From Bacteroidales bacterium (GTDB taxonomy: Bacteria > Bacteroidota > Bacteroidia > Bacteroidales > UBA932), in contig JAFURF010000070.1 in the NCBI GenBank assembly GCA_017471965.1, positions 94,636-158,635 on the forward strand: DNA of 64,000 nt, given 5' to 3'. This document shows positions 1-64,000 of the stretch, one piece after another; position 1 is the first letter of the stretch; each line of letters begins with the position of its first letter. Below the pieces are notes generated by a model. The model searched no databases. It was not told where the DNA came from and worked only from the letters and a program-made list of their open reading frames with translations. A program made the translations under genes and the position numbers.

Positions 1-789
1 GAAACATGGAGTATATGCCGTCATCTTTACAGGGAATTCGTTGTTTCCGAGGATAACGTCTCTGAAGATGTTTGTCACAGGTACTTCTGCTGTAGGAACG
101 AGGTAGAAGTTGTCAGCAACTGCATGGTACATCTGTCCTTCCTTGTCAGGAAGCTGTCCTGTACCGAAACCTGACGCCTCATTGACCAATATCGGAGGTT
201 CCACTTCCAGATATCCTGCTTCAGTATTGCAGTCCAGGAAGAAGTTGATGAGAGCCCTCTGAAGCCTTGCTCCCTTGCCCTTGTAGACAGGGAATCCCGC
301 CCCTGTCAGTTTGACTCCAAGGTCGAAGTCTATGATGTCATACTTCTTTGCGAGTTCCCAGTGAGGAAGGCTGTTCTCGCCGAGTTCAGGGATATCATTG
401 CCCGTCTTCACAACGACATTGTCCTCTGCACCCTTGCCCTCTGGAACCTGATCACATGGAATGTTAGGCAGAAGGACCAGGAGAGAATTGAGTTCCTTAT
501 TGTTTTCCTCAGACTTCTCTTCAATCTCTGCAGAACGTGTCTTCAGTCCGGCAACTTCAGCCTTCACAGCATCAGCCTCATCCCTCTTGCCTTCCTTCAT
601 AAGGCCTCCGATCAAGGCAGCCTTCTTCTTCTGCTCTGCAAGACATGCATCAAGTTCTGTCTGAAGAGCCCTTCTGTTCTGGTCAAGGGCATTGATCTTC
701 TCTACGATCTCCCTTGCATCGAAATTCTTGACTGCTAGTTTTGCTATCACGAATTCCGGATTTTCACGAAGCAGTTTTAATGTCAGCAT
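1..789 (-). CDS. serS: Seryl-tRNA synthetase, C-terminal part missing (window edge)
   Basis: Charges tRNA-Ser with serine in the cytoplasm. Translating the minus strand from the ATG at 789 gives 263 residues that run off the window edge. The first ~110 residues are a Lys/Glu-rich helical arm (start MLTLKLLREN), typical of the SerRS tRNA-binding coiled coil. The class II catalytic core follows, with motif-like segments GAGFPVYKGKGARLQRALI, EVEPPILVNEASGFGTGQLP and YLVPTAEVPVTN. It lies downstream of rplU-rpmA, a common Bacteroidales arrangement. A strong terminator at 854-891 separates it from rpmA, so it probably has its own promoter; no clear -7 box is visible. About 160 C-terminal residues are outside the window. 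Confidence 0.95.
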   Translation of the reverse strand, partial: MLTLKLLRENPEFVIAKLAVKNFDAREIVEKINALDQNRRALQTELDACLAEQKKKAALIGGLMKEGKRDEADAVKAEVAGLKTRSAEIEEKSEENNKELNSLLVLLPNIPCDQVPEGKGAEDNVVVKTGNDIPELGENSLPHWELAKKYDIIDFDLGVKLTGAGFPVYKGKGARLQRALINFFLDCNTEAGYLEVEPPILVNEASGFGTGQLPDKEGQMYHAVADNFYLVPTAEVPVTNIFRDVILGNNEFPVKMTAYTPCF

Positions 790-814
790 ATTATTATTGA
801 ATAAATTGTTTATA

Positions 815-850
815 GATCCTCACGTCGGCCTTCAGCCTCCTCAGGATGAC
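815..850. repeat. REP-like imperfect palindrome in the serS leader
   Basis: An imperfect palindrome with ATCCT/AGGAT outer arms and a GGC/GCC inner stem. It resembles the 'ATCCTgAG...GATGAC' style intergenic repeats of Bacteroidales and shares the ...CAGGATGAC/CAGAATGAC end with the element inside folP. It sits between the rpmA terminator and the serS start, so it would be in the serS leader or promoter region. Function unknown. Confidence 0.5.
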
Positions 851-853
851 ATC

Positions 854-891
854 AAAAAAAGGACCGTATACCACCCGGGTCTACAGTCCTT
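854..891 (-). terminator. Rho-independent terminator after rplU-rpmA
   Basis: On the minus strand an AGGAC...GTCCT stem with an inner ACCCGGGT core is followed directly by a run of seven T. It lies 28 bases after the rpmA stop, so it ends the rplU-rpmA transcript before serS. Confidence 0.85.
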
Positions 892-919
892 TCATTCCTT
901 TATCATCAATCCCCGAGTC

Positions 920-1180
920 TTAGTTCTCAAAAGGGACTACCGAGACGTAAGATTTGTTATCAGCCTTCTTGCGGAAGCTGACCTTACCGTCGATCAGTGC
1001 GTAAAGCGTATGATCCTTACCCATTCCTACATTCAGACCTGGGTTGTGAACAGTACCTCTCTGACGAACGAGGATGTTACCAGCCTTTACTACCTGATCA
1101 CCGAATTTCTTGATACCGAGTCGTTTGCTATGTGACTCACGACCGTTCTTAGAACTACCGACGCCTTTTTTATGTGCCAT
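920..1180 (-). CDS. rpmA: 50S ribosomal protein bL27
   Basis: Protein of the large ribosomal subunit near the peptidyl transferase centre. The 86 residues begin [20 protein letters not shown], the conserved bL27 N-terminus, and continue with [15 protein letters not shown] and [12 protein letters not shown]. The length is normal. The start is preceded by GAGGAGGAA (1187-1195), a real Shine-Dalgarno site, which is uncommon in this phylum. It is 21 bases downstream of rplU in the same operon and is followed by a terminator. Confidence 0.98.
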
Positions 1181-1201
1181 ATTCTGTTCCTCCTCAATTA
1201 A

Positions 1202-1534
1202 TTAAGCGATCGCATTGATCTGAAGTTTTGAAAAATACTGACGGTGTCCGTTGAGTTTCTGGTAACCCTTGCGACGCTTCTTCTTGAATACGAGGACCTT
1301 GTCGCCCTTCATTCCGTCATTGACGCCTCTCTCGGCTCTTCCGAGAACTGTTGCTGTTACCTTGACACCATCTACGTAAGGTGCACCTACCTTTACTGTG
1401 CCATCTGCGTCAACGAGGAGTACCTTTGCGAACTCTACAGTCTCGCCTACCTCTGCCGCAAGGCGGTGTACGAAGATTTCCATACCAGCCTCTACCTTGA
1501 ACTGCTGGCCTGCAATTTCTACGATTGCGTACAT
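1202..1534 (-). CDS. rplU: 50S ribosomal protein bL21
   Basis: Binds 23S rRNA in the large subunit. The 110-residue product starts [17 protein letters not shown] and carries the C-terminal basic tract [20 protein letters not shown] that is diagnostic for bL21. First gene of an rplU-rpmA operon. The 100 bases upstream (1535-1634) hold a small GTTGT-CGCGA-ACAAC hairpin but no obvious -7 box, so the promoter could not be placed. No Shine-Dalgarno precedes the start. Confidence 0.98.
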
Positions 1535-1634
1535 AAAAAACTTAAAATATTAAAAGTTTTAGACAGCAAGCGGTTGTTCGCGACAACTCTTTTCCATTGC
1601 TTGACAATCTCTGAATAATAATCTTCTTTTCTAA

Positions 1635-1829
1635 TTACTGCTCGTCCTGGAGCTGAAGATGCTGAACGTAGATAGCCTTCTGCATCTGCATTCTCTTCTT
1701 AACTGACGGCTTAACGAAGTTCTTTCTTGCGCGGAGTTCACGGATTGCACCTGTCTTCTCGAACTTTCTCTTGAACTTCTTAAGAGCCTTCTCAATGCTC
1801 TCGCCATCCTTTACTGGAACTATAATCAT
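1635..1829 (-). CDS. rpsU: 30S ribosomal protein bS21
   Basis: Small-subunit protein that sits near the 3' end of 16S rRNA. The 64 residues start MIIVPVKDGESIEKALKKFK and contain the basic RELRARKNFVKPSVKKR segment of bS21. It is transcribed alone, with its own promoter (1862-1891) and a perfect long Shine-Dalgarno (1836-1846) that is exceptional in this phylum. In Bacteroidota the anti-SD of 16S rRNA is held by bS21, bS18 and bS6, and rpsU is thought to be autoregulated through its SD; the sequence here fits that model. Confidence 0.97.
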   Translation of the reverse strand: MIIVPVKDGESIEKALKKFKRKFEKTGAIRELRARKNFVKPSVKKRMQMQKAIYVQHLQLQDEQ

Positions 1830-1835
1830 GTCTAA

Positions 1836-1846
1836 ATCACCTCCTT
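1836..1846 (-). promoter_or_regulatory. rpsU: Extended Shine-Dalgarno of rpsU
   Basis: On the minus strand AAGGAGGTGAT matches the whole anti-SD of 16S rRNA and ends 6 bases before the ATG at 1829. Most genes in this window have no SD, so this one is probably a control site by which ribosomes lacking bS21 favour rpsU translation (inference from work on other Bacteroidota). Confidence 0.85.
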
Positions 1847-1861
1847 TTCATTATAGGGCTG

Positions 1862-1891
1862 CAAAGATAGGCATAATATTTTAATTTCCAA
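1862..1891 (-). promoter_or_regulatory. Promoter of rpsU
   Basis: Minus strand TTGG at 1888-1891 and TATCTTTG at 1862-1869, 18 bases apart, fit the Bacteroidota -33/-7 pattern. It lies about 30 bases before the rpsU start and only six bases after the sirtuin coding region begins on the other side. Confidence 0.8.
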
Positions 1892-1896
1892 GACTC

Positions 1897-2613
1897 CTAT
1901 TTCGAATTTATCATATTTTTAAAGGTTTCCATCCCTTTGGTAGCCACATCCTTGATATGAGTCAGGCGGCTGTCGCGGACAGGCACGTCCTTAGGGTCAA
2001 TAATATATATAGGGGTACCCGTTCTGGCATACCTGTAAAGTCCCGCTGCAGGATAGACCTGGAGGGAAGTGCCGACTATGAGAAGTACGTCGGCAGCCTC
2101 CACAGCATCGATTGCGGCATCGATCTTAGGGACAGCCTCACCGAACCATACTATATGAGGACGGAGCTGGGCCCCGTTCGGAGCAAGGTCTCCCACCTCC
2201 ACCGAGCCGTTTCCTATATCGAATACGGTTTCCTCCGAGAATCCGTCCATCTCATTGCAGCAGTTCTCCGGACGCACCTTCGTGAGTTCTCCGTGGAGAT
2301 GGATGATCCTAGTGCTTCCTGCCCTCTCATGAAGATTGTCCACATTCTGTGTCACGACCGTCACATCGTATTCATCTTCCAGAGAGGCGATCGCAAGATG
2401 GGCCGCATTGGGCTTCACCTGCGCCAGCTGTGCCCTGCGGGCATTGTAGAAATCAAGGACCAGAGCCCTGTTCCTGTACCATCCTTCTATCGAGGCGACA
2501 TCCTCTACATTATGATTCTCCCACAGTCCGTCGCTGTCACGGAACGTCGTGATTCCGCTCTCGGCACTCACACCGGCGCCGGTCAGAACAGTTATCTTCC
2601 TCCTTGCCATCAC
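1897..2613 (-). CDS. Sirtuin-type NAD-dependent protein deacylase (CobB-like)
   Basis: Removes acyl groups from lysines using NAD+, giving nicotinamide and O-acyl-ADP-ribose. The 238 residues show the NAD-binding LTGAGVSAESGITTFRD segment (residues ~10-26), QNVDNLHERAG with catalytic His107 in HLHG, and GTSLQVYPAAG. Tyr56 and Arg59 in FYNARR match the Y-x-x-R pair that recognises succinyl and malonyl lysine in SIRT5-like enzymes. The usual four zinc cysteines are absent; only CC at ~117-118 remains before QLRPHIVWFGE. Its start overlaps the stop of the upstream ATPase gene by four bases (ATGA), so the two are translationally coupled. Substrates are unknown. Confidence 0.92.
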   Translation of the reverse strand: MMARRKITVLTGAGVSAESGITTFRDSDGLWENHNVEDVASIEGWYRNRALVLDFYNARRAQLAQVKPNAAHLAIASLEDEYDVTVVTQNVDNLHERAGSTRIIHLHGELTKVRPENCCNEMDGFSEETVFDIGNGSVEVGDLAPNGAQLRPHIVWFGEAVPKIDAAIDAVEAADVLLIVGTSLQVYPAAGLYRYARTGTPIYIIDPKDVPVRDSRLTHIKDVATKGMETFKNMINSK

Positions 2614-3764
2614 TGCTGAATTTCAAAATAATACTTGCTGATCCAATATTCAAAGAGCGGGTCGAGAATGACCGGCTCGTCCTTGTCGTTGAAGGTGATG
2701 ATTTCCTTCTTGCGAAGGGCATCCTTCACTCTGCGGACATTCGCTGACGAATTAAGGCGATACCTCTCTATGACATCCGACGCACTGAACTTGACCACTC
2801 CGTCCAGAATCGCACGCATCAGGCTCAACTGATGGTCGGTAAGATCATTCACGAGCACATTGAATCTGGGCTCATGCACCGCAATCACGGCATTCAGGGC
2901 ATCTACCAGTATGGCCTCGTTGATGAAACCCTTGGACATGGAGTCACATACCGCAAAGAACTGGTTAAGATACCACATATGGGACCTGAAAAGTTTGCAG
3001 GCCCCGAGGGCAAGATCCCTCTCGATCACTTTTCCGCTGGAACGGAATCCTCTGATCACATGCTCTATGGCATCACGGTCATCTATCTGCTGAAGAGGCA
3101 GGTGGTTGACCTGGCGATAGAAGTACTTCTTCTCAGCGAAAATATATTTCATGGCATTGACCATGGAACCTGTGAATATGAAAGCCGATTTCGGAAGAGC
3201 CATCCTGTCCCTGTCCGCAAAAGCCTTCTCCATCGCGCCGAATATATCCTCAAAGGCATCGGCCATCATGACATTCTGGAAATCCTTGACTATCACATAA
3301 AAAGGCATCCCCTTCTCCTGCGTTATCTGCTGCGGCAGATGCATCATCCTATATACGTCGTTGAAATCCGGGTCCCAGTTCATGCACACGATGTCCTCCT
3401 TTGATGCGAACATGGCGTCATCAAAGACGAAGTGCGTGCCTTCAAGATGACGCTGTATCGCCGACGCATAATCATATGGGGTTGAATATGCCGATCTCAG
3501 GACAGCACCGCCGAACTTCTTGAGGAAGTCTCTTCCGGTCCTCACATTGAAGACATTCACATATGCAACCATAAATGGCTTTCCGGCCGCCCTCATATTG
3601 AAAAGAGTCTGCTGTATGAGCGACAGTTTTCCTGTCTTCGGAGCATCATACAGGCAGACATGCTCACCCGCATCCAGGAGATTCGCAAGAACTGAGCATT
3701 CTGTCTTCCTGCCGACGAAATTCTTACCGGTCACAGGATTGTCATAAACGAAAGGAGCATCCAT
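2610..3764 (-). CDS. ATPase-like protein with degenerate P-loop and C-terminal winged helix
   Basis: A 384-residue protein of a family seen in Bacteroidales. N-terminal GRKTE (18-22) and LYDAPKTGKLSLIQ (38-51) look like the entry to an AAA/STAND-type nucleotide-binding domain, but Walker A keeps only GK and lacks the first glycine. FYVIVKDFQN may be a Walker B strand without the usual second acidic residue. The last ~75 residues look like a winged helix ending in LDPLFEYWISKYYF, as in archaeal-type ATPase families. The gene is coupled (4-base overlap) to the sirtuin. Role unknown; nucleotide binding is plausible but hydrolysis is doubtful. Confidence 0.75.
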   Translation of the reverse strand: MDAPFVYDNPVTGKNFVGRKTECSVLANLLDAGEHVCLYDAPKTGKLSLIQQTLFNMRAAGKPFMVAYVNVFNVRTGRDFLKKFGGAVLRSAYSTPYDYASAIQRHLEGTHFVFDDAMFASKEDIVCMNWDPDFNDVYRMMHLPQQITQEKGMPFYVIVKDFQNVMMADAFEDIFGAMEKAFADRDRMALPKSAFIFTGSMVNAMKYIFAEKKYFYRQVNHLPLQQIDDRDAIEHVIRGFRSSGKVIERDLALGACKLFRSHMWYLNQFFAVCDSMSKGFINEAILVDALNAVIAVHEPRFNVLVNDLTDHQLSLMRAILDGVVKFSASDVIERYRLNSSANVRRVKDALRKKEIITFNDKDEPVILDPLFEYWISKYYFEIQQ

Positions 3765-3787
3765 ATCTTATCATCATTATTACAGCA

Positions 3788-3795
3788 CAAAAATA
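3788..3795 (-). promoter_or_regulatory. Putative -7 box for the ATPase-sirtuin operon
   Basis: Minus strand TATTTTTG about 24 bases before the ATPase start. The expected -33 position has TTC instead of TTG, so support is moderate. Confidence 0.4.
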
Positions 3796-3867
3796 GCATT
3801 ATTCCTCATTTTATGGAAGAATTTGTGCAACAAAAATGTTAATGGACAAAGATTGAAGTTTTTTATG

Positions 3868-3875
3868 TAAGTTTG
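3868..3875 (+). promoter_or_regulatory. Putative -7 box for the AsmA-like gene
   Basis: TAAGTTTG lies only four bases before the ATG at 3880. If used, the transcript would be leaderless or nearly so. No TTG is found at the expected -33 spacing. Confidence 0.35.
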
Positions 3876-3879
3876 TAAA

Positions 3880-6800
3880 ATGAATCCTGCATTACGAAGG
3901 CTTATAAGAATCCTATTATGGATAGCGGGGATCTGGGCCGCCCTGATCATTCTCATGGAAATTGTCCTGTCATCATCATTCATGACGGAGACCGTGCAGC
4001 GCATCGCTACGGAACATATCGACGGCGACCTTGATTTCGAAAGGATCTCGCTTTCAATGTTCAGAAAGTTTCCCGATGCCACACTGACCCTTGATGACTT
4101 CAGTCTGACTTACCCCGCCAAAAGATTCGACAGCATCGAGAAGGTGGGGCCTCAAGGGCATCTGCTTTACAGCGGCTGCGGAAGCGATGCGGATACTCTG
4201 GCATCTTTCAGGCATTTCTCTGCAAGTGTGAACATATGGGCGCTCCTGGCAGGCAAGATCAGCATAACAGACGTAGAACTTGCAGGTCCGAGAATATTCG
4301 CACACATGTACTCTGACGGCAGGGCCAACTGGGACATATTCTCAAATACGGCAGATACCGCTATGCAGGAGGACACATCCGCTGCCGGTCTGCCGAAGAT
4401 CGACATCGGCAGGATCAGACTGACGGACAGGCCGCACATCGTGTATACAGACAGCAGGGACACCATATTCGCGATGATCGGTATCAGAAAGGCAGGCTTT
4501 GACGGCAGACTGACTACAGGGAAAGCATCCAGGAACCGTATCGGTCTGACTGTAGACAGCATGTTCGTTGCCGGCAGGATGGCCGCCGACACCATAGCGC
4601 TCGGACTTGACATGCTCCATATCCATGAGCACCGCAACCATATCGACTTCAACGCCACTGCAAAGGCACTCGCAGCGACCAGGCATTTCGGAAGAATAAA
4701 CGTCCCTATCGGCCTCAGCGGCACCTTACACTTCCCGAAAGACTCCGTTCCGGCACTTGCAGTCCATGGATTCAATGCAGTGATCGCAGCCATTCCGTTC
4801 AAAGGAGAGGCTGCTCTGCGTTTTCACCAGGGAAGGACCGAAATCGACGGGACTCTCTCCGTAACAGAATGCAAGGTGGACGACCTTATCGGAAAGTTCA
4901 TCAGAAACTTCATCCCTGAGGCGGAAAAGATCAGTACAGATGCAGTCATAGGCATGGAAGCGACCTGCAAAGGCGACTTCATACATGAGACAGGAAAACT
5001 CCCTGCATTCAGAGTGGACATTTCACTTCCCGAATCCAGGATAACCCACAAGGAAATCGGAGAGGATATCCGTCTGGCTCTGGACGCCTCTCTCTCCAAC
5101 ACCAGGAGAGGAGCATTCAACATTACGGTAAACGACGTGGCGGTCAGGACGACAGGTCTGAGATTCAGTGCGTTCGGAGGATTCATGGACATGCTGTCCG
5201 ACGATCCGCAGATCAACCTTGACGGTACCATATCGGCATCCCTCGACTCATTGATGCGCTTTCTGCCGGACAGCACCGACCTTATCGCCCAAGGGCGGCT
5301 GGATGCGGGAATAAGCGGCTCGGCAAGACTGTCCCAACTCAGCATATACACATTCTCGCAGTCAAGCCTCAAGGGCAATGCCGTCAGCGACAGCATCATA
5401 ATCAGGTCACCTGGAGACAGTCTGGACATATCCATAAAAGCCCTTGAACTAGGGCTTGGGCCGGAAACGGCAGTTTCCAGAATAGACTCCACACAGTCGT
5501 TCCGCCTCATGGGCATAAGCGGTTCCATCGGCAGCATTGATGCAGAATACAGGAAAAGCCTGGCAATCAAAGGAGAGAAACTGCATCTTTCTGCCAAAAA
5601 CTCCTCTGCGGGGACGGACAAAGGCAAGATCAACAGGCTGGGAGGAAGGATAAGTGCAGACAAACTTGCCATAACGGACGCTTCCGGAACAAGCATAAGC
5701 ATCGACCAGACACAGAACGGATTCCAGATGATACCGAAAAGGGACAACCCTAAGGTTCCCGTCCTGTCATTGACCAGCGGCAACAAACGCATCACTCTGG
5801 CGACAGATGTGAACAGAGCGATTCTTACCGATGCTTCTGTAAAGGCCAGCGCGGCAATGAATTCCATCGAACGCATGCAGATGCGCAAAGAACGTCTGGA
5901 CTCTCTCCAAAGAGTTTATCCTGACATACCACGCGACTCTCTGATGAGACACGCCATGCGGAACAGACCGGCAAGAGAGGTACAGGAATGGATGAAGGAG
6001 GAGGACTTCCGGAAGAGGGACATCAACATCACTCTGGACCAGAGCATTGCGAAATATTTCCGGGAATGGGATATGAACGGGTCCGTGAATATACGTACAG
6101 GCATCATAATGACTCCTTATTTCCCTCTCAGAAACATTCTCAGAGGATGCGCGGTCACATTCGACAACGACAGGATAGGCATAGACAGCATCAAGGTACT
6201 CACTGGTAATTCCAGCGTCATGGCCAAAGGAGAACTCACAGGACTGAGAAGAGCCCTTACGGCAAGGAACGCTTCTTCAGCGGTGATGAATCTGAAGATA
6301 GGCCTCAGCACAGACAAAATGAATGCAAACGAAATACTGACGGCATACAGTGCAGGCTCAAACTTCAACCCTGATGACTCACGCGAAGAAATGTCCGGTG
6401 CGACCAACGCCGAATTCCTGCAGATGGTGGTAAGTGACACATCTGATGTCGACGAAAACATCCGGCTCCTGGTCATACCGGCAAACCTCAATGCCGACAT
6501 ATCGGTACAAGGCAAGGAGATCAGATACTCAGACCTCCTGATTTCCGACCTGAATGCAGCCCTGAAGATGAAGGAAAGATGCGTACAGATCACAAATACA
6601 TCTGCCATATCCAACATAGGCGACGTCAGTTTCGAAGGCTTCTATGCAACGCGCTCGAAAAAGGACATCCGCGCAGGATTCAACTTTGACTTCAAGGACA
6701 TAACGGCAGAAAAGGCAATAGACCTCATGCCGGATGTGGACACGATAATGCCTCTGCTAAAATCCTTCGCCGGCCAGTTGAACTGCAACATAGCGGCTAC

Positions 6801-7467
6801 AGCGAGTCTGGACACCAACATGAACATCATCACCCCATCCATAAACGGAGTATTGAGGATAAGCGGCGACGACCTTACGATAAGGAACAGCGACATGTTC
6901 ACCTCTCTGGCGAAGAAACTCCACTTCAGCGACAGCAAGGTCGGCAAGATAAAGCAGATGACCGTAGAAGGAGTGATCATGGATAATGTGCTGGAGGTGT
7001 TCCCGTTCGTCCTCAAGATGGACAGATACACACTTGCCCTCAGCGGAAAGCAAAACCTCGACCTTTCATACAGATACCATGCGTCATTGATCAGGTCTCC
7101 GATGCTTGTCAAGGTAGGAGTAGACATCTACGGTCAGGATTTCGACAACATGAAGTTCAAGATCGGAAAGCCGAAATACAGGAATGAGAATGTGCCTGTA
7201 TTCACAACTGTCATCGACGAGACAAGAATAAACCTCGCCGAATCCATCAGGAACATATTTGCCAAAGGCGTGGAAGCTGCCGTAAATGAAAACGAACGTC
7301 AGGAAGCCATCACCGGACTCAAGCAGGAGATCGGATATGTAAATGCCGTAGACCAGGATCTTGAAGAACTGAGTTCGGAAGAGCAGAAACTCATTGAAGA
7401 ATCACAGGAAACAGATATCAACGAATCATCAAACACCCAACAGGATGAACAGTCAGGAATATATTGA
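3880..7467 (+). CDS. AsmA-like envelope protein, 1195 residues
   Basis: Large protein anchored by one N-terminal membrane helix (residues ~10-30, IRILLWIAGIWAALIILMEI) with the rest in the periplasm. It opens with a FERISLSMFRKFPDATLTLDDFSL segment, the typical AsmA start in which lipid-transfer-like beta repeats begin, and has an AsmA-type C-terminal region (~900-1110) with FAGQLNCNIAATASLD and LKMDRYTLALSGKQNLDLSY. The tail is acidic and glutamine-rich. AsmA/TamB/YhdP relatives form beta bridges that carry phospholipid to the outer membrane; that role is inferred. Its 3' end overlaps prmA by 23 bases, so the pair is cotranscribed. Confidence 0.85.
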   Translation: MNPALRRLIRILLWIAGIWAALIILMEIVLSSSFMTETVQRIATEHIDGDLDFERISLSMFRKFPDATLTLDDFSLTYPAKRFDSIEKVGPQGHLLYSGCGSDADTLASFRHFSASVNIWALLAGKISITDVELAGPRIFAHMYSDGRANWDIFSNTADTAMQEDTSAAGLPKIDIGRIRLTDRPHIVYTDSRDTIFAMIGIRKAGFDGRLTTGKASRNRIGLTVDSMFVAGRMAADTIALGLDMLHIHEHRNHIDFNATAKALAATRHFGRINVPIGLSGTLHFPKDSVPALAVHGFNAVIAAIPFKGEAALRFHQGRTEIDGTLSVTECKVDDLIGKFIRNFIPEAEKISTDAVIGMEATCKGDFIHETGKLPAFRVDISLPESRITHKEIGEDIRLALDASLSNTRRGAFNITVNDVAVRTTGLRFSAFGGFMDMLSDDPQINLDGTISASLDSLMRFLPDSTDLIAQGRLDAGISGSARLSQLSIYTFSQSSLKGNAVSDSIIIRSPGDSLDISIKALELGLGPETAVSRIDSTQSFRLMGISGSIGSIDAEYRKSLAIKGEKLHLSAKNSSAGTDKGKINRLGGRISADKLAITDASGTSISIDQTQNGFQMIPKRDNPKVPVLSLTSGNKRITLATDVNRAILTDASVKASAAMNSIERMQMRKERLDSLQRVYPDIPRDSLMRHAMRNRPAREVQEWMKEEDFRKRDINITLDQSIAKYFREWDMNGSVNIRTGIIMTPYFPLRNILRGCAVTFDNDRIGIDSIKVLTGNSSVMAKGELTGLRRALTARNASSAVMNLKIGLSTDKMNANEILTAYSAGSNFNPDDSREEMSGATNAEFLQMVVSDTSDVDENIRLLVIPANLNADISVQGKEIRYSDLLISDLNAALKMKERCVQITNTSAISNIGDVSFEGFYATRSKKDIRAGFNFDFKDITAEKAIDLMPDVDTIMPLLKSFAGQLNCNIAATASLDTNMNIITPSINGVLRISGDDLTIRNSDMFTSLAKKLHFSDSKVGKIKQMTVEGVIMDNVLEVFPFVLKMDRYTLALSGKQNLDLSYRYHASLIRSPMLVKVGVDIYGQDFDNMKFKIGKPKYRNENVPVFTTVIDETRINLAESIRNIFAKGVEAAVNENERQEAITGLKQEIGYVNAVDQDLEELSSEEQKLIEESQETDINESSNTQQDEQSGIY

Positions 7468-8299
7468 AGTCGCTGTAAAGATAACGCCCTACAGCGAAGA
7501 AAATGCAGAAATAGTGACTGCAGAAGTCAGCGAACTCCCGTTTGAATCATTCAGCAGCGAAGATCCCTTTCTCAAATGCTACATTCAGAAGGACCTCTAT
7601 GATGCACACGCACTCAAGATCGTGCTGAGCGGACTTGAAGGAATGGGATTCGATGTCGAATTCAACGCCACCCTCGTCCCGCCTGTCAATTGGAATGCAG
7701 TATGGGAAAGCCAGTTCCCTCCTATAGTAGTCGACGACAGGTGCACCATCAAGGCATCTTTCCACGAAGCGCTCAAACGTACAAGATTCAACATCACCAT
7801 CGACCCTAAGATGGCCTTCGGCACAGGTCACCATCAGACCACATACATGATGTGCCGCGCCCTCCTTCAGAACGAAGAGGCAGTAAAGGGGAAAGTCGTC
7901 ATGGATATGGGATGCGGGACAGCGGTCCTCGCCATACTTGCGGCAAAGATGAAGGCAGCAAAGGTCTATGGCATCGACATAGATGCGATAGCGGCAATAT
8001 CGGCATATGACAACGCCCGCCTCAACAAGGTCGGCACCCGTATCGAGACATACTGCGGCGACGCCTCACTCCTTCAGAGAAACACCTACGACGTGCTTCT
8101 GGCCAACATCAACCGGAACATCCTCCTTCAGGACATACCGACCTATGCGCTTTCGCTCCACAAAGGCGGACTCCTGTTCGTGAGCGGATTCTATGTGGAA
8201 GACATGCCTATGATCATCGGAATGGCCCAGAACTCAGGCCTCACCTACGTGAGTCACGACTCCATCGACAACTGGTGCTGCATCAAATTCTCACGCTGA
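7445..8299 (+). CDS. prmA: Ribosomal protein uL11 lysine methyltransferase
   Basis: SAM-dependent methylation of ribosomal protein uL11. The 284-residue product has the PrmA layout: an N-terminal uL11-recognition domain (to ~110) and a class I methyltransferase domain with KMAFGTGHHQTTYMM, VMDMGCGTAVLAILAAK and LLANINRNIL. The ATG at 7445 (MNSQEYIEV) is preferred over an upstream in-frame ATG at 7394 because the extra 17 residues do not look like the family and lie deep inside the preceding gene. It still overlaps the AsmA-like gene by 23 bases. Confidence 0.93.
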   Translation: MNSQEYIEVAVKITPYSEENAEIVTAEVSELPFESFSSEDPFLKCYIQKDLYDAHALKIVLSGLEGMGFDVEFNATLVPPVNWNAVWESQFPPIVVDDRCTIKASFHEALKRTRFNITIDPKMAFGTGHHQTTYMMCRALLQNEEAVKGKVVMDMGCGTAVLAILAAKMKAAKVYGIDIDAIAAISAYDNARLNKVGTRIETYCGDASLLQRNTYDVLLANINRNILLQDIPTYALSLHKGGLLFVSGFYVEDMPMIIGMAQNSGLTYVSHDSIDNWCCIKFSR

Positions 8300-8347
8300 C
8301 ATTACCCTCAGAAACTTCATCCCCGCGTTCAGCGATGGGACTATATA

Positions 8348-8417
8348 AAACGGTTTACGGTATTCTCCTGAAGCATTTCCCTTGTTTTCTGCTTCATGAG
8401 AATACCGTAAACCGTTT
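8348..8417. repeat. Very long hairpin between convergent prmA and infB
   Basis: A perfect 20-bp inverted repeat (8348-8367 with 8398-8417), extended inward after one mismatch by a 7-bp TGAAGCA/TGCTTCA stem, with a 14-base loop. It occupies most of the 130-base convergent intergenic region. It may act as a bidirectional terminator, but there is no real T-tract on either side, and the stem is much longer than an ordinary terminator. Confidence 0.8.
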
Positions 8418-8429
8418 ACTCAAAAGGTC

Positions 8430-11246
8430 CTAGAGCGTCCTTTTGATCTCTTCAATAGTATAAGCCTCGACTACATCACCCACCTTGATGTCATTGTAGC
8501 CCTGGATGTTAAGACCGCAGTCCATACCAGTCAGAACCTCCTTGACATCATCCTTGAACCTCTTCAGAGATCCGAGTTCACCGGTATAGACAACGATACC
8601 GTCGCGGATCACGCGCACCTTCGCGCTCCTCTGAAGTTTACCCTCACGGACAATACATCCTGCAATGGTACCCACCTTGGAGATCTTGAATGTCTCCTGA
8701 ACCTCAGCAGTTGCGGTGACAACCTCCTTCTGCTCAGGCTCAAGCATACCTTCGATACCGCTCTTGAGTTCGTTGATACAGTCGTAGATGACAGAGTAGA
8801 GACGGATCTCGATCTCTTCCTTCTCAGCAAGTTTACGCGCAGAAGGCATAGGACGCACCTGGAAGCCGATGATGATGGCATCCGAAGCAGCCGCCAGAAG
8901 GATATCCGACTCCGAAATGGCTCCCACAGCCTTGTGGATCACATTCACGCGAACCTCCTCTGTAGAGAGTTTGATGATAGAATCCGAAAGCGCCTCGACA
9001 GAACCGTCCACGTCTCCCTTGACGATGACATTGAGTTCCTTGAAGTTTCCGATGGCGATACGACGTCCTATCTCCTCGAGAGTCATGTGCTTCTGGGTCT
9101 TGATGCCCTGGATACGGATAAGTTGCTCACGCTTGTTGGCGATATCCTTGGCCTCCTTCTCGTCAGCCATGACAACGAAGGTCTCACCGGCGGTAGGAGC
9201 ACCGTTCAGACCGAGAACAGACACAGGTGTAGAAGGGCCGGCCTCGTTCACCTTCTGTCCACGCTCGTTGAACATAGCCTTTACCTTGCCTGTATAGCAT
9301 CCTGAAAGCATCACATCTCCGACACGGAGAGTTCCGTTCTGAACGAGAATGGTAGCAAGGTAACCCCTTCCCTTGTCAAGAGAAGACTCGATCACAGCAC
9401 CGGAAGCCCTCTTGTTAGGGTTGGCCTTGAGTTCGAGCATCTCGGCCTCGAGAAGAACCTTCTCAAGAAGAAGTTCAACATTTATACCCTTCTTGGCGGA
9501 TATCTCCTGACACTGGAACTTTCCTCCCCAGTCCTCTACGAGGATATTCATGTTGGAAAGTTGCTCGCGGATCTTGTCCGGGTTTGCGCCCGGCTTGTCA
9601 ATCTTGTTGATAGCAAACACCATAGGAACACCGGCTGCCTGAGCGTGATTGATAGCCTCGACCGTCTGCGGCATTATCGCATCGTCGGCTGCAACTATGA
9701 TGATGGCGAGGTCGGTCATCTTCGCTCCACGGGCACGCATGGCCGTAAACGCCTCGTGGCCAGGAGTATCAAGGAAGGTGATACGCTGTCCGTCAGGAAG
9801 TTTCACATTATATGCACCGATGTGCTGAGTGATACCTCCCGCCTCACCTGCGATCACATTGGCCTTACGTATATGGTCGAGCAGGGATGTCTTACCATGA
9901 TCGACATGTCCCATCACGGTGATTACCGGCGGACGTGGGAGAAGATCTTCCTCCGTATCCTCAGACTCACCCTGTGCAATGGCATCGGTGAGGTTGGCTG
10001 TAACGAATTCCACCTCATAGCCGAACTCCTCTGCAACAAGGACGAGAGTCTCGGCATCAAGACGCTGGTTGATGGACACCATCATTCCAAGGCTCATGCA
10101 GGCTCCGATGACCTTTGTAACCGGAGTATTGTTCATAAGGGTCGCAAGATCGTTTACAGTCACGAACTCGGTCACCTTGAGCACCTTCTGCTCCATTTCC
10201 TGCATCTCCATCTCCTCCTGCATCCTCTGCGATGCGAGTTCCCTCTTCTCCTTTCTATGCTTTGCTCCGAAATTACCCTTCTTGTTCTCGTTCATGCGGG
10301 CGTAAGTCTCCTTGATCTGCTTCTGGATCTCCTTCTGCATCTCTTCCTGCTCCGCCTCGGTCATAGGCTTGAACTTGTCGCCACCGCGGTCACGACGGCT
10401 CTTCTTATCCTTCTTACCGGCATTCTGCGCAGGAACATTTCCTGCAGCCTTGCCGCCGTTGTTCTTGTTCTTGTCCTTCTTGCTGGCATTGTTTGAGGCA
10501 TCGACCTTGGTAACATCCACCTTCTGGCTCGCACCCTTCTCGATCCTGTCTCTCTTCTTCTTTTTCTTCTTCTTGTCAAACTGCGAGAGATCGATCTTGT
10601 CCACGACCTTAGGTCCCGCCAGTCTCTCCACTTCTATCTTCACCTCACGTGGCTCAGAAGGTCTTGCCGGCTCTTCCGCTGGGGTCGGGGCGGGAGCAGG
10701 CTTCTCCTCCACGATAGGGGCAGGAGCCTTCACAGGCTCTTCTTCCGGTACAGGGACCGGCTCCGGCTCATTCTCCTGCGCTGGCGCAGGTACAGGTTCC
10801 GGTGCTGGAGCAGCAACCGGTGCTGAAGCCTTCTTCTCGAACTTCGAGAGGTCGATCTTGTCTATCACCTTAGGACCGGCTGTCTGTACAGGTTCTTCCT
10901 TAGGTTCAGGTTTAACCTCAGCAGGACGCTCTTCCTTGGCAGGCTCGACATTGAGCACATTGCTCTTTATGACGACCTCCCTTTCAGGAGCCTCCTCTTC
11001 CTGACCCGGCTTCTTCTTGGAGCCCATCTCGATGATTTCCTTCAACTTGATGGTCACCTTTTCCGAGTCCTTCTTAAGTTTCTGGTCTTCACCGAACTTT
11101 GCCTCGATAGCCGGCAGATATTCATCCGATATCTTTGCATTCGGATTCATATCCACATTGGCTCCCTTCTCGTTGAGGAAATCAACAAGTCTGGCAAGTC
11201 CGATGCTGAATTGCTTTGTAAGTTTACTTAATCTTATTTCTGCCAT
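8430..11246 (-). CDS. infB: Translation initiation factor IF-2
   Basis: GTPase that brings initiator tRNA to the ribosome. The 938 residues contain an N-terminal IF2_N-type segment ([17 protein letters not shown]), a long Pro/Glu/Ala- and Lys-rich linker (~75-330), then the G domain with [24 protein letters not shown] and NKIDKP, and domains II-IV to the end. The linker holds two related blocks, [16 protein letters not shown] and [20 protein letters not shown]. It is the last gene of rimP-nusA-infB, 18 bases after nusA; GGGGG precedes the start. Confidence 0.98.
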
Positions 11247-11264
11247 ATATTACCCCCTTAAATA

Positions 11265-12524
11265 TTACTCTTCGTCTTCAAATTCAGCGCGCAGGATATC
11301 AAGCACCTCTGCCACAGTCTCATCCTCGAGGTCTGCCCTCTTGGCTATGTCTGCAGGAGAAAGTGCAAGGACACTCTTGGCGGTATCACATCCGATAGCC
11401 TGAAGTTTCCCGATGATCCAGTCCTCGATAACATCATTGAAATCCACGAGGAGAACATCCTCCTCATCGTCATCGATGTCAGTCTGCGGAAGTTCCCTCC
11501 AAACCTCGATCTCCTTTCCTACGAGCATGCTGGCGAGCCTGATGTTGCATCCGCCCTTACCGATACCCTTCTTCACTTCGTCAGGAAGCATATACACCTT
11601 GATCTTCTCTTCCTCAGGTCCGCCAAGTACGATTGAAGAGATCTTTGCCGGATTGAGCGCCCTCTGGATAAGGAGTTGGGTATTGTTTGTCCACTGGAGG
11701 ACGTCGATGTTCTCATTGCGGAGTTCGCGTACGATACCGATGATACGCGCACCCTTCACACCGATACATGCTCCGATAGGATCGATCCTCTCGTCATAAG
11801 ACTCCACTGCGACCTTTGCTCGCTCGCCCGGTACACGGACAACCTTCTTGATAGTGATGAGTCCGTCGTAGATCTCAGGAACCTCCTGCTCGAAGAGTTT
11901 CTCAAGGAACTCCGGAGTCGTACGCGAAAGGACGATATACGGAGTGGTGTTGTTCTTCATCTCCACACTCTTGATGATTGCGCGTACGGTATCGTTCTTC
12001 TTGAAGTGCTCGCCAGGGATCTGCTCCGACTTAGGAAGTCTGAGTTCGTTTCCGTCCTCATCAAGGATAAGGACTTCCTTGGCCCAGGTCTGATATACCT
12101 CTCCTGTGAAGATCTCACCGATCTTTCCTACATATTTGTTATAAAGATTCGCCTTCTCGATATCCATGATGCGTCCCTGAAGGTTCTGACGGATATTCAG
12201 GATACCGCGACGGCCGAAATCCTTGAGTTCCACCTTCTTTGCGAAGGTCTCACCTATCTCGTAGTCATCTCCGTCCGCATTCACCTCCTCAAGGGAAATC
12301 TCCGTGTTAGTGTCTTCCACTTCCTCTACAACCTCCCTGTTCCAGTAAATCTCGCAGTCTCCCTTGTCGATATTGATGATGATATCGAAATTGTCCGCAG
12401 ATCCGTAGGTCTTGGTTATCTGAGTCCTGAACACATCCTCAAGCACACCCATCATGGTAGGTCTGTCAATGTTCTTCTGGTTCTTGAACTCTGCAAAAGC
12501 GTCTTTAAGTTCTATCTTTTCCAT
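11265..12524 (-). CDS. nusA: Transcription termination/antitermination factor NusA
   Basis: RNA polymerase-associated factor for pausing, termination and rRNA antitermination. The 419 residues carry the N-terminal polymerase-binding domain, an S1 domain (~130-200, KIGEIFTGEVYQTW), two KH domains (RIDPIGACIGVKGARI and VKKGIGKGGCNIRLA) and a short acidic C-terminal helix-hairpin-helix-like tail ending EFEDEE. Length is normal for Bacteroidota, which lack the second E. coli acidic repeat. Middle gene of the rimP operon, 15 bases after rimP. Confidence 0.97.
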   Translation of the reverse strand: MEKIELKDAFAEFKNQKNIDRPTMMGVLEDVFRTQITKTYGSADNFDIIINIDKGDCEIYWNREVVEEVEDTNTEISLEEVNADGDDYEIGETFAKKVELKDFGRRGILNIRQNLQGRIMDIEKANLYNKYVGKIGEIFTGEVYQTWAKEVLILDEDGNELRLPKSEQIPGEHFKKNDTVRAIIKSVEMKNNTTPYIVLSRTTPEFLEKLFEQEVPEIYDGLITIKKVVRVPGERAKVAVESYDERIDPIGACIGVKGARIIGIVRELRNENIDVLQWTNNTQLLIQRALNPAKISSIVLGGPEEEKIKVYMLPDEVKKGIGKGGCNIRLASMLVGKEIEVWRELPQTDIDDDEEDVLLVDFNDVIEDWIIGKLQAIGCDTAKSVLALSPADIAKRADLEDETVAEVLDILRAEFEDEE

Positions 12525-12539
12525 TTGTGTCTATATGTT

Positions 12540-13007
12540 TTAATTGAATTCAATATATGGACGGACAGCGTTGACCTGATCCATCGCGTATGTCTCGGTA
12601 TGCTCCACCAGTTCCTTCTTCTTCTTTCCTTCCACGGCTTCCTTGACCGAATATCTCAAGGTCACGCCGTCTGCATCCGCATCAACCAGTTCGGCAATCA
12701 TCTTGCGGCCACCCTTCAGAGACACCTCCACCTTGGTACCGACAGCCTTCCGGAACTGCTTCAGCACCTTGAAAGGCTGATCCAGTCCCGCAGAAGTCAC
12801 CGTCAGAGAATAATCCTCCACTTCCCTGTCGAACTTCGTTTCAAAGAAACGGCTGATGGAAACACAGTCTTCCAGTTCGACAATCCCCTCTTCCGACTCG
12901 ATAGTCAGAATAATATCATTATCTTTGCTGACAGAAACGTCAACAAGGAAGAAACCGCGTGCAACGATTTCCCCTTCAATTGCATCTTTAATAACTGATA
13001 CGTTCAT
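12540..13007 (-). CDS. rimP: Ribosome maturation factor RimP
   Basis: Helps 30S subunit assembly. The 155-residue protein has the two-domain RimP pattern: an N-terminal alpha/beta domain with VEDCVSISRFFETK-like helix (ELEDCVSISRFF) and YSLTVTSAGLDQPF, the diagnostic 'SAGLDxP' loop, then a C-terminal SH3-like domain. It is the first gene of the rimP-nusA-infB operon, read from the promoter at 13070-13099 through a leader with a stable hairpin. Confidence 0.93.
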   Translation of the reverse strand: MNVSVIKDAIEGEIVARGFFLVDVSVSKDNDIILTIESEEGIVELEDCVSISRFFETKFDREVEDYSLTVTSAGLDQPFKVLKQFRKAVGTKVEVSLKGGRKMIAELVDADADGVTLRYSVKEAVEGKKKKELVEHTETYAMDQVNAVRPYIEFN

Positions 13008-13033
13008 TCTGCTTCCGTTAAATGCATAAAATA

Positions 13034-13052
13034 AGGGGGCCTCCAGCCCCCT
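13034..13052 (-). promoter_or_regulatory. Leader hairpin before rimP-nusA-infB (possible attenuator)
   Basis: A perfect 7-bp AGGGGGC/GCCCCCT stem with a 5-base loop, followed on the minus strand by the T-rich TTATTTTAT. It lies downstream of the rimP promoter and 26 bases before the rimP start, so it is placed like a transcription attenuator. Because the operon encodes NusA, feedback on termination here is possible (inference). Confidence 0.6.
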
Positions 13053-13069
13053 GAATCATTCTCACGGTG

Positions 13070-13099
13070 CAAATGTACGAATAAAATCAGAATAAACAA
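13070..13099 (-). promoter_or_regulatory. Promoter of rimP-nusA-infB
   Basis: Minus strand TTG (13097-13099), 19 bases, TACATTTG (13070-13077): an ideal Bacteroidota promoter. Predicted leader about 55 bases. The same region must also hold the divergent lpxD promoter. Confidence 0.8.
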
Positions 13100-13125
13100 A
13101 TATTTGTACCTGAACCTTCAAGATC

Positions 13126-14115
13126 ATGGAATTCAAAGCAAAAGAGATTGCAGAGATCCTCGGCGGCACGGTCGACGGCAACCCTGAAGCGACCGTCACC
13201 ACTTTCGCCCGCATCGAAAGCGGCAAGCCCGGAAGCATATGCTTCTTCGCAAATCCCAAATATGAGCACTACGTCTACACCTGCAAGGCAGACATCATAA
13301 TAGTAAACAGGACATTCGAGCCTAAGGAACCGGTATCGGCGACCATGGTCCGCGTAGATGACGCATACTCGTCTGTGGCAGCCCTTCTGGAATATGTCAC
13401 TGCGAAAAAACGCTCATACAGGCGTCACAGAGGCTTCAGGAGCAAAGTAAGGTGGAGCGCCAGACTCGGAAAGAAGGTCTATGTAGGAGACTTCGCATAT
13501 GTCGGAAAGAACGCCGTGGTCGGCGACTGCACAAAAATATATGAAGGCGTCTACATCGGTGACGACGTGAAGATCGGTTCATTCTGCACCATCTATCCGG
13601 GAGCAAAGATATATCCTGGCATGGTCATCGGAGACAGGGTGATCATCCATGCAAACGCTGTGATCGGAGCGGACGGTTTCGGTTTCGCACCACTTGAGGA
13701 CGGCACATGGAAGAAGATAGAGCACACCGGCAACGTCATCATCGAAGATGACGTGGAAATAGGAGCAAACACCTGTATCGACAAATCACAGATGGGATCT
13801 ACGATTGTCAGGAAAGGTGCAAAGATCGATGACCTCTGCATGATAGCACACAATGTCGAGGTCGGCCCGAACACAGTAATGGCAGCCATGTCCGGCATAG
13901 CGGGTTCGACAAAGATCGGCGAACACTGCATCCTTGGAGGCCAGGTCGGCATCGCAGGTCATCTCACTGTCGCCGACAACACATCATTCGGAGCACAGAC
14001 CGGGCTGCAGTCCAACGTGAAGGTGCCAGGGCAGTCTTTCTTCGGTACTCCTGCCCTTCCATACATGGACTACATGAGAAGTTATGCAATGTTCAAGAAG
14101 GCAGGTAAAAAATAA
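13126..14115 (+). CDS. lpxD: UDP-3-O-(3-hydroxyacyl)glucosamine N-acyltransferase
   Basis: Third step of lipid A synthesis, adding the N-linked 3-hydroxyacyl chain in the cytoplasm. The 329 residues have the LpxD order: an N-terminal uridine-binding domain (MEFKAKEIAEILGGTVDG, SICFFANPKYE), then left-handed beta-helix hexapeptide repeats (~110-300: VYVGDFAYVGKNAVVGD, IHANAVIGADGFGF) with the catalytic-type histidine in MIAHNVEVG, and a C-terminal helix. First gene of lpxD-lpxC-lpxA-wbqC, divergent from rimP. Confidence 0.96.
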   Translation: MEFKAKEIAEILGGTVDGNPEATVTTFARIESGKPGSICFFANPKYEHYVYTCKADIIIVNRTFEPKEPVSATMVRVDDAYSSVAALLEYVTAKKRSYRRHRGFRSKVRWSARLGKKVYVGDFAYVGKNAVVGDCTKIYEGVYIGDDVKIGSFCTIYPGAKIYPGMVIGDRVIIHANAVIGADGFGFAPLEDGTWKKIEHTGNVIIEDDVEIGANTCIDKSQMGSTIVRKGAKIDDLCMIAHNVEVGPNTVMAAMSGIAGSTKIGEHCILGGQVGIAGHLTVADNTSFGAQTGLQSNVKVPGQSFFGTPALPYMDYMRSYAMFKKAGKK

Positions 14116-14140
14116 AATAGGGATATAGGATATTTTTACC

Positions 14141-14148
14141 TATCTTTG
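14141..14148 (+). promoter_or_regulatory. Putative -7 box between lpxD and lpxC
   Basis: TATCTTTG, 22 bases before the lpxC start, in the 55-base gap after lpxD. No clear TTG at -33. It suggests lpxC can be transcribed on its own. Confidence 0.45.
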
Positions 14149-14170
14149 CGGGCTATTTATTAAGAAAGAC

Positions 14171-15073
14171 ATGCAATTCCAACAGACTGTCAGAAAAACA
14201 TATTCATTTGAAGGGAAGGGACTTCACACCGGAAAGGTCGCCAAGATGACAATCACACCTGCTCCGGCAGATACCGGCATCCGTTTCAGAAGAACGGATA
14301 TCGGAGAGGATGCATACATAGATGCATTGGCAGAGAACGTATCGAGCACAGCCAGAAGCACCACAATATCACAGGGAGAGGCATCGGTATCAACCATCGA
14401 GCACGTAATGTCCGCACTTACGGGAATGGGCGTCGACAACGCTATCATTGATATAGACAACATCGAGGTCCCTATTCTTGACGGAAGCGCAAAGCCATAC
14501 ATAGACGCCATCTGGGCAGACGGATTCCAGGAACAGGATGCGCCAAGGAAGTTCATCGAAATCAAGGAGACCATCGAGGTCACGAACGACAAGGGATCAG
14601 TGGTAAGGATAGAGCCTGCCGAGGAATTCAGTTACGACATAAAGATAGACTTCAACTCAAGAGTCCTCGGAGTGCAGCACGCGATCTGGGACTCTTCTGT
14701 GCTTTATCCTGAGCAGATAGGAACATGCAGGACTTTCGTCTTCTTCCATGAAATCGAATTCCTTTTCAACAACGGACTGGTAAAAGGAGGCGATGTAGAC
14801 AACGCGATAGTCATTGTGGAGCATCCGGTAAGTGACGATCAGGTACAGAACATGTCGAGACTTTTCAATGTTCCTGCACTGAAAGTACGTGAGGACGGCT
14901 ATCTCAGCAACCTCGTGCTCCGTTTCCCTAACGAATGCGCAAGACACAAACTTCTCGACCTGATCGGAGACCTCAGGCTTGCAGGAGGCTTCCTCAAGGC
15001 CAGGATCACGGCAGAAAAGGCAGGACACGGAATCAACACCACAGCAGCAAAGAAGATAAGACAGACACTTTAA
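14171..15073 (+). CDS. lpxC: UDP-3-O-acyl-N-acetylglucosamine deacetylase, without FabZ domain
   Basis: Committed zinc-dependent step of lipid A synthesis. The 300 residues cover the two LpxC domains: TIEHVMSALTGMGVDN (zinc His of domain I), LDGSAKPYIDAI, the zinc ligands in ECARHKLLDLIGDL, and the catalytic His in KAGHGINT near the end. In most Bacteroidota this gene is a bifunctional lpxC-fabZ of about 460 residues. Here the frame stops right after the LpxC domain and lpxA begins 14 bases later, so FabZ must be encoded elsewhere. No sign of a frameshifted fabZ remnant is visible. Confidence 0.96.
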   Translation: MQFQQTVRKTYSFEGKGLHTGKVAKMTITPAPADTGIRFRRTDIGEDAYIDALAENVSSTARSTTISQGEASVSTIEHVMSALTGMGVDNAIIDIDNIEVPILDGSAKPYIDAIWADGFQEQDAPRKFIEIKETIEVTNDKGSVVRIEPAEEFSYDIKIDFNSRVLGVQHAIWDSSVLYPEQIGTCRTFVFFHEIEFLFNNGLVKGGDVDNAIVIVEHPVSDDQVQNMSRLFNVPALKVREDGYLSNLVLRFPNECARHKLLDLIGDLRLAGGFLKARITAEKAGHGINTTAAKKIRQTL

Positions 15074-15087
15074 TAAAAACTACAATT

Positions 15088-15900
15088 ATGGCAAATATTC
15101 ATCCGCTTGCGACAGTACATCCGAACGCAAAACTCGGAGAGAACGTAGAAGTAGGACCATACGCATATATCGAGGAACACGTTGAGATCGGAGACGGCTG
15201 CAAGATCCTTCCGCATGCCACCATCTTCAACTATGTCAAGATGGGAAAGAACTGCACCGTATTCCCTGGTGCAGTCATAGGAGCCATCCCTCAGGACCTC
15301 AAGTTTGACGGAGAGGTGACATATGTGGAGATCGGTGACAACGTGAACATCCGCGAATGTGCCACCATCAACCGCGGCACAAAGGCCAGCGGCAGAGGCG
15401 TGACAAAGATCGGAAACAATGTGCTCCTGATGTCATACACACATGTCGCCCACGACTGTACTGTCGGAAACAACTGCATCCTCGTAAGTTACGTCGGCAT
15501 CGCAGGAGAGACCGATGTGGATGACTGGGCTACGATCGGAGGAAGTTCCGTTGCACACCAGTTCTCAAGAATAGGCAAGCACGCATTCATCGGCGGCGGC
15601 TGCAAGATCAACAAGGACGTACCTCCATACGTCCTCTGCGGACGCGACCCACTCACCTACGCCGGAGTCAACATCGTGGGACTTAGAAGAAGGGGCTTCA
15701 CTTCAGACCAGATCCGCAGCATCAAGGACATGTACGACATCATCTACAACAACGGTACGAATGTGTCAGATGCACTTGCAAAGATCGAACTCGGCTTCCC
15801 TGAATCTGAGGAAAGGGATACCATCATCGAGTTCATCCGCAACTCCAAGAGGGGTATAATCAGAGGCATGGGCAACGACGTGAAAGGCAACATCGACTAA
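15088..15900 (+). CDS. lpxA: UDP-N-acetylglucosamine O-acyltransferase
   Basis: First acyl transfer of lipid A synthesis. The 270-residue protein starts MANIHPLATVHPNAKLGENV and forms a left-handed beta helix of hexapeptide repeats followed by a C-terminal helical domain (GLRRRGFTSDQIRSIKDMY). The catalytic His lies in HVAHDCTVGNNC. An in-frame upstream ATG at 14935 lies inside lpxC and is rejected: the family start is at 15088. One base separates it from the wbqC GTG. Confidence 0.97.
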   Translation: MANIHPLATVHPNAKLGENVEVGPYAYIEEHVEIGDGCKILPHATIFNYVKMGKNCTVFPGAVIGAIPQDLKFDGEVTYVEIGDNVNIRECATINRGTKASGRGVTKIGNNVLLMSYTHVAHDCTVGNNCILVSYVGIAGETDVDDWATIGGSSVAHQFSRIGKHAFIGGGCKINKDVPPYVLCGRDPLTYAGVNIVGLRRRGFTSDQIRSIKDMYDIIYNNGTNVSDALAKIELGFPESEERDTIIEFIRNSKRGIIRGMGNDVKGNID

Positions 15901-15901
15901 A

Positions 15902-16615
15902 GTGCCCGTACTACTCTCAACAGCATACTTCCCGCCCGTTTCCTACTTTGCCGCAATGGCAGAGGAAATGGAAGGACTGAGCAATAGACGAGACGGAGGC
16001 AGTTCACTGGAACTGTCGCCGTCCGTCGTTTATATAGAGGCCTGCGAGAACTATCAGAAGCAGTCCTACCGCAACAGATGCCGCTTCTATGCAGCAGACG
16101 GCGTACAGACCCTTTCATTCCCCATAGTCCATGAAGGAGGCACACATAAACTGCCTATATCCGAAATCAAGGTCGACTGGTCCAAGCCTTGGCTCCAGCA
16201 GCATAAAAGAGCCATCGTATCAGCCTACAGGACATCTGCATATTTCGAATACTATCAGGACGAACTCTTCGACATCCTGGACAGAAGACAGGAAACTCTA
16301 TTCGACCTGAACATGGACCTGATACGGTTCTTCATCGAAAAGACAGGACTGGCAGTGGACCTGCGCATCACCACGGACTATTCACGCGAGGGCTTGATTA
16401 CTGAGTCTGACGGGACCATTTCATCCTGCCGCGACCTTCGCGACACGATCCATCCCAAACGCCAGTCAGACATCCTGTCCGGTCTGAATCTGGAAAAGCC
16501 GTATTTCCAGGTATTTTCCCGGAAACACGGCTTCCAATCCGACCTGTCCGTCATGGACCTTCTGTTCAACGAAGGCCCTGACAGCATCCTATATCTCAAA
16601 TCTATCGGTAGATGA
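15902..16615 (+). CDS. WbqC family protein
   Basis: WbqC-like proteins are found in surface polysaccharide and envelope gene clusters; their chemistry is not settled. The 237 residues begin with LLSTAYFPPVSYFA, the family's N-terminal YFPP motif, which argues for the GTG start at 15902, one base after the lpxA stop, rather than the ATG at 15956. Other family-like segments are CENYQKQSYRNRCRF, LPISEIKVDWSKPWLQQHKR and AYRTSAYFEYYQDEL. It ends the lipid A operon and overlaps the end of the convergent S41 gene by 14 bases. Confidence 0.85.
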   Translation: MPVLLSTAYFPPVSYFAAMAEEMEGLSNRRDGGSSLELSPSVVYIEACENYQKQSYRNRCRFYAADGVQTLSFPIVHEGGTHKLPISEIKVDWSKPWLQQHKRAIVSAYRTSAYFEYYQDELFDILDRRQETLFDLNMDLIRFFIEKTGLAVDLRITTDYSREGLITESDGTISSCRDLRDTIHPKRQSDILSGLNLEKPYFQVFSRKHGFQSDLSVMDLLFNEGPDSILYLKSIGR

Positions 16616-18422
16616 CATTGCCGAAACGTCCGTAAACCATTTCGACACCCGTATCGTCCATAGGGATGAAGTTACGGGCCATCTCCTTGGAAGGAGCAGA
16701 CGCACGCCCGATGCCGGAGTCACTCCCGACAATATCCTTATACGCATGATAAAGAGCCTTGTTGAACCCCATGTCTCCCCAGTCTCCGAATGAATAAGGA
16801 AAGACATTATCTATGTCATCCGAATAACTGTCATTCTGATTATTTATCAGCACATCCGGCTCGAACCCGTCAGGATAATCACCGAAACCCTTTGCATTAG
16901 ACACCCTGAATGTTATCGGAGAGAACATATAATTCCGACCTTTGTATGACGTCTGTGTAGTGGTCATGCCGACATTCTTGCCCTCTGTCCTTCCACCGTA
17001 AAGATAAACAGGGAAATCAATGCCTCTGAGCGAATTGATGACAAGTTCCGATGCAGAAGCAGTACCATACGAACCTATCACATAGAGCCTGTCGAGACCA
17101 AGATCGGTCGCTATTCCGAGATTGTCCTGATCGTTCGGGCCACCTCTGAACTTCCAGGCCTGAGTCTTTCCGTCACGGAACTCGACATTCACGAAGACAT
17201 CGTCCAGATGGGCGGAACCTGCAATGGCTGAGGTCAGATAGCGGCTCTGAGCCACTGCGCCACCCGGATTGAAACGGAGGTCAAGAATCAGATCCGTTAT
17301 ATTCTGCCCTGCAAACTGGTCTATTATATCCACAACGAATTCCTGACAACCGAGATCGAAATTCTCCAGTACAAGATAGCCGATCACATGCTCATCCTCC
17401 TTCATGACAGCCGAATACAGTACCGGATTATACACATAACTTGCGACTGCAACTTCCACCGAAAACGCTGACTCGAAATCAGCATCCCTGATGAATTCCA
17501 ACTTATAGGATCCCGATGGGCTGTAGTACAACTGATTCATGTAAGTCTGATAATTGGAAGACGTGAGAGAAATACCGTTGACCTTATATATGGTGTCTCC
17601 CCTCTTCATCCCTGCATTATACGCAGGAGAACCCTGATGCACATATGCGACAGAAAGTCCCATCAGACCGTCCGGAGTTATCTGAGAGGCGAAAATAGGA
17701 CCGAAGCCGAGGCCGCCTGTTTCATACGCCCTTGTAGATACCGGCACCTCCTGAATGTTTGAATAGACGAAGCGTGCTCCCTTATTGAAACGGTCATGAC
17801 CTCCATCCTCGATATTGACATCTCCTAGCCTGGTCAGATGCTCATGGAGAAACTTCGTATAGTCCATTTCCAGATCCACATCCAGTTCGGAATATTCGTC
17901 TGCCCACAAGTATTCTTCAAGCAGGATTTCATGCATATATGTATTCAGCGCTACATTCTGCTTCACAGCATCGGACATGCCGTCTGCACTTTGCGTAAAC
18001 TTCGCAACAGAGACTTTTGAATTATCCTTGACCTGGACGAACAGTTCCGCCTGACGCTCCGAGTCAGAGTCGTTAGGGTCAAAAACTATTCTGATATTAT
18101 TCCTTCCAGCTTCACCTGTCTGGCCTTTGACTAAAGAAGCCCAGTCCCCTGAACCGGACAAAAGCACAAGTTCAGCCTCGTATGGCCCCGTCGCCTCGAG
18201 CACGCAAGTCAAGGTCTCACCATTGAATGAGATGCTACGCTCCGCTGCCGGGTTGGTGAACAACTCTATGCCATCCTTGGGAGTTTCCTCAGGCTTCTCA
18301 GGGACCTCAGGATCGATCATATCATCACCTTCACACGACACGCCGCAAGAAAGGGCAAAGACTAAAGCGGTAACTGTGAATGCCCTGGTAATAATTCTGC
18401 TGTTTAATCTCATATTTTTCAA
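16602..18422 (-). CDS. S41 family peptidase lipoprotein with N-terminal BACON-like domain (copy 1)
   Basis: Secreted serine protease of the C-terminal-processing (Ctp) type. The 606 residues show a lipoprotein signal (Cys26 or Cys30) followed by acidic EGDD, matching the Bacteroidota lipoprotein surface-export pattern. Then come an Ig-like/BACON-type domain (~55-145, ending FTQSAD), a helical linker, a PDZ domain (~235-315, GSPAYNAGMKRGDTIYKVNG) and the S41 core with LILDLRFNPGGAV, the serine motif GTASASEL (~453-460) and Lys482 in EGKNVG, the Ser-Lys dyad. It resembles the neighbour at 18691-20451. Own promoter at 18438-18468. Substrate unknown. Confidence 0.88.
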   Translation of the reverse strand: MKNMRLNSRIITRAFTVTALVFALSCGVSCEGDDMIDPEVPEKPEETPKDGIELFTNPAAERSISFNGETLTCVLEATGPYEAELVLLSGSGDWASLVKGQTGEAGRNNIRIVFDPNDSDSERQAELFVQVKDNSKVSVAKFTQSADGMSDAVKQNVALNTYMHEILLEEYLWADEYSELDVDLEMDYTKFLHEHLTRLGDVNIEDGGHDRFNKGARFVYSNIQEVPVSTRAYETGGLGFGPIFASQITPDGLMGLSVAYVHQGSPAYNAGMKRGDTIYKVNGISLTSSNYQTYMNQLYYSPSGSYKLEFIRDADFESAFSVEVAVASYVYNPVLYSAVMKEDEHVIGYLVLENFDLGCQEFVVDIIDQFAGQNITDLILDLRFNPGGAVAQSRYLTSAIAGSAHLDDVFVNVEFRDGKTQAWKFRGGPNDQDNLGIATDLGLDRLYVIGSYGTASASELVINSLRGIDFPVYLYGGRTEGKNVGMTTTQTSYKGRNYMFSPITFRVSNAKGFGDYPDGFEPDVLINNQNDSYSDDIDNVFPYSFGDWGDMGFNKALYHAYKDIVGSDSGIGRASAPSKEMARNFIPMDDTGVEMVYGRFGNVIYR

Positions 18423-18437
18423 ATGATTATAATTCGG

Positions 18438-18468
18438 TAAAGATAATAAGAATTATCTCTCCAAGCAA
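18438..18468 (-). promoter_or_regulatory. Promoter of S41 copy 1
   Basis: Minus strand TTG (18466-18468), 20 bases, TATCTTTA (18438-18445), one base off the -7 consensus, about 16 bases before the ATG. Confidence 0.6.
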
Positions 18469-18625
18469 ACCAGTCCTCTCACAAAAGCAGAAAAGTCCTC
18501 CAGCGCGCAGTCCAAAATTCTGATTAACAAAGACAACCCCATGTTCAAGTCACTCATCTGTGATGATATATCACCCATTGAGCGGAAAGAGGAGATATAA
18601 CATCGACATGCATCAGATATGAAAC

Positions 18626-18683
18626 GGGGAGTGACCGGACGGCCACTCCCCTTATATCATTAGGATTCCCCATATCGATGGGG
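18626..18683 (-). terminator. Two tandem hairpins after S41 copy 2
   Basis: CCCCAT-ATCG-ATGGGG (18668-18683) and an 8-bp GGGGAGTG/CACTCCCC stem (18626-18651) follow the stop at 18691. There is little T-tract, but the tandem arrangement fits the end of the operon. The remaining gap (18423-18625) shows the promoter of copy 1 and nothing else recognisable. Confidence 0.55.
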
Positions 18684-18690
18684 CTGCTGA

Positions 18691-20451
18691 CTATCTGTAC
18701 AATACAAGACTGCCGCCCTGCTTGCTTTCAATCATGAAAGGTGCAGGAGCATATGACACTTGCACAGAAGACGAAGAAGGCTTCATCGGGTTCTTTCCTG
18801 TCCTGATCCAGCCATATGCGGCATTACACAGGAAATCCTGATTGGATCCGAAGTCTCCACCCGGGAAGTAGCCTGAATCATCCAGATACAGATCCGGCTC
18901 AAAGCCATCCGGATAGTCACGGAAACCTACAGCATTCTCAATATAGAATGTAACAGGATAAAGGAGGAAGTCATAATTCCTGTAACTTGTAGAATAGCCC
19001 TCCATACCTACATTCTTGCCGCTTGTCCGTGTACCGATCAGATTGACTTCGATACCAAGACCTCTCAAGCCGTTAATGATGATCTCACTGGCAGAAGCAG
19101 TGTAACCTGAAGTTATGACAAACACCCTGTCAAGATCCAACGAATGTGACAATGCATCCTCGATGAGCGCATAGCCATCAGGATACTCCTTCGTTTCAGG
19201 AACGCCTATCTTATATGAGGCAGTCTCTCCGGCTGCTGTTCTTGCAGCATTGAATGTAAGTTTCGCAAGAACCTCACCCTTATGCTTCTGTCCGGCAATC
19301 ATTGTCGCCATCACTGTACTTGATATGATTTCACCTCCATTATTATAGCGGAAATCAAGTACCAGATCCTCAATGCCGTCAGCCTTGAACTTATCAAATG
19401 CCTCAATCAACTGCTCGTCGTAATCGGTATGGAAACCCATATAAAGAAGATATCCCACCTTCTTGCCATTGCTCAACTCCACAGTCTCAGCCTTATAGAT
19501 CGCCGGATCCACAAAGTTCTCAGGATGCAGATCTATCGTCGAAACCGGAGTGACTACAGCCTTGTCATTATTGGCACCCTGCCACTCTACAGTATTTACA
19601 AGCACAGATAAAGGATCGGTATAAATCTTTGTAGTCACACTCTTATAATTAGCCATAGTGATCTCCACACCATTGACTTCAGTGATGAAGTGGCCTCGGC
19701 ATATGCCGGCCCTGTCAGCGGGACCGCCTGGAATGACAGCATCCACCACAACACCAAGCGCTGTCCCGAGATCCACAGGGCGAAGCCTATAGAAACCGTT
19801 TCCATACTCCTGCTGTCCTGTGACCTTGGTTATCGGAGCAGCACTGATTATCTGACTGTAATATTCTGTGCGAAGTTCCTGATTGTATGCACCGTCATCA
19901 TGATTGACATCATCATGCTTTGCCACTCCATCAAGAATAGATTTCAGGAAAGACTGGTAATCAAGACTATAATCCAACGGCAATTCCGGAATAGGCTCAT
20001 TCCAAAGATAATTATCCACCATCCTTCTGTATACCCATTCATTGACCTCACGATATCTTCCGTCTCCCTTCTCAGTCACACCTTCCGACTGGGAAATTTC
20101 AATAGTCACAGATTCGGGATAGCCCTCGACCGAAACGATTATCGATGCTCTCCTAGACACCGGATTCACATTGACGCCCACCTCTATCCTCATAGCAGAA
20201 GGGCCTGCAACACCTGTAGGAGTAAGCACCTTGCACCATGACGGTTCGGAAGACTCTGCACTCCATTTGCCATCCGCATTGAACGTCAAAGAGATGACCT
20301 CGCCTTCCTCATCGGCAGAAACAGTCCCTGCCCATGACATTTCAGAGATACCGGCACCTTCCGGAATCTTAGGCTCCTCTTCCTTGCCGCATCCTGTCAA
20401 TGCAGCAAGGAAAAGAGTCGCCATAAATATCTTTCTCAACAGATTGTTCAT
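18691..20451 (-). CDS. S41 family peptidase lipoprotein with BACON-like domain (copy 2)
   Basis: Paralogue of the gene at 16602-18422, same architecture in 586 residues: lipoprotein signal with Cys21 and an acidic GKEEEP tail, a BACON-type domain (~35-125, ending IEISQSEGV), PDZ (GGPADRAGICRGHFITEVNG), then the S41 core with LVLDFRYNNGGE, serine motif YTASASEI and the lysine in SGKNVG. The family is known for exported Ser-Lys proteases; the target here is unknown. It starts one base after the stop of the long lipoprotein gene upstream, so both come from one transcript, which suggests that protease and lipoprotein act together at the surface. Confidence 0.88.
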   Translation of the reverse strand: MNNLLRKIFMATLFLAALTGCGKEEEPKIPEGAGISEMSWAGTVSADEEGEVISLTFNADGKWSAESSEPSWCKVLTPTGVAGPSAMRIEVGVNVNPVSRRASIIVSVEGYPESVTIEISQSEGVTEKGDGRYREVNEWVYRRMVDNYLWNEPIPELPLDYSLDYQSFLKSILDGVAKHDDVNHDDGAYNQELRTEYYSQIISAAPITKVTGQQEYGNGFYRLRPVDLGTALGVVVDAVIPGGPADRAGICRGHFITEVNGVEITMANYKSVTTKIYTDPLSVLVNTVEWQGANNDKAVVTPVSTIDLHPENFVDPAIYKAETVELSNGKKVGYLLYMGFHTDYDEQLIEAFDKFKADGIEDLVLDFRYNNGGEIISSTVMATMIAGQKHKGEVLAKLTFNAARTAAGETASYKIGVPETKEYPDGYALIEDALSHSLDLDRVFVITSGYTASASEIIINGLRGLGIEVNLIGTRTSGKNVGMEGYSTSYRNYDFLLYPVTFYIENAVGFRDYPDGFEPDLYLDDSGYFPGGDFGSNQDFLCNAAYGWIRTGKNPMKPSSSSVQVSYAPAPFMIESKQGGSLVLYR

Positions 20452-20452
20452 A

Positions 20453-22702
20453 CTATCTTCCTCTATGAATTACAGGTCTTACTTCACGAAGATCCAGAAC
20501 CTTCATCTGCGGAATCTCCACTACATCATAAGGCTTTACTGACATTGCGGACATGGCAGTCTTCTGTTTTGGAGTAAGCACCAGGGCACTGTTGCCGCAG
20601 AAGATGACTTCATTGGAAGCACCTGACCACGAACGTCCGGATTCAACTCCAGGATATTCCGTCACCAGTTCACCCTTGGCAGACCAACTCTTGTAATGGG
20701 TCACAGGATTGACTGTAATGACACCTGTCTCTTCATTGAAGTCCACATCATGGATAAGCGTCGTAGCCATCGCTATATCCTCACGGTTAGGATTTGTAAA
20801 GTCTCTCCAGAACGTACCCTTGAACCAGATGGTCCTTCCGTCGAATGAAGCCATAGGATCCTCACCATCAGCAGAATAATTCACGAGTTCGACATTATTC
20901 ACAGGATCAAACGATGAACTTGACACAGCATGCTTGTATGTCGTGATGTTGTTGTCCTGATCGACCTCAAGGAACCACTTAGGTCCATAATTCCTGTTAG
21001 CCTCCTCCTCAGTAGAAGCCCACTTCTTGTCCAGAAGGTCCTGAGGCGAGTGATACTTGATGCCGCATGCATCAAAGCCAAGGCAAACCAGAAGGTTCTC
21101 CGCCGCATAAGCCTCTCTGGTAGCATCATTCACTCCATCAGCGACAGTCACATCGAAAGAGTGCTCCTTTCCATCAAGGTCAGTTATCGTTGCGACATAC
21201 TCACCCATCAGTTTCTCGAACAGAGTGGATTCAACGACCGGTTCCGCACCTGTCCTGAACTCGTATACATGGTACTTCGACACATGCTCCGAATTGGTCG
21301 CCATCACTCCAAAGATATAGTCAGTATTTGCGCTCAGGCCATCGAAGGCAAGTTTACAGCCTTCTTCCGACATGGCAGCAGCCAACACGTCCTTACTTAT
21401 AGGGTCACCGTTATTCTTGATGACTGTCTCAATAGTTATATCCTCATTTCCAGGAGCATTCAGAACCTCATCCAGCACATATTTCGTACGGAGCATCATC
21501 ACGCCGCTGACAGCATTCTGCATCTTAAGGTTCACTGCTGCAGAATTCCATGGTTCTTCCACCTCAATAGCATCGACAACAATCTCAGGAGCCGGTCCCG
21601 AAGGCTCTGCAGTGTCAAAAGTCTCCTCTATATAAAGTTCGCGCATATCCTTATCGAACACCACCATGCAGACATAATATCTGGTATTCGGCATAAGGCC
21701 GGTCAAAGTAAGTTCAGCCTTATCCTTATACTCAGTGGAAGTATCATCCCAATAGCCGATAACGGCCCTGCGGACCATCTCTTCACCTTCAAACAGGAAA
21801 GTCTCATAATCGGTCTCAGACATTACGAATGCACGATATCTGTCCACTCCCTCTTCAGGAGTAAGAGTGACCTTGGCGGTAAGAGAAGTGATGTCAGACA
21901 CTTCAACCGCCACCTCATATGGACAGATCTCAGCCTTAGGCGTAGTGAATTCAAGGACCTTGACATCCTCGGCAGTAACAGCATCCTCCAGGGTCACACC
22001 TGCAGACTTGCCTGCAAGAACAAGATATTTTGTATCCGAATATATGTATGTAGGAAAATTGTCCCAAGCGTCATACTGCACCCATTCGCAATCGAATGTC
22101 TCGCTCTTGTCAGATCCATGACCGAATGCACTCAGATAAGAACTGTGAGTTGCTCCCACCAATGCCTGGATATACACAAAATCATTATAATCAACCAGCA
22201 TGTGACGGTACGCCACAGCATCCTCAGGCATCTCGATATGATATGATACGGCTGTAGTGGTCACCTTTTCCAAAGTGATCATATCCGTATATGCCTGCTC
22301 TGTCACCAGATCTTCAGACAGCAGTTCGCTATAGACATAAGGATTGATCTTTCTGACTGCCACATAGAGTTTGTACTTGTTTCCTCCTTCAAGTTCATTA
22401 TAAGTGACAGATTCCGATTTTGACGAATTGAACATATCTGTCTTTCCTGTCTTGAAGAGAGACTCGGCATCAGACACGGATTCAGATGCAGGGACTATCT
22501 TCCATGCGAAATCTCCCGGAGAATCCGACTTGATGGTAAAGGTCACAGAGGTACGCGTGAGTTCTCCCACCTCAACACTCGCTACAGGAGCGACAACCTC
22601 AGGCTCTTCCTCCTTCTGCACCGGACCATCCGGCTTATTGCAGGCAACGGCAAGCATTGACATTGCCGCAAACACACTAATAATACGAAAAATGTTCTTC
22701 AT
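20453..22702 (-). CDS. Long surface lipoprotein with fibronectin III-like modules
   Basis: A 749-residue lipoprotein of unknown function. The ATG at 22702 (MKNIFRIISVFAAMSMLAVAC) gives a clean signal with Cys21; the longer in-frame start at 22789 overlaps the promoter and is rejected. After a Glu-rich linker come at least three fibronectin III-like modules recognisable by repeated phrases such as SVTFTIKSDSPGDFAWKI, LEGGNKYKLYVAVRKI, LMPNTRYYVCMVVFDK and LSANTDYIFGVMATN. The last ~230 residues (from ~LMGEYVATITDLDG) form a separate beta-rich domain. First gene of an operon with the S41 peptidase. Confidence 0.8.
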   Translation of the reverse strand: MKNIFRIISVFAAMSMLAVACNKPDGPVQKEEEPEVVAPVASVEVGELTRTSVTFTIKSDSPGDFAWKIVPASESVSDAESLFKTGKTDMFNSSKSESVTYNELEGGNKYKLYVAVRKINPYVYSELLSEDLVTEQAYTDMITLEKVTTTAVSYHIEMPEDAVAYRHMLVDYNDFVYIQALVGATHSSYLSAFGHGSDKSETFDCEWVQYDAWDNFPTYIYSDTKYLVLAGKSAGVTLEDAVTAEDVKVLEFTTPKAEICPYEVAVEVSDITSLTAKVTLTPEEGVDRYRAFVMSETDYETFLFEGEEMVRRAVIGYWDDTSTEYKDKAELTLTGLMPNTRYYVCMVVFDKDMRELYIEETFDTAEPSGPAPEIVVDAIEVEEPWNSAAVNLKMQNAVSGVMMLRTKYVLDEVLNAPGNEDITIETVIKNNGDPISKDVLAAAMSEEGCKLAFDGLSANTDYIFGVMATNSEHVSKYHVYEFRTGAEPVVESTLFEKLMGEYVATITDLDGKEHSFDVTVADGVNDATREAYAAENLLVCLGFDACGIKYHSPQDLLDKKWASTEEEANRNYGPKWFLEVDQDNNITTYKHAVSSSSFDPVNNVELVNYSADGEDPMASFDGRTIWFKGTFWRDFTNPNREDIAMATTLIHDVDFNEETGVITVNPVTHYKSWSAKGELVTEYPGVESGRSWSGASNEVIFCGNSALVLTPKQKTAMSAMSVKPYDVVEIPQMKVLDLREVRPVIHRGR

Positions 22703-22735
22703 AAGATTGAATTTAAAACTACTTACCAATGAACG

Positions 22736-22765
22736 CAAATATATAGAAAAAACAAATAACGTCAA
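22736..22765 (-). promoter_or_regulatory. Promoter of the lipoprotein-S41 operon
   Basis: Minus strand TTG (22763-22765), exactly 19 bases, TATATTTG (22736-22743). Leader about 30 bases to the ATG at 22702. Located just after the terminator of the preceding operon. Confidence 0.8.
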
Positions 22766-22789
22766 ACACTTCGCGGACGTCCAGGTCAT

Positions 22790-22819
22790 AAAAAAGGGCC
22801 GACTTCGAAAAGTCAGCCC
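22790..22819 (-). terminator. Rho-independent terminator of the TlpA/Omp28 operon
   Basis: Minus strand GGGCTGACTT/AAGTCGGCCC stem (one mismatch, four-base loop) followed by TTTTTT. It lies 42 bases after the stop of the 22861 gene and ends the long minus-strand operon that begins at 33159. Confidence 0.85.
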
Positions 22820-22860
22820 AAAATCGCTATAACTTGTGATTTATATCGCTCAGTTCCGGA

Positions 22861-25680
22861 TTATACACCGAAACCGCCGGTAATGTCAAGTTTCTCTACA
22901 TATGTCTCATAGTAGTTGCCCTCAGCATCGCAGATTACAGTATAGATATTGTAACCCTTTGATGCCCATGGCTGGCTATATGTCTCTCCTGCTACTACGT
23001 CAAACGTGTCGATATATGGATAAGTAAGAACGAAAGTGACGATATCCTTCGCTGTCGGATAAGAGTCCAGATAGTCCTCAGAGAAACAAGCGGTCTTTGC
23101 TGTGAATCCCTCCTTTACCTCAACAGACCAGGTCACTGTTGTAAAGTCACCTACCTGCTCGATATCATATGTAACTACTGGCTTAGCGGCTACCCACGCA
23201 GCATTCTCAGCACCGTTGTCGTCTGTTGCGTATACGAAAGCATCACCGAGATCCATCTCAGGAGTGAACTCCAGAACAGTCGCCTTAGTAAACGAACCAT
23301 CTTTAAGTTTTGCTGATACTACGAATACAGATGGAGAGCCAATAGTGAGTTCTGTGATTTCAATACCCTCAGCAGGGACTTCAGCAGCAGAAACACTTGA
23401 AATGAGCCAACTATAATTTGCTGCACTCATTGCAAAAAACGCACTCACTGATTCTACTGTTCCACCCATATAATATGAACTGGTCCAGTATCCATCATCT
23501 GCTGTGCCTGCCCAGTAGTAATACATATCTACATCTGCATCACAGGAAATCTTTACGCGACCTGTCTGTGCAGGAGTTCCCTGAATTTCGGCAGTCACTA
23601 CTGCAGAAGCAAATTCCATAGCCTTTGTAGAATACTCCTTTACAAATACATCACCATAGCAGCCGTTCTGGTCCACTGCCATAGCAAACAAAGTCATAGT
23701 GGTCCCTGGAGACATATTATACTGGCTTGCAGTAACAGCACCACCTTCGCGCATTGCTCCGTTCTCAAGCAGATAAGCAGCCTTGTCAGTAATAGTAGAC
23801 ACCATCTCAGGATCTACAAACTTATAGTAGATATAGACAGCACCCTCTGCAGTAAGAGGAACAGATACTGACTTGTATTCTACTGTAACGTCACCAGGAG
23901 TTACAGAGAGTGTTCCGCCTGATACAAGGGCTTCAGTAGTCCACTCGTAGTAGTACATGTCTGCCACAGAATACTTTGTCTTACCCTCTACATATGGAAT
24001 TATATAGAGATAGTAAGTTCCATCTGGCATGATCGACTGCCATCCGTTAACCAAAGTATTAGGGTCACCTGCATATACACCGTCAGTCATTCCCTGAACA
24101 TCTTCAACAAAGATAGGCATTGGAGCGCCCCATGAATCATTCAGACTTGAGTTGAATTCAGAAACAAGGCCGCTTCTGATATCCTCATCGTTATACTTCA
24201 TTTGGAAGGCACCATAGAATGCAGTCACACCCTCAAACTTGGCGCTGATCTGGATGTCGTTGAAAGAAAGTTTTGTTGTCTCAAGTTCAATTGAAACATT
24301 ATTATAAGTTACTGTAGAGATCGAGCCTGCTGAATAGCCGAAATCATATCCTTGGGACCACTGATTGACAGCAAGTGCCCAAACGACATATTGCTCACCG
24401 AGAACCATCTCAGGAAGAGACATAAGGTCATCAACAGGATAGTCTGTAATTGAATATTCAAAGTAATCATATTCAGTATTATTGCCTGGCCAATCAGGAT
24501 ATGATCCCCATGGGCTCTCCACGATAGCCTCAATCAGCGGTTTCAACTCTGATACGATAGCATCCGGATCATAGTCTGAGAGAGATGATACTCCGACAAC
24601 ATATCCACCAAGTCCATTGTTCATCTGAACTGTAAGAGCACCTTGTCCTGCAGAGAACTCCTTGAAAGCCTTTGTCGTAAGTTTCAATGATGCGGAAACA
24701 TTCTTTCCACCTTCTGCAACGGCAAGCACCTTGAGATATCCTTCTGCAACAGCCGAACCTGAAAGCACCTGTTCTTCTGTAGGAGCAGTAACACGGAAAG
24801 ATGCACCTCCATACTGAGCGTTTTCTACATCAATCTCTTCAACCTTCCAACCTGCTGGAACTTCCTTGATCCAATCGATAATGTTGGTTGTCATGAAACC
24901 TATGTCAGTTGTAGCACCACATGATACATATTGTGTACCGGAGATAAGTCCACCCATATGGCCTCCGAACATGAAAGATGCGACACCGTCAATGGTGACA
25001 GAGATTGTGCTGCCGTCAGGAAGAGTGAGGACAACATACATAGGAGTCTCCTCTCCCCAACCCTTTTCCACTTCTTCGTCAGTCCAGTTATCTGTATATA
25101 CAACCTCTGCACCTTCGAACACACAAGGCTCGTTGTAACCTATTGCAATCCACTCAACGCCACCGTCGAAAGAGATCTCTACAAGGGCAGTCTCCTGGTC
25201 TACGCGCACCTGAGGTACAACGTCAACTACAGGGATAAGGTTGTCATTCGCATCCTTTGCAGGTGCTGCAACGCCATCCTCGCCATATACGGCCCAGTAA
25301 AGGACGCCGTCAATCTCAACTGTAGTCACAAGACCGGTATAGTCCTGCTCGAACTTAGGGAACACGGTGAACTTTGTGTCATCTGAAAGAGTGATGGTCA
25401 CAGAACCGTCCTTGTTCTCTTCCACTTCCTTTACAGTCACCAGACCGTCAACCTTTCCTTCGAGGGCACTGATCTTTCCTTCGAGGAGAGTCTGGAGCGC
25501 CTGAAGATCTGTGTTGAGTTTCGCCTCAAGAGCAGCGAGTTTCTGCTCGAGAGTAGCCACATCACCATGGATACCGTCGATCTCATCCCAGAGAGCGGCA
25601 TCGTTGTAACATGATGTGAACATTGGACATGCCATCGCCACTACCAGCGCGGCATTTCTGAAAAATTGTCCGATTTTCAT
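22861..25680 (-). CDS. Giant lipoprotein with N-terminal coiled coil and fibronectin III-like modules
   Basis: A 939-residue lipoprotein, Cys24 after MACPMFTSC, start taken at the second of two close ATGs (25680; the other is 25686). Residues ~35-85 are a heptad-type coiled coil (VATLEQKLAALEAKL, LEGKISALEGKVDGL), followed by a ~120-residue domain with TVFPKFEQDYTGLVTTVEI; this N-terminal arrangement recalls DUF4988-type Bacteroidetes lipoproteins. The rest is a chain of fibronectin III-like modules. Last gene of the operon from 33159. The coiled coil suggests trimer or dimer formation at the surface. Function not known. Confidence 0.78.
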   Translation of the reverse strand: MKIGQFFRNAALVVAMACPMFTSCYNDAALWDEIDGIHGDVATLEQKLAALEAKLNTDLQALQTLLEGKISALEGKVDGLVTVKEVEENKDGSVTITLSDDTKFTVFPKFEQDYTGLVTTVEIDGVLYWAVYGEDGVAAPAKDANDNLIPVVDVVPQVRVDQETALVEISFDGGVEWIAIGYNEPCVFEGAEVVYTDNWTDEEVEKGWGEETPMYVVLTLPDGSTISVTIDGVASFMFGGHMGGLISGTQYVSCGATTDIGFMTTNIIDWIKEVPAGWKVEEIDVENAQYGGASFRVTAPTEEQVLSGSAVAEGYLKVLAVAEGGKNVSASLKLTTKAFKEFSAGQGALTVQMNNGLGGYVVGVSSLSDYDPDAIVSELKPLIEAIVESPWGSYPDWPGNNTEYDYFEYSITDYPVDDLMSLPEMVLGEQYVVWALAVNQWSQGYDFGYSAGSISTVTYNNVSIELETTKLSFNDIQISAKFEGVTAFYGAFQMKYNDEDIRSGLVSEFNSSLNDSWGAPMPIFVEDVQGMTDGVYAGDPNTLVNGWQSIMPDGTYYLYIIPYVEGKTKYSVADMYYYEWTTEALVSGGTLSVTPGDVTVEYKSVSVPLTAEGAVYIYYKFVDPEMVSTITDKAAYLLENGAMREGGAVTASQYNMSPGTTMTLFAMAVDQNGCYGDVFVKEYSTKAMEFASAVVTAEIQGTPAQTGRVKISCDADVDMYYYWAGTADDGYWTSSYYMGGTVESVSAFFAMSAANYSWLISSVSAAEVPAEGIEITELTIGSPSVFVVSAKLKDGSFTKATVLEFTPEMDLGDAFVYATDDNGAENAAWVAAKPVVTYDIEQVGDFTTVTWSVEVKEGFTAKTACFSEDYLDSYPTAKDIVTFVLTYPYIDTFDVVAGETYSQPWASKGYNIYTVICDAEGNYYETYVEKLDITGGFGV

Positions 25681-25725
25681 AAGCATGAAATTTTGGGGTT
25701 AATAATGAATATAAGTTATAGTGAA

Positions 25726-27990
25726 TTATTTCTCAGTATAGTTCGGATAGTAGTCGCTGATCTTCTTCTGCTGACCGTCCTTTGTGAGGATTACATACTG
25801 AAGTTTGCTGATGACCTCATCTCCGTTCTCGTCCCTTCCGAATCCTACTGCAAGGGCCACGCAGTCCTTGCCGGCTACTGAAGTCTCAGTAACTGTCTGA
25901 TAATTCGTCTCAAGGCCGAGCGAACCGACGAAATTGTCCCAATGATTATAGAATTCAAACGCCCTCATCTGATCGGTTCCCAAACGGTTCAGATACATGC
26001 CGTCATCATCATTAAGAGTGTACTTCATCTTAGAACAGTCCTTGACCATACTGAACTGGACAGTCCAGGTCTGAGATTCGGCATCCCATACCGGAGAGAT
26101 GGAAACCTCAGGGTCCGGTCCCGGCTGAAGTTCCTTCATGGTCACAGATGCAAACTTGACCTCAGAAAGGACTCCATCCATATCCTCCGCACAGTATGCA
26201 TATGTGACTGTGATGCCCGGGTCAATACCTGCAAGAGTATAATGGTCATGACCTGACATCGACCTTGGCCAGATATTCATGAACTCGGTGGCGCTCATTG
26301 CCTTGAAGAAAGCGAGCCACTCATCATTCGATGCTCCGGAAGCAGGCGCCGGCACGGCATAACTCTGTTCCATGTCGCCATATTTGGTGCAGATGAAACT
26401 GATTGAAGCGGTGTTCTGAGGATCGTAGTCGAAATTGATTGTAAATGAAGTGGTAAACACATCTGTATATGTCAGCACACATTCCGACTTGTTGTCCTGT
26501 GGCCTGTCTGTAACAAGCGGCTTGGTACGGAAAGTCTCCGAGAACTTAAGTTCAGACAAGTCATTATATGCATTCTTGCCGCAGTATGCTATGATATACT
26601 CTGTATCAGGATCGAGGTTGTATTCCACCCACCTGCTGGTGAATGCCTGGCCTGTAGCCTCATTATTATCGAAATCGAAACTGAAGTTCTCGTTCTTTAT
26701 TCCGTAACCGTAAAGTCCGATATGGGTTCTGAGAGCCTCCCTGACGTCGTCCCCGCCTTCAAGATATGTACGTCCCGAAGAAAGATATCCGTCATAATTG
26801 CCTGCATCCATCCTGAGGACAAGATGGAAACCTGAGCGGCACTCCTTATCGAGCACAACATCCAGTTCCGCATAGGTCGCTGAGTAATTGTCCTCATCAA
26901 GAGAATAACTCATCGTAGCATCATCTGTCTCAGGGATTTCCAGAAGATGGAAGTCGCGACGCCTGATATTCTTTGAAGGAGTTCCGTTGGCATCTACACC
27001 GATTGCAAGAGCGGTAATCATGAGTGTAGGGTCCGGATTCTCCCATGGGCCGATCTGATACCAGAGATTGTCGGCATCATTTACAGATACCGGAGTATTA
27101 GGTACATAATAGTGGCGCATGAAGTCACGCAGCATCCTGTCTCCGAAAGCATCCACATAATCATCGATCATATCCATGTTGGTCGCGAAGTAGTAGATTC
27201 CGGCACAGTCCGCATTCGGCTTGTTGGTAATGATCGCGCCCTTGTACTGTGCATTGACCTCAATATCCACATCAGGATTGCCGGCAAGAGGCTTGCTCTT
27301 GGTATGGACATATACAAGGGTCAGTTCTGTCATGGCCGCTTCTGAGGCACTGTCATCGTAACATGCACCTACGGCTATGATGTACTGGGCATCAGGGACA
27401 GGTTGAAGTTGTGCATAAGTGGAGTTTGCCCAGTCTATGGTAAACTCGGCATAGTCTTCACCGAGATTGTCCGGACTGAATGCGTAGCCACCGTTGCCTT
27501 CTGCATTGAACAGGTGGGCAAGAATGGTCTCCTCGACCTCCCTTTCAGTCTTTCCAAGTCCGCACTCGTCAAGTATGAAGTTGTAGAGTATGCAGAGAGG
27601 ATAGACATCCAGTCTGTATGACGCCACGTCCTTTCCCGGACGGAGAGTGAATGAGAAATTGTTCTCTGTGATGTCGAAAGCCTCCACTGAGACTCCTGCA
27701 TCTGAAGCGACACACTTGGTGTCATATATCTTCATCGGAATCTGCGGATGCGGAACAGGATTCTCACCTTCTATCTCAATGATGTCCGGCTCGGATATCT
27801 CTTCCCCGCCAGGGGTGTTTCCACCATCAGGAGGCGTAACAGGAGTTTCCGTTCCAGGCTGGTCGGTATTTTCATTACCTGAATCATCCGGGTCAACCAG
27901 TCCTGAATCTCCACAGGACACTGCCATCAGACCTGCAGTCAAAACGGCGGCAGCAAAGAACAGAATTTTCTTGGCGTAGTCAATTTTCAT
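25726..27990 (-). CDS. Long lipoprotein with repeated fibronectin III-like modules
   Basis: A 754-residue lipoprotein. The signal MKIDYAKKILFFAAAVLTAG ends at Cys26 and is followed by a low-complexity Asp/Pro/Gly/Thr linker (to ~75). The start at 27990 gives the usual signal; an upstream ATG at 28002 would add four residues and overlap the previous stop. The body repeats fibronectin III-like units with phrases such as NNFSFTLRPGKDVASYRLDV, LDPDTEYIIAYCGKN and FTINFDYDPQNTASISF. It follows the double Omp28 gene with about four bases between and precedes the coiled-coil lipoprotein by 45. Function unknown. Confidence 0.78.
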   Translation of the reverse strand: MKIDYAKKILFFAAAVLTAGLMAVSCGDSGLVDPDDSGNENTDQPGTETPVTPPDGGNTPGGEEISEPDIIEIEGENPVPHPQIPMKIYDTKCVASDAGVSVEAFDITENNFSFTLRPGKDVASYRLDVYPLCILYNFILDECGLGKTEREVEETILAHLFNAEGNGGYAFSPDNLGEDYAEFTIDWANSTYAQLQPVPDAQYIIAVGACYDDSASEAAMTELTLVYVHTKSKPLAGNPDVDIEVNAQYKGAIITNKPNADCAGIYYFATNMDMIDDYVDAFGDRMLRDFMRHYYVPNTPVSVNDADNLWYQIGPWENPDPTLMITALAIGVDANGTPSKNIRRRDFHLLEIPETDDATMSYSLDEDNYSATYAELDVVLDKECRSGFHLVLRMDAGNYDGYLSSGRTYLEGGDDVREALRTHIGLYGYGIKNENFSFDFDNNEATGQAFTSRWVEYNLDPDTEYIIAYCGKNAYNDLSELKFSETFRTKPLVTDRPQDNKSECVLTYTDVFTTSFTINFDYDPQNTASISFICTKYGDMEQSYAVPAPASGASNDEWLAFFKAMSATEFMNIWPRSMSGHDHYTLAGIDPGITVTYAYCAEDMDGVLSEVKFASVTMKELQPGPDPEVSISPVWDAESQTWTVQFSMVKDCSKMKYTLNDDDGMYLNRLGTDQMRAFEFYNHWDNFVGSLGLETNYQTVTETSVAGKDCVALAVGFGRDENGDEVISKLQYVILTKDGQQKKISDYYPNYTEK

Positions 27991-27994
27991 AGTA

Positions 27995-29857
27995 TCATTC
28001 ATTTAAATAATCATAATCGGCATTTTCGCCCGCCTTGCAGAAATTCATATTGTTTATATGGCCGTCTGCATTGATTGCAAGCGCATAAATATATGTTTCA
28101 TCAAGATTCCATGATGAATCTATATCGATTTCATAGGTCCTGGATGCTTCCGAACCCGCAGCGATTTCCCTAAGGGCATCACCCATGTATGTGGATGACA
28201 CGACCTTACGCACGACATGGCGATGATTATACTCGTCGTGAGTGAGGGTACCGTCCTTCTGATAATACTTCACGCGGTCTTCCACCACAAACACGGCAAT
28301 CCTGTATGTAGAAGACAGTCCGGACGCCACCTTCGCCGTAACATTGATCTTTGAATCCGTCAGTTCTGATGAGACTGCGACTCCACAATGCGCAGTATAT
28401 TCATTGAAAGCCTGCTCCAGACTGCTGCGGAAAGCGGTCGCATCCACCAGACCGCCAGAAGTACGGAGTTCGGTCAAGAACGAAGGAAAGCCTTCGCTGA
28501 TATTGTAGTCCATCATGATCCGGTCGGTGAGATTGTCCGGAAGAGCCAGTATGTCCTTGCCAGAATAATCGGAATGAAAGGCCATAAGATGCACATTCTC
28601 CTTGTAGGCATCGTTGCGGCTTATGACAAAGTTCATGTTGGAATATCCTGAAGGACAGTTTGTGCACCATGCTCCAGTAAACTCCCATACGGCAACATGT
28701 TTCCGGAATGCGGCCTGCTCGGTACCGTCTTCTTCTCCCTTCATCGCATAGCCGACTGATCCGCCCACCTTGCATTCATTGGCATTGCTGCATGTCCATG
28801 TCGTGCCACCGTCAAGGGTAGTCAGTGCCGCTACCACAACCCTCATGTTTTCTGCTTTCCAACTGTCATCCAGAGTGACAGACCTTTCAGCCGTCACTTC
28901 AACACCTGGAGTGAAAGGGTTGCGCGAATTGATGTCAAGGCCTGTTGTGGCAGGAGCAACCATGATCCTGACAACATTGTCATGGATATAAGATCTGTTT
29001 GCACCCATCTGGTCATAGCCTGTGATTCCGTCCTCCACAAGGAAGATATGATACTTATGTCTTACCGCTACGTTCGAAGTGATCTTCGCGGTTATGTCCA
29101 GCCTGCGTGACGACGCATCATATCTGGTATCGATGGCCACGCCGCATGTGGTAGGATTACTCTTCAGTTCGTCGCCAATCGCGTCAATGATTGAGGAAGC
29201 GTTGGCATTCACTCCGCCTGACTTGTGGAAGTTGAGATTGAAGTACGGCAGTCCCTGAAAGCCATAATAATTATAGAACGCCCTTGTAGTGTCTATCGTC
29301 ATAGGGTCAGCAACCCCGCTGAAATCCATATGGAAAGAGACAGGGATAAGTACTCCCGGCATGGCCGCCTGCACCTCCTTGATGGCAGTGCTGAGTCCGG
29401 GACAACTCTGGCATCCCAAAGATGTGAACTGCTCGCCTATGACCTTCTGGACATACGGCACCGCAGACTCCACCTCAGCCGCGGTCACAGTCACCTGATT
29501 GTCAGACACATACTCACCACCTGAATAAAGGTATGCAGAGAACTTGTATGTGCCCGGCGCCGTGGTGCTGAAGACATTGACTCCGTTGACGAGATTCTCG
29601 GTCTTGCCATCGAACTCCTTCACTATATGCATGGTCTTCTTTGTGCTGACGTCCTCTGAGCCGAACATGACCTTGAATGTGACGGACTCGCTTCCGTCAG
29701 CCTTGATCTCCGACTTGTCCGCAAAGATCCTGAGGACTCCTTCAGGGACCACGTCATCCTTTCCGGATTCATCGGGCTCCGCTGACGGAGAACATGATGC
29801 CGACATCGCAAGAACGGCAAAGGAAAGTATGTATGTGAAAATATTCTTCATGACCAT
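27995..29857 (-). CDS. Omp28-related lipoprotein with two thioredoxin-like CxxC domains
   Basis: A 620-residue lipoprotein (Cys22, then acidic SAEPDESGKDD) carrying two successive Omp28-type units. Each has an Ig-like part and a thioredoxin-like part with a redox-type pair: Cys149-Gln-Ser-Cys152 (SLGCQSCPG) and Cys398-Thr-Asn-Cys401 (GAWCTNCPSG). Most family members have one unit (~400 residues), so this looks like an internal duplication. It starts inside the stop of the next Omp28 gene (TAATG). Omp28 proteins are abundant outer-membrane antigens of Bacteroidales with unknown activity; thiol exchange is inferred from the motifs. Confidence 0.82.
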   Translation of the reverse strand: MVMKNIFTYILSFAVLAMSASCSPSAEPDESGKDDVVPEGVLRIFADKSEIKADGSESVTFKVMFGSEDVSTKKTMHIVKEFDGKTENLVNGVNVFSTTAPGTYKFSAYLYSGGEYVSDNQVTVTAAEVESAVPYVQKVIGEQFTSLGCQSCPGLSTAIKEVQAAMPGVLIPVSFHMDFSGVADPMTIDTTRAFYNYYGFQGLPYFNLNFHKSGGVNANASSIIDAIGDELKSNPTTCGVAIDTRYDASSRRLDITAKITSNVAVRHKYHIFLVEDGITGYDQMGANRSYIHDNVVRIMVAPATTGLDINSRNPFTPGVEVTAERSVTLDDSWKAENMRVVVAALTTLDGGTTWTCSNANECKVGGSVGYAMKGEEDGTEQAAFRKHVAVWEFTGAWCTNCPSGYSNMNFVISRNDAYKENVHLMAFHSDYSGKDILALPDNLTDRIMMDYNISEGFPSFLTELRTSGGLVDATAFRSSLEQAFNEYTAHCGVAVSSELTDSKINVTAKVASGLSSTYRIAVFVVEDRVKYYQKDGTLTHDEYNHRHVVRKVVSSTYMGDALREIAAGSEASRTYEIDIDSSWNLDETYIYALAINADGHINNMNFCKAGENADYDYLNE

Positions 29858-31002
29858 TACTCATTATACACATAACCGGCAGCAGAGCCATAAGCACAGT
29901 GCGCAGAATTGTCCACTATGGTCTTTCCTGACGCATCCTTCTTCAGCGAGAGCACAACCGCACTGAGATTCTCAAGCATGTCTGCAGCAGGGACTTTGTC
30001 TCCGAACGGGAACACGAATTCACGTGTATATTCCTCATCCGCCAGGAGACGGAACCTGGTTTCATTCTTCATGTTCATGAAATTGGTCTGGTCGATGGCA
30101 ATCACCATATGATGGTACAGTCCGTCTTTTGAACCCTGGCCTCCGGCATTGACATTATCGGCCAGAACAGCACAGGTCAGGTCATAATCACCCGCCTTCG
30201 AAGCCTTCACTGAAGCGGTGACCTTGAGGTCTGAACCATCCATGACAACAGACGATATGCTGATACCTGTCGTTGCAGGACAGTCGATGCGGCGCTGCAT
30301 GATCTCCTTTGTGACCCCGGACACTGTCCTTACGTCACTATGGACTGCAAGGTCGTAGACGTTTGAAGGCGCTCCGAGCACATCAAGTTCAGGATTGACG
30401 TGCAGAGCAGCAGATGCTCCCAGATCAAGGCTTGTCTCACCGTAGACGACACTGTACTTCCCGTCGTTCCAATGACATGCAAGAACGATGGAATGTTCGT
30501 CTGCGTCTTCACCGAGGGCATCAAGCGTAGTGGTCATCGACGGACAGTTAGGGCACCATGTGCCTGTAATCTTGAATATGGCCACATTCTTGTGGAACAC
30601 CTCGTACTTGGCGCGGTTCTGTACCTTGACCTTCACAGTATTGAGCGTCTTCACATTGTTGTAAAGAGCGGCAAATTCATATTCACCGTCAACAATGGAT
30701 GTAAGGCCGGTGGAATATGCATCAAGACGTGTGTCATCAGCGACATTTACATACCAGATCTTTCTGGTCCCGATATTGTCTTCAGTAGACACGACATTTC
30801 CTTCGTGGTCCTTGACCGTGAAGGTGGCGATGTCCTTTCCATCTGCCTCTATCGTGGCCTTGTCCACATAGATATAATAGCCTTCCTTCAGAGCGTCACC
30901 TCCCTCTTCTCCTGTCGCAGGAGGAGTCACGGGATCTGCTGTACCTACACCGCTGCATGAGCACAGGAAAGCGATAGGGGCCAGATATAGTAGTCTTTTC
31001 AT
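29857..31002 (-). CDS. Omp28-related lipoprotein with a CxxC thioredoxin-like domain
   Basis: A 381-residue lipoprotein; the ATG at 31002 (MKRLLYLAPIAFLCSCSG) gives a proper signal with Cys14/16. An Ig-like domain (~45-130) precedes a thioredoxin-like domain with Cys150-Pro-Asn-Cys153 in GTWCPNCPSM, and a C-terminal beta domain follows. It is eight bases downstream of the DUF6029 barrel and overlaps the double Omp28 gene by one base (TAATG), so translation is coupled. The upstream in-frame start at 31068 lies within the barrel gene and is rejected. Confidence 0.83.
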   Translation of the reverse strand: MKRLLYLAPIAFLCSCSGVGTADPVTPPATGEEGGDALKEGYYIYVDKATIEADGKDIATFTVKDHEGNVVSTEDNIGTRKIWYVNVADDTRLDAYSTGLTSIVDGEYEFAALYNNVKTLNTVKVKVQNRAKYEVFHKNVAIFKITGTWCPNCPSMTTTLDALGEDADEHSIVLACHWNDGKYSVVYGETSLDLGASAALHVNPELDVLGAPSNVYDLAVHSDVRTVSGVTKEIMQRRIDCPATTGISISSVVMDGSDLKVTASVKASKAGDYDLTCAVLADNVNAGGQGSKDGLYHHMVIAIDQTNFMNMKNETRFRLLADEEYTREFVFPFGDKVPAADMLENLSAVVLSLKKDASGKTIVDNSAHCAYGSAAGYVYNE

Positions 31003-31010
31003 ATATGAGT

Positions 31011-32651
31011 CTAGAATGATGTTGTTATGGAAAGGTTGGCACCGGTGTAGGCAGGAACCACACGGCATACACCGCCGGAGCAGATGTATCCGGCCTTGTA
31101 ACGTCCATAGCCGAGTGCGACTCTGGTGCGTGACTTGGCATAACTTACACCGAAGTTGTAGTAATGGATCTTTGAACTTCCATGGTTGTACATGTCGCTT
31201 CCGAAGATGCTCCAGTGAGGTGCAAAACTAACCTCCAGCAACGCTGCCATCCAATCCTTCTTGTCCTCCTTGGTCTGGAGGTACTGAAGTTCAAGTCTGG
31301 TCGAGAATGTAGAGGTCCATTTGTAGAGAAGGTCTGCAACCGCTATGTTCTGGGTCATGTATTCCGGTCTGGCGCCATAACTTTCGTTGTACTGCTGGAG
31401 AGAGTACAGGAGCACCATCTTGAACTTCTTTGTCCACTGCTTCTCCACATCGAAACTGAAGTCTCTGAAAAGAAGGTTTCCTGCCTTGCATGTTCCCTCC
31501 TCTGCAATTGCATAGTAGGTTGAGAAGTTGGCATGCACCTTCATACCCCTCTTGCCACCTATGGCCGTACCGCGACGGAAATTGTAGAAGGCGTCGATCT
31601 GGCCGCCTATCTCACCGCTGTTGACGAAATTGCCGATAGCACTTCCTACCTGTGCGGTATACGGATGATGTGTAGTGAGCATATATGTATACTGGGTACA
31701 CATAGCAGGGATGTAGTTCATCATGTTTGATGTCGACATGTTGCCGGAAATGATCTCGCTCTTCATCCACTCGAGACGACGTCCTGTCAAGGTCACGCCA
31801 AGTCCGCGTCCGTTGTAACCGGCCTCGATGAGTTGTGCATTGGCACGTTTGTCAAGATACCAGTCTCCGTCCTTAGGATCAGGATTGGAGATGTATCTGG
31901 TGCCTCCGTCCACATATTCAGCCTTTGCGAAGAAACCGTGCGACTCGAAGTTTGCGCGTCCAGACCATCCGAATGTGCTGGCCTTGCCGCCCTCATCCAG
32001 AATGTCTACAGACACAGGCTCGAATCTGTTGAGTGCAGAAGCCTCTACTGCAAGATATGTGTCGGTCCAGCCCACGAGGTTGGAGATCGCGAAACTTACA
32101 TCGGCTCCACGGACCTGTGTCGAGGTGTTGGTGACGGTCTGAGGACTCTTTGTGTTGTTGGTGAAGATACCCATTCCGAATCGTGGCAGTCCCCAAAGAG
32201 CCTTGAATGCAACGATATCCTTATAATTGTATGTGAAACGCGCACCCATCACGGCATTGTTGAGGCCCAGAGCCCTGTCCTCCCAACTGCGGAAGAGCAG
32301 TCCGCTTCCGAACTGGTCGTAGAATGTTCCTGCAGTCACGGAGAAGTCATCGTCCTTCCATGTAGCATAGAGATTGCTGAGGTTGATTCCGGAGAGTTCC
32401 TTAGGATAGCCGACCGTCGACGGGAGGTATCCCTCTATCTGCATGCCTGCAGAGAACTTGCCGTTGTAATAGTCCAACTTGAGATAGTTGTTGGAGCCGA
32501 AACGGTCGTCACCTGTCATGGCACCTGTCTTCTCATCGTCGAAATAGAAGTGGTCATTGGTCTCGAAACTACCTGTAAGATAGCCTTTGTTCTGCGCGAC
32601 TACGGCAGCAGAACAAGCCAGAAGGCAAAGAGCAAGAATATATCTTTTCAT
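31011..32651 (-). CDS. DUF6029-like outer-membrane beta-barrel protein
   Basis: A 546-residue exported protein: Sec signal ending near AVVAQ (residue ~19), then alternating amphipathic strands rich in Tyr, Trp and Gly, ending NLSITTSF with a terminal Phe, as in outer-membrane barrels. The sequence resembles the DUF6029 proteins that sit beside Omp28 and TlpA-like genes in other Bacteroidales. It starts 22 bases after the TlpA-like gene and is followed after eight bases by an Omp28 gene, suggesting it may be a pore or anchor for those lipoproteins (inference). Confidence 0.78.
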   Translation of the reverse strand: MKRYILALCLLACSAAVVAQNKGYLTGSFETNDHFYFDDEKTGAMTGDDRFGSNNYLKLDYYNGKFSAGMQIEGYLPSTVGYPKELSGINLSNLYATWKDDDFSVTAGTFYDQFGSGLLFRSWEDRALGLNNAVMGARFTYNYKDIVAFKALWGLPRFGMGIFTNNTKSPQTVTNTSTQVRGADVSFAISNLVGWTDTYLAVEASALNRFEPVSVDILDEGGKASTFGWSGRANFESHGFFAKAEYVDGGTRYISNPDPKDGDWYLDKRANAQLIEAGYNGRGLGVTLTGRRLEWMKSEIISGNMSTSNMMNYIPAMCTQYTYMLTTHHPYTAQVGSAIGNFVNSGEIGGQIDAFYNFRRGTAIGGKRGMKVHANFSTYYAIAEEGTCKAGNLLFRDFSFDVEKQWTKKFKMVLLYSLQQYNESYGARPEYMTQNIAVADLLYKWTSTFSTRLELQYLQTKEDKKDWMAALLEVSFAPHWSIFGSDMYNHGSSKIHYYNFGVSYAKSRTRVALGYGRYKAGYICSGGVCRVVPAYTGANLSITTSF

Positions 32652-32673
32652 TGGAATAAAGTTCAGACAATGA

Positions 32674-33159
32674 TTATTTCAGACATTTCTTTATGGCATC
32701 GAAAAGTTCCACTTCATTGCCGGGAACATAGGAAGTGTGGGAGTATACCACCTTGCCCTTGCCGTCCACGACAAACACATGAGGAACCACAGACACGTTC
32801 ATCGCCCTCATGAAATCCTGATTCTTGTCAAAAAGAAGAACGAAATCTTCTCCCCATCCGCGTCCTTCAGCAAAAGACTTAGCCTTGGCAAGAAGACGGC
32901 TGTCGTCTGTAGAGACTGCGACCACACGGAAATCAGCCTCATCCTTCCAGTCCGGAAGAGCATCATAGACAGCATCGAGTTCGCGGATGCAAGGCTTGCA
33001 CGAAGTCGACCAGAAAGAAATGATCATAGGAGTGCCCTCCTCCAGAAGGGCCTTAGTATCAAAAGCCTCCCCCTTGGAGTTTTCAACCTTTACTGACGGT
33101 ACCTGTGCAGCACATACTGCAGAGATGAAGAGCGCGATGCTCAACAGGAATGTTCTCAT
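32674..33159 (-). CDS. TlpA/ResA-like periplasmic thioredoxin
   Basis: A 161-residue exported thioredoxin-fold protein. Signal peptide MRTFLLSIALFISAVCAAQ, then a redox domain with Cys54-Lys-Pro-Cys57 in SFWSTSCKPCIRE and the cis-proline loop VSVVPHVFVVDGKG. Such proteins reduce or isomerise disulfides outside the cytoplasm. It is the first gene of a long operon with DUF6029 and Omp28 genes, whose own CxxC pairs are its likely partners (inference). Transcribed from the strong promoter at 33225-33255. Confidence 0.9.
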   Translation of the reverse strand: MRTFLLSIALFISAVCAAQVPSVKVENSKGEAFDTKALLEEGTPMIISFWSTSCKPCIRELDAVYDALPDWKDEADFRVVAVSTDDSRLLAKAKSFAEGRGWGEDFVLLFDKNQDFMRAMNVSVVPHVFVVDGKGKVVYSHTSYVPGNEVELFDAIKKCLK

Positions 33160-33224
33160 AATCTGTTATCTTTAGTTTTGTTTATGCAATAAAATACCCT
33201 TACCCACAAAGGCATATGAACGGG

Positions 33225-33255
33225 CAAAAGTACATATTATTACCATGAAAATCAA
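33225..33255 (-). promoter_or_regulatory. Promoter of the TlpA-DUF6029-Omp28 operon
   Basis: Minus strand TTG (33253-33255), 20 bases, TACTTTTG (33225-33232). Leader about 60 bases. This drives some 10 kb of coding sequence up to the terminator at 22790-22819. Confidence 0.8.
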
Positions 33256-33281
33256 AAATTTTTATGCGAATTTGAAAGAAT

Positions 33282-33299
33282 GAGGCATAGAAGAGCCTC
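33282..33299 (-). terminator. Small hairpin at the end of folP
   Basis: GAGGC/GCCTC stem starting at the folP stop codon, followed on the minus strand by ATTCTTTC. A weak terminator candidate just before the TlpA operon promoter. Confidence 0.45.
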
Positions 33300-34150
33300 T
33301 AAGCGATCATGTTGAAAAGTGTAACCACCTGCCTTGCTTCCTTGACGTCATGGACACGCAGGATATCCGCCCCATTCATAAGGGCAAGCATATGCGCTCC
33401 CTGTGTGGCCGGAAGAGAATCTTCAGGAGCAATGCCTAGAGGTTTATATATCATGCTCTTGCGCGACACTCCTACGAGACATCTGCGTTTCCTGCCACCC
33501 TGAGAACTTCCGTCATTCTGAGAACTTCCGTCATTCTGAGCGAAGCGAAGAATCTCCCCCAGATCCCTGAGCAACTGCCAGTTCTGCTCAACGGTCTTGG
33601 CAAACCCGAATCCGGGATCGAGGATCCAGTCCCTGACGCCAGCGTCATCAGCACGTACAGCGAATTTCCGGAAATAAGAAATGACATCTTCCGTCACATC
33701 CTTATAATCCGTAAGATACTGCATGTTTTCAGGATTGCCTCTCTTGTGCATGGCAACATACTGAAGGCCAAGTTTCCCCACAATCTTCAGCATATCAGGA
33801 TCGTCTTCTCCTGCAGAAATGTCATTGACGATGAAGTCCCCTATCAAATCGTAAGCATTCTGCACCACAGACGACCAATATGTATCGATGGACAGCGTTA
33901 TATCCGGAAATCTGCAAGCAACTGCAGCAAGAACAGGCTCCAGTCTCTTCCACTCCTCATCAGCACCAACCGCTTTAGAACCAGGACGGGTAGAGCAGGC
34001 ACCTATATCTATGATGTCTGCACCTTCATCCAGAAGCATGCCTATACGGGAAAGTGCCGCCTCCGGATCCTGACATCTGCTCTGTGCGAAATAGGAATCA
34101 TCGGTCAGATTGACGATGCCCATTATGTCTATCTGTCGTTTCGTTTTCAT
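33299..34150 (-). CDS. folP: Dihydropteroate synthase with repeat-derived insertion
   Basis: Joins p-aminobenzoate to dihydropterin pyrophosphate in folate synthesis. The 283-residue TIM-barrel enzyme starts MKTKRQIDIMGIVNLTDDSY (ATG at 34150; an upstream in-frame start at 34228 would run through the promoter and a repeat). Family motifs: DIGACSTRPGS, NDISAG, DPGFGFAKTVEQN and the C-terminal LVGVSRKSMIYKPLG. Between the last two, residues ~197-221 read ILRFAQNDGSSQNDGSSQGG, about 15-20 extra residues encoded by a REP-like element with an 18-bp tandem duplication (33500-33553). The frame stays open. Divergent from tmk. Confidence 0.95.
   Translation of the reverse strand: MKTKRQIDIMGIVNLTDDSYFAQSRCQDPEAALSRIGMLLDEGADIIDIGACSTRPGSKAVGADEEWKRLEPVLAAVACRFPDITLSIDTYWSSVVQNAYDLIGDFIVNDISAGEDDPDMLKIVGKLGLQYVAMHKRGNPENMQYLTDYKDVTEDVISYFRKFAVRADDAGVRDWILDPGFGFAKTVEQNWQLLRDLGEILRFAQNDGSSQNDGSSQGGRKRRCLVGVSRKSMIYKPLGIAPEDSLPATQGAHMLALMNGADILRVHDVKEARQVVTLFNMIA
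33500..33553. repeat. REP-like element inside folP, with 18-bp tandem duplication
   Basis: Two tandem copies of an 18-bp unit (33500-33517 and 33518-33535) run into CTGAGCGAAGCGAAGAATC. On the minus strand this reads as the ...TTCGCTTCGCTCAGAATGAC repeat of Bacteroidales intergenic regions. It is in frame within folP and encodes RFAQND followed by two GSSQND-type units. A similar but diverged copy lies at 34173-34199. Confidence 0.75.
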
Positions 34151-34172
34151 TTCGGCCGCAAAAATAATAAAA

Positions 34173-34199
34173 AGATTTCTCGACTTCGCTTGAAATGAC
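34173..34199. repeat. REP-like fragment in the folP-tmk promoter region
   Basis: A 27-base segment containing TCTCGACTTCGCTTGAAATGA. It aligns along its length with the folP-internal repeat read on the minus strand. It lies between the divergent folP and tmk genes and may supply part of the tmk -33 region. Confidence 0.55.
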
Positions 34200-34217
34200 A
34201 GTTTTTGATTAACTTTG
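34190..34217 (+). promoter_or_regulatory. Putative promoter of tmk
   Basis: TTG (34190-34192), 17 bases, TAACTTTG (34210-34217), 23 bases before the tmk start. The spacing is a little short. The TTG belongs to the repeat fragment. A minus-strand TATTTTTG at 34159-34166 may be the folP -7 box. Confidence 0.45.
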
Positions 34218-34240
34218 TAAGATAACATTTAAACATTCAT

Positions 34241-34918
34241 ATGCTTGTAGTCCTTGAAGGCCTGGACGGGGCAGGAAAGTCCACCCAGGTAAAGAAACTC
34301 AGAACATATCTGGAAAGCCTCTTCGGCAACCTTGAATACATACATTTCCCACGCTATGACGCCCCCGTATACGGCGGGCTGATAAGTGCCTTTCTCCGCG
34401 GAGACTTCGGGAACAATGAGGCAGTACATCCTCAACTCGTGGCGCTTCTGTTTGCAGAAGACCGTCATGGGGCTTCACCAGCCATCAAGAGACATCTTGA
34501 CAACGGAGGCACAGTGCTTCTTGACAGGTATGTATACTCCAACATAGCATATCAGTGCGCGAAACTCGGTGACGAAGAGAAGGCAGAGTCCCTCAGGGAC
34601 TGGATATTCGACACCGAATACGGCGAATTCGGACTCCCTGTTCCTGACCTCAACATCTTCCTCGACGTCCCGATAGGATTCGTCGAATCAAAACTGAAGA
34701 GCCAGCGCGGAGGCGCCGACAGGGAATACCTGGAAGGCGCTCAGGACATACATGAAGCAGACATCGAATTCCAGATACGTGTCAGAGACATGTACAGGAA
34801 GCAATGCGGTCTCGACCCTAAGTTCATCCGTATCGACTGCTCTGACGAAAACGGAGAGATGCTGCCTCCGGGCGCGATATTCGCAAAGATAAAGGCTGTG
34901 GTTGACGCCGCACTATAA
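34241..34918 (+). CDS. tmk: Thymidylate kinase
   Basis: Phosphorylates dTMP to dTDP. The 225 residues begin MLVVLEGLDGAGKSTQ with the P-loop at residues 7-14, then the DRY-like LDRYVYSNIAYQ motif, a nucleotide-binding HFPRYDAPVYG loop and a LID region with SQRGGADREYLEG. It is divergent from folP and 12 bases before the DoxX/MauE-like gene, with which it probably forms an operon. Confidence 0.95.
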   Translation: MLVVLEGLDGAGKSTQVKKLRTYLESLFGNLEYIHFPRYDAPVYGGLISAFLRGDFGNNEAVHPQLVALLFAEDRHGASPAIKRHLDNGGTVLLDRYVYSNIAYQCAKLGDEEKAESLRDWIFDTEYGEFGLPVPDLNIFLDVPIGFVESKLKSQRGGADREYLEGAQDIHEADIEFQIRVRDMYRKQCGLDPKFIRIDCSDENGEMLPPGAIFAKIKAVVDAAL

Positions 34919-34930
34919 GACATTGACACC

Positions 34931-36097
34931 ATGAAATATCTGCTTCTGCGACTAAAGAGGTTCTGCGGATTCCTCACCGGCATAGTCTTCTTCGCATCCG
35001 GCATACTGAAACTTCTCGACCCGGTAGGGGCGGGACTTGTGATGCAGGAATACTTCGGGTTCCTGCACATATCCTTTCTGGACTTTGCGGCAAAGTTTCT
35101 GGGCACCGCACTGGCCCTTGCCGAGACAATCATAGGCACAGGACTCATCACAGGGGTCTGGCGCAAGCATTTCGCCATTGCGGCGATCATATTTCAGGGG
35201 TTCTTCACCCTCCTTACATTGCTGCTGGTCATCTTCAATCCTGAAATGGACTGCGGATGCTTCGGAGAGGCCATACACCTTACCCATGGGCAGACATTCA
35301 TCAAGAACCTGATACTCTGCGCACTGCTTGGCGCATATTATTTCCCGCCGAAACTTCTCGGTCAGCACCGCGGACATAAATATGTATCATTCGCCATAGT
35401 CACGACATCTGTGATCGCCTTCGCTGTGTACTCGTGGATGTACATTCCGCTTGTGGATTTCACTGACTACAAGCCAGCCGTCCGACTTCAGGCCGGAGAA
35501 CAGACAGACGAAGAAAACATGTACGAATCCGTATTCATATATGAAAAGGACGGTGTACAGGAGACTTTCGACCTTGAACACCTTCCCGATTCGACATGGA
35601 CATTCGTCGCCACAGACATACGCATCCGCGAAGAATACCAGGAATCCCATACCGTCAGTCTGTCATTCTACAATACTGACGGGACATATATGGACCCCAT
35701 CGCTGCCGAAGGGAACGTCATGGTCATTTCCGTATATGACACAGACATAAGCGAAACTCGTTGGAAGAAGATAGATACCTTCATTCAAAGAGCCTCAGAA
35801 GCGGGCTTCAGGACACTTCTGCTCGTATCTGCTCCCGAAGTACCGAAAGGAACAGAATATTTCATCTGCGACTACAAGACCCTCATCACGATGAACAGGT
35901 CCAACGGAGGCGTCACCTATTTCAGTGACGGCCACCTCATCAGCAAATGGTCCTTCAGGGCCTTGCCTGACTCTAAGGAACTGGAAGAAATCAGGGACTG
36001 GGACATAACCGAGACCATCATCAATGAAAACACAAAAGGAAGCCTCGGTTTCCAAGGCTTCCTCTTATATGTGTTCGCAGTCATGCTGCTGCTTTAA
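34931..36097 (+). CDS. BT_3928-type membrane protein, DoxX/MauE-like
   Basis: Inner-membrane protein of 388 residues. The first ~165 residues hold about four to five helices of the DoxX/MauE type (FLTGIVFFASGILKLLDPVG, LAETIIGTGLITGVW) with the cysteine motif DCGCFG between helices, as in the thiol-linked MauE branch. The remaining ~220 residues form a soluble domain with a thioredoxin-like look (NVMVISVYDTDISETRW, FRTLLLVSAPEVPKGTEYF) but no CxxC, and a last hydrophobic helix. Cotranscribed with tmk, and its stop is three bases from the convergent Omp28 gene. A role in envelope redox is an inference. Confidence 0.8.
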   Translation: MKYLLLRLKRFCGFLTGIVFFASGILKLLDPVGAGLVMQEYFGFLHISFLDFAAKFLGTALALAETIIGTGLITGVWRKHFAIAAIIFQGFFTLLTLLLVIFNPEMDCGCFGEAIHLTHGQTFIKNLILCALLGAYYFPPKLLGQHRGHKYVSFAIVTTSVIAFAVYSWMYIPLVDFTDYKPAVRLQAGEQTDEENMYESVFIYEKDGVQETFDLEHLPDSTWTFVATDIRIREEYQESHTVSLSFYNTDGTYMDPIAAEGNVMVISVYDTDISETRWKKIDTFIQRASEAGFRTLLLVSAPEVPKGTEYFICDYKTLITMNRSNGGVTYFSDGHLISKWSFRALPDSKELEEIRDWDITETIINENTKGSLGFQGFLLYVFAVMLLL

Positions 36098-36100
36098 AGA

Positions 36101-37288
36101 CTACTTGTAGTCATATGGAAGTTCACCCTCGATGCCGTCAAGTCTGACAACATTGGTCACGGTGTCCATTCCATCTTCATCCCTTGCGGTGACAAAGACC
36201 ACAAGTTCCATATTCTCGACCTTCCATGCATCCTTGAGGTTCATCACGAATACATACTCACCTGTCTTGCCTGCCTTGATGGTTCCCAGGCTATGACCGG
36301 TATAGTTTCTTGTAGAAACCTTGCAGTCTGCAATGCGGATGTTATCGTCATACATATTCATCCAATCCTCTGCGATGTTGTATAAGTCAGCCTGCTGGCC
36401 CTGTATTCCGTCTTCTGTAAGGAAGGCGCCCACACGGTACTGGCCGTCTTCAGCAGCCTTGACCACAGCCTTGACCACCACCACACCATCTGAATGATTG
36501 GCCTTCAAGGCGATTCCGGCCTTTGTATTGCCCTTACCATATGCAGAGCGGATGACTGAAGACGCCTCATTTGCAGTCTGCGAAACCTGTCTGTAAGCGC
36601 CGAAAGTATACTTCCAGTCAACTATGACTGTAGGCCAACCGTCTGCAGGCTGATAGAAACCCGCAAGATAAGCAGGGTCCTGTGAAGAATAATTATGAGC
36701 ATCCACCTTGACAACATAATCGTTGAATTCCGGATAATCGGTAAAAGCCTTCTTCAGACCTGCCTTCATAAGAGGACAATTGCCGCACTCCTGCCCGGTA
36801 AACTGCAGAAGGAGCACCTTGCGTACAAATGAAAGATTTTCCGGATCCGGGTCTGCCGGAGTCTCAGGAACTTCGCAGTCCACAGCCTTTATCTTCACCT
36901 CACCTTCAGTAACAAGACCTTTATACTCAGCCCAGATGACAAAATCACCAGGTGCAGTTGTAGTGAACTTGAAGTCAGGTATCTGAACGACAGCATCCTT
37001 TGCATTTGCATCATGGAAAACCACGTCAGAAGTGACGGCCTCGCCATCAAGCAATACCGAGAGCACTGCCGCATCCTTACCGTCCGACTGGATGATCTGC
37101 TTGTCAACCTCTATGGTCAAAGTTCCTTCCACCTTATCTTCAGGTGGAGTTACAGGAGTCTCTGTGTTGCCGTTGTTTCCGGTATCATCTCCGCCGTTGT
37201 CATCCGGTTCAACACCTGTACCGTCACAGGCAGTTGCAAGCATCGCTGCTGCAAACAGCAGCGATGCATATTTAAAAAACTTCTTCAT
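36101..37288 (-). CDS. Omp28-related lipoprotein with CxxC domain (third in window)
   Basis: A 395-residue lipoprotein: signal to Cys21, then a DGTGVEPDDNGGDD acidic linker typical of surface export, an Ig-like domain (~54-135), and a thioredoxin-like domain with Cys168-Gly-Asn-Cys171 in GQECGNCPLM, followed by a C-terminal beta domain. Its start lies inside the stop of the 896-residue lipoprotein gene (TAATG). Same family as the genes at 27995 and 29857, but with a separate promoter far upstream. Confidence 0.83.
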   Translation of the reverse strand: MKKFFKYASLLFAAAMLATACDGTGVEPDDNGGDDTGNNGNTETPVTPPEDKVEGTLTIEVDKQIIQSDGKDAAVLSVLLDGEAVTSDVVFHDANAKDAVVQIPDFKFTTTAPGDFVIWAEYKGLVTEGEVKIKAVDCEVPETPADPDPENLSFVRKVLLLQFTGQECGNCPLMKAGLKKAFTDYPEFNDYVVKVDAHNYSSQDPAYLAGFYQPADGWPTVIVDWKYTFGAYRQVSQTANEASSVIRSAYGKGNTKAGIALKANHSDGVVVVKAVVKAAEDGQYRVGAFLTEDGIQGQQADLYNIAEDWMNMYDDNIRIADCKVSTRNYTGHSLGTIKAGKTGEYVFVMNLKDAWKVENMELVVFVTARDEDGMDTVTNVVRLDGIEGELPYDYK

Positions 37289-39978
37289 TATCTTCTCTGA
37301 TATTTAGATGCATACTTCTCAAGAGACTCCTCGATCATCTCCATTGTGATGATGCAAGGTTCAGCCTCCTCGAACCTGATGTTCTCCCTTTCAGGGAACT
37401 TTGTCATGGACTTCCAGACAATACGCTCGCACTCCTCGTCTTCAATATTCACCTTCTCCACATATGTCCTGCCTGCACTGCGTGTATCCGAAGACTTGGT
37501 CTCTGTCCAGCCTCTGGTAAGTTTGATCTCGGAAACGACAGGCTCGGTGATGGCTGCATCATACTGATTCCATCCCGCAATCGCATTCATATAGTGCGGT
37601 TTGCCATCCACATCACAAGCCTTGATTATGATTGTCTTCCTGTCTGCGGAAATCTCTACAGGGAAGCCTTTCTCATGAGTCTTGAATGCGTGGTTTGTCT
37701 CAAGGTCATAACCTCCGACAAAGAACACATAGTCATAAGCAAAAGTCATAGGCGGCATTGTCTCCTGATTTACAGGGACTGTCACAGAACCGTCCTCTGC
37801 AACCTGAAGATACCACTTAGGTCCGAAGTCATAGAACAACTCCGCATTGTCATATGACTGATAGTCAGTAGCCTTGAAGAGGTCGAATGCAGTCCTTGTC
37901 GTCAGACGGCTAAGTTCATAGATATCCTTGTCGAACCATCCCGTGCAGAGGAGTCTGTTCCTGTAATAGAGTCTGTAGTCGTTGAACAGGGCTGCCTGTG
38001 TCTTGAAATCCTCATAATATCCGTCGACCTTGCTCTGTGACCATCCGAATTCAGCATATGCATCATAAACCGACTGATCCAGCGCAGGAGTCTCGATGGC
38101 ATCGGTGATGGTGATCTTGGCCTTGCTGGTCTTCTTGTAACTTGTCTGCTGATTGTTTACATACGATGTCGCATATACTGTAGCAGTCGCTGTCCAGTCG
38201 CCTACCAATTCCTTATAGAGAGGAGAATCGATATGCGGATCCAGGTGCTGGAGTCTTGTAGAACAGTCTGCGATAGCGGAGCAGCCTTTCTGGAGGATAT
38301 TAGGAGTATATTCCTTGTTGTAGCCGAGAACCGCTATACGTGTGGTCTGTCCGTCAAGAGAAGGGATTGAGATGGTAAGTCCTTCAGGAGAATTGATGGC
38401 CTTGACATCTTCTGATGACAGAGGATTCTGAACAAGACTCGCGTATGTCGCACCTGAGTTGAGTTCAGGGATCCAGTCCCTTACATAGTTGGCACCGTAA
38501 TATGCCTCGACAAGGTCTCCGTTAGGAGCCTTGATATTGAACTTTGCTTCATACACATTCTCGTTGTCCTCGACAGCGGTAACGACAATCTCAGGAGCAT
38601 CAAGCACCTTGGCTGTTGTCTGGAACTCCTGATGTATGAACTTCTGGGTCGTACCGTTCTCATCACCAAGGGCTGTTATGAGCAGGTGGAAGTTGCTCTG
38701 CTCGTGGAGCCAGTCCACAAAGAAGTCTTCCTTGACATTGATTGTGATCGGGCCGTCGGCGTATCCTATCATGAAACTGAACCGCGCCCAGTAAGAACTT
38801 ACAAACCACTGCAGCCATTCTTCCCTACCGTCAAGAAGCGAAAGAATCCCCTCATAAGTGGCGTCGTCAACGACACAATAGCAATAGAGGAAGACATTGT
38901 CGTCAGGGATGACCTTGATGGTAGCGTCGATAGGCGTGATCTCCTCATATCTGATATCGAACTCGGCATCAAGAGGATCCGGCTGCTCCAGAGTGAACAC
39001 CATCTTCTGATATGCTCCATACCAACCTGCTTCCTCTTCCTCGTAAAGACGTACATCAGTCTCCAGTCCTCTTGTCATTACAGAACCCGCAGGTGCAGTC
39101 TCGTCTCCATAATAACCCTCAAGGTCACAGAGAGGGATGAAATATCCCCAACCGTCTCCTTTAGGGCCCCAGTTTGCAATATATCCTTCTCCCCACTCGA
39201 ACTCTGCCGCCATGAAGATCACCGGTTCACCAGGAGCATTCGGTTCATGCATCTGGTAAGGTTCTCCTGTCTCCGGATCTACTATCAGATTACCGTTCTC
39301 ATCAGTATAATATTCATTGTCGGGGTTGATGTCCACCGTAATGTCCTTACGGGTGTCCACCTGTCCGTTCTGATAGAGAAGGTCGGCGTCATGCATGCCT
39401 TTCATCTTGTTTGACAAGTACATAGGAACGCTTGAGAAGGCATATCTGATGGAGCGTGTGTCATCTTTCTCCACATTCTCGGGAACATTGACATGGACCT
39501 TATAATTACGCTTGCCCACCTCGACGAGAGTAAGCAGGCCAGATGTGTCATATGCCTTGGTCTCTGCCTCCAGTTCCACTACTTCCTCATAGAAATCCGT
39601 ACCTTTCTGACCTGCGAAGTAGAAGTAATACTTGGTCTGACCTGTAAGGTTCTCGAGTTTGAAGACTATCTCGCCGCTCATCTCGAGTTTCTCTCCCGAA
39701 CGGAAGATGGATGCCGGCTGGAGTCCCTCCTGAGCCGATGTGAAGTACTGATAAGCGACAGCGTCCAGTCCGGTAGGAACCACCTTTATCTCAAGGAAGT
39801 CTGTTCCGGCTGTCACAACAGATGCTGTCAGGTCAACCGAAGTCGACGGTTTTTCCTCGGGGATTTCCGTGTCGGTACCCTCATCCTCCAGATCCGGGCC
39901 TGAGCAGGAGAAACTCTGAAGCATCACTGCTGCAAGGCAGCACCCGATAAGAGTGAATTTTGTAAAGATTCTTTTCAT
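37288..39978 (-). CDS. Long lipoprotein partnered with an Omp28 gene
   Basis: An 896-residue lipoprotein; signal to Cys25 (VMLQSFSC) followed by acidic SGPDLEDEGTDTE. Repeated fibronectin III-like units are suggested by FLEIKVVPTGLDAVAYQYF, LENLTGQTKYYFYFAGQKG and INVKEDFFVDWLHEQSNFHL. A C-terminal ~300-residue part begins near LVGDWTATATVYATS and resembles the C-terminal domain of the lipoprotein at 20453 (both have a GPKWYLQV/GPKWFLEV phrase). It shares one base with the Omp28 start. Ligand unknown; a binding or scaffold role at the surface is likely. Confidence 0.78.
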   Translation of the reverse strand: MKRIFTKFTLIGCCLAAVMLQSFSCSGPDLEDEGTDTEIPEEKPSTSVDLTASVVTAGTDFLEIKVVPTGLDAVAYQYFTSAQEGLQPASIFRSGEKLEMSGEIVFKLENLTGQTKYYFYFAGQKGTDFYEEVVELEAETKAYDTSGLLTLVEVGKRNYKVHVNVPENVEKDDTRSIRYAFSSVPMYLSNKMKGMHDADLLYQNGQVDTRKDITVDINPDNEYYTDENGNLIVDPETGEPYQMHEPNAPGEPVIFMAAEFEWGEGYIANWGPKGDGWGYFIPLCDLEGYYGDETAPAGSVMTRGLETDVRLYEEEEAGWYGAYQKMVFTLEQPDPLDAEFDIRYEEITPIDATIKVIPDDNVFLYCYCVVDDATYEGILSLLDGREEWLQWFVSSYWARFSFMIGYADGPITINVKEDFFVDWLHEQSNFHLLITALGDENGTTQKFIHQEFQTTAKVLDAPEIVVTAVEDNENVYEAKFNIKAPNGDLVEAYYGANYVRDWIPELNSGATYASLVQNPLSSEDVKAINSPEGLTISIPSLDGQTTRIAVLGYNKEYTPNILQKGCSAIADCSTRLQHLDPHIDSPLYKELVGDWTATATVYATSYVNNQQTSYKKTSKAKITITDAIETPALDQSVYDAYAEFGWSQSKVDGYYEDFKTQAALFNDYRLYYRNRLLCTGWFDKDIYELSRLTTRTAFDLFKATDYQSYDNAELFYDFGPKWYLQVAEDGSVTVPVNQETMPPMTFAYDYVFFVGGYDLETNHAFKTHEKGFPVEISADRKTIIIKACDVDGKPHYMNAIAGWNQYDAAITEPVVSEIKLTRGWTETKSSDTRSAGRTYVEKVNIEDEECERIVWKSMTKFPERENIRFEEAEPCIITMEMIEESLEKYASKYQRR

Positions 39979-40037
39979 TAGTCTATTGTTATTTAATAAG
40001 ATGAATATTCATAGTTTTGCAATAAGTACAATCGGTG

Positions 40038-40067
40038 CAAATTTATAATTAATTTTATGAAATGCAA
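40038..40067 (-). promoter_or_regulatory. Promoter of the lipoprotein-Omp28 pair
   Basis: Minus strand TTG (40065-40067), 19 bases, TAAATTTG (40038-40045); leader about 55 bases to the ATG at 39978. Confidence 0.8.
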
Positions 40068-40098
40068 TAAAGTCCACGTCAAAAACAAAATTTCATAA

Positions 40099-40129
40099 TT
40101 GTCTGTATCATCATTATTTCCTATATTTG
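40099..40129 (+). promoter_or_regulatory. Promoter of purB
   Basis: TTG (40099-40101), 20 bases, TATATTTG (40122-40129), 24 bases before the ATG. Arranged back to back with the minus promoter at 40038-40067. Confidence 0.8.
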
Positions 40130-40153
40130 CGCCACATTTAAAATTAAAACAGA

Positions 40154-41494
40154 ATGGAATATAATTCACTTCTGGCGGTTTCGCCTATCGACGGACGCTA
40201 CTCGCGTCAGACAGGACCTCTTAGGGAATATTTCAGCGAATATGCACTTATAAAGTACAGAGTCCGCGTGGAAATAGAATACTTCATCGCACTGTGCCAG
40301 ATTCCTCTGCCGCAACTTGCAGATTTCGATTCTACAAAGTTCGAGGCCCTGAGGGACATCTACAGAAACATGACTCCTGAAGACGCTGCCAAAGTGAAGG
40401 AGATTGAGAAGGTCACAAACCACGATGTAAAGGCCGTGGAATATTTCATAAAGGACAGGTTCAAGGAACTTGACATCATGAAATGGGGAGAATTCGTGCA
40501 TTTCGGCCTTACCTCACAGGACATAAACAACACATCCGTGCCACTTTCGTTCAAGGAGGCCATCGATGACTGCTTCATGCCTCTGCTCCAGGAGGTTCTT
40601 GGAATCATCAAGGGCATGGCATCAGACTGGAAGGATATCCCTATGCTTGCCAAGACCCACGGACAGCCCGCCTCCCCTACCCGCGTAGGAAAGGAGTTCA
40701 ATGTGTTCGCAGTACGTCTCGAGGAGCAGATCCGCCAGTTTTCTCTTCTGACATATCCTGCCAAGTTCGGTGGCGCAACCGGTAACATGAACGCCCATAA
40801 GGTGGCTTATCCGGGCATCGACTGGATAGGATTCGGAAATGATTTCGTCGCATCCCTCGGTCTGAAGAGGTCATTCCCGACAACCCAGATCGAACATTAC
40901 GACAACCTTGCTTCGCTTTTCGACTGCCTCCGCCGCATCAACACTATCCTCATAGACTTCGCGCGCGACATATGGACATATATATCTATGGAGTATTTCC
41001 GCCAGAAGGTGAAGGCTGGAGAAGTGGGGTCTTCAGCGATGCCTCATAAGGTCAATCCTATCGATTTCGAGAATGCAGAAGGAAACTTCGGAGTGGCAAA
41101 CGCCCTCTACACCCATCTGTCGATGAAACTCCCGATATCACGTCTGCAGCGTGACCTCACGGACTCTACCGTTCTGCGCAATATAGGAATGCCTCTTGCC
41201 CATTCTATGATTTCCCTCAACTCACTCAGAAAGGGACTCGGCAAACTCATACTCAACGAAGACGCCCTGAAGGCTGACCTTGAAAGGAACTGGGCCGTGG
41301 TGGCGGAGGCCATACAGACAATCCTCCGCAGAGAAAACTACCCGAACCCTTACGAGACGCTCAAGGCGCTGACACGTACAGGTGCGGGCATCAATCATGA
41401 AGTTATCGCTGAGTTCATCGAAACACTCGACGTCAGCGAATCAGTGAAAGAGGAACTCAGGGCGATAACCCCTTGGACCTACACAGGATTCTAG
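40154..41494 (+). CDS. purB: Adenylosuccinate lyase
   Basis: Catalyses two fumarate-releasing steps of purine synthesis. The 446 residues show the fumarase/aspartase superfamily signature GSSAMPHKVNPIDFEN, with LTSQDINNTS, KTHGQPASPTRVGKE and the catalytic His-containing segments. The N-terminus MEYNSLLAVSPIDGRYSRQT is that of the E. coli-type PurB. It has its own promoter. Its stop is five bases from the end of the convergent divIC gene. Confidence 0.97.
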   Translation: MEYNSLLAVSPIDGRYSRQTGPLREYFSEYALIKYRVRVEIEYFIALCQIPLPQLADFDSTKFEALRDIYRNMTPEDAAKVKEIEKVTNHDVKAVEYFIKDRFKELDIMKWGEFVHFGLTSQDINNTSVPLSFKEAIDDCFMPLLQEVLGIIKGMASDWKDIPMLAKTHGQPASPTRVGKEFNVFAVRLEEQIRQFSLLTYPAKFGGATGNMNAHKVAYPGIDWIGFGNDFVASLGLKRSFPTTQIEHYDNLASLFDCLRRINTILIDFARDIWTYISMEYFRQKVKAGEVGSSAMPHKVNPIDFENAEGNFGVANALYTHLSMKLPISRLQRDLTDSTVLRNIGMPLAHSMISLNSLRKGLGKLILNEDALKADLERNWAVVAEAIQTILRRENYPNPYETLKALTRTGAGINHEVIAEFIETLDVSESVKEELRAITPWTYTGF

Positions 41495-41499
41495 AAATA

Positions 41500-41802
41500 T
41501 CATTCAACAATATAGACATCTTCGCCAGGGACAGCAAAATTGAACTGCTCTCTGGCGAATTTTTCCAATGTATCCCTGTCCGTCATAAGTCTGTCGATAC
41601 GACGGTCCATCTCTGCATTCTGAGCCTCGTACTCCTTGATGATCTTCTCCTGACGACGGATCTCAGCGCCGGCCTTAGCCCAATGGATGACGGTATTGCC
41701 AGGTCCCACCACCCACAGGATGGCGAACAGACCGGTAACTATGACCACGAACCACGCAAACTTTCTGTGCGGGCCTTTGAATATATCCTTTATCTTTCCC
41801 AT
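41500..41802 (-). CDS. Septum formation initiator (DivIC/FtsB family)
   Basis: Small bitopic division protein, 100 residues from the ATG at 41802 (MGKIKDIFKG; an upstream in-frame ATG at 41832 lies in the promoter zone). One membrane helix (FAWFVVIVTGLFAILWVV), then a periplasmic coiled coil (IRRQEKIIKEYEAQNAEMDRR) and the conserved ending LEKFAREQFNFAVPGEDVYIV. FtsB/DivIC form a complex with FtsL and FtsQ/DivIB that activates septal wall synthesis. Probably has its own promoter (TATTTTTG at 41830-41837). Confidence 0.88.
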   Translation of the reverse strand: MGKIKDIFKGPHRKFAWFVVIVTGLFAILWVVGPGNTVIHWAKAGAEIRRQEKIIKEYEAQNAEMDRRIDRLMTDRDTLEKFAREQFNFAVPGEDVYIVE

Positions 41803-41839
41803 TTCCGTTCGAATTATACGATTTCTCGACAAAAATAAT

Positions 41840-41847
41840 TAAATTTG
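41840..41847 (+). promoter_or_regulatory. Putative -7 box for the 41880 gene
   Basis: TAAATTTG 33 bases before the ATG. It abuts the minus-strand TATTTTTG (41830-41837) proposed for divIC, so the two divergent promoters would overlap. No TTG at -33 is clear. Confidence 0.4.
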
Positions 41848-41879
41848 ACCGATTTTTTAACTAACTAATGTAGAAAAAT

Positions 41880-42815
41880 ATGAAACCTACACTTTTGGTA
41901 CTTGCAGCAGGCATGGGCAGCCGCTACGGTGGACTGAAACAGATGGACGGACTCGGCCCTAACGGTGAAACCATCATAGACTATTCGATCTACGATGCAG
42001 TAGAGGCCGGATTCGGCAAGGTTGTATACATCGTCCGTGAGTATTTCAAGGAGCAGATGGAACAGGTGGTGAAAGAAAAGTACAGCAACGTGAAATGCGT
42101 TGACGGAGAACCTCTCGAATTCCAGTTCGTGACTCAGGAACTCTTCAAGATCCCATCACAGTTCACACTCAATCCTGAACGCGAGAAGCCTTGGGGAACA
42201 GCACATGCGGTGCTTATGGGCAAGGACGTTGTAAAAGAGCCTTTTGCAGTCATCAACGGGGACGACTACTATGGCAAGGAATCATTCCGCATCCTCGGAG
42301 ACTGGCTCAGAGCACACGAAGGCAAGACAGGAGAATATGCTCTCGTAGGCTTTGAACTCGACAACACCCTTTCAGAATCAGGCGGTGTATCACGCGGTAT
42401 CGGTGCCGCAGACGAAACAGGTTTCCTCACAGACGTCGTGGAGCATCATAAGATCGCCATGGCTGAAGACGGAAAGATCTACGGCGAGAACAACGTTACC
42501 GGCGAGACTGTTGAACTTGCTCCTAAGGCGCTCTGCTCCATGAATATGTGGGGCTTCACTCCGGACTACTTCGAGAAGAGTGAAGAGATCTTCACAAAGT
42601 TCCTTGAAAAGAACATCAACGAACTGAAGGCCGAATTCTACATCCCATACGCCATCGACTGCATCATCAAGGAAGGTACAGGGAAATGCGAACTCCTCTC
42701 AACCCCATCCAGATGGTTCGGCGTCACCTTCAAGGAAGACAGACCGGGCGTCGTGGCAAAGTTCCAGGAATTCGCAGACAAGGGCGTATATCCTACACCA
42801 TTATATAAGAAATAA
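41880..42815 (+). CDS. Sugar-phosphate nucleotidyltransferase family protein
   Basis: A 311-residue GT-A-fold enzyme with the NTP-binding start LVLAAGMGSRYGGLKQMDGLG, EKPWGTAHAVLMGKDV and the metal-binding VINGDDYYG. Family members couple NTPs to sugar phosphates; this branch is common in Bacteroidota and its substrate is not established. The sequence is more like the UTP-glucose-1-phosphate type than the MurU-like gene at 44204. Its stop codon overlaps the start of the CPBP gene (TAATG). Confidence 0.85.
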   Translation: MKPTLLVLAAGMGSRYGGLKQMDGLGPNGETIIDYSIYDAVEAGFGKVVYIVREYFKEQMEQVVKEKYSNVKCVDGEPLEFQFVTQELFKIPSQFTLNPEREKPWGTAHAVLMGKDVVKEPFAVINGDDYYGKESFRILGDWLRAHEGKTGEYALVGFELDNTLSESGGVSRGIGAADETGFLTDVVEHHKIAMAEDGKIYGENNVTGETVELAPKALCSMNMWGFTPDYFEKSEEIFTKFLEKNINELKAEFYIPYAIDCIIKEGTGKCELLSTPSRWFGVTFKEDRPGVVAKFQEFADKGVYPTPLYKK

Positions 42816-43717
42816 TGGGATTTTTCAGAAGACATCAGGGAAGGGCGTCCTATGCGCTCTTCCCTAATTACAATCACTATGTGCCGGGATATGGCGGCAT
42901 GGCGATGCTTTTCGTCATGTTCCTCATCGGGGCCTTTCTCGGAAACATCATCGTGGGCGCACTCACTCTCGTATCTGCGGAATTCGCAACCATGTACGGA
43001 ACAGTGATATCATACCCGGTGATGTTCATCCCTCCTATGCTCTACGCTTCTGCACACAGCCGCAGGAACGAATATTTCGAGACCGGATATTCTTTGGACA
43101 GCAGCCACTTCGGAACACTTGGAGGCTTCAGTATGGCGGTCATAGCATCAATTGCCACAATGGCGACCGCATTCATGGCAGATAGCGTCAACACCATCCT
43201 GCCGAATCCTCCTGAATGGTTCGAGCAGGCAATGGAAATACTGCTGGAAGGTCCTGTATGGGGCACTCTTCTGTCTGTTTCTGTCTTTGCACCTCTATTT
43301 GAAGAATGGCTATGCCGTGGCCTGGTGCTGAGAGGACTGCTCCAGAAGACCGGTCCGGTGACCGCCATCAGCGTATCCGCCCTGTTCTTCGCCATCCTGC
43401 ACATGAATCCATGGCAGGCCTTGCCGGCATTCATACTCGGACTCCTTTTCGGTTATGTCTACTACAAGACCGGATCGTTGAAACTGACAATGCTCATGCA
43501 CTGTGTGAACAACACAATGGCAGTGGTCTTCAGCAAGATACCGGCATTGGCAGAAGCAGAGAACTTTACAGAAGTTCTCAGTCCATGGGCCTATGCTGGA
43601 GTCTTCGTCGCATGCATCGCATTCGTTGCAAGCGCATTGGTAGTTCTCCGCAACATTCCTTTCGCCAAGGACGGAGCACGCAGCAACTGCGACGAAATTC
43701 CTCCGATGACCATATAG
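42815..43717 (+). CDS. CPBP family intramembrane metalloprotease
   Basis: Polytopic membrane protein of 300 residues with about seven to eight helices. It has the CPBP (Rce1/Abi-like) motifs: EEWLCRG (Glu-Glu-x3-Arg, ~168-173), FAILHMNPWQALPAF and the second His-bearing LMHCVNNTMAVVF. CPBP proteins cut membrane or prenylated substrates and, in bacteria, are often linked to bacteriocin immunity or stress; nothing nearby indicates a target. Translationally coupled to the nucleotidyltransferase by a one-base overlap. A huge hairpin follows 6 bases after the stop. Confidence 0.87.
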   Translation: MGFFRRHQGRASYALFPNYNHYVPGYGGMAMLFVMFLIGAFLGNIIVGALTLVSAEFATMYGTVISYPVMFIPPMLYASAHSRRNEYFETGYSLDSSHFGTLGGFSMAVIASIATMATAFMADSVNTILPNPPEWFEQAMEILLEGPVWGTLLSVSVFAPLFEEWLCRGLVLRGLLQKTGPVTAISVSALFFAILHMNPWQALPAFILGLLFGYVYYKTGSLKLTMLMHCVNNTMAVVFSKIPALAEAENFTEVLSPWAYAGVFVACIAFVASALVVLRNIPFAKDGARSNCDEIPPMTI

Positions 43718-43723
43718 GTAAAA

Positions 43724-43822
43724 GTATAGCGACAGCATGTCCGTTCTGACGATCCTCCCACTCCGTGGTACCCTCCCTTTTCGGGAGCCAATGTCGTCAG
43801 AACGGACATGCTGTCGCTATAC
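43724..43822. repeat. 99-base element with perfect 29-bp inverted repeat
   Basis: Arms 43724-43752 and 43794-43822 are perfect complements over 29 bp. The 41-base centre itself contains CCAC/GTGG and CTCCC-TTTTC-GGGAG stems, so the RNA could fold as a three-way junction. It fills the gap between the convergent CPBP and yccF genes. On the minus strand the stem is followed by CTTTTACC, so it may also end the yccF transcript. Confidence 0.85.
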
Positions 43823-43827
43823 CACCT

Positions 43828-44196
43828 TCAGGAGATGGTCTTTCCGAAAGGGACAAGAGCAAGAAGAGCCATCTTGAAATGCTGGATTCCGAAAGGTATG
43901 CCGATGATGGTCAGACAGCAGAACACCCCGAAAGACAGGTGGAGCATGGTTATCTCGATACCTCCTACAAGAATCCATATCACATTCATCAGGATCGAAA
44001 GACATCCCGTGTCGTTCGGTCCTGATTTGACATCATGACCGAACGGCCATAGGGCGAAAGTTCCGATCTTTATCAGTTGAAGACCGAAAGGTATGCCGAT
44101 GATGGTGATGCAGAAGAGCACACCGACAAGCCAATAGTACAGGGCAACGAGAAAGCCGCCCAGAATGAACCAAAGTATGTTTCCTATAAATTTCAT
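43828..44196 (-). CDS. YccF-like small membrane protein
   Basis: A 122-residue inner-membrane protein with two similar halves, each with a hydrophobic stretch and IGIPFG: CITIIGIPFGLQLIKIGTF and CLTIIGIPFGIQHFKM, as in the YccF domain family. The ATG at 44196 (MKFIGNILWFILGG) is preferred; the longer in-frame start at 44262 lies within the upstream gene. It follows the MurU-like gene by seven bases and is the last gene of that operon. Function unknown. Confidence 0.85.
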   Translation of the reverse strand: MKFIGNILWFILGGFLVALYYWLVGVLFCITIIGIPFGLQLIKIGTFALWPFGHDVKSGPNDTGCLSILMNVIWILVGGIEITMLHLSFGVFCCLTIIGIPFGIQHFKMALLALVPFGKTIS

Positions 44197-44203
44197 ATGA
44201 CAG

Positions 44204-45001
44204 TTATTTATGACGAACGAGGGCTTCAGCCTGTTCAAGGGTGTCCATCTTTCCCACGTCAATTATATTGAGGTCTGAGGCCTCCACACCATAAATCGTG
44301 CGTGTACCGCACATTTCCAGATAAAAATCGATTATCGGGAACCTTGGAGTATCCGTCGCGATGTACATGCCGTGTGAGACCGCATACGTCTCCATGGCCT
44401 CGAGTACATCTTCAGACAGGATATGTATCCCGGAGAATGCCAGGCGTCGGCACTTGTCCGGATCCACCCAAGGCCCGGCAAGGCGCACCTCCCTCGTATT
44501 CACATTGGTCCAGCCTACCAGACGCATATCATCCGGCTGGAACAGCAGGTAGCGCGAAGACTTCCTTTCACTGACAAGAAGCGTCGCGAACGAGTGAGGG
44601 GCATGCTGAGATATGAACCACGGGATATCCAGGTCGGACATGATGTCGACATTATGGACCAGAAAGGCTCCGCATCCTTCCAACAAAGGCCGCGCATGAA
44701 GCACCGCACCCCCTGTTTCCAGAAGGAGACTACGTTCATCACTCACCAGCATAAGCATCTTTCCCTCAGACAAGTCAGACGGATCACCGGCTATCCAGTC
44801 CTGCTCTCCGATCCAGTCTTCTATCTTGTCGGCAAAATGGTGGACATTGACCACTGCCTCATTTATTCCTGAAGCGAAGAGTTTGCGGGCCACATGTTCC
44901 AGCAGAGGCTTTCCCCCAAGAGGGACCAGAGCCTTGGGAAGTGTATCTGTTATCGGCTTGAGACGGGTTCCCAGTCCCGCTGCGAATATCATTGATTTCA
45001 T
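44204..45001 (-). CDS. MurU-like sugar-1-phosphate nucleotidyltransferase
   Basis: A 265-residue GT-A-type nucleotidyltransferase: FAAGLGTRLKPITDTLPKAL with the G-x-G-T-R signature and the Lys of PKAL, GKPLLEHVARKL, and the metal-binding VHNVDIMSD. The family includes MurU (MurNAc-1-phosphate to UDP-MurNAc) and mannose-1-phosphate guanylyltransferases. The neighbouring AmgK-like kinase favours a MurU-type recycling role. Its start is overlapped (ATGA) by a small reading frame derived from the 58-bp duplication. Substrate remains inferred. Confidence 0.83.
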   Translation of the reverse strand: MKSMIFAAGLGTRLKPITDTLPKALVPLGGKPLLEHVARKLFASGINEAVVNVHHFADKIEDWIGEQDWIAGDPSDLSEGKMLMLVSDERSLLLETGGAVLHARPLLEGCGAFLVHNVDIMSDLDIPWFISQHAPHSFATLLVSERKSSRYLLFQPDDMRLVGWTNVNTREVRLAGPWVDPDKCRRLAFSGIHILSEDVLEAMETYAVSHGMYIATDTPRFPIIDFYLEMCGTRTIYGVEASDLNIIDVGKMDTLEQAEALVRHK

Positions 45002-45204
45002 ATTTCGGACAGTATCACTTTTTTCAACGTTTTATATGTCATGTCTTTTCTCGAAGTCGTGCATAATATGAAATCCGTATACGTTACCTCTCCCCTAAAT
45101 CCCCTCTCTCGGAGAGGGGACTTGCTTTCGCTTCGCTCAATTTTTCCGGACAGTATCACTTTTTTCAACGTTTTATATATAATGTTTTTCCCGAAGTCGT
45201 GCAC
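44998..45204 (-). other. Small reading frame over the duplicated leader (68 codons)
   Basis: GTG-started frame between the kinase-RapZ gene and the MurU-like gene, ending ATGA at the next start. It reads YKTLKKVILS twice because it covers both copies of the direct repeat (45006-45063 and 45147-45203), with KSPLRERGFRGE from the central hairpin. It has no recognisable family. It may be a coincidence of the duplication or a leader peptide that couples translation. Low confidence as a gene. Confidence 0.25.
45006..45203. repeat. 57/58-bp direct repeats flanking a hairpin element
   Basis: Copy 1 is 45006-45063 and copy 2 is 45147-45203; they agree at all but a few positions and one gap, both running CGGACAGTATCACTTTTTTC ... 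GAAGTCGTGCA. The 83-base spacer includes CCCCTCTC-TCG-GAGAGGGG (45101-45119) and a CTTTCGCTTCGCTCAA segment like Bacteroidales intergenic repeats. The repeat lies directly before the MurU-like start, so it looks like a duplicated leader interrupted by a repeat element. Confidence 0.85.
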
Positions 45205-45215
45205 ACCACGTCTAT

Positions 45216-46649
45216 TCAGGGGTTGAGGATGTCTTCAAGGTGCTGTTCGCGGTGGATGAGACGGACACGGACAGACGGATACCGGGCGGCAATATGGCGG
45301 GCAAGATGTTCTGCACAATAGACAGACCTGTGCTGTCCGCCCGTACATCCGAACCCCACCATCAGATTTGTGAATCCACGGCGCTCATATGTCTCCACAT
45401 GAGGATCCACCACACCATAGACATGCTCCAGAAATCCCAGGATCTCACCGTCATCCTCCAGGAAACGGATCACAGCCTCATCCCTGCCGGTCAGTTTCTT
45501 ATACGGTTCATACCTCCCCGGGTTATGGATGGACCTGCAGTCGAACACATATCCTCCCCCATTTCCTGACGGGTCATCCGGCATTCCCTTCTTGAACGAG
45601 AAACTGTATACCTTCACCTCGAGCCTTCCGTCCTTCACATCTTCATTCCTGAAACGAGGGAGTTCCGTCATGGCACGAAGAACCTGCATCATATAAGGAT
45701 AATCCTCAAAAGGCTCTTCCAGGAGCGAACAGACGCTGGATATCGCAGGAGGAATGCTGGTAACAAACTTAGCCTTATGCTCCATCCACCCTCTGAACCC
45801 ATATGCTCCAAGCACCTGCAGAAGACGGAACAGCACAAAAAGCCTGAGTCTCCTGTCGAACTCTTCGCGCGGCACGTCGACATATTCATAGAGAGCCTGC
45901 AGATAGGAATCTATCAGTCGGGCCTTAAGTCTTTCCGGATATCTTGCCCTTGCCTGCCATACGAAAGATGCGACGTCGTAATATACAGGGCCCCGTCGTC
46001 CTCCCTGAAAATCAATGAAGTACGGTTCCCCGTCACGGATCATGACATTACGTGCATTGAAGTCTCTGTAAAGAAAGGTCTCCGAATCCTCTCCAAGAAG
46101 ACTATCAGCGAACCTCTCGAAATCATCCTGAAGAAGCACCTCATTGAACTCAAGCCCGGACGGCTTGAGAAAGCAGTACTTGAAATAGTTAAGGTCGAAC
46201 ATCACCATCCTCCGGTCAAAGGCCGGCTGAGGATAGCAGACAGAAAAATCCAGTCCCCGCGCGCCCTCGAACTGTATCTTCGGGAGGGCCGCCATCGTCC
46301 GGCATAGAAGGTCGGCCAAAGGCCCTTCTTCTGAAACGCCACCATTCTTCAGGGCGGCATCCACATGGTCGGAAAGCATATCTGACCCAAGATCTTCCTG
46401 CAGATATGCCAGACCGTCATCACTGACGGCATACACTTCCGGAACATTGATGCCGCATGAACTGAAATGTCCCGCCAAGGCGATAAATGCGTTATTTTCA
46501 TTCACGTCGGTGCCCACGACTCCGATACATGTACCCGACGGTGACGAAAGTCTGAAGTATCTGCGGTTGCTTGCCGATCCTGTCAAAGGAGTGACCGAGT
46601 CAGGAGCAGAGCGGTAATACGACCTATATAAAGATGACAAACATTCCAT
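45216..46649 (-). CDS. AmgK-like sugar kinase fused to RapZ C-terminal domain
   Basis: A 477-residue two-domain protein. Residues ~1-335 are an aminoglycoside-phosphotransferase-fold kinase of the AmgK type: nucleotide lobe (SASNRRYFRL, YLQEDLGSD), catalytic loop FLYRDFNARNVMI with Asp196 and Asn201, and metal-binding IDFQGG with Asp213. Residues ~345-477 match the C-terminal domain of RapZ: YSFSFKKGMP, YVFDCRSIHNPGRY, VGFGCTGGQHRSVYCAEHLA; the RapZ N-terminal P-loop domain is absent. AmgK phosphorylates MurNAc/GlcNAc at C1 for MurU; RapZ binds glucosamine-6-phosphate. The gene precedes the MurU-like gene, so amino-sugar recycling with a sensing domain is inferred. Confidence 0.87.
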   Translation of the reverse strand: MECLSSLYRSYYRSAPDSVTPLTGSASNRRYFRLSSPSGTCIGVVGTDVNENNAFIALAGHFSSCGINVPEVYAVSDDGLAYLQEDLGSDMLSDHVDAALKNGGVSEEGPLADLLCRTMAALPKIQFEGARGLDFSVCYPQPAFDRRMVMFDLNYFKYCFLKPSGLEFNEVLLQDDFERFADSLLGEDSETFLYRDFNARNVMIRDGEPYFIDFQGGRRGPVYYDVASFVWQARARYPERLKARLIDSYLQALYEYVDVPREEFDRRLRLFVLFRLLQVLGAYGFRGWMEHKAKFVTSIPPAISSVCSLLEEPFEDYPYMMQVLRAMTELPRFRNEDVKDGRLEVKVYSFSFKKGMPDDPSGNGGGYVFDCRSIHNPGRYEPYKKLTGRDEAVIRFLEDDGEILGFLEHVYGVVDPHVETYERRGFTNLMVGFGCTGGQHRSVYCAEHLARHIAARYPSVRVRLIHREQHLEDILNP

Positions 46650-46696
46650 AAGGAAAGATTTTTCGCGAATTTACTAAATAGTTCAGACAAAAAGAC

Positions 46697-46704
46697 TACA
46701 TTTG
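46697..46704 (+). promoter_or_regulatory. Putative -7 box of pncB-pncA
   Basis: TACATTTG 25 bases before the pncB ATG, in the 80-base gap to the divergent kinase gene. No TTG at the -33 spacing is seen. Confidence 0.45.
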
Positions 46705-46729
46705 TATGATTATTAAACCATAAACGGAA

Positions 46730-48217
46730 ATGCTGAATCACGCATACTGTTCGGACAAGTACCAGTACACGATGGGAAAATCCTTCTATGACAGCGGTAT
46801 GAAAGACCAGACCGCCGTCTTCAATCTCTTCTACAGAAAAGCACCCGAAAACAACAACTGGGCTGTAGTCAGCGGTACTGACGAAGTCATCGAGATGGTG
46901 GAGAACCTTGGCAATATGGACCCCGCCTTCTTCGAAAAGTTCCTTCCAGGCGAAGAATACGCCGAATTCAGAGGCTATCTTTCGGCCATGAAGTTCACCG
47001 GCACCGTCTACGCGATGCGCGAAGGTGAAATCGTCTTTCCCAATCAGCCGATAATCATAATAGAAGGCCCCCTCATCGAGGCTCAGGTGCTCGAGACCCC
47101 GATGCTCTGCATCATGAACCACCAGATGGCCGTGGCGACAAAGGCGTCAAGGGTGTGCAGGGCGACCAACCGTCCTGTGAGCGAATTCGGCTCACGCAGG
47201 GCACACGGCCCCTGGGCAGCGACATACGGAGCAAAAGCGGCCATCATCGCAGGATGCGCAAGTACATCCAACATCCTCGCTGGGGCAATGTTCGACTATG
47301 GATCGACAGGCACTATGGCGCATAGTTTCGTCACCGCATTCGGCAGCAGCGTGGCAGGCGAATTCAAGGCTTTCGACACCTATATCAAGACCCATAGGAA
47401 CGAGAGCATCATACTTCTCATCGACACATACGACACCCTCAAATGCGGTGTACTCAACGCAATAAAGGCGTATAGGGCCAACGGTATAGATGACAATTAT
47501 GCTCCGGGATACGGAGTCCGCCTGGACAGCGGTGACCTTGCATATCTGTCGATAGAATGCCGACGCATCCTCGACGAGAACGGAATGAAGAACTGCAAGA
47601 TATTCGCCACCAATTCATTGGACGAATACCTCATCACAGATCTTGAGCGTCAGGGAGCGTGCATAGACTCATACGGAGTGGGTGACGCGATTGCTACGTC
47701 AAAGGCAGCACCATGCTTCGGCAATGTATACAAACTCGTCCAGATAGACGGAGAAGGAGTGCTGAAACGTTCCGAGGACAAGATAAAACTCATCAACCCG
47801 GGCTTCCAGATCACTTACAGGATCATGATAGATGATCCTTCAAAGGGAGAAGTATTCAAAGTGGACGTGACCTGCCTAAGAGGCGATGCCCTCAGTCAGA
47901 AGATAGAGTCCGGCGAGACCTTCACCGTATGCGATGAATACGACAGATACAAGACCAAGACATTCGAAGCAGGAACCTATATAGCCCTGACCATGCAGCA
48001 CAAGGTCATCGAAAACGGCAGAAGATGCGCACCGAAGCACACCCTTGCCGAGAAAAAGGCCTATTATGACAGTACCCTCATGCACTTCAGCCCGAGCGAG
48101 AGGCGACTGATCAATCCTCATTACTACAAGGTCGACATTTCTGACGACCTTTACAACATGAAGATGGAGATCATCAACCGTCTGGTCAAGGAAATACGTG
48201 AATTCAAATTATTATGA
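46730..48217 (+). CDS. pncB: Nicotinate phosphoribosyltransferase
   Basis: Makes nicotinate mononucleotide from nicotinate and PRPP in the Preiss-Handler NAD salvage route. The 495 residues begin HAYCSDKYQYTMGKSFYDSG and carry EFGSRRAHGPWAATYGAKAA (substrate site), STGTMAHSFVTAFG with the His that is phosphorylated in the family, and GYGVRLDSGDLAYLS. Length fits the long NAPRT form. Its stop overlaps pncA (ATGA), so the two steps are made together. Confidence 0.94.
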   Translation: MLNHAYCSDKYQYTMGKSFYDSGMKDQTAVFNLFYRKAPENNNWAVVSGTDEVIEMVENLGNMDPAFFEKFLPGEEYAEFRGYLSAMKFTGTVYAMREGEIVFPNQPIIIIEGPLIEAQVLETPMLCIMNHQMAVATKASRVCRATNRPVSEFGSRRAHGPWAATYGAKAAIIAGCASTSNILAGAMFDYGSTGTMAHSFVTAFGSSVAGEFKAFDTYIKTHRNESIILLIDTYDTLKCGVLNAIKAYRANGIDDNYAPGYGVRLDSGDLAYLSIECRRILDENGMKNCKIFATNSLDEYLITDLERQGACIDSYGVGDAIATSKAAPCFGNVYKLVQIDGEGVLKRSEDKIKLINPGFQITYRIMIDDPSKGEVFKVDVTCLRGDALSQKIESGETFTVCDEYDRYKTKTFEAGTYIALTMQHKVIENGRRCAPKHTLAEKKAYYDSTLMHFSPSERRLINPHYYKVDISDDLYNMKMEIINRLVKEIREFKLL

Positions 48218-48801
48218 AAAACAATGCATTGGTAGTGGTGGACATGCTGTATGACTTCATCGACGGAAGCCTTGCATGTCAGAATGCGGACAACGCAGTC
48301 CGTGAGACATTGAAATTCATCGACGCCCAGACCAAGGGACAGGGAGGCGAAGACCATGAGATCCTCGACACATTCCCCATCCTTTTCATCAGGGACCATC
48401 ATCCTGCAGACCATTCATCCTTCGCAGAACAGGGTGGGATATGGCCGCCACATTGCGTAGCCGGCACCCATGGAGGTGAGATCCACAAAGACCTTCTTCC
48501 ATATGTCCGGGAAGAACTCACCTTCGACAAAGGATGTGACAGGACTGTCGAGCAGTATTCCGGATTCGACGGTGTCAACAATGCCGGCCAGTCTCTCGGC
48601 GAAATACTGGAACTTCTTGACACATCTGAAGTGTACGTATGCGGAATTGCCACCGAATACTGCGTCAGGAACACATGTGAAGACCTTCTGAAGGCTGGAT
48701 TCAAGGTCCGTCTCCTTAAAGATTGCATAGCATATGTAGACCATGACGGACATCTCAAGGCACTGGAAGAAATGGCAGCAGAGGGCATAAGTATTGAATA
48801 A
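48214..48801 (+). CDS. pncA: Nicotinamidase
   Basis: Hydrolyses nicotinamide to nicotinate, the substrate of pncB. The 195-residue isochorismatase-fold protein has the triad Asp10 (VVDMLYDF), the Lys of FDKGCD and the Cys of GIATEYCVRNT, plus the metal-binding DHHPADHSSF segment and WPPHCVAGTHG. Coupled to pncB by a four-base overlap. Together with the sirtuin at 1897, which releases nicotinamide, the window encodes both a consumer of NAD and its recycling. Confidence 0.93.
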   Translation: MKNNALVVVDMLYDFIDGSLACQNADNAVRETLKFIDAQTKGQGGEDHEILDTFPILFIRDHHPADHSSFAEQGGIWPPHCVAGTHGGEIHKDLLPYVREELTFDKGCDRTVEQYSGFDGVNNAGQSLGEILELLDTSEVYVCGIATEYCVRNTCEDLLKAGFKVRLLKDCIAYVDHDGHLKALEEMAAEGISIE

Positions 48802-48823
48802 TAAATAATTATTCGTACCTTTG
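48794..48823 (+). promoter_or_regulatory. Promoter of the Porin_10-like gene
   Basis: TTG (48794-48796), 19 bases, TACCTTTG (48816-48823), 11 bases before the ATG, giving a very short leader. The -33 element lies at the very end of pncA. Confidence 0.8.
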
Positions 48824-48833
48824 CCGTCTTGTT

Positions 48834-51599
48834 ATGAAGAATATTCTGGCTAAAATATGGGTTCCGCTCCTGTTGGTTTCGATGGCTGCAGTGCAGTCAT
48901 TCGGAGTGGACGCAGGCAGGGCTGTGGGTCTCAAAAGACTCGCAGACTCCCTCATACTCAGCCAGTTGCATGACACGACATACATTTCCGACAGCATTCT
49001 TCCTGCTACGCCTGCTCTTGACAGCATAGCCATTGACAGTGTTGCAGCCGACACTGCATCAAGAGACACTATCCTTCTGGTGCTGTCTGCACGGGACACG
49101 ATCAGGATTCCGGACTCCCTGCAGTACACAGACCCGCTCAAATACAAGTATTACATAGCCATCAAGGACTCCACCACAAGGTTCCAGGTCCGTGACTCTC
49201 TCATAGCGGCAGGTGACACACTCGAACTAGCCCTGCTTGATTCATTGTATCTGAAGGATTCTTCGGATGTGGCACAGGCCAGGTTCGAAGCATGGTATGC
49301 ATCGCTGAGCAGAATGGAAAGGAAGAAATATGATGCCCAGCAGAAACTGCCGGCCCTTATCGCCGCCGCAAACCGCAAGATGGAGATAAAGGACAGCATC
49401 AAGGCATACAAGGACAGTGTGCGCCAGTCTATTCCGCGCATCCTCGACACATATGCCATTCCGGATTCCCTTCATTTCAAGAGGATCATCACATGGAAGA
49501 TGGACCCGGATTTCCAGGACCTTAACGGTGTAAGGGATATGGCAGCCGACACCTCATACAACACAAACTTCTACGACTACAACTTCTTCCGTGAAGACAT
49601 CAACGCAACATGGCTCGGAGTCAGCGGTTCAGCCACTCAGCTTTACGATTTCTTCGCAAGGAAGGACGAGGCAAATGCAATATTCTACACTCCATACCGC
49701 ATCTGGAGTTATTCACCTGACGAACTGCCACAATATAACACCAAGACGCCTTACACTGAACTCGCTTACTACGGAACACTGTTCGCGAATCAGGAAAAGG
49801 AAGAAGCCAACATAAAGGTACTCACTACCCAGAATATCACTCCTGCACTCAACCTCACCCTTGAGTTCAAGAGATATGGCGGAAACGGTATGCTGAAGAG
49901 AGAGGATACCGCAAACAAGACATTCGCCGCATATACGAACTATCTGGGAAAGAAGTACATGATGCATGCCGGTTACATCTACAACAAGGTGGCCAGAAGC
50001 GAGAACGGAGGAATCATCGACGAGATGTGGATCCGGGATACGACGGTGGACGCACGTGAAATAGATGTGTATCTTCGTGATGCCGGTAACGAAATGAAGA
50101 GGAACACCATATTCCTCGACCAGACCTACCGTATCCCGTTCTCATTCCTTAAGGACCTCAAGGGACGCAAGGAGAGAAAGAGAGAGGAATTTGTGCGCGA
50201 CAGCATAATGGCCAGCGGAGACTCCGTCGCCATTGCTGCTATCATGGAAGCGGAAAAGGCAAAGATGGAAGCAGACGCTGCACAGGCCGACACTCTGAAG
50301 GCGGCCGACGCCGATGTCACTACGGCATTCATCGGACATAGCAGCGAATACTCCGTATTCCGGAAGACCTACACCGACAACATCTCCACAAGTGCTTCAG
50401 ACACAAGCGCCCGCAGATTCTACAACGATCGGTTCTACATCAACCCGACAAGGAGCATGGACTCGCTCAGGGTAATGAGATTCGACAACAAGGTGTTCAT
50501 CAGACTCCAGCCATGGAAGAATGACGGAATCATTTCCAGACTGGACGTCGGACTTGGAGACAAACTGGTGAACTACTACAGTTTCAGACCTGTCAACTAC
50601 ATTGAAGGCAGCAGCAATGTAGTACAGAATTCGGTATATCTCTATGCCGGAGCAAACGGACAGTACAAGAACTATCTCAGATGGGATGCCAAGGGCAGAT
50701 ACAATTTCCTCGGCTATGAAATCAATGATTTCAGCATTGAAGCGAATGCGGTGATGAACTTCTACCCATTCAGAAGGGCAAGGAAGAGTCCCCTGTCTCT
50801 CGGCCTGCACTTCGAGACCAGCCTCAAGGAGCCTGACTATTATCAGGAGCATCTGTTCACAAACCACTTCAAGTGGGACAATGACTTCAGCAAGATTTCC
50901 ACAACCCGCGCGGAAGCATCTCTCTCGATCCCAAGATGGGATATGGCTGCTTCGTTCGGATACGCCTTGCTGAGCAACAACATATATTATGACAACACCG
51001 GCATAGTCCGCCAGAACACTGCGCCGATGAGTGTCATGACAGCCAAGATCAAAAAGAATTTCCAGATATGGAAGTTCCATCTGGACCATCAGGCGATGCT
51101 TCAACTTTCATCCGCCCAGGATGTGCTGCCACTGCCTCTTGTGTCCCTTCATTTCAGGTACTATCTGCAGTTCGATGTCGTAAAAGGCGCCATGCAGATG
51201 CAGATAGGTGCTGACGGAACATACAACACAAAATGGTATGCGCCCGCATACAACCCGGTTTTAGGTGTGTTCCATAACCAGAATGTCAGAGAATACGGAA
51301 ACTGCCCTTATATTGATGCATTCGTCAACATCCAGTGGAAGAAGGCGAGCATATTCATCAAGTACATCAATGTAAACATGGGATGGCCGAACAAGTCTGC
51401 AGACTATTTCAGTGCAGCCGGCTATATCGCCCCTCAGAGAGCAGTGAAGTTCGGTATCACATGGCCTTTCTGGGTGCGACCGGGTAAAGGTTCAACCAGC
51501 GCTTCAGGCACTTCGACCGCGGGAGGCGGAAGAAGCAGCGCCGGCTCTGCCGGTGGAAGAATGCCGTCAGGAGGAGGAATGCAGTCCTTCAGACGATAG
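48834..51599 (+). CDS. Putative porin (Porin_10-like) outer-membrane beta-barrel
   Basis: A 921-residue exported protein. The N-terminal signal region (MKNILAKIWVPLLLVSMAAVQSFG) is followed by ~110 residues that repeat Asp-Ser and Asp-Thr pairs (DSIAIDSVAADTASRDT), then a helical stretch and a large C-terminal barrel with aromatic-rich strands (YKNYLRWDAKGRYNFLGYEI, LHFRYYLQFDVVKGAMQMQI). It fits the Bacteroidota 'putative porin' family. It ends in a Gly/Ser/Arg-rich tail (GGGRSSAGSAGGRMPSGGGM) instead of a terminal Phe. Cotranscribed with the lytic transglycosylase 20 bases downstream. Substrate unknown. Confidence 0.78.
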   Translation: MKNILAKIWVPLLLVSMAAVQSFGVDAGRAVGLKRLADSLILSQLHDTTYISDSILPATPALDSIAIDSVAADTASRDTILLVLSARDTIRIPDSLQYTDPLKYKYYIAIKDSTTRFQVRDSLIAAGDTLELALLDSLYLKDSSDVAQARFEAWYASLSRMERKKYDAQQKLPALIAAANRKMEIKDSIKAYKDSVRQSIPRILDTYAIPDSLHFKRIITWKMDPDFQDLNGVRDMAADTSYNTNFYDYNFFREDINATWLGVSGSATQLYDFFARKDEANAIFYTPYRIWSYSPDELPQYNTKTPYTELAYYGTLFANQEKEEANIKVLTTQNITPALNLTLEFKRYGGNGMLKREDTANKTFAAYTNYLGKKYMMHAGYIYNKVARSENGGIIDEMWIRDTTVDAREIDVYLRDAGNEMKRNTIFLDQTYRIPFSFLKDLKGRKERKREEFVRDSIMASGDSVAIAAIMEAEKAKMEADAAQADTLKAADADVTTAFIGHSSEYSVFRKTYTDNISTSASDTSARRFYNDRFYINPTRSMDSLRVMRFDNKVFIRLQPWKNDGIISRLDVGLGDKLVNYYSFRPVNYIEGSSNVVQNSVYLYAGANGQYKNYLRWDAKGRYNFLGYEINDFSIEANAVMNFYPFRRARKSPLSLGLHFETSLKEPDYYQEHLFTNHFKWDNDFSKISTTRAEASLSIPRWDMAASFGYALLSNNIYYDNTGIVRQNTAPMSVMTAKIKKNFQIWKFHLDHQAMLQLSSAQDVLPLPLVSLHFRYYLQFDVVKGAMQMQIGADGTYNTKWYAPAYNPVLGVFHNQNVREYGNCPYIDAFVNIQWKKASIFIKYINVNMGWPNKSADYFSAAGYIAPQRAVKFGITWPFWVRPGKGSTSASGTSTAGGGRSSAGSAGGRMPSGGGMQSFRR

Positions 51600-51619
51600 A
51601 GCGCTGAAAATGATTTAAG

Positions 51620-52696
51620 ATGAGATTAACAGAAAAAGCAGAAAGAAGACTCAGATATGTCCTTGTTTCACTTGTGGTGATATGCCTCACCCCTCTGTGC
51701 GAAAACGGAAGAAAACTCAATGGAGCCCACAACTCCTATGCATTTGCAGGAAAGGACATAACATGCGTGATCGATCTCGGAGACGAGATGTACGGAGACC
51801 ACGGTCTGGAGACCGGTCTCAACTATGAACTCCTGAACAGATTCGCTCAGGACAACAGATGCAACATCGACATCGTTGCAGCAGGAAAAGGAAAGAACTA
51901 CCTTGACTCACTTAAAAACGGCAAGGTGGACATAGTCATAACCCATTCCGAAAACATTGCAGCAGCAGAGGGAATCGAGATTTCAAGAATGATGAATTCA
52001 TGTTCGGCATGGGCAGTTTCGGAAGACAAGGAGGACGAACTCAGACAGATAAACATCTGGATCAGCCACATGGCCGAATCTGATGAATTCCAGAAGATCA
52101 CTGGAAGATATTCCGGAGCATTCAATCCTATCAGAAGAGCAAAAAAAGGAGTCAGGACCAGCCGTATCAGTCCATATGACGACATGATCCGGAAGTATGC
52201 TGCTCAACTTGGCTGGGACTGGAGGATGCTGGCTGCTGTCGTATATCAGGAATCCAAGTTCTCGATCAACTCAAATTCAGTCCGTGGAGCACAGGGACTC
52301 ATGCAGGTAATGCCAAGTACTGCAAGATATTACGGCATCGATGACCTTCTGGACCCGGAGAAGAACCTCATCGCAGGCACAAGTCACCTCAAGAGACTCC
52401 AGAACATGTTCAACAGGTCTGTTCCCGATCAGACTGAACTCATAAAGTTCACTCTTGCAGCATACAATGCAGGAGAAGGCAGGATAGCAGACTGCAGAAA
52501 CTTTGCAGCATCAAGACAGGTAGACAACAGCAGATGGGATGAAATCGTAAAGATCATCCCTTTGATGAGGGAAGACTCCATTCTGGAAGATGAATCCGTA
52601 AGACTAGGCAAGTTCCAGGGACACGAAACCATTGCATATGTCGAGAGAATAATGTCGATTTACGAGGCTATATGCACAATATGCCCTGAAGCCTAG
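51620..52696 (+). CDS. Lytic transglycosylase, MltF-like
   Basis: Cuts peptidoglycan glycan strands with formation of anhydro-MurNAc. The 358 residues comprise a membrane/signal segment (RYVLVSLVVICLTPLC), a short solute-binding-like domain (~45-165, with VDIVITHSENIAAAEGIE) and an SLT domain with catalytic Glu211 in VVYQESKFSINSNSVRGAQG, LMQVMPSTARYYG and LAAYNAGEGRI. MltF has the same two-part layout but a longer binding domain, so this copy looks shortened. The product is an entry point for the AmgK/MurU recycling suggested nearby. Its stop is two bases from the convergent permease gene. Confidence 0.88.
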   Translation: MRLTEKAERRLRYVLVSLVVICLTPLCENGRKLNGAHNSYAFAGKDITCVIDLGDEMYGDHGLETGLNYELLNRFAQDNRCNIDIVAAGKGKNYLDSLKNGKVDIVITHSENIAAAEGIEISRMMNSCSAWAVSEDKEDELRQINIWISHMAESDEFQKITGRYSGAFNPIRRAKKGVRTSRISPYDDMIRKYAAQLGWDWRMLAAVVYQESKFSINSNSVRGAQGLMQVMPSTARYYGIDDLLDPEKNLIAGTSHLKRLQNMFNRSVPDQTELIKFTLAAYNAGEGRIADCRNFAASRQVDNSRWDEIVKIIPLMREDSILEDESVRLGKFQGHETIAYVERIMSIYEAICTICPEA

Positions 52697-52698
52697 GA

Positions 52699-53877
52699 TC
52701 ACTTCACACGCATTGTATCAGCAGGATCCACCCTCGAAATAAAGAGACATGGGATCAGCAGCAGGACCATAATGGCAAGGAATGACACAAGGTCTACAGT
52801 GAGAAGATATCCCGGATCCACATTCACAGGCACATACGACACATAGTAGTTCACCGGATCAAGTCTGATAAGGTGGGTCGTATCCTGTATCACACAGAAC
52901 AGAAGGGCCAGAGCATTACCTATAAGCAGGCCCTTTGCGACTACAGAGGCAGAAACGGACAGGAATACCTTCGCTATGGAACGGTCCGACATCCCCAGAG
53001 ACTTGAGAAGGCCTATGGTGGAGACATGCTCAAACAGCATGATAAGCAGGCCCGAAATCATGTTGAATCCTGCGACTACTGTCATCAGAAGAAGGATGAA
53101 GAACACATTGAAGTCAATCAGATCCAGCCAACTGAAAAGTTGCGGATACTTTGAGACAGAAGACACAGAGATGACAGATTCTTCATCATCATCCGAAAAG
53201 GCATATATTATCATTCCTGCTTCTTCTGTTGCCCTGCGGATATCCTCTTCCGATGACGAATCCCGGTCAAGCACTATCTCTATGGCAGAAACCTCACCTT
53301 CATTCCATCCGTTGAGCCTTTGAAGATCGGCGTTGGACGCATAGACAAGATGCCGGTCATCCGTCTCCGCCAATGCCTCATAGACGGAAGCCACCGTAAA
53401 CTGACGCACCTTTGTCTTCTCCCCTACAAAATATGTGAGCATCCGATCCCCTTCCTTCAGACCGGTCTTCTCTGCCAGACGGGACGGGATGGAAACTCCA
53501 AGTGCCACACTGTCTGCCCGCACGACACCGTCAGGAAGACCCTTAAGTACGATTCCGTACATGTTCCCGTCATGTCTTACTATGCCGCTCCTGTATACTG
53601 AAGGAATAACCTCACTGACTCCCGGCACATCCTGAAGAAAAGGAAGATATGCAGGTGATGCCTCTATGGGAGCATCCTCATTGAATATGTTCTGATCCGG
53701 TCTCAAAATCATGACATCCCCTGAGATGGATGAAATGGAAGAGCGTATCTCCTGCCGGTAACCGGATGAAACCGACACGGCAATTATCATGACAAGAAAA
53801 CTGACCGCAATGCATACCATTGCGATCTTTCCCTTGAAACGGAGCCTTCCTGCTATGAAGAACGACGCGTCCATCAT
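52699..53877 (-). CDS. LolE-like ABC transporter permease
   Basis: A 392-residue inner-membrane protein with the FtsX/LolE layout: helix at ~17-40 (IAMVCIAVSFLVMIIAVSVS), a ~220-residue periplasmic domain, and three helices at ~262-380 (NVFFILLLMTVVAGFNMISG, ending ISRVDPADTMRVK). LolCDE-type transporters release lipoproteins for transfer to the outer membrane; no LolD ATPase is encoded beside it. The first ATG overlaps the TPR gene stop (ATGA). Last gene of the pyrE operon. The long lipoproteins in this window would be its kind of substrate. Confidence 0.88.
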   Translation of the reverse strand: MMDASFFIAGRLRFKGKIAMVCIAVSFLVMIIAVSVSSGYRQEIRSSISSISGDVMILRPDQNIFNEDAPIEASPAYLPFLQDVPGVSEVIPSVYRSGIVRHDGNMYGIVLKGLPDGVVRADSVALGVSIPSRLAEKTGLKEGDRMLTYFVGEKTKVRQFTVASVYEALAETDDRHLVYASNADLQRLNGWNEGEVSAIEIVLDRDSSSEEDIRRATEEAGMIIYAFSDDDEESVISVSSVSKYPQLFSWLDLIDFNVFFILLLMTVVAGFNMISGLLIMLFEHVSTIGLLKSLGMSDRSIAKVFLSVSASVVAKGLLIGNALALLFCVIQDTTHLIRLDPVNYYVSYVPVNVDPGYLLTVDLVSFLAIMVLLLIPCLFISRVDPADTMRVK

Positions 53878-54788
53878 CTGCCGCCCAAACCCTTCAAGCG
53901 GCTCTGCGCCTGAAGCCTATCCTTTTCAGGGCCATATTTGACCATCATCTCAAGATATTTCTTTTCCTGCTTCACATTCCTGGTCTTACGTGACGCCAGT
54001 ATACCGTTTCTGATGGCTATATAATTGTCAGGTTCCGCCTTGAGCACCTTATTGTAATATCTGCAGGCGGTCTTGCAGTCCTCTTTGGCCACCATGTAGT
54101 AAGACCCTATGTTATTGATGAAGCCATAATTGGAAGGAAAGGCCTGAGACAACCTTGTAGAAAGAGCAAGAAAGGCCTCATAGGCAGCTGGTGTACCCAG
54201 TGCATACAGGCTGTAGCAGTACTCCTGCATCGCTTCCTCAAAGAATTCCTTGCCGGCCTCTTCCGAATCATATACCCATGGAGATGCGCGACGTGCATTC
54301 TCATCAACAAGAGACAGGAGATATGCCAGAGCCATATCCGGACTTTCCATTTCATACGCGATATACGCATTTGCCTTGACAAAACGGAAGTCCAGACGGT
54401 CCGGCCATATCGAGATGGCCTTATCGGCTGCCTTCATCGCCTCGCCATACATTGCGTCATCATACACATATATCTGAAAGTAATGGACGTCGTTGCCTGT
54501 GCTGTCCTTCAGCGTAAGCATAGGGTCCATACCGAGATATTTCCTGGACGGGCGCGGCTCTACCTGAGCAGTCCTCGACTTCTCGAACCAGTAATGGAAA
54601 CGTCCAAGAAGCATCTTGGCATTGGTTGAATCGGCCTTCTCCCAGTTATTGAGCACCGTCTCCACTCCAACACCAGCATAGCCTAACTGCGACACCAGCA
54701 GATCATACCTCTGTTCGTACCTGTCCGACTGAGCCGAAACGGTAATGGCGGCTGCGAGAGCGCAAACAGCGAGCAAAATCTTCTTCAT
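53874..54788 (-). CDS. Exported tetratricopeptide-repeat protein
   Basis: A 304-residue protein with a Sec signal (MKKILLAVCALAAAITVSAQ) and TPR-like helical repeats, for example MKAADKAISIWPDRLDFRFV and CRYYNKVLKAEPDNYIAIRN. TPR arrays bind partner proteins; none can be named. It sits between the rRNA methyltransferase (10-base gap) and the LolE-like permease (4-base overlap), a hint of a role in envelope assembly or lipoprotein traffic. Function unknown. Confidence 0.82.
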   Translation of the reverse strand: MKKILLAVCALAAAITVSAQSDRYEQRYDLLVSQLGYAGVGVETVLNNWEKADSTNAKMLLGRFHYWFEKSRTAQVEPRPSRKYLGMDPMLTLKDSTGNDVHYFQIYVYDDAMYGEAMKAADKAISIWPDRLDFRFVKANAYIAYEMESPDMALAYLLSLVDENARRASPWVYDSEEAGKEFFEEAMQEYCYSLYALGTPAAYEAFLALSTRLSQAFPSNYGFINNIGSYYMVAKEDCKTACRYYNKVLKAEPDNYIAIRNGILASRKTRNVKQEKKYLEMMVKYGPEKDRLQAQSRLKGLGGR

Positions 54789-54798
54789 ATGATTGAAA

Positions 54799-56187
54799 CT
54801 ATTTAATATCCATTCTTATACGGCGACTCTGCGGATGAAGATTGTTGCACCTGTTTCCCAGATTCTTCACAAATCCCAGAGCAAGTCCGTCATATCTTAT
54901 CACCACATAGCCTCTAGGGGCATCAGGAAGCACAACGGCATCCTTATGCAGGAAGGCAAGTGCTGTTCCAAGGTCAACATCTGCACCAGGGAATGCATCA
55001 GGAGCAAGCATGGCAGACAGCGCCAGATCCGCATCCGGGACAAGAGTCTGCCCTTTCATGACGCCGACTGCACAACCGGCTGACAGCACATGGAGATGCT
55101 CTTCAAGAAGCGCGACATCCTGAATCAGAGACTCAGGCACCGCAACTATGGTCTCGCCCTTCTGCTTCAATGACACAGGAACGGAAAAAAGATCCTTCAT
55201 AGATGCAGGCAACTGCACTGAAGCACGCGGCTTCCCTCTTTCCTTTCTGACCGGCGCATAGGATGGAACGTGACTTTCAACTGTTCCATCGGACTTCTGC
55301 AGCACTGCACAGTACTGTCCCTCTCCTTCCACATGCCCGGGCACAAGGCTGAAGCCCAGTACTGTCCCTATCACTCCCTTGAAATCATCATGACACACAT
55401 CGTGGGATACGGCCACAGCACCCATGTTTTCAGCAATCCAGGACACATTGCCGTCATTCTCCTTTCTGTTGAAGGTGCATGTCGAATACACCAGCATGCC
55501 GCCATCGCGCAAAGACGGCCATACATCCGCAATTATCCTGCGCTGACGGGCCTCACACAGAGCCACATTATCCTCAGACCATTGGTTCCTCGCCTCCTCA
55601 TCCTTACGGAACATCCCCTCACCGGAACATGGGACATCCGCTACGATGATGTCAAAGAATCCGTACAATGAAGCAAAGGCACGCGGATCATCCGAGGTCA
55701 CGACGACATTCGGATCGCCCCAAATGGCCATATTATCTGCAAGAACGCGAGTTCTCTGCTTCATCACCTCATTGGAGACAAGAATGAAGTCGTCACCGAA
55801 GGCCTCACGCAATGAAGAAGCCAGATCAGTCGACTTTCCGCCGGGCGCAGCACACAGGTCAAGGACACGGACCGGTCCTGCCTGTCTCCCCGACATGCTT
55901 TCCAGACATCTTCTGAACACATGCCCCACGAACATGGACGAAGAGTCCTGGACATAATATGCACCGCCATGCAGACGGGGATCCAATGTGAACTTCGGAC
56001 GCTCGCTCAAGATGCGTCCGTGCCTGCTCCACTCCACTTCCCTGCCTTCAGACATATGGCAGGGCTTGAACGGGTTGATTCTTACCGACACCGATGCAGG
56101 TTCATCAAATGCAGAAAAAGCGACAAGGGCATTTTCGCTCCCTATCGCCTCTTCGAGATAACTTCTGAATGCATCATTTATCATCAT
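54799..56187 (-). CDS. RsmF-like rRNA cytosine-5 methyltransferase
   Basis: NOL1/NOP2/Sun-family enzyme that methylates cytosine in rRNA using SAM. The 462 residues show the N-terminal RNA-binding part, SAM motif I LDLCAAPGGKSTDL (~109-122), the assisting Cys187 in DVPCSGEG and the nucleophile Cys237 in YSTCTF. The C-terminal ~130 residues form the extra domain of the RsmF branch. Target site is not shown by sequence. It starts within the stop of the SRPBCC gene (ATGA) in the pyrE operon. Confidence 0.92.
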   Translation of the reverse strand: MMINDAFRSYLEEAIGSENALVAFSAFDEPASVSVRINPFKPCHMSEGREVEWSRHGRILSERPKFTLDPRLHGGAYYVQDSSSMFVGHVFRRCLESMSGRQAGPVRVLDLCAAPGGKSTDLASSLREAFGDDFILVSNEVMKQRTRVLADNMAIWGDPNVVVTSDDPRAFASLYGFFDIIVADVPCSGEGMFRKDEEARNQWSEDNVALCEARQRRIIADVWPSLRDGGMLVYSTCTFNRKENDGNVSWIAENMGAVAVSHDVCHDDFKGVIGTVLGFSLVPGHVEGEGQYCAVLQKSDGTVESHVPSYAPVRKERGKPRASVQLPASMKDLFSVPVSLKQKGETIVAVPESLIQDVALLEEHLHVLSAGCAVGVMKGQTLVPDADLALSAMLAPDAFPGADVDLGTALAFLHKDAVVLPDAPRGYVVIRYDGLALGFVKNLGNRCNNLHPQSRRIRMDIK

Positions 56188-56654
56188 GCCTGGAATTTCG
56201 ACGGATCGAAACCCTCCGGATACATCGACGGATCCACGCCTTCCGGCATACGTCCTTCAGACATTGCCACAAGACCATCCACCACCTTGTCCAAAGCCTC
56301 CTTGAGTTTTCCACCGAGAAGAGTCTTCATCATGAAATTCAGATCCGCGTCCAGCACAATCTGGAAATCCGTCTTGTAAGGATCACTTGCAGGATCGAAG
56401 TGCATGTTCATCCTGAACTGGAACGGCGCACCGTCATCTGCAAACTCGATCCTTGAATACGGAGTCCTCTGCTGCACCTTCACTCCGATATTGAAGCCCT
56501 GCACCATAGCATGTATGCTGTCAAAATCCGCAGTAACGTCTGCCTTCTTGTCTTCAGGGAGGAACTGCACGAAATTCCTCATGTCCACGAAGGCCATATA
56601 CAACTCATACGGCGCCTTGGACACAGTCGCCCTCTTGCTCTTGAATTCAGCCAT
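56184..56654 (-). CDS. SRPBCC family protein
   Basis: A 156-residue soluble protein with the helix-grip pattern of START/SRPBCC domains: SKAPYELYMAFVDMRNFVQF at the N-terminus, strands such as VKVQQRTPYSRIEFADDG and a long C-terminal helix (MKTLLGGKLKEALDKVVDGL). The ATG at 56654 is two bases after the pyrE stop; an earlier in-frame start lies inside pyrE. It overlaps the rRNA methyltransferase start by four bases. This gene commonly follows pyrE in Bacteroidales. Ligand and role unknown. Confidence 0.83.
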   Translation of the reverse strand: MAEFKSKRATVSKAPYELYMAFVDMRNFVQFLPEDKKADVTADFDSIHAMVQGFNIGVKVQQRTPYSRIEFADDGAPFQFRMNMHFDPASDPYKTDFQIVLDADLNFMMKTLLGGKLKEALDKVVDGLVAMSEGRMPEGVDPSMYPEGFDPSKFQA

Positions 56655-56656
56655 GA

Positions 56657-57295
56657 CTACTCTTTCTTGCCCCAGGTGGAAGGAGAAAATCTCCATTCTT
56701 TCAGCACCTCGATATATTCTTCTCCTATATAGCCTGTCTCATGGGCAACATCGATGAGGGCATCATAGTTGGAAAGGGTGGTAAGTTCCACGTTCGCATC
56801 CTCAAAAGCCTTACGGGCAGTATTGAAGCCATAAGAGAATATCGCAACCATACCCATCACATCAGCACCTGCATTTACCAGGGCATTCTTTGCCCCGAGG
56901 CTGCTCATTCCCGTAGAAATGAGATCCTCTACAATCACGACCTTGGCGCCTGACTCAAGTATTCCCTCAATCTGCGAACCGGTTCCATGATCCTTCGGCT
57001 TCGGCCTTACATAACAGAACGGCTTTCCCAATCTGTCTGCAACCAGATAACCGTGAGCGATCGCACCTGTAGCAACACCGGCGATGACTTCCACATCAGG
57101 ATACTGTTTTCTTATGATGTCCGCCATCCACATAGCCACTTTCTCTCTGATTTCCGGATAGGAAAGGATTCTTCTGTTGTCGCAATATATCGGTGATTTC
57201 CATCCTGAAGCCCAGGTGAAAGGATTCTCAGGCCTCAACATGACAGCCTTGATATCCATGAGCGACTTGGCAACTGCCTTCTCAACTGATTCCAT
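56657..57295 (-). CDS. pyrE: Orotate phosphoribosyltransferase
   Basis: Makes orotidine monophosphate from orotate and PRPP in pyrimidine synthesis. The 212 residues start MESVEKAVAKSLMDIKAVML, then ASGWKSPIYCDNR, CYVRPKPKDHG and the PRPP-binding VIVEDLISTGMSS. The ATG at 57295 is chosen because the upstream in-frame start at 57361 overlaps the promoter. First gene of a five-gene operon ending with the LolE-like permease. Confidence 0.96.
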   Translation of the reverse strand: MESVEKAVAKSLMDIKAVMLRPENPFTWASGWKSPIYCDNRRILSYPEIREKVAMWMADIIRKQYPDVEVIAGVATGAIAHGYLVADRLGKPFCYVRPKPKDHGTGSQIEGILESGAKVVIVEDLISTGMSSLGAKNALVNAGADVMGMVAIFSYGFNTARKAFEDANVELTTLSNYDALIDVAHETGYIGEEYIEVLKEWRFSPSTWGKKE

Positions 57296-57322
57296 AATTA
57301 TGTTTGTTTTGATTGTTTTCCA

Positions 57323-57330
57323 TATATTTG
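57323..57330 (+). promoter_or_regulatory. Putative -7 box of the Nudix gene
   Basis: TATATTTG reading toward the Nudix gene, 60 bases before its ATG. It faces the pyrE box at 57366-57373; both are followed by CAC, giving a 10-bp inverted repeat. A TTG stands 16 bases upstream, shorter than ideal. Confidence 0.45.
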
Positions 57331-57365
57331 CACAAGGATTGCATATCCCCGCTGCACACATCGTG

Positions 57366-57373
57366 CAAATATA
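57366..57373 (-). promoter_or_regulatory. Putative -7 box of pyrE
   Basis: Minus strand TATATTTG, 70 bases before the pyrE ATG. A TTG occurs 14 bases upstream, which is short. The two facing promoters would give 5' ends that overlap by about 20 bases. Confidence 0.45.
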
Positions 57374-57390
57374 ATAAAATTATAGGTCAA

Positions 57391-58002
57391 ATGCACAAAA
57401 TATACTTCGAAAAGCGCTGCATCATCATATGCAGTCCGGACGATCCCGCACTATCTGACCCGAATGTCATCAGATTCAGTCCGGGAGAGGATCTGAGCAT
57501 CCATGCACTTGTAGAAATGGTGGAGGCATCGGACACCTTGCACAGGACATGCATCCCGACAACCGACGTAGAAGGAACATACCGACGCATCTGCGAAGAG
57601 TTCAAGGAAGTGAATGCAGGAGGAGGCCTGGTCTCAAACAGACGCGGAGATTTTCTCCTTATCAGCAGAAACGGCCTCTGGGACCTTCCGAAGGGGCATC
57701 AGGATCCGGGTGAAGACATACGGGTGACCGCCTTGCGCGAAGTACAGGAAGAGACTGGCATCAATGACCTTGAGGTCAGAGACCTGATATGCATCACAGA
57801 CCACTGTTACCGCCGGGACGGAATCTGGCATCTCAAGCACACATGGTGGTATGACATGCTGTACACAGACCCGACAGACCTGACCCCGCAGAAAGAAGAA
57901 GACATCACAAGGGCCGCCTGGGTTGCAAAATCCAGTCTTCCGCCATTCCTGCTGAACACCTATCCGTCTATTGCTGAAGTCTTCAGAGAAGCAAGGATAT
58001 AA
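57391..58002 (+). CDS. Nudix hydrolase family protein
   Basis: A 203-residue protein with a complete Nudix box, GHQDPGEDIRVTALREVQEE followed by TG (residues ~109-130), preceded by NRRGDFLLISRNGLWDLPKG. The family cleaves nucleoside diphosphates linked to other groups; this branch is common in Bacteroidales next to pyrE, and its substrate is unknown. The first ~80 residues form an extra N-terminal domain. The ATG at 57391 (MHKIYFEKRC) is taken because an earlier in-frame start falls between the two promoters. Confidence 0.87.
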   Translation: MHKIYFEKRCIIICSPDDPALSDPNVIRFSPGEDLSIHALVEMVEASDTLHRTCIPTTDVEGTYRRICEEFKEVNAGGGLVSNRRGDFLLISRNGLWDLPKGHQDPGEDIRVTALREVQEETGINDLEVRDLICITDHCYRRDGIWHLKHTWWYDMLYTDPTDLTPQKEEDITRAAWVAKSSLPPFLLNTYPSIAEVFREARI

Positions 58003-58039
58003 AAATCCACTGAATTTTTCATAGAAGATGAAACAAAAT

Positions 58040-58074
58040 CTGCAAAATTTCGTATAATGTAGTGTATTTTGCAG
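58040..58074 (+). promoter_or_regulatory. Inverted repeat before queA
   Basis: CTGCAAAAT and ATTTTGCAG, a perfect 9-bp inverted repeat with a 17-base spacer, ending 17 bases before the queA ATG. It could be an operator or a leader hairpin. It does not resemble a known preQ1 riboswitch. Confidence 0.45.
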
Positions 58075-58091
58075 TAATTTCAAACAAAGAT

Positions 58092-59141
58092 ATGAAACTT
58101 TCACAATTCCAGTTCAATCTTCCGGCCGACAAGATAGCGCAGGAGCCGCCGAGATGGCGTGACGAGTGCAAACTCATGGTCCTTGACAGAAAGACCGGAG
58201 AAATAGAGCACAAACTTTTCAAGAACATCATCGATTATTTCGGAAAAGGCGACACATTCGTCCTCAATGACACCAAGGTATTCCCTGCAAGACTATACGG
58301 AAACAAGGAAAAGACCGGAGCAGACATCGAGGTATTCCTTCTCAGAGAACTCAACCGCGAGCAGCGCCTCTGGGATGTGATCGTTGACCCTGCAAGAAAG
58401 ATCAGGATAGGAAACAAACTGTATTTCGGCGAGGATGAGAGCCTTGTGGCGGAAGTGATCGACAACACCACCTCAAGAGGACGCACCCTGAGATTCCTTT
58501 ATGACGGAAGTTATGAAGATTTCAAGGAGACTCTCTTCGGCCTTGGACAGACTCCGGTTCCTGATTGGGTAAAGAAGGAAGTCACTCCTGAGGATGCAGA
58601 GAACTTCCAGACCATATTCGCAAAGCACGAAGGCGCGGTTTCTGCACCGGCAGCAGGTCTCCACTTCAGCAGGGAACTGTTCAACAGAATGATCCTCAAG
58701 GACATAAACAAAGCCTTCATCACCCTCCACATGGGTATCGGACACTTCCGCGAAGTAGACGTGGAAGACCTTTCGAAGCACAAGATGGACTCCGAAAGGC
58801 TCATCATCACTGAGGAGACTGCGGAACTGATCAACAGCACACGCAAGGCCGGCCACAAGGTACTTGCCGTCGGCATCACCGTCATCAGAGGCCTTGAGAC
58901 ATATGTCACGACAAACGACGAAGTGAATCCATACGACGGATGGACAAACAAGTTCATCTTCCCGCCTCACAGGTTCGCCGTTCCAGACGCCATCGTATCC
59001 AATTTCCACCGTCCTGGTTCCACCATGCTCATGTCAGTGGCAGCCTTCGGAGGATACGAAAATGTCATGAAGGCATACAGGACAGCGCTCGAAATGGACT
59101 ACAAGTTCGGACCTTACGGAGATGCACTTCTCATCATCTGA
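58092..59141 (+). CDS. queA: S-adenosylmethionine:tRNA ribosyltransferase-isomerase
   Basis: Builds the epoxyqueuosine ring from SAM and preQ1-tRNA. The 349 residues start [20 protein letters not shown], with [38 protein letters not shown] and FRPGS-like [17 protein letters not shown]. The ATG at 58092 is the family start; a longer in-frame reading begins at 58062. It is followed by a strong terminator (59230-59264). Confidence 0.96.
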
Positions 59142-59229
59142 TAAAATTCAGTACACAGAAACGGAAATCATGATAAGAAAAGTGACATTTGACTAAAAAA
59201 CGGAAAAACTTTTCTTGTCAGCCTGACAA

Positions 59230-59264
59230 AAACGGCTTCCATGCTTTCATGGAGGCCGTTTTTC
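59230..59264 (+). terminator. Rho-independent terminator of queA
   Basis: An AACGGC-TCCATG stem with CATGGA-GCCGTT (one mismatch, short loop) followed by TTTTT. It ends only 15 bases before the dprA ATG, leaving little room for a dprA promoter. Confidence 0.85.
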
Positions 59265-59279
59265 ATTTACTTTAGCGGC

Positions 59280-60458
59280 ATGAAAGACATGATAGAGAAA
59301 GCAGGACAGTGTGCCCTGAACAGGATCTTCGGCTTTGAACCGAGAACAGCACACGCACTCATGGAACATTTCGGCAGCGCCGCAGATGTCTTCGTGAGCG
59401 GATCAAAAGAGGTGGAAGCAGTCCTCGGACCATACTCCAGATACAAAGGCCTGGTCACTGAAAAGACTCTGGAAGACGCCTTACATGAAATAGAAGAACT
59501 GTCCCGGAAGGGAATCATGTTCATAGGATACGGAGACCCATCGTATCCGAGCCTTCTGAAAGAATGCGAAGACGCCCCCATGGGGCTGTACCTGAGAAGC
59601 ACCACCCCATCGGAAGAACTGTTTTCATACAGCAGGAGCATAGCAGTAGTCGGGACACGTGACATATCGCCATATGGCAGGGAATGGTGCAGAAGAATCG
59701 TTCTGGAGATGGGAGGTTCGACACAGAAGCCGGCGATCATAAGCGGACTCGCACTCGGAACTGACATATGCGCTCATGTCGCGGCGATGGAAGTCGGTCT
59801 CCCTACCATCGGAGTGATGGCCACAGGGCCCGAAAACGTCTATCCCTACCGCCATCGGGACATTGCGGAAAGGATGGCCCACACACCGGGATGCGGCCTT
59901 GTCACCGACTACCCTCCCGGCACGGCACCGCTCCCGGTCCACTTCCTGAGGCGCAACAGGATAATTGCAGGACTATGTGAGGCTCTGGTACTCATAGAAT
60001 CCAAAATAAAGGGCGGAGGAATGATGACCTCACGCCTCGCATTTTCATACAGCAGGGATGTATATGCGCTCCCCGGCAGGGCGGACGACACACGTTCACA
60101 AGGATGCAACCTGCTCATAAGGGAAAAGATTGCAGAAGCCATAACGGATGCCGGAAGTCTGATGAAAAGCATCGGACTGGACTCCCAAAGGGGGAAAGCC
60201 AGTATTCCGGACATTGAGATTCTGGACAGAACATATGGTAACACCCTATCAAAGAACAAGATAGACGCAATGGCAAGGATTCTTGACATCATAAGGAAAG
60301 ATCGGGGAATCAGTGTGGAAGACATTGCGCTTGTCTCCGGCATGGAATACGGCACGGTATCCGGTCTTGCAAGTCTTCTGGAATCCGACGGCATGATAAG
60401 CGTGGATATTCTCCGCAGATGCTCCATAAACATAAGGAAATCCAAATTATTTGACTAA
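59280..60458 (+). CDS. dprA: DNA-processing protein DprA
   Basis: Loads RecA on incoming single-stranded DNA during transformation. The 392 residues have an N-terminal helix-hairpin-helix-like domain (~1-75), the Rossmann-type core with SIAVVGTRDISPYGREW, IISGLALGTDICAHVAAM and KGGGMMTSRLAFSYSRDVYA, and a C-terminal winged helix (~320-385). The ATG at 59280 (MKDMIEKAGQ) follows directly after the queA terminator, so the message may be made by read-through or from a very short leader. Confidence 0.93.
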   Translation: MKDMIEKAGQCALNRIFGFEPRTAHALMEHFGSAADVFVSGSKEVEAVLGPYSRYKGLVTEKTLEDALHEIEELSRKGIMFIGYGDPSYPSLLKECEDAPMGLYLRSTTPSEELFSYSRSIAVVGTRDISPYGREWCRRIVLEMGGSTQKPAIISGLALGTDICAHVAAMEVGLPTIGVMATGPENVYPYRHRDIAERMAHTPGCGLVTDYPPGTAPLPVHFLRRNRIIAGLCEALVLIESKIKGGGMMTSRLAFSYSRDVYALPGRADDTRSQGCNLLIREKIAEAITDAGSLMKSIGLDSQRGKASIPDIEILDRTYGNTLSKNKIDAMARILDIIRKDRGISVEDIALVSGMEYGTVSGLASLLESDGMISVDILRRCSINIRKSKLFD

Positions 60459-60463
60459 ATTTG
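60456..60463 (+). promoter_or_regulatory. Putative -7 box of tatD-ansA
   Basis: TAAATTTG overlapping the dprA stop codon, 26 bases before the tatD ATG. No TTG at -33. Confidence 0.4.
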
Positions 60464-60488
60464 CCTGATACGCAAACTTTAGAAAAGA

Positions 60489-61256
60489 ATGGAATTCATA
60501 GACACCCATGCCCACCTTTACGACGAAGCCTTCGCATCCGAGGAAGACCTGGCCGTAGAAAGGGCCGTGGAAGCAGGAGTCACGAAGATGGTTCTGCCTG
60601 ACATAGACTCGCAGACCCGTGACGGCATGTTCTCCCTCGCCGCCAGACATCCGGGAAGAGTATTCCCATGTCTGGGTCTTCACCCGACATCGATAGACGC
60701 AGGATGGGAAACAGAAATGCTGAAACTCGAATCGCATCTTGACCGTCGGATCTGGGCCATAGGAGAAATCGGGATGGACTGCTACTGGTCCCGTGAATTC
60801 ATAAAGGAGCAGCAGGAGGCCCTCCGCATCCAACTGGAACTCGCAGACAAACTGGACCTGCCGGTCATAATTCATTCCAGGGAATCCACAGAACTGATAA
60901 TCAACGTATTGAAAGAATGCCGCCATCTCAGGATGCGAGGTGTCTTCCATGCATTCAGCGGCAGTGCCGAGACCTTCAGCGAACTGCAGAGGCTCGGAGA
61001 CTGGTACATAGGCATAGGAGGGGTGCTCACCTATAAGAAAGCAGGAATAGCGGACACCGTAAGAAGGATTCCGCCGGAAAGGATTCTGCTTGAGACAGAC
61101 TGTCCGTATCTGACACCTGTGCCATTCAGAGGAAAACGCAATGAAAGCGCATACATACCGCATATAGCGGCAAAACTTTCGGAACTGACCGGCCATAGCG
61201 TCGAAGAAATCGCATGCACCACAACATCAAATGCAATAAAACTGTTCGGAATATGA
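60489..61256 (+). CDS. tatD: TatD family metal-dependent hydrolase
   Basis: A 255-residue TIM-barrel hydrolase with DTHAHLYD, the metal-binding Glu of AIGEIGMDCYW, VIIHSREST, GVFHAFSGS and LETDCPYLTP. TatD enzymes act as 3' to 5' nucleases in DNA repair, though other roles are reported. Its last four bases overlap the start of the asparaginase (ATGA). Confidence 0.95.
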   Translation: MEFIDTHAHLYDEAFASEEDLAVERAVEAGVTKMVLPDIDSQTRDGMFSLAARHPGRVFPCLGLHPTSIDAGWETEMLKLESHLDRRIWAIGEIGMDCYWSREFIKEQQEALRIQLELADKLDLPVIIHSRESTELIINVLKECRHLRMRGVFHAFSGSAETFSELQRLGDWYIGIGGVLTYKKAGIADTVRRIPPERILLETDCPYLTPVPFRGKRNESAYIPHIAAKLSELTGHSVEEIACTTTSNAIKLFGI

Positions 61257-62308
61257 GACCAAACGAAAACAATGGAAGAAGGTCATCCATCCTTCTGATA
61301 TACACCGGAGGAACCATCGGAATGAAGATCGACCCGGTTCTTGAGGCCCTCACGCCATTCGATTTCAGCCAGATTCTTGCAGAAGTTCCCGAACTTGCAA
61401 AATACGCATACAGGATAGACTCTTACACCTTCGACCCCCTGATAGACTCATCAGACGTGGAGCCTTCGCTATGGGTATCACTCACCGGGCTCATCGAAGA
61501 AAAATACGACATGTACGACGGCTTCGTCATTCTCCACGGGACAGACACAATGGCCTATTCGGCATCGGTTCTGAGTTTCATGCTCGAAGGGCTCACCAAG
61601 CCTGTGATATTTACCGGAAGCCAACTCCCTATCGGGACACCGAGGACAGACGGGAAGGAAAATCTGATATCGTCGGTGGAAATAGCAGCGGCAAAAGACG
61701 ATGACGGCCATGCGCTCGTCCCGGAAGTATGCATCTGCTTTGACAACGTACTCATAAGAGGCAACAGGAGCAGAAAGGTAAATTCAGACCACTTCAGGGC
61801 CTTCAGGTCGGAAAACTGCCCGCCTCTGGCCGAAGCAGGGATAAACATCAGATACAACACATCGCTCATACGAAAGCCCGACTCATGGAATGTGCAGCCG
61901 ACATTCCACAAGACCCTTGACACAAGAGTCTCAATCCTGAAGATCCACCCCGGAATCACGCCACAGGTAGTCCGGAACATCCTCTGCGGTCCGGAGACCA
62001 GGGCAGTCATAATGGAAACATACGGAGCAGGGAATGCCCCATCCAAGGAATGGTTCATATCAATAGTACGCGAAGCATCCGAAGCAGGAAAAATAATCCT
62101 CAATGTCACACAATGCACGGCCGGAAGCGTCAACATGGACATATATGCTACCGGTAAAAGCCTTAAGTCAGCAGGTGTCGTGAACGGTTACGACTGCACT
62201 ACAGAGGCCGCTCTGGCCAAACTTTTCTACCTTCTAGGCACATTCGATTCCAACGACACGGTGAAAACCTGTCTTGAAATGGATTTGCGTGGTGAAATAT
62301 CAAAATAA
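61253..62308 (+). CDS. Type I L-asparaginase
   Basis: Hydrolyses asparagine to aspartate and ammonia, cytoplasmic type. The 351 residues contain the first catalytic Thr in IYTGGTIGM (residues ~16-24), the second in VILHGTDTMAYSASVL, and the Lys of DGKENLISSVEIAAAKDD. The ATG at 61253 overlaps tatD by four bases; an upstream in-frame start at 61214 lies within tatD. No signal peptide, so not the periplasmic type II enzyme. Confidence 0.93.
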   Translation: MRPNENNGRRSSILLIYTGGTIGMKIDPVLEALTPFDFSQILAEVPELAKYAYRIDSYTFDPLIDSSDVEPSLWVSLTGLIEEKYDMYDGFVILHGTDTMAYSASVLSFMLEGLTKPVIFTGSQLPIGTPRTDGKENLISSVEIAAAKDDDGHALVPEVCICFDNVLIRGNRSRKVNSDHFRAFRSENCPPLAEAGINIRYNTSLIRKPDSWNVQPTFHKTLDTRVSILKIHPGITPQVVRNILCGPETRAVIMETYGAGNAPSKEWFISIVREASEAGKIILNVTQCTAGSVNMDIYATGKSLKSAGVVNGYDCTTEAALAKLFYLLGTFDSNDTVKTCLEMDLRGEISK

Positions 62309-62311
62309 TTA

Positions 62312-62340
62312 TTGCCGTTTGGAAATAATTTGCTAAATTG
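62312..62340 (+). promoter_or_regulatory. Promoter of the exbB gene cluster
   Basis: TTG (62312-62314), 19 bases, TAAATTG (62334-62340), close to the -7 consensus. Leader about 95 bases. Confidence 0.6.
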
Positions 62341-62355
62341 CGCAGGATTTTGGGG

Positions 62356-62378
62356 ATGGTGTATAGTATCCACACCAT
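62356..62378 (+). promoter_or_regulatory. Hairpin in the exbB leader
   Basis: ATGGTGT/ACACCAT, a perfect 7-bp stem with a 9-base loop, near the predicted 5' end of the exbB transcript. It may protect the message from decay; no direct evidence. Confidence 0.4.
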
Positions 62379-62440
62379 GATTGGAATTATTAACTAATAA
62401 CAAATCAATACTTTAATTAATTAAACACACAAAAACAATT

Positions 62441-63229
62441 ATGAAAAAAATTTTCATGTTTTTGGCAGTAATGGGCGTTATGGCCTTTTCTGCACAGAAC
62501 GCAGTGGCTCAGGACGAGCAGGCTGCTGAACCGACAGCAACTGAGGAAGTGGCTGCTCCTGCTGAGAACCTTGACGGACCAGAGGAAGTGCCTATGCATC
62601 AGGCCCTCAAGACCAAGTTCATCGAAGGTGGTGCCGGCTTCATGGCTCTCGTTATCGCCTGCCTTATCCTCGGTCTTGCACTCTGCATCGAGCGTATCCT
62701 TTACCTCGGATTCTCAAAGACAAACACCAAGAAGCTCCTTGCAAAGGTTGAGGACGCTCTCAAGAACGGTGGCGTAGAGGCTGCTACTGACGTATGCCGC
62801 AACACACGCGGTCCTGTAGCTGCAATCTTCACACAGGCACTTCTTCGTCTTGCTGACGGCCAGAGCCTTGAGGATGTAGAGAAGTCAGTTGTTTCTTACG
62901 GTGGCGTAGAGGCTAGCAAGATGGAGCAGAACCTTTCATGGATCTCTCTCTTCATCGCTATCGCTCCATCACTCGGATTCTTGGGAACCGTTATCGGTAT
63001 GATCCAGGCATTCGACGCTATCCAGGTAGCAGGTGATATGTCTCCAAACGTTGTTGCAGGTGGTATGAAGGTCGCTTTGATCACTACTGTGGGTGGTTTG
63101 ATCGTTGCGGTTATCCTCCAGATCTTCTACAACTATATCCTTTCACAGGTTGAATCCCTCACAATTGAAATGGAGGACGCTTCAATCTCATTGATGGATG
63201 TTTTGGTTAAATATCAGGAAAACAAATAA
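62441..63229 (+). CDS. exbB: MotA/TolQ/ExbB proton channel protein with N-terminal signal-like extension
   Basis: Proton-channel subunit that powers TonB- or Tol-dependent transport at the outer membrane. The 262 residues start with a signal-peptide-like segment (MKKIFMFLAVMGVMAFSAQN) and an acidic Ala/Glu-rich linker (~25-50). Three membrane helices follow, with FMALVIACLILGLALCIERI, SLFIAIAPSLGFLGTVIGMI and the last at ~210-235 (ALITTVGGLIVAVILQIFYN). The 'LGxLGTVxGM' motif is the family mark. First gene of exbB-small membrane protein-exbD. Confidence 0.93.
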   Translation: MKKIFMFLAVMGVMAFSAQNAVAQDEQAAEPTATEEVAAPAENLDGPEEVPMHQALKTKFIEGGAGFMALVIACLILGLALCIERILYLGFSKTNTKKLLAKVEDALKNGGVEAATDVCRNTRGPVAAIFTQALLRLADGQSLEDVEKSVVSYGGVEASKMEQNLSWISLFIAIAPSLGFLGTVIGMIQAFDAIQVAGDMSPNVVAGGMKVALITTVGGLIVAVILQIFYNYILSQVESLTIEMEDASISLMDVLVKYQENK

Positions 63230-63245
63230 TTGACCCTACAACACA

Positions 63246-63686
63246 ATGAATTACAATAAAATAATCAAATGGGTCCTCGCGATTCTCTTCGTAGTGGGCG
63301 TCGTATTCAGTGTCTACGGCTTCATCGTAGGATGGCCTGCGACAGTGAATGATGCAACACTGCCTGTAGAGCTCGCTCTTGGATGCGCATATGCTTTCCT
63401 GCTGATTGCCATTCTGGCAGTTGTGCTCGGAGTAGTGGTGATCGGCGGTATCAACAACCCTAAGAGCCTTGTAAAGCTTCTTATCGGACTTGTCGTAATC
63501 GCAGCGATCATCGGAGTAGCATATATCCTCGCACCAGGAACACCAGCTGTAGGATACCTCGGTGAGCCTGTGTCAGATATGACACTCAAGCTTACAGATA
63601 CAATGCTGAATCTTACTTATCTCCTTTGCGGAGGTGCTATCCTTTCACTTATTGTAGGAGCAATCGTTTCTGCAACACGTAAATAA
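63246..63686 (+). CDS. Four-helix membrane protein between exbB and exbD
   Basis: A 146-residue inner-membrane protein with four hydrophobic helices (near residues 8-30, 45-72, 77-95 and 125-143), short loops and a glycine-rich character (AVVLGVVVIGGINNPKS). It occurs between exbB and exbD in many Bacteroidota, but its role is unknown. Start ATG lies 16 bases after exbB and the stop is eight bases before exbD, so all three are cotranscribed. It may stabilise the proton-channel complex (inference). Confidence 0.8.
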   Translation: MNYNKIIKWVLAILFVVGVVFSVYGFIVGWPATVNDATLPVELALGCAYAFLLIAILAVVLGVVVIGGINNPKSLVKLLIGLVVIAAIIGVAYILAPGTPAVGYLGEPVSDMTLKLTDTMLNLTYLLCGGAILSLIVGAIVSATRK

Positions 63687-63694
63687 CAGACATC

Positions 63695-64000
63695 ATGGGT
63701 AAGAAAACACCAGAAATCAATTCAAGTTCAACGGCGGACATTGCATTCCTCCTGCTCTGCTACTTCCTGATGACCACTACAATGGATCAGGATATGGGTC
63801 TGCAGCGTCGTTTGCCTCCAATGCCTGATCCAAATCAGAAAGTGGAGGACCAGAAGGTTAATCGCCGCAACATCATCGTTGTGAAGATCAACTCAGCCGA
63901 CAGACTTCTCGCTGGTACTGAGCCTATGCACGTCAGCCAACTTAAGGATAAGATCAAAGAGTTCCTCACAAACCCTGCAAACGACCCTAACCTCCCTGAA
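63695..64000 (+). CDS. exbD: ExbD/TolR family protein, partial (window edge)
   Basis: Second subunit of the energising complex. The first 102 residues are present: MGKKTPEINSSSTADIAFLL, then a membrane helix that contains the conserved Asp (TADIAFLLLCYFLMTTTM), a Pro-rich linker and a periplasmic beta segment (RRNIIVVKINSADRLLAG). It runs off the window. Bacteroidota often have two exbD genes and tonB next; these would lie outside. Confidence 0.93.
   Translation, partial: MGKKTPEINSSSTADIAFLLLCYFLMTTTMDQDMGLQRRLPPMPDPNQKVEDQKVNRRNIIVVKINSADRLLAGTEPMHVSQLKDKIKEFLTNPANDPNLPE

Follow-up and report, generated by a model that had tools for sequence, protein, structure and literature searches.

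A REP-like palindromic repeat inserted in frame into folP of a Bacteroidales bacterium and into other protein genes of its genus

The folP gene of a Bacteroidales bacterium, which encodes dihydropteroate synthase (DHPS), contains a copy of a dispersed palindromic repeat (REP) that adds residues to the predicted enzyme without breaking the reading frame. The insertion is shared with an independent MAG, in which it holds a different number of repeat units, and other copies of the repeat lie inside further genes of the genus, with a bias in the frame in which they are read. We consider it quite probable that the REP inserted into an ancestral folP and has been carried since then as a tolerated, near-neutral selfish passenger, with parallel events across the genus.

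An exact copy of the repeat lies in frame within folP

The features of the window, i.e. the whole stretch of 64,000 nucleotides that was analysed, are listed in Table 1. The folP frame matches Pterin_bind of Pfam over the whole profile (1.4e-64) and runs across the insert with zero stops. The inserted peptide, ILRFAQNDGSSQNDGSSQGG, sits between NWQLLRDLGE and CLVGVSRKS and is made up of ILRFAQND-GSSQND-GSSQ, the reading of the REP followed by that of its repeated distal half, which recurs at an 18-bp period downstream of the REP in the direction in which folP is translated. The REP itself is an exact 26-base copy of the palindromic repeat. A preliminary description of this DNA had proposed a REP-like repeat in frame within folP, and the exact core copy, the stop-free frame and the complete Pfam profile bear this out; the 18-bp tandem duplication that it mentioned was recovered as well. 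As to the peptide units it had given, RFAQND is present, but there is one full and one partial GSSQND unit instead of two full ones. The translation contains NLT, STRPG, DPGFGFAKT, SRKS and RVHD, which we take to be the catalytic motifs of FolP.

Table 1. Positions of folP and of the repeats in and near it, numbered along the window
Feature	Position	Strand	Basis or location
folP (dihydropteroate synthase), 283 aa, ATG at 34150	33299..34150	-	open frame and Pterin_bind match
REP core GTCATTCTGAGCGAAGCGAAGAATCT on the + strand; folP on the - strand reads ILRFAQND	33530..33555	+	dispersed-repeat match
18-bp tandem of the REP distal half, 2.3 copies, giving QNDGSSQNDGSSQ	33500..33540	.	100% match
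Second REP-like repeat copy, TCATTTCRAGCGAAGTCGAGAAATC type	34173..34199	-	upstream of folP, about 22 bp from its ATG

The insertion is shared with an independent genome

FolP was aligned over 33 proteins, those of the window and of 32 of 45 loci, the other 13 loci being without a frame that passed the motif filter; from another locus set 26 of 30 were kept, and the remaining loci were likewise without such a frame. The linker from GFGFAKT to IYKP comprised 58 residues in the window folP and 52 in one other locus, L201. In the 31 other relatives it spanned 37-47 residues, 41 being the commonest length (22 of 31) and the 37 belonging to an alignment row that ends early. The REP insert is absent from these 31 proteins and the linker lengths differ, in keeping with the idea of an insertion; the window linker is 17 residues above the commonest length, the preliminary estimate having been about 15-20 extra residues. 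The same variation could be taken as a sign of ordinary, lineage-specific loop growth that merely resembles a REP, as the linker varies in relatives that are without any REP. However, 26 bases of the insert copy a dispersed repeat exactly, for which 0 matches are expected in the window and 0 were found in reversed controls, and the 20-base REP core, searched at ≤3 mismatches, gave one match in the window, an exact one, and 0 in 100 shuffles. Loop growth is refuted at the DNA level by these repeat searches and controls, and we give it practically no credence.

L201 is the folP of Bacteroidales bacterium RGIG5188, an independent MAG from sheep caecum that stems from a separate project, here called the sister MAG. 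In its folP the REP occupies the identical junction and is followed by one 18-bp unit less than in the window, so that the length of the insert varies in frame between the two MAGs. An artefact of assembly or binning might be suspected from the state of the source MAG, which consists of 85 contigs and is 64% complete. Yet the REP in folP is not an assembly error, because the independent sheep-caecum MAG, from another project, carries a near-identical gene together with the REP, with the same junction and a different unit number; in addition, the remainder of folP and the flanking genes align through between the window and the sister MAG, and the chance of an artefact appears negligible. No empty site was found at the nucleotide level, the nearest insert-free gene being ~68% identical in protein.

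In the part of folP that excludes the insert, 265 codons with the stop, comparison of the two genes gave 8 synonymous and 4 nonsynonymous changes. Within the shared insert there are two changes, both nonsynonymous (A to V and S to Y), which are too few to demonstrate neutral drift. The 8 to 4 ratio outside the insert argues against a decaying gene, i.e. a folP that was inactivated by the REP and whose frame is still unbroken, as do the full-length Pfam match, the lack of a stop and the five intact motifs. A second DHPS gene could be missing from the source MAG, which is incomplete; however, the source genome and the sister genome each have one Pterin_bind match, and inactivation of folP strikes us as very improbable. 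A FolP that is made with its insert, and that works, would fit these data better.

The repeat is patchy yet abundant in the genus

The source genome contains 8 copies of the REP at ≤2 mismatches and a reversed-pattern control gave 0. Four of the 8 copies lie inside long frames, namely folP, an NTP_transferase gene, an HI0933 flavoprotein gene and an M23 peptidase gene; beyond their Pfam families we presume the second and third to be manC-like and BaiN-like, respectively. A search for further coding copies had been suggested, and these genes supply them; the Pfam matches of the M23 protein are located downstream of the REP only. The other 4 copies are outside any frame recognisable as a gene, and the one frame among them that was searched in Pfam (L003) had zero matches. 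In the sister genome G210, where 19 copies were counted at ≤3 mismatches, REP-bearing loci could be aligned with six of the 8 source-genome loci. Across the genus, 72 of 151 genomes carry the REP, with 898 copies in all and a maximum of 95 per genome (24-base pattern, ≤1 mismatch; reversed-pattern controls 0), a distribution that is patchy yet abundant. The preliminary description had spoken of a Bacteroidales-type repeat, which is too broad, since only 37 of 393 genomes of the order carry it at ≤1 mismatch.

The repeat resembles CGTC-tagged REPs

The structure of the element was derived from a non-random sample of 157 REP copies that are non-identical over 100 bp on either side, composed of the loci from the source-genome and genus searches plus 100 regions, mostly of genomes G005, G028, G049, G057 and G072. 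The hairpin is 21 nt long and imperfect, with an ATTCT/AGAAT stem, a tandem G-A mismatch, GC and a GNA triloop, so that the stem starts with AT and consists of 5 bp, two G-A mismatches and 2 bp. One stem pair covaries, being T-A in 89 copies, C-G in 44 and mixed in 0 of the 133 of 157 copies without a pattern mismatch; in these same 133 copies the loop is GAA, GCA, GTA or GGA, the pattern having left only its middle base free. The tag is TGTC in 134 and CGTC in 8 of the 157 copies (142 together), the folP copy having CGTC, and the tail after the stem is C followed by T (T in 145 of 157), with the next base not fixed. Pairs within 120 bp of each other were found in three head-to-head and one tandem arrangement. 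GNA loops with sheared G-A pairs have extra stability; calculated with standard DNA parameters, the stability of the hairpin was no better than that of shuffles (z about 0). An Rfam scan of the window gave zero matches.

To judge from these sequence features, the element most resembles the published CGTC/TGTC-tagged REPs, which are on record from five phyla, Bacteroidetes being one of them (Di Nocera et al. 2013, PMC3733652). These are described as having a terminal unpaired CGTC, often TGTC or CCTC, an 8-9 bp stem in which positions 1 and 2 are complementary AT, a loop of 4-5 nt with named exceptions, a tail that mostly fits CCA, and an arrangement mainly as head-to-head dimers, the last two being common but not universal; some copies lie inside genes of several species, where they encode extra residues, and the account presents the family as being without a dedicated transposase (PMC3733652). 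The repeat studied here has in common with them a TGTC/CGTC tag at one end, a short stem starting from AT, scattered copies and in-gene copies that add residues, and, as with them (PMC3733652), no repeat-flanked transposase was found, here among 32 Y1_Tnp loci. In contrast, its tail is CT where theirs is mostly CCA, close head-to-head pairs are rare in this sample, and its loop is drawn with 3 nt against 4-5, a difference that hinges on how the mismatches are drawn (PMC3733652). Because tail and rarity of pairs differ, we call the element CGTC-like and not a settled CGTC member.

Copies inside other proteins are biased in frame

Counting as ORFs the longest frames of at least 150 aa with the element internal, we found 79 of the 157 sampled copies in 72 ORFs, all of which were scanned against Pfam. 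In 28 ORFs, with 30 copies, the REP lies between Pfam matches of one protein; for two of these, L125 (HPPK, i.e. folK) and L126 (AdoHcyase), the second flank was inferred from the count of two matched stretches. The flanked genes include manC, wecB, murE, metG, tilS, folK, asd, lplA, metH and lacZ-type genes, and aroDA carries a REP in two genomes at different sites; beyond their Pfam families, the names of these genes are presumed. Per genome, flanked copies made up 9 of 27 sampled copies in G072, 6/17 in G005, 3/8 in the source genome, 3/30 in G049, 2/25 in G028 and 0/9 in G019. Left out of the count are some likely genes, namely the source-genome M23 gene, prmC (L063) and recO (L153), as well as ORFs with the REP ahead of the likely start (L042, L046, L048, L059 and L079).

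Four of the six frames of the REP are stop-free. The 30 flanked copies are read as HSERSEES in 16 cases, VILSEAKNL in 9, ILRFAQND in 5 and FFASLRMT in 0, whereas FFASLRMT is the reading in 14 of 48 copies in the other, mostly unrecognised ORFs (Fisher p 0.0006; these ORFs hold 49 copies, one without a frame call). We take this bias as evidence for selection. Tandem half-units are common among the REP copies. In flanked genes, 10 of 11 such cases have a spacing divisible by 3, versus 12 of 31 for copies lying outside the 72 ORFs (p 0.003); for the other ORFs the figure is 10 of 13, and the result is partly built in because only open frames count as genes. What it does show is that steps like the 18-bp one in folP are typical of the element; it is no proof that selection acted on every step.

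The inserts in the manC-like, BaiN-like and M23 proteins are common to source and sister, as seen in alignments of 11, 5 and 10 proteins, respectively. These alignments omit partial or second matches (manC L245 of G056, and the split BaiN matches of G066 and G056), and the BaiN alignment also omits genomes without a BaiN match. In the sister, the BaiN loop exceeds that of the source genome by 7 residues. Longer loops of other genomes (manC and M23 of G021, M23 of G032) did not contain the REP at ≤6 mismatches. The same BaiN loop in G032 (L250:2420) holds a REP of its own, with 2 mismatches, in the opposite orientation and independent. In two species, G157 (L052:507-1967) and G057 (L090:379-1776), an NtrC-type regulator has a REP at one and the same junction of its linker; the two proteins are 77% identical, and the site may go back to an old common insertion or to parallel ones. 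In G072, a 588-aa open frame (L056:1260-3023) contains four REP copies in three frames and has zero Pfam matches.

The insert in FolP would lie opposite the active site

The position of the insert was derived from an alignment with solved DHPS and from the published topology. It aligns after about residue 211 of the solved DHPS, at a short loop that leads from a helix to the strand ending in SRKS. The preliminary description had put the insert close to the substrate-binding motifs, where it could affect activity or sulfonamide response. However, in the TIM barrel of DHPS, helix-to-strand loops are on the N-terminal side and are considered to add to stability, and the active site occupies the opposite end (PMC3098144), and the published resistance-linked insertions are at about residues 186-189, in helix alpha-6 (PMC10328974), neither of which agrees with such closeness. 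By this alignment and topology the insert should be on the face opposite the active site, a position that would make any influence on catalysis or on the response to sulfonamides unlikely.

The same evidence weighs on an adaptive reading, according to which the loop extension tunes FolP activity, dimerisation or the sulfonamide response. Retention of the insert in two MAGs would suit this reading, and the loop could be near the dimer interface, which is formed by helices 6 to 9 (PMC3098144). Against it stand, besides the topology (PMC3098144) and the different site of the resistance-linked insertions (PMC10328974), the finding that both differences in the shared insert are nonsynonymous and that one whole unit differs, and the presence of the same repeat in many unrelated proteins. 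We therefore regard adaptation as improbable.

A passenger insertion would instead have proceeded as follows. A CGTC/TGTC-tagged REP would have entered folP in the common ancestor of the source species and the sister MAG, landing, with one of its stop-free frames in register, in a helix-to-strand loop that tolerates changes in length. Today folP is found with one 18-bp half-unit and with two, the step between them preserving the frame. FolP retains its catalytic motifs, and the insert would persist as a near-neutral passenger. Similar events may have brought the REP into many housekeeping proteins across the genus, in their loops and linkers, purifying selection retaining only in-frame insertions at tolerant sites. 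We infer both this order of events and the neutrality of the folP insert.

Relation to known in-gene repeats

Rickettsia palindromic elements (RPEs) are palindromic repeats that have become in-frame parts of conserved protein-coding genes (Ogata et al.; PMC2229807, PMC3733652), and RPE-4 and RPE-6 have been equated with CGTC REPs (PMC3733652). The insertions described here, 30 copies spread over 28 ORFs (for two of them one flank was deduced), are like RPEs in being in frame within conserved protein genes. The elements differ in size, with about 26 bp plus half-units here versus RPE lengths of 105-146 bp (PMC2229807), and in host, the genus apparently not being an intracellular parasite, going by its records. 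A Rickettsia enzyme with an RPE insert was made and was active, with a changed substrate affinity (PMC2229807). The likeness concerns the way of working only and is drawn from descriptions, translation of the insert here being predicted from the frame.

It had been stated that such insertions are known in Rickettsia and are little described here. The first part is too narrow, as they have already been published outside Rickettsia (PMC3733652); the second held in so far as no account of in-gene palindromic repeats in Bacteroidales was found in the open-licence literature, where peptide words such as RHSERSEES and RFAQND had no match either. The kind of element is already known; what is new is the scale and the host lineage. 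In-gene REPs are common in the genus, in enzymes such as FolP, MurE, AroA, MetG and FolK. They form a natural data set of where folded proteins tolerate insertions, with variants in unit number and orientation at one site, and they advise caution against interpreting such loops as adaptive or drug-related.

Candidate movers of the repeat

GTAG REPs and REPINs are short hairpins that spread as non-autonomous elements with RAYT transposases. The present repeat is likewise a short hairpin and would also be moved by an enzyme acting in trans. Unlike the GTAG REP/RAYT system, its tag is TGTC/CGTC, and a REP was near Y1_Tnp in 0 of the 32 loci examined (≤5 mismatches, flanks up to about 1.5 kb). Y1_Tnp is present in 65 of 72 REP-bearing versus 45 of 79 REP-free genomes, and, among 62 genomes at least 90% complete, in 28 of 30 versus 18 of 32 (p 0.001), both comparisons being uncorrected for relatedness. 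One exception is G159 (98% complete), with 8 REPs and zero Y1 matches. A tentative idea, which we think rather unlikely, is that chromosomal Y1 (RAYT-like) transposases continue to spread the REPs of the genus in trans. If true, it would answer a question posed as open in PMC3733652, namely what moves CGTC REPs, and gut Bacteroidales would be a live system in which a selfish hairpin is still adding loops to essential enzymes.

Two loci are worth recording here. In G049, a short frame with DYIQMNP, presumably resembling a tyrosine transposase remnant, is followed by a REP (L160:1110-1586) and has zero Pfam matches. On contig C48 of G000 (L041:190-340), TTTTGTCGTCTGG and CCAGACGACAAAA lie in facing orientation near a Y1_Tnp gene, separated by about 100 bp, and this pair is perhaps that gene's own terminal inverted repeat.

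A second repeat upstream of folP

The second repeat of Table 1 is found in 25 of 61 genus genomes, with up to 46 copies in G057. Its copy in the window (TCATTTCGAGCGNAGYCGAGAAATC type) is at the same place in L201. If folP starts at its listed ATG, this copy is untranslated; a longer ORF from an ATG at 34228 would translate it, as SFQAKSRNLF.
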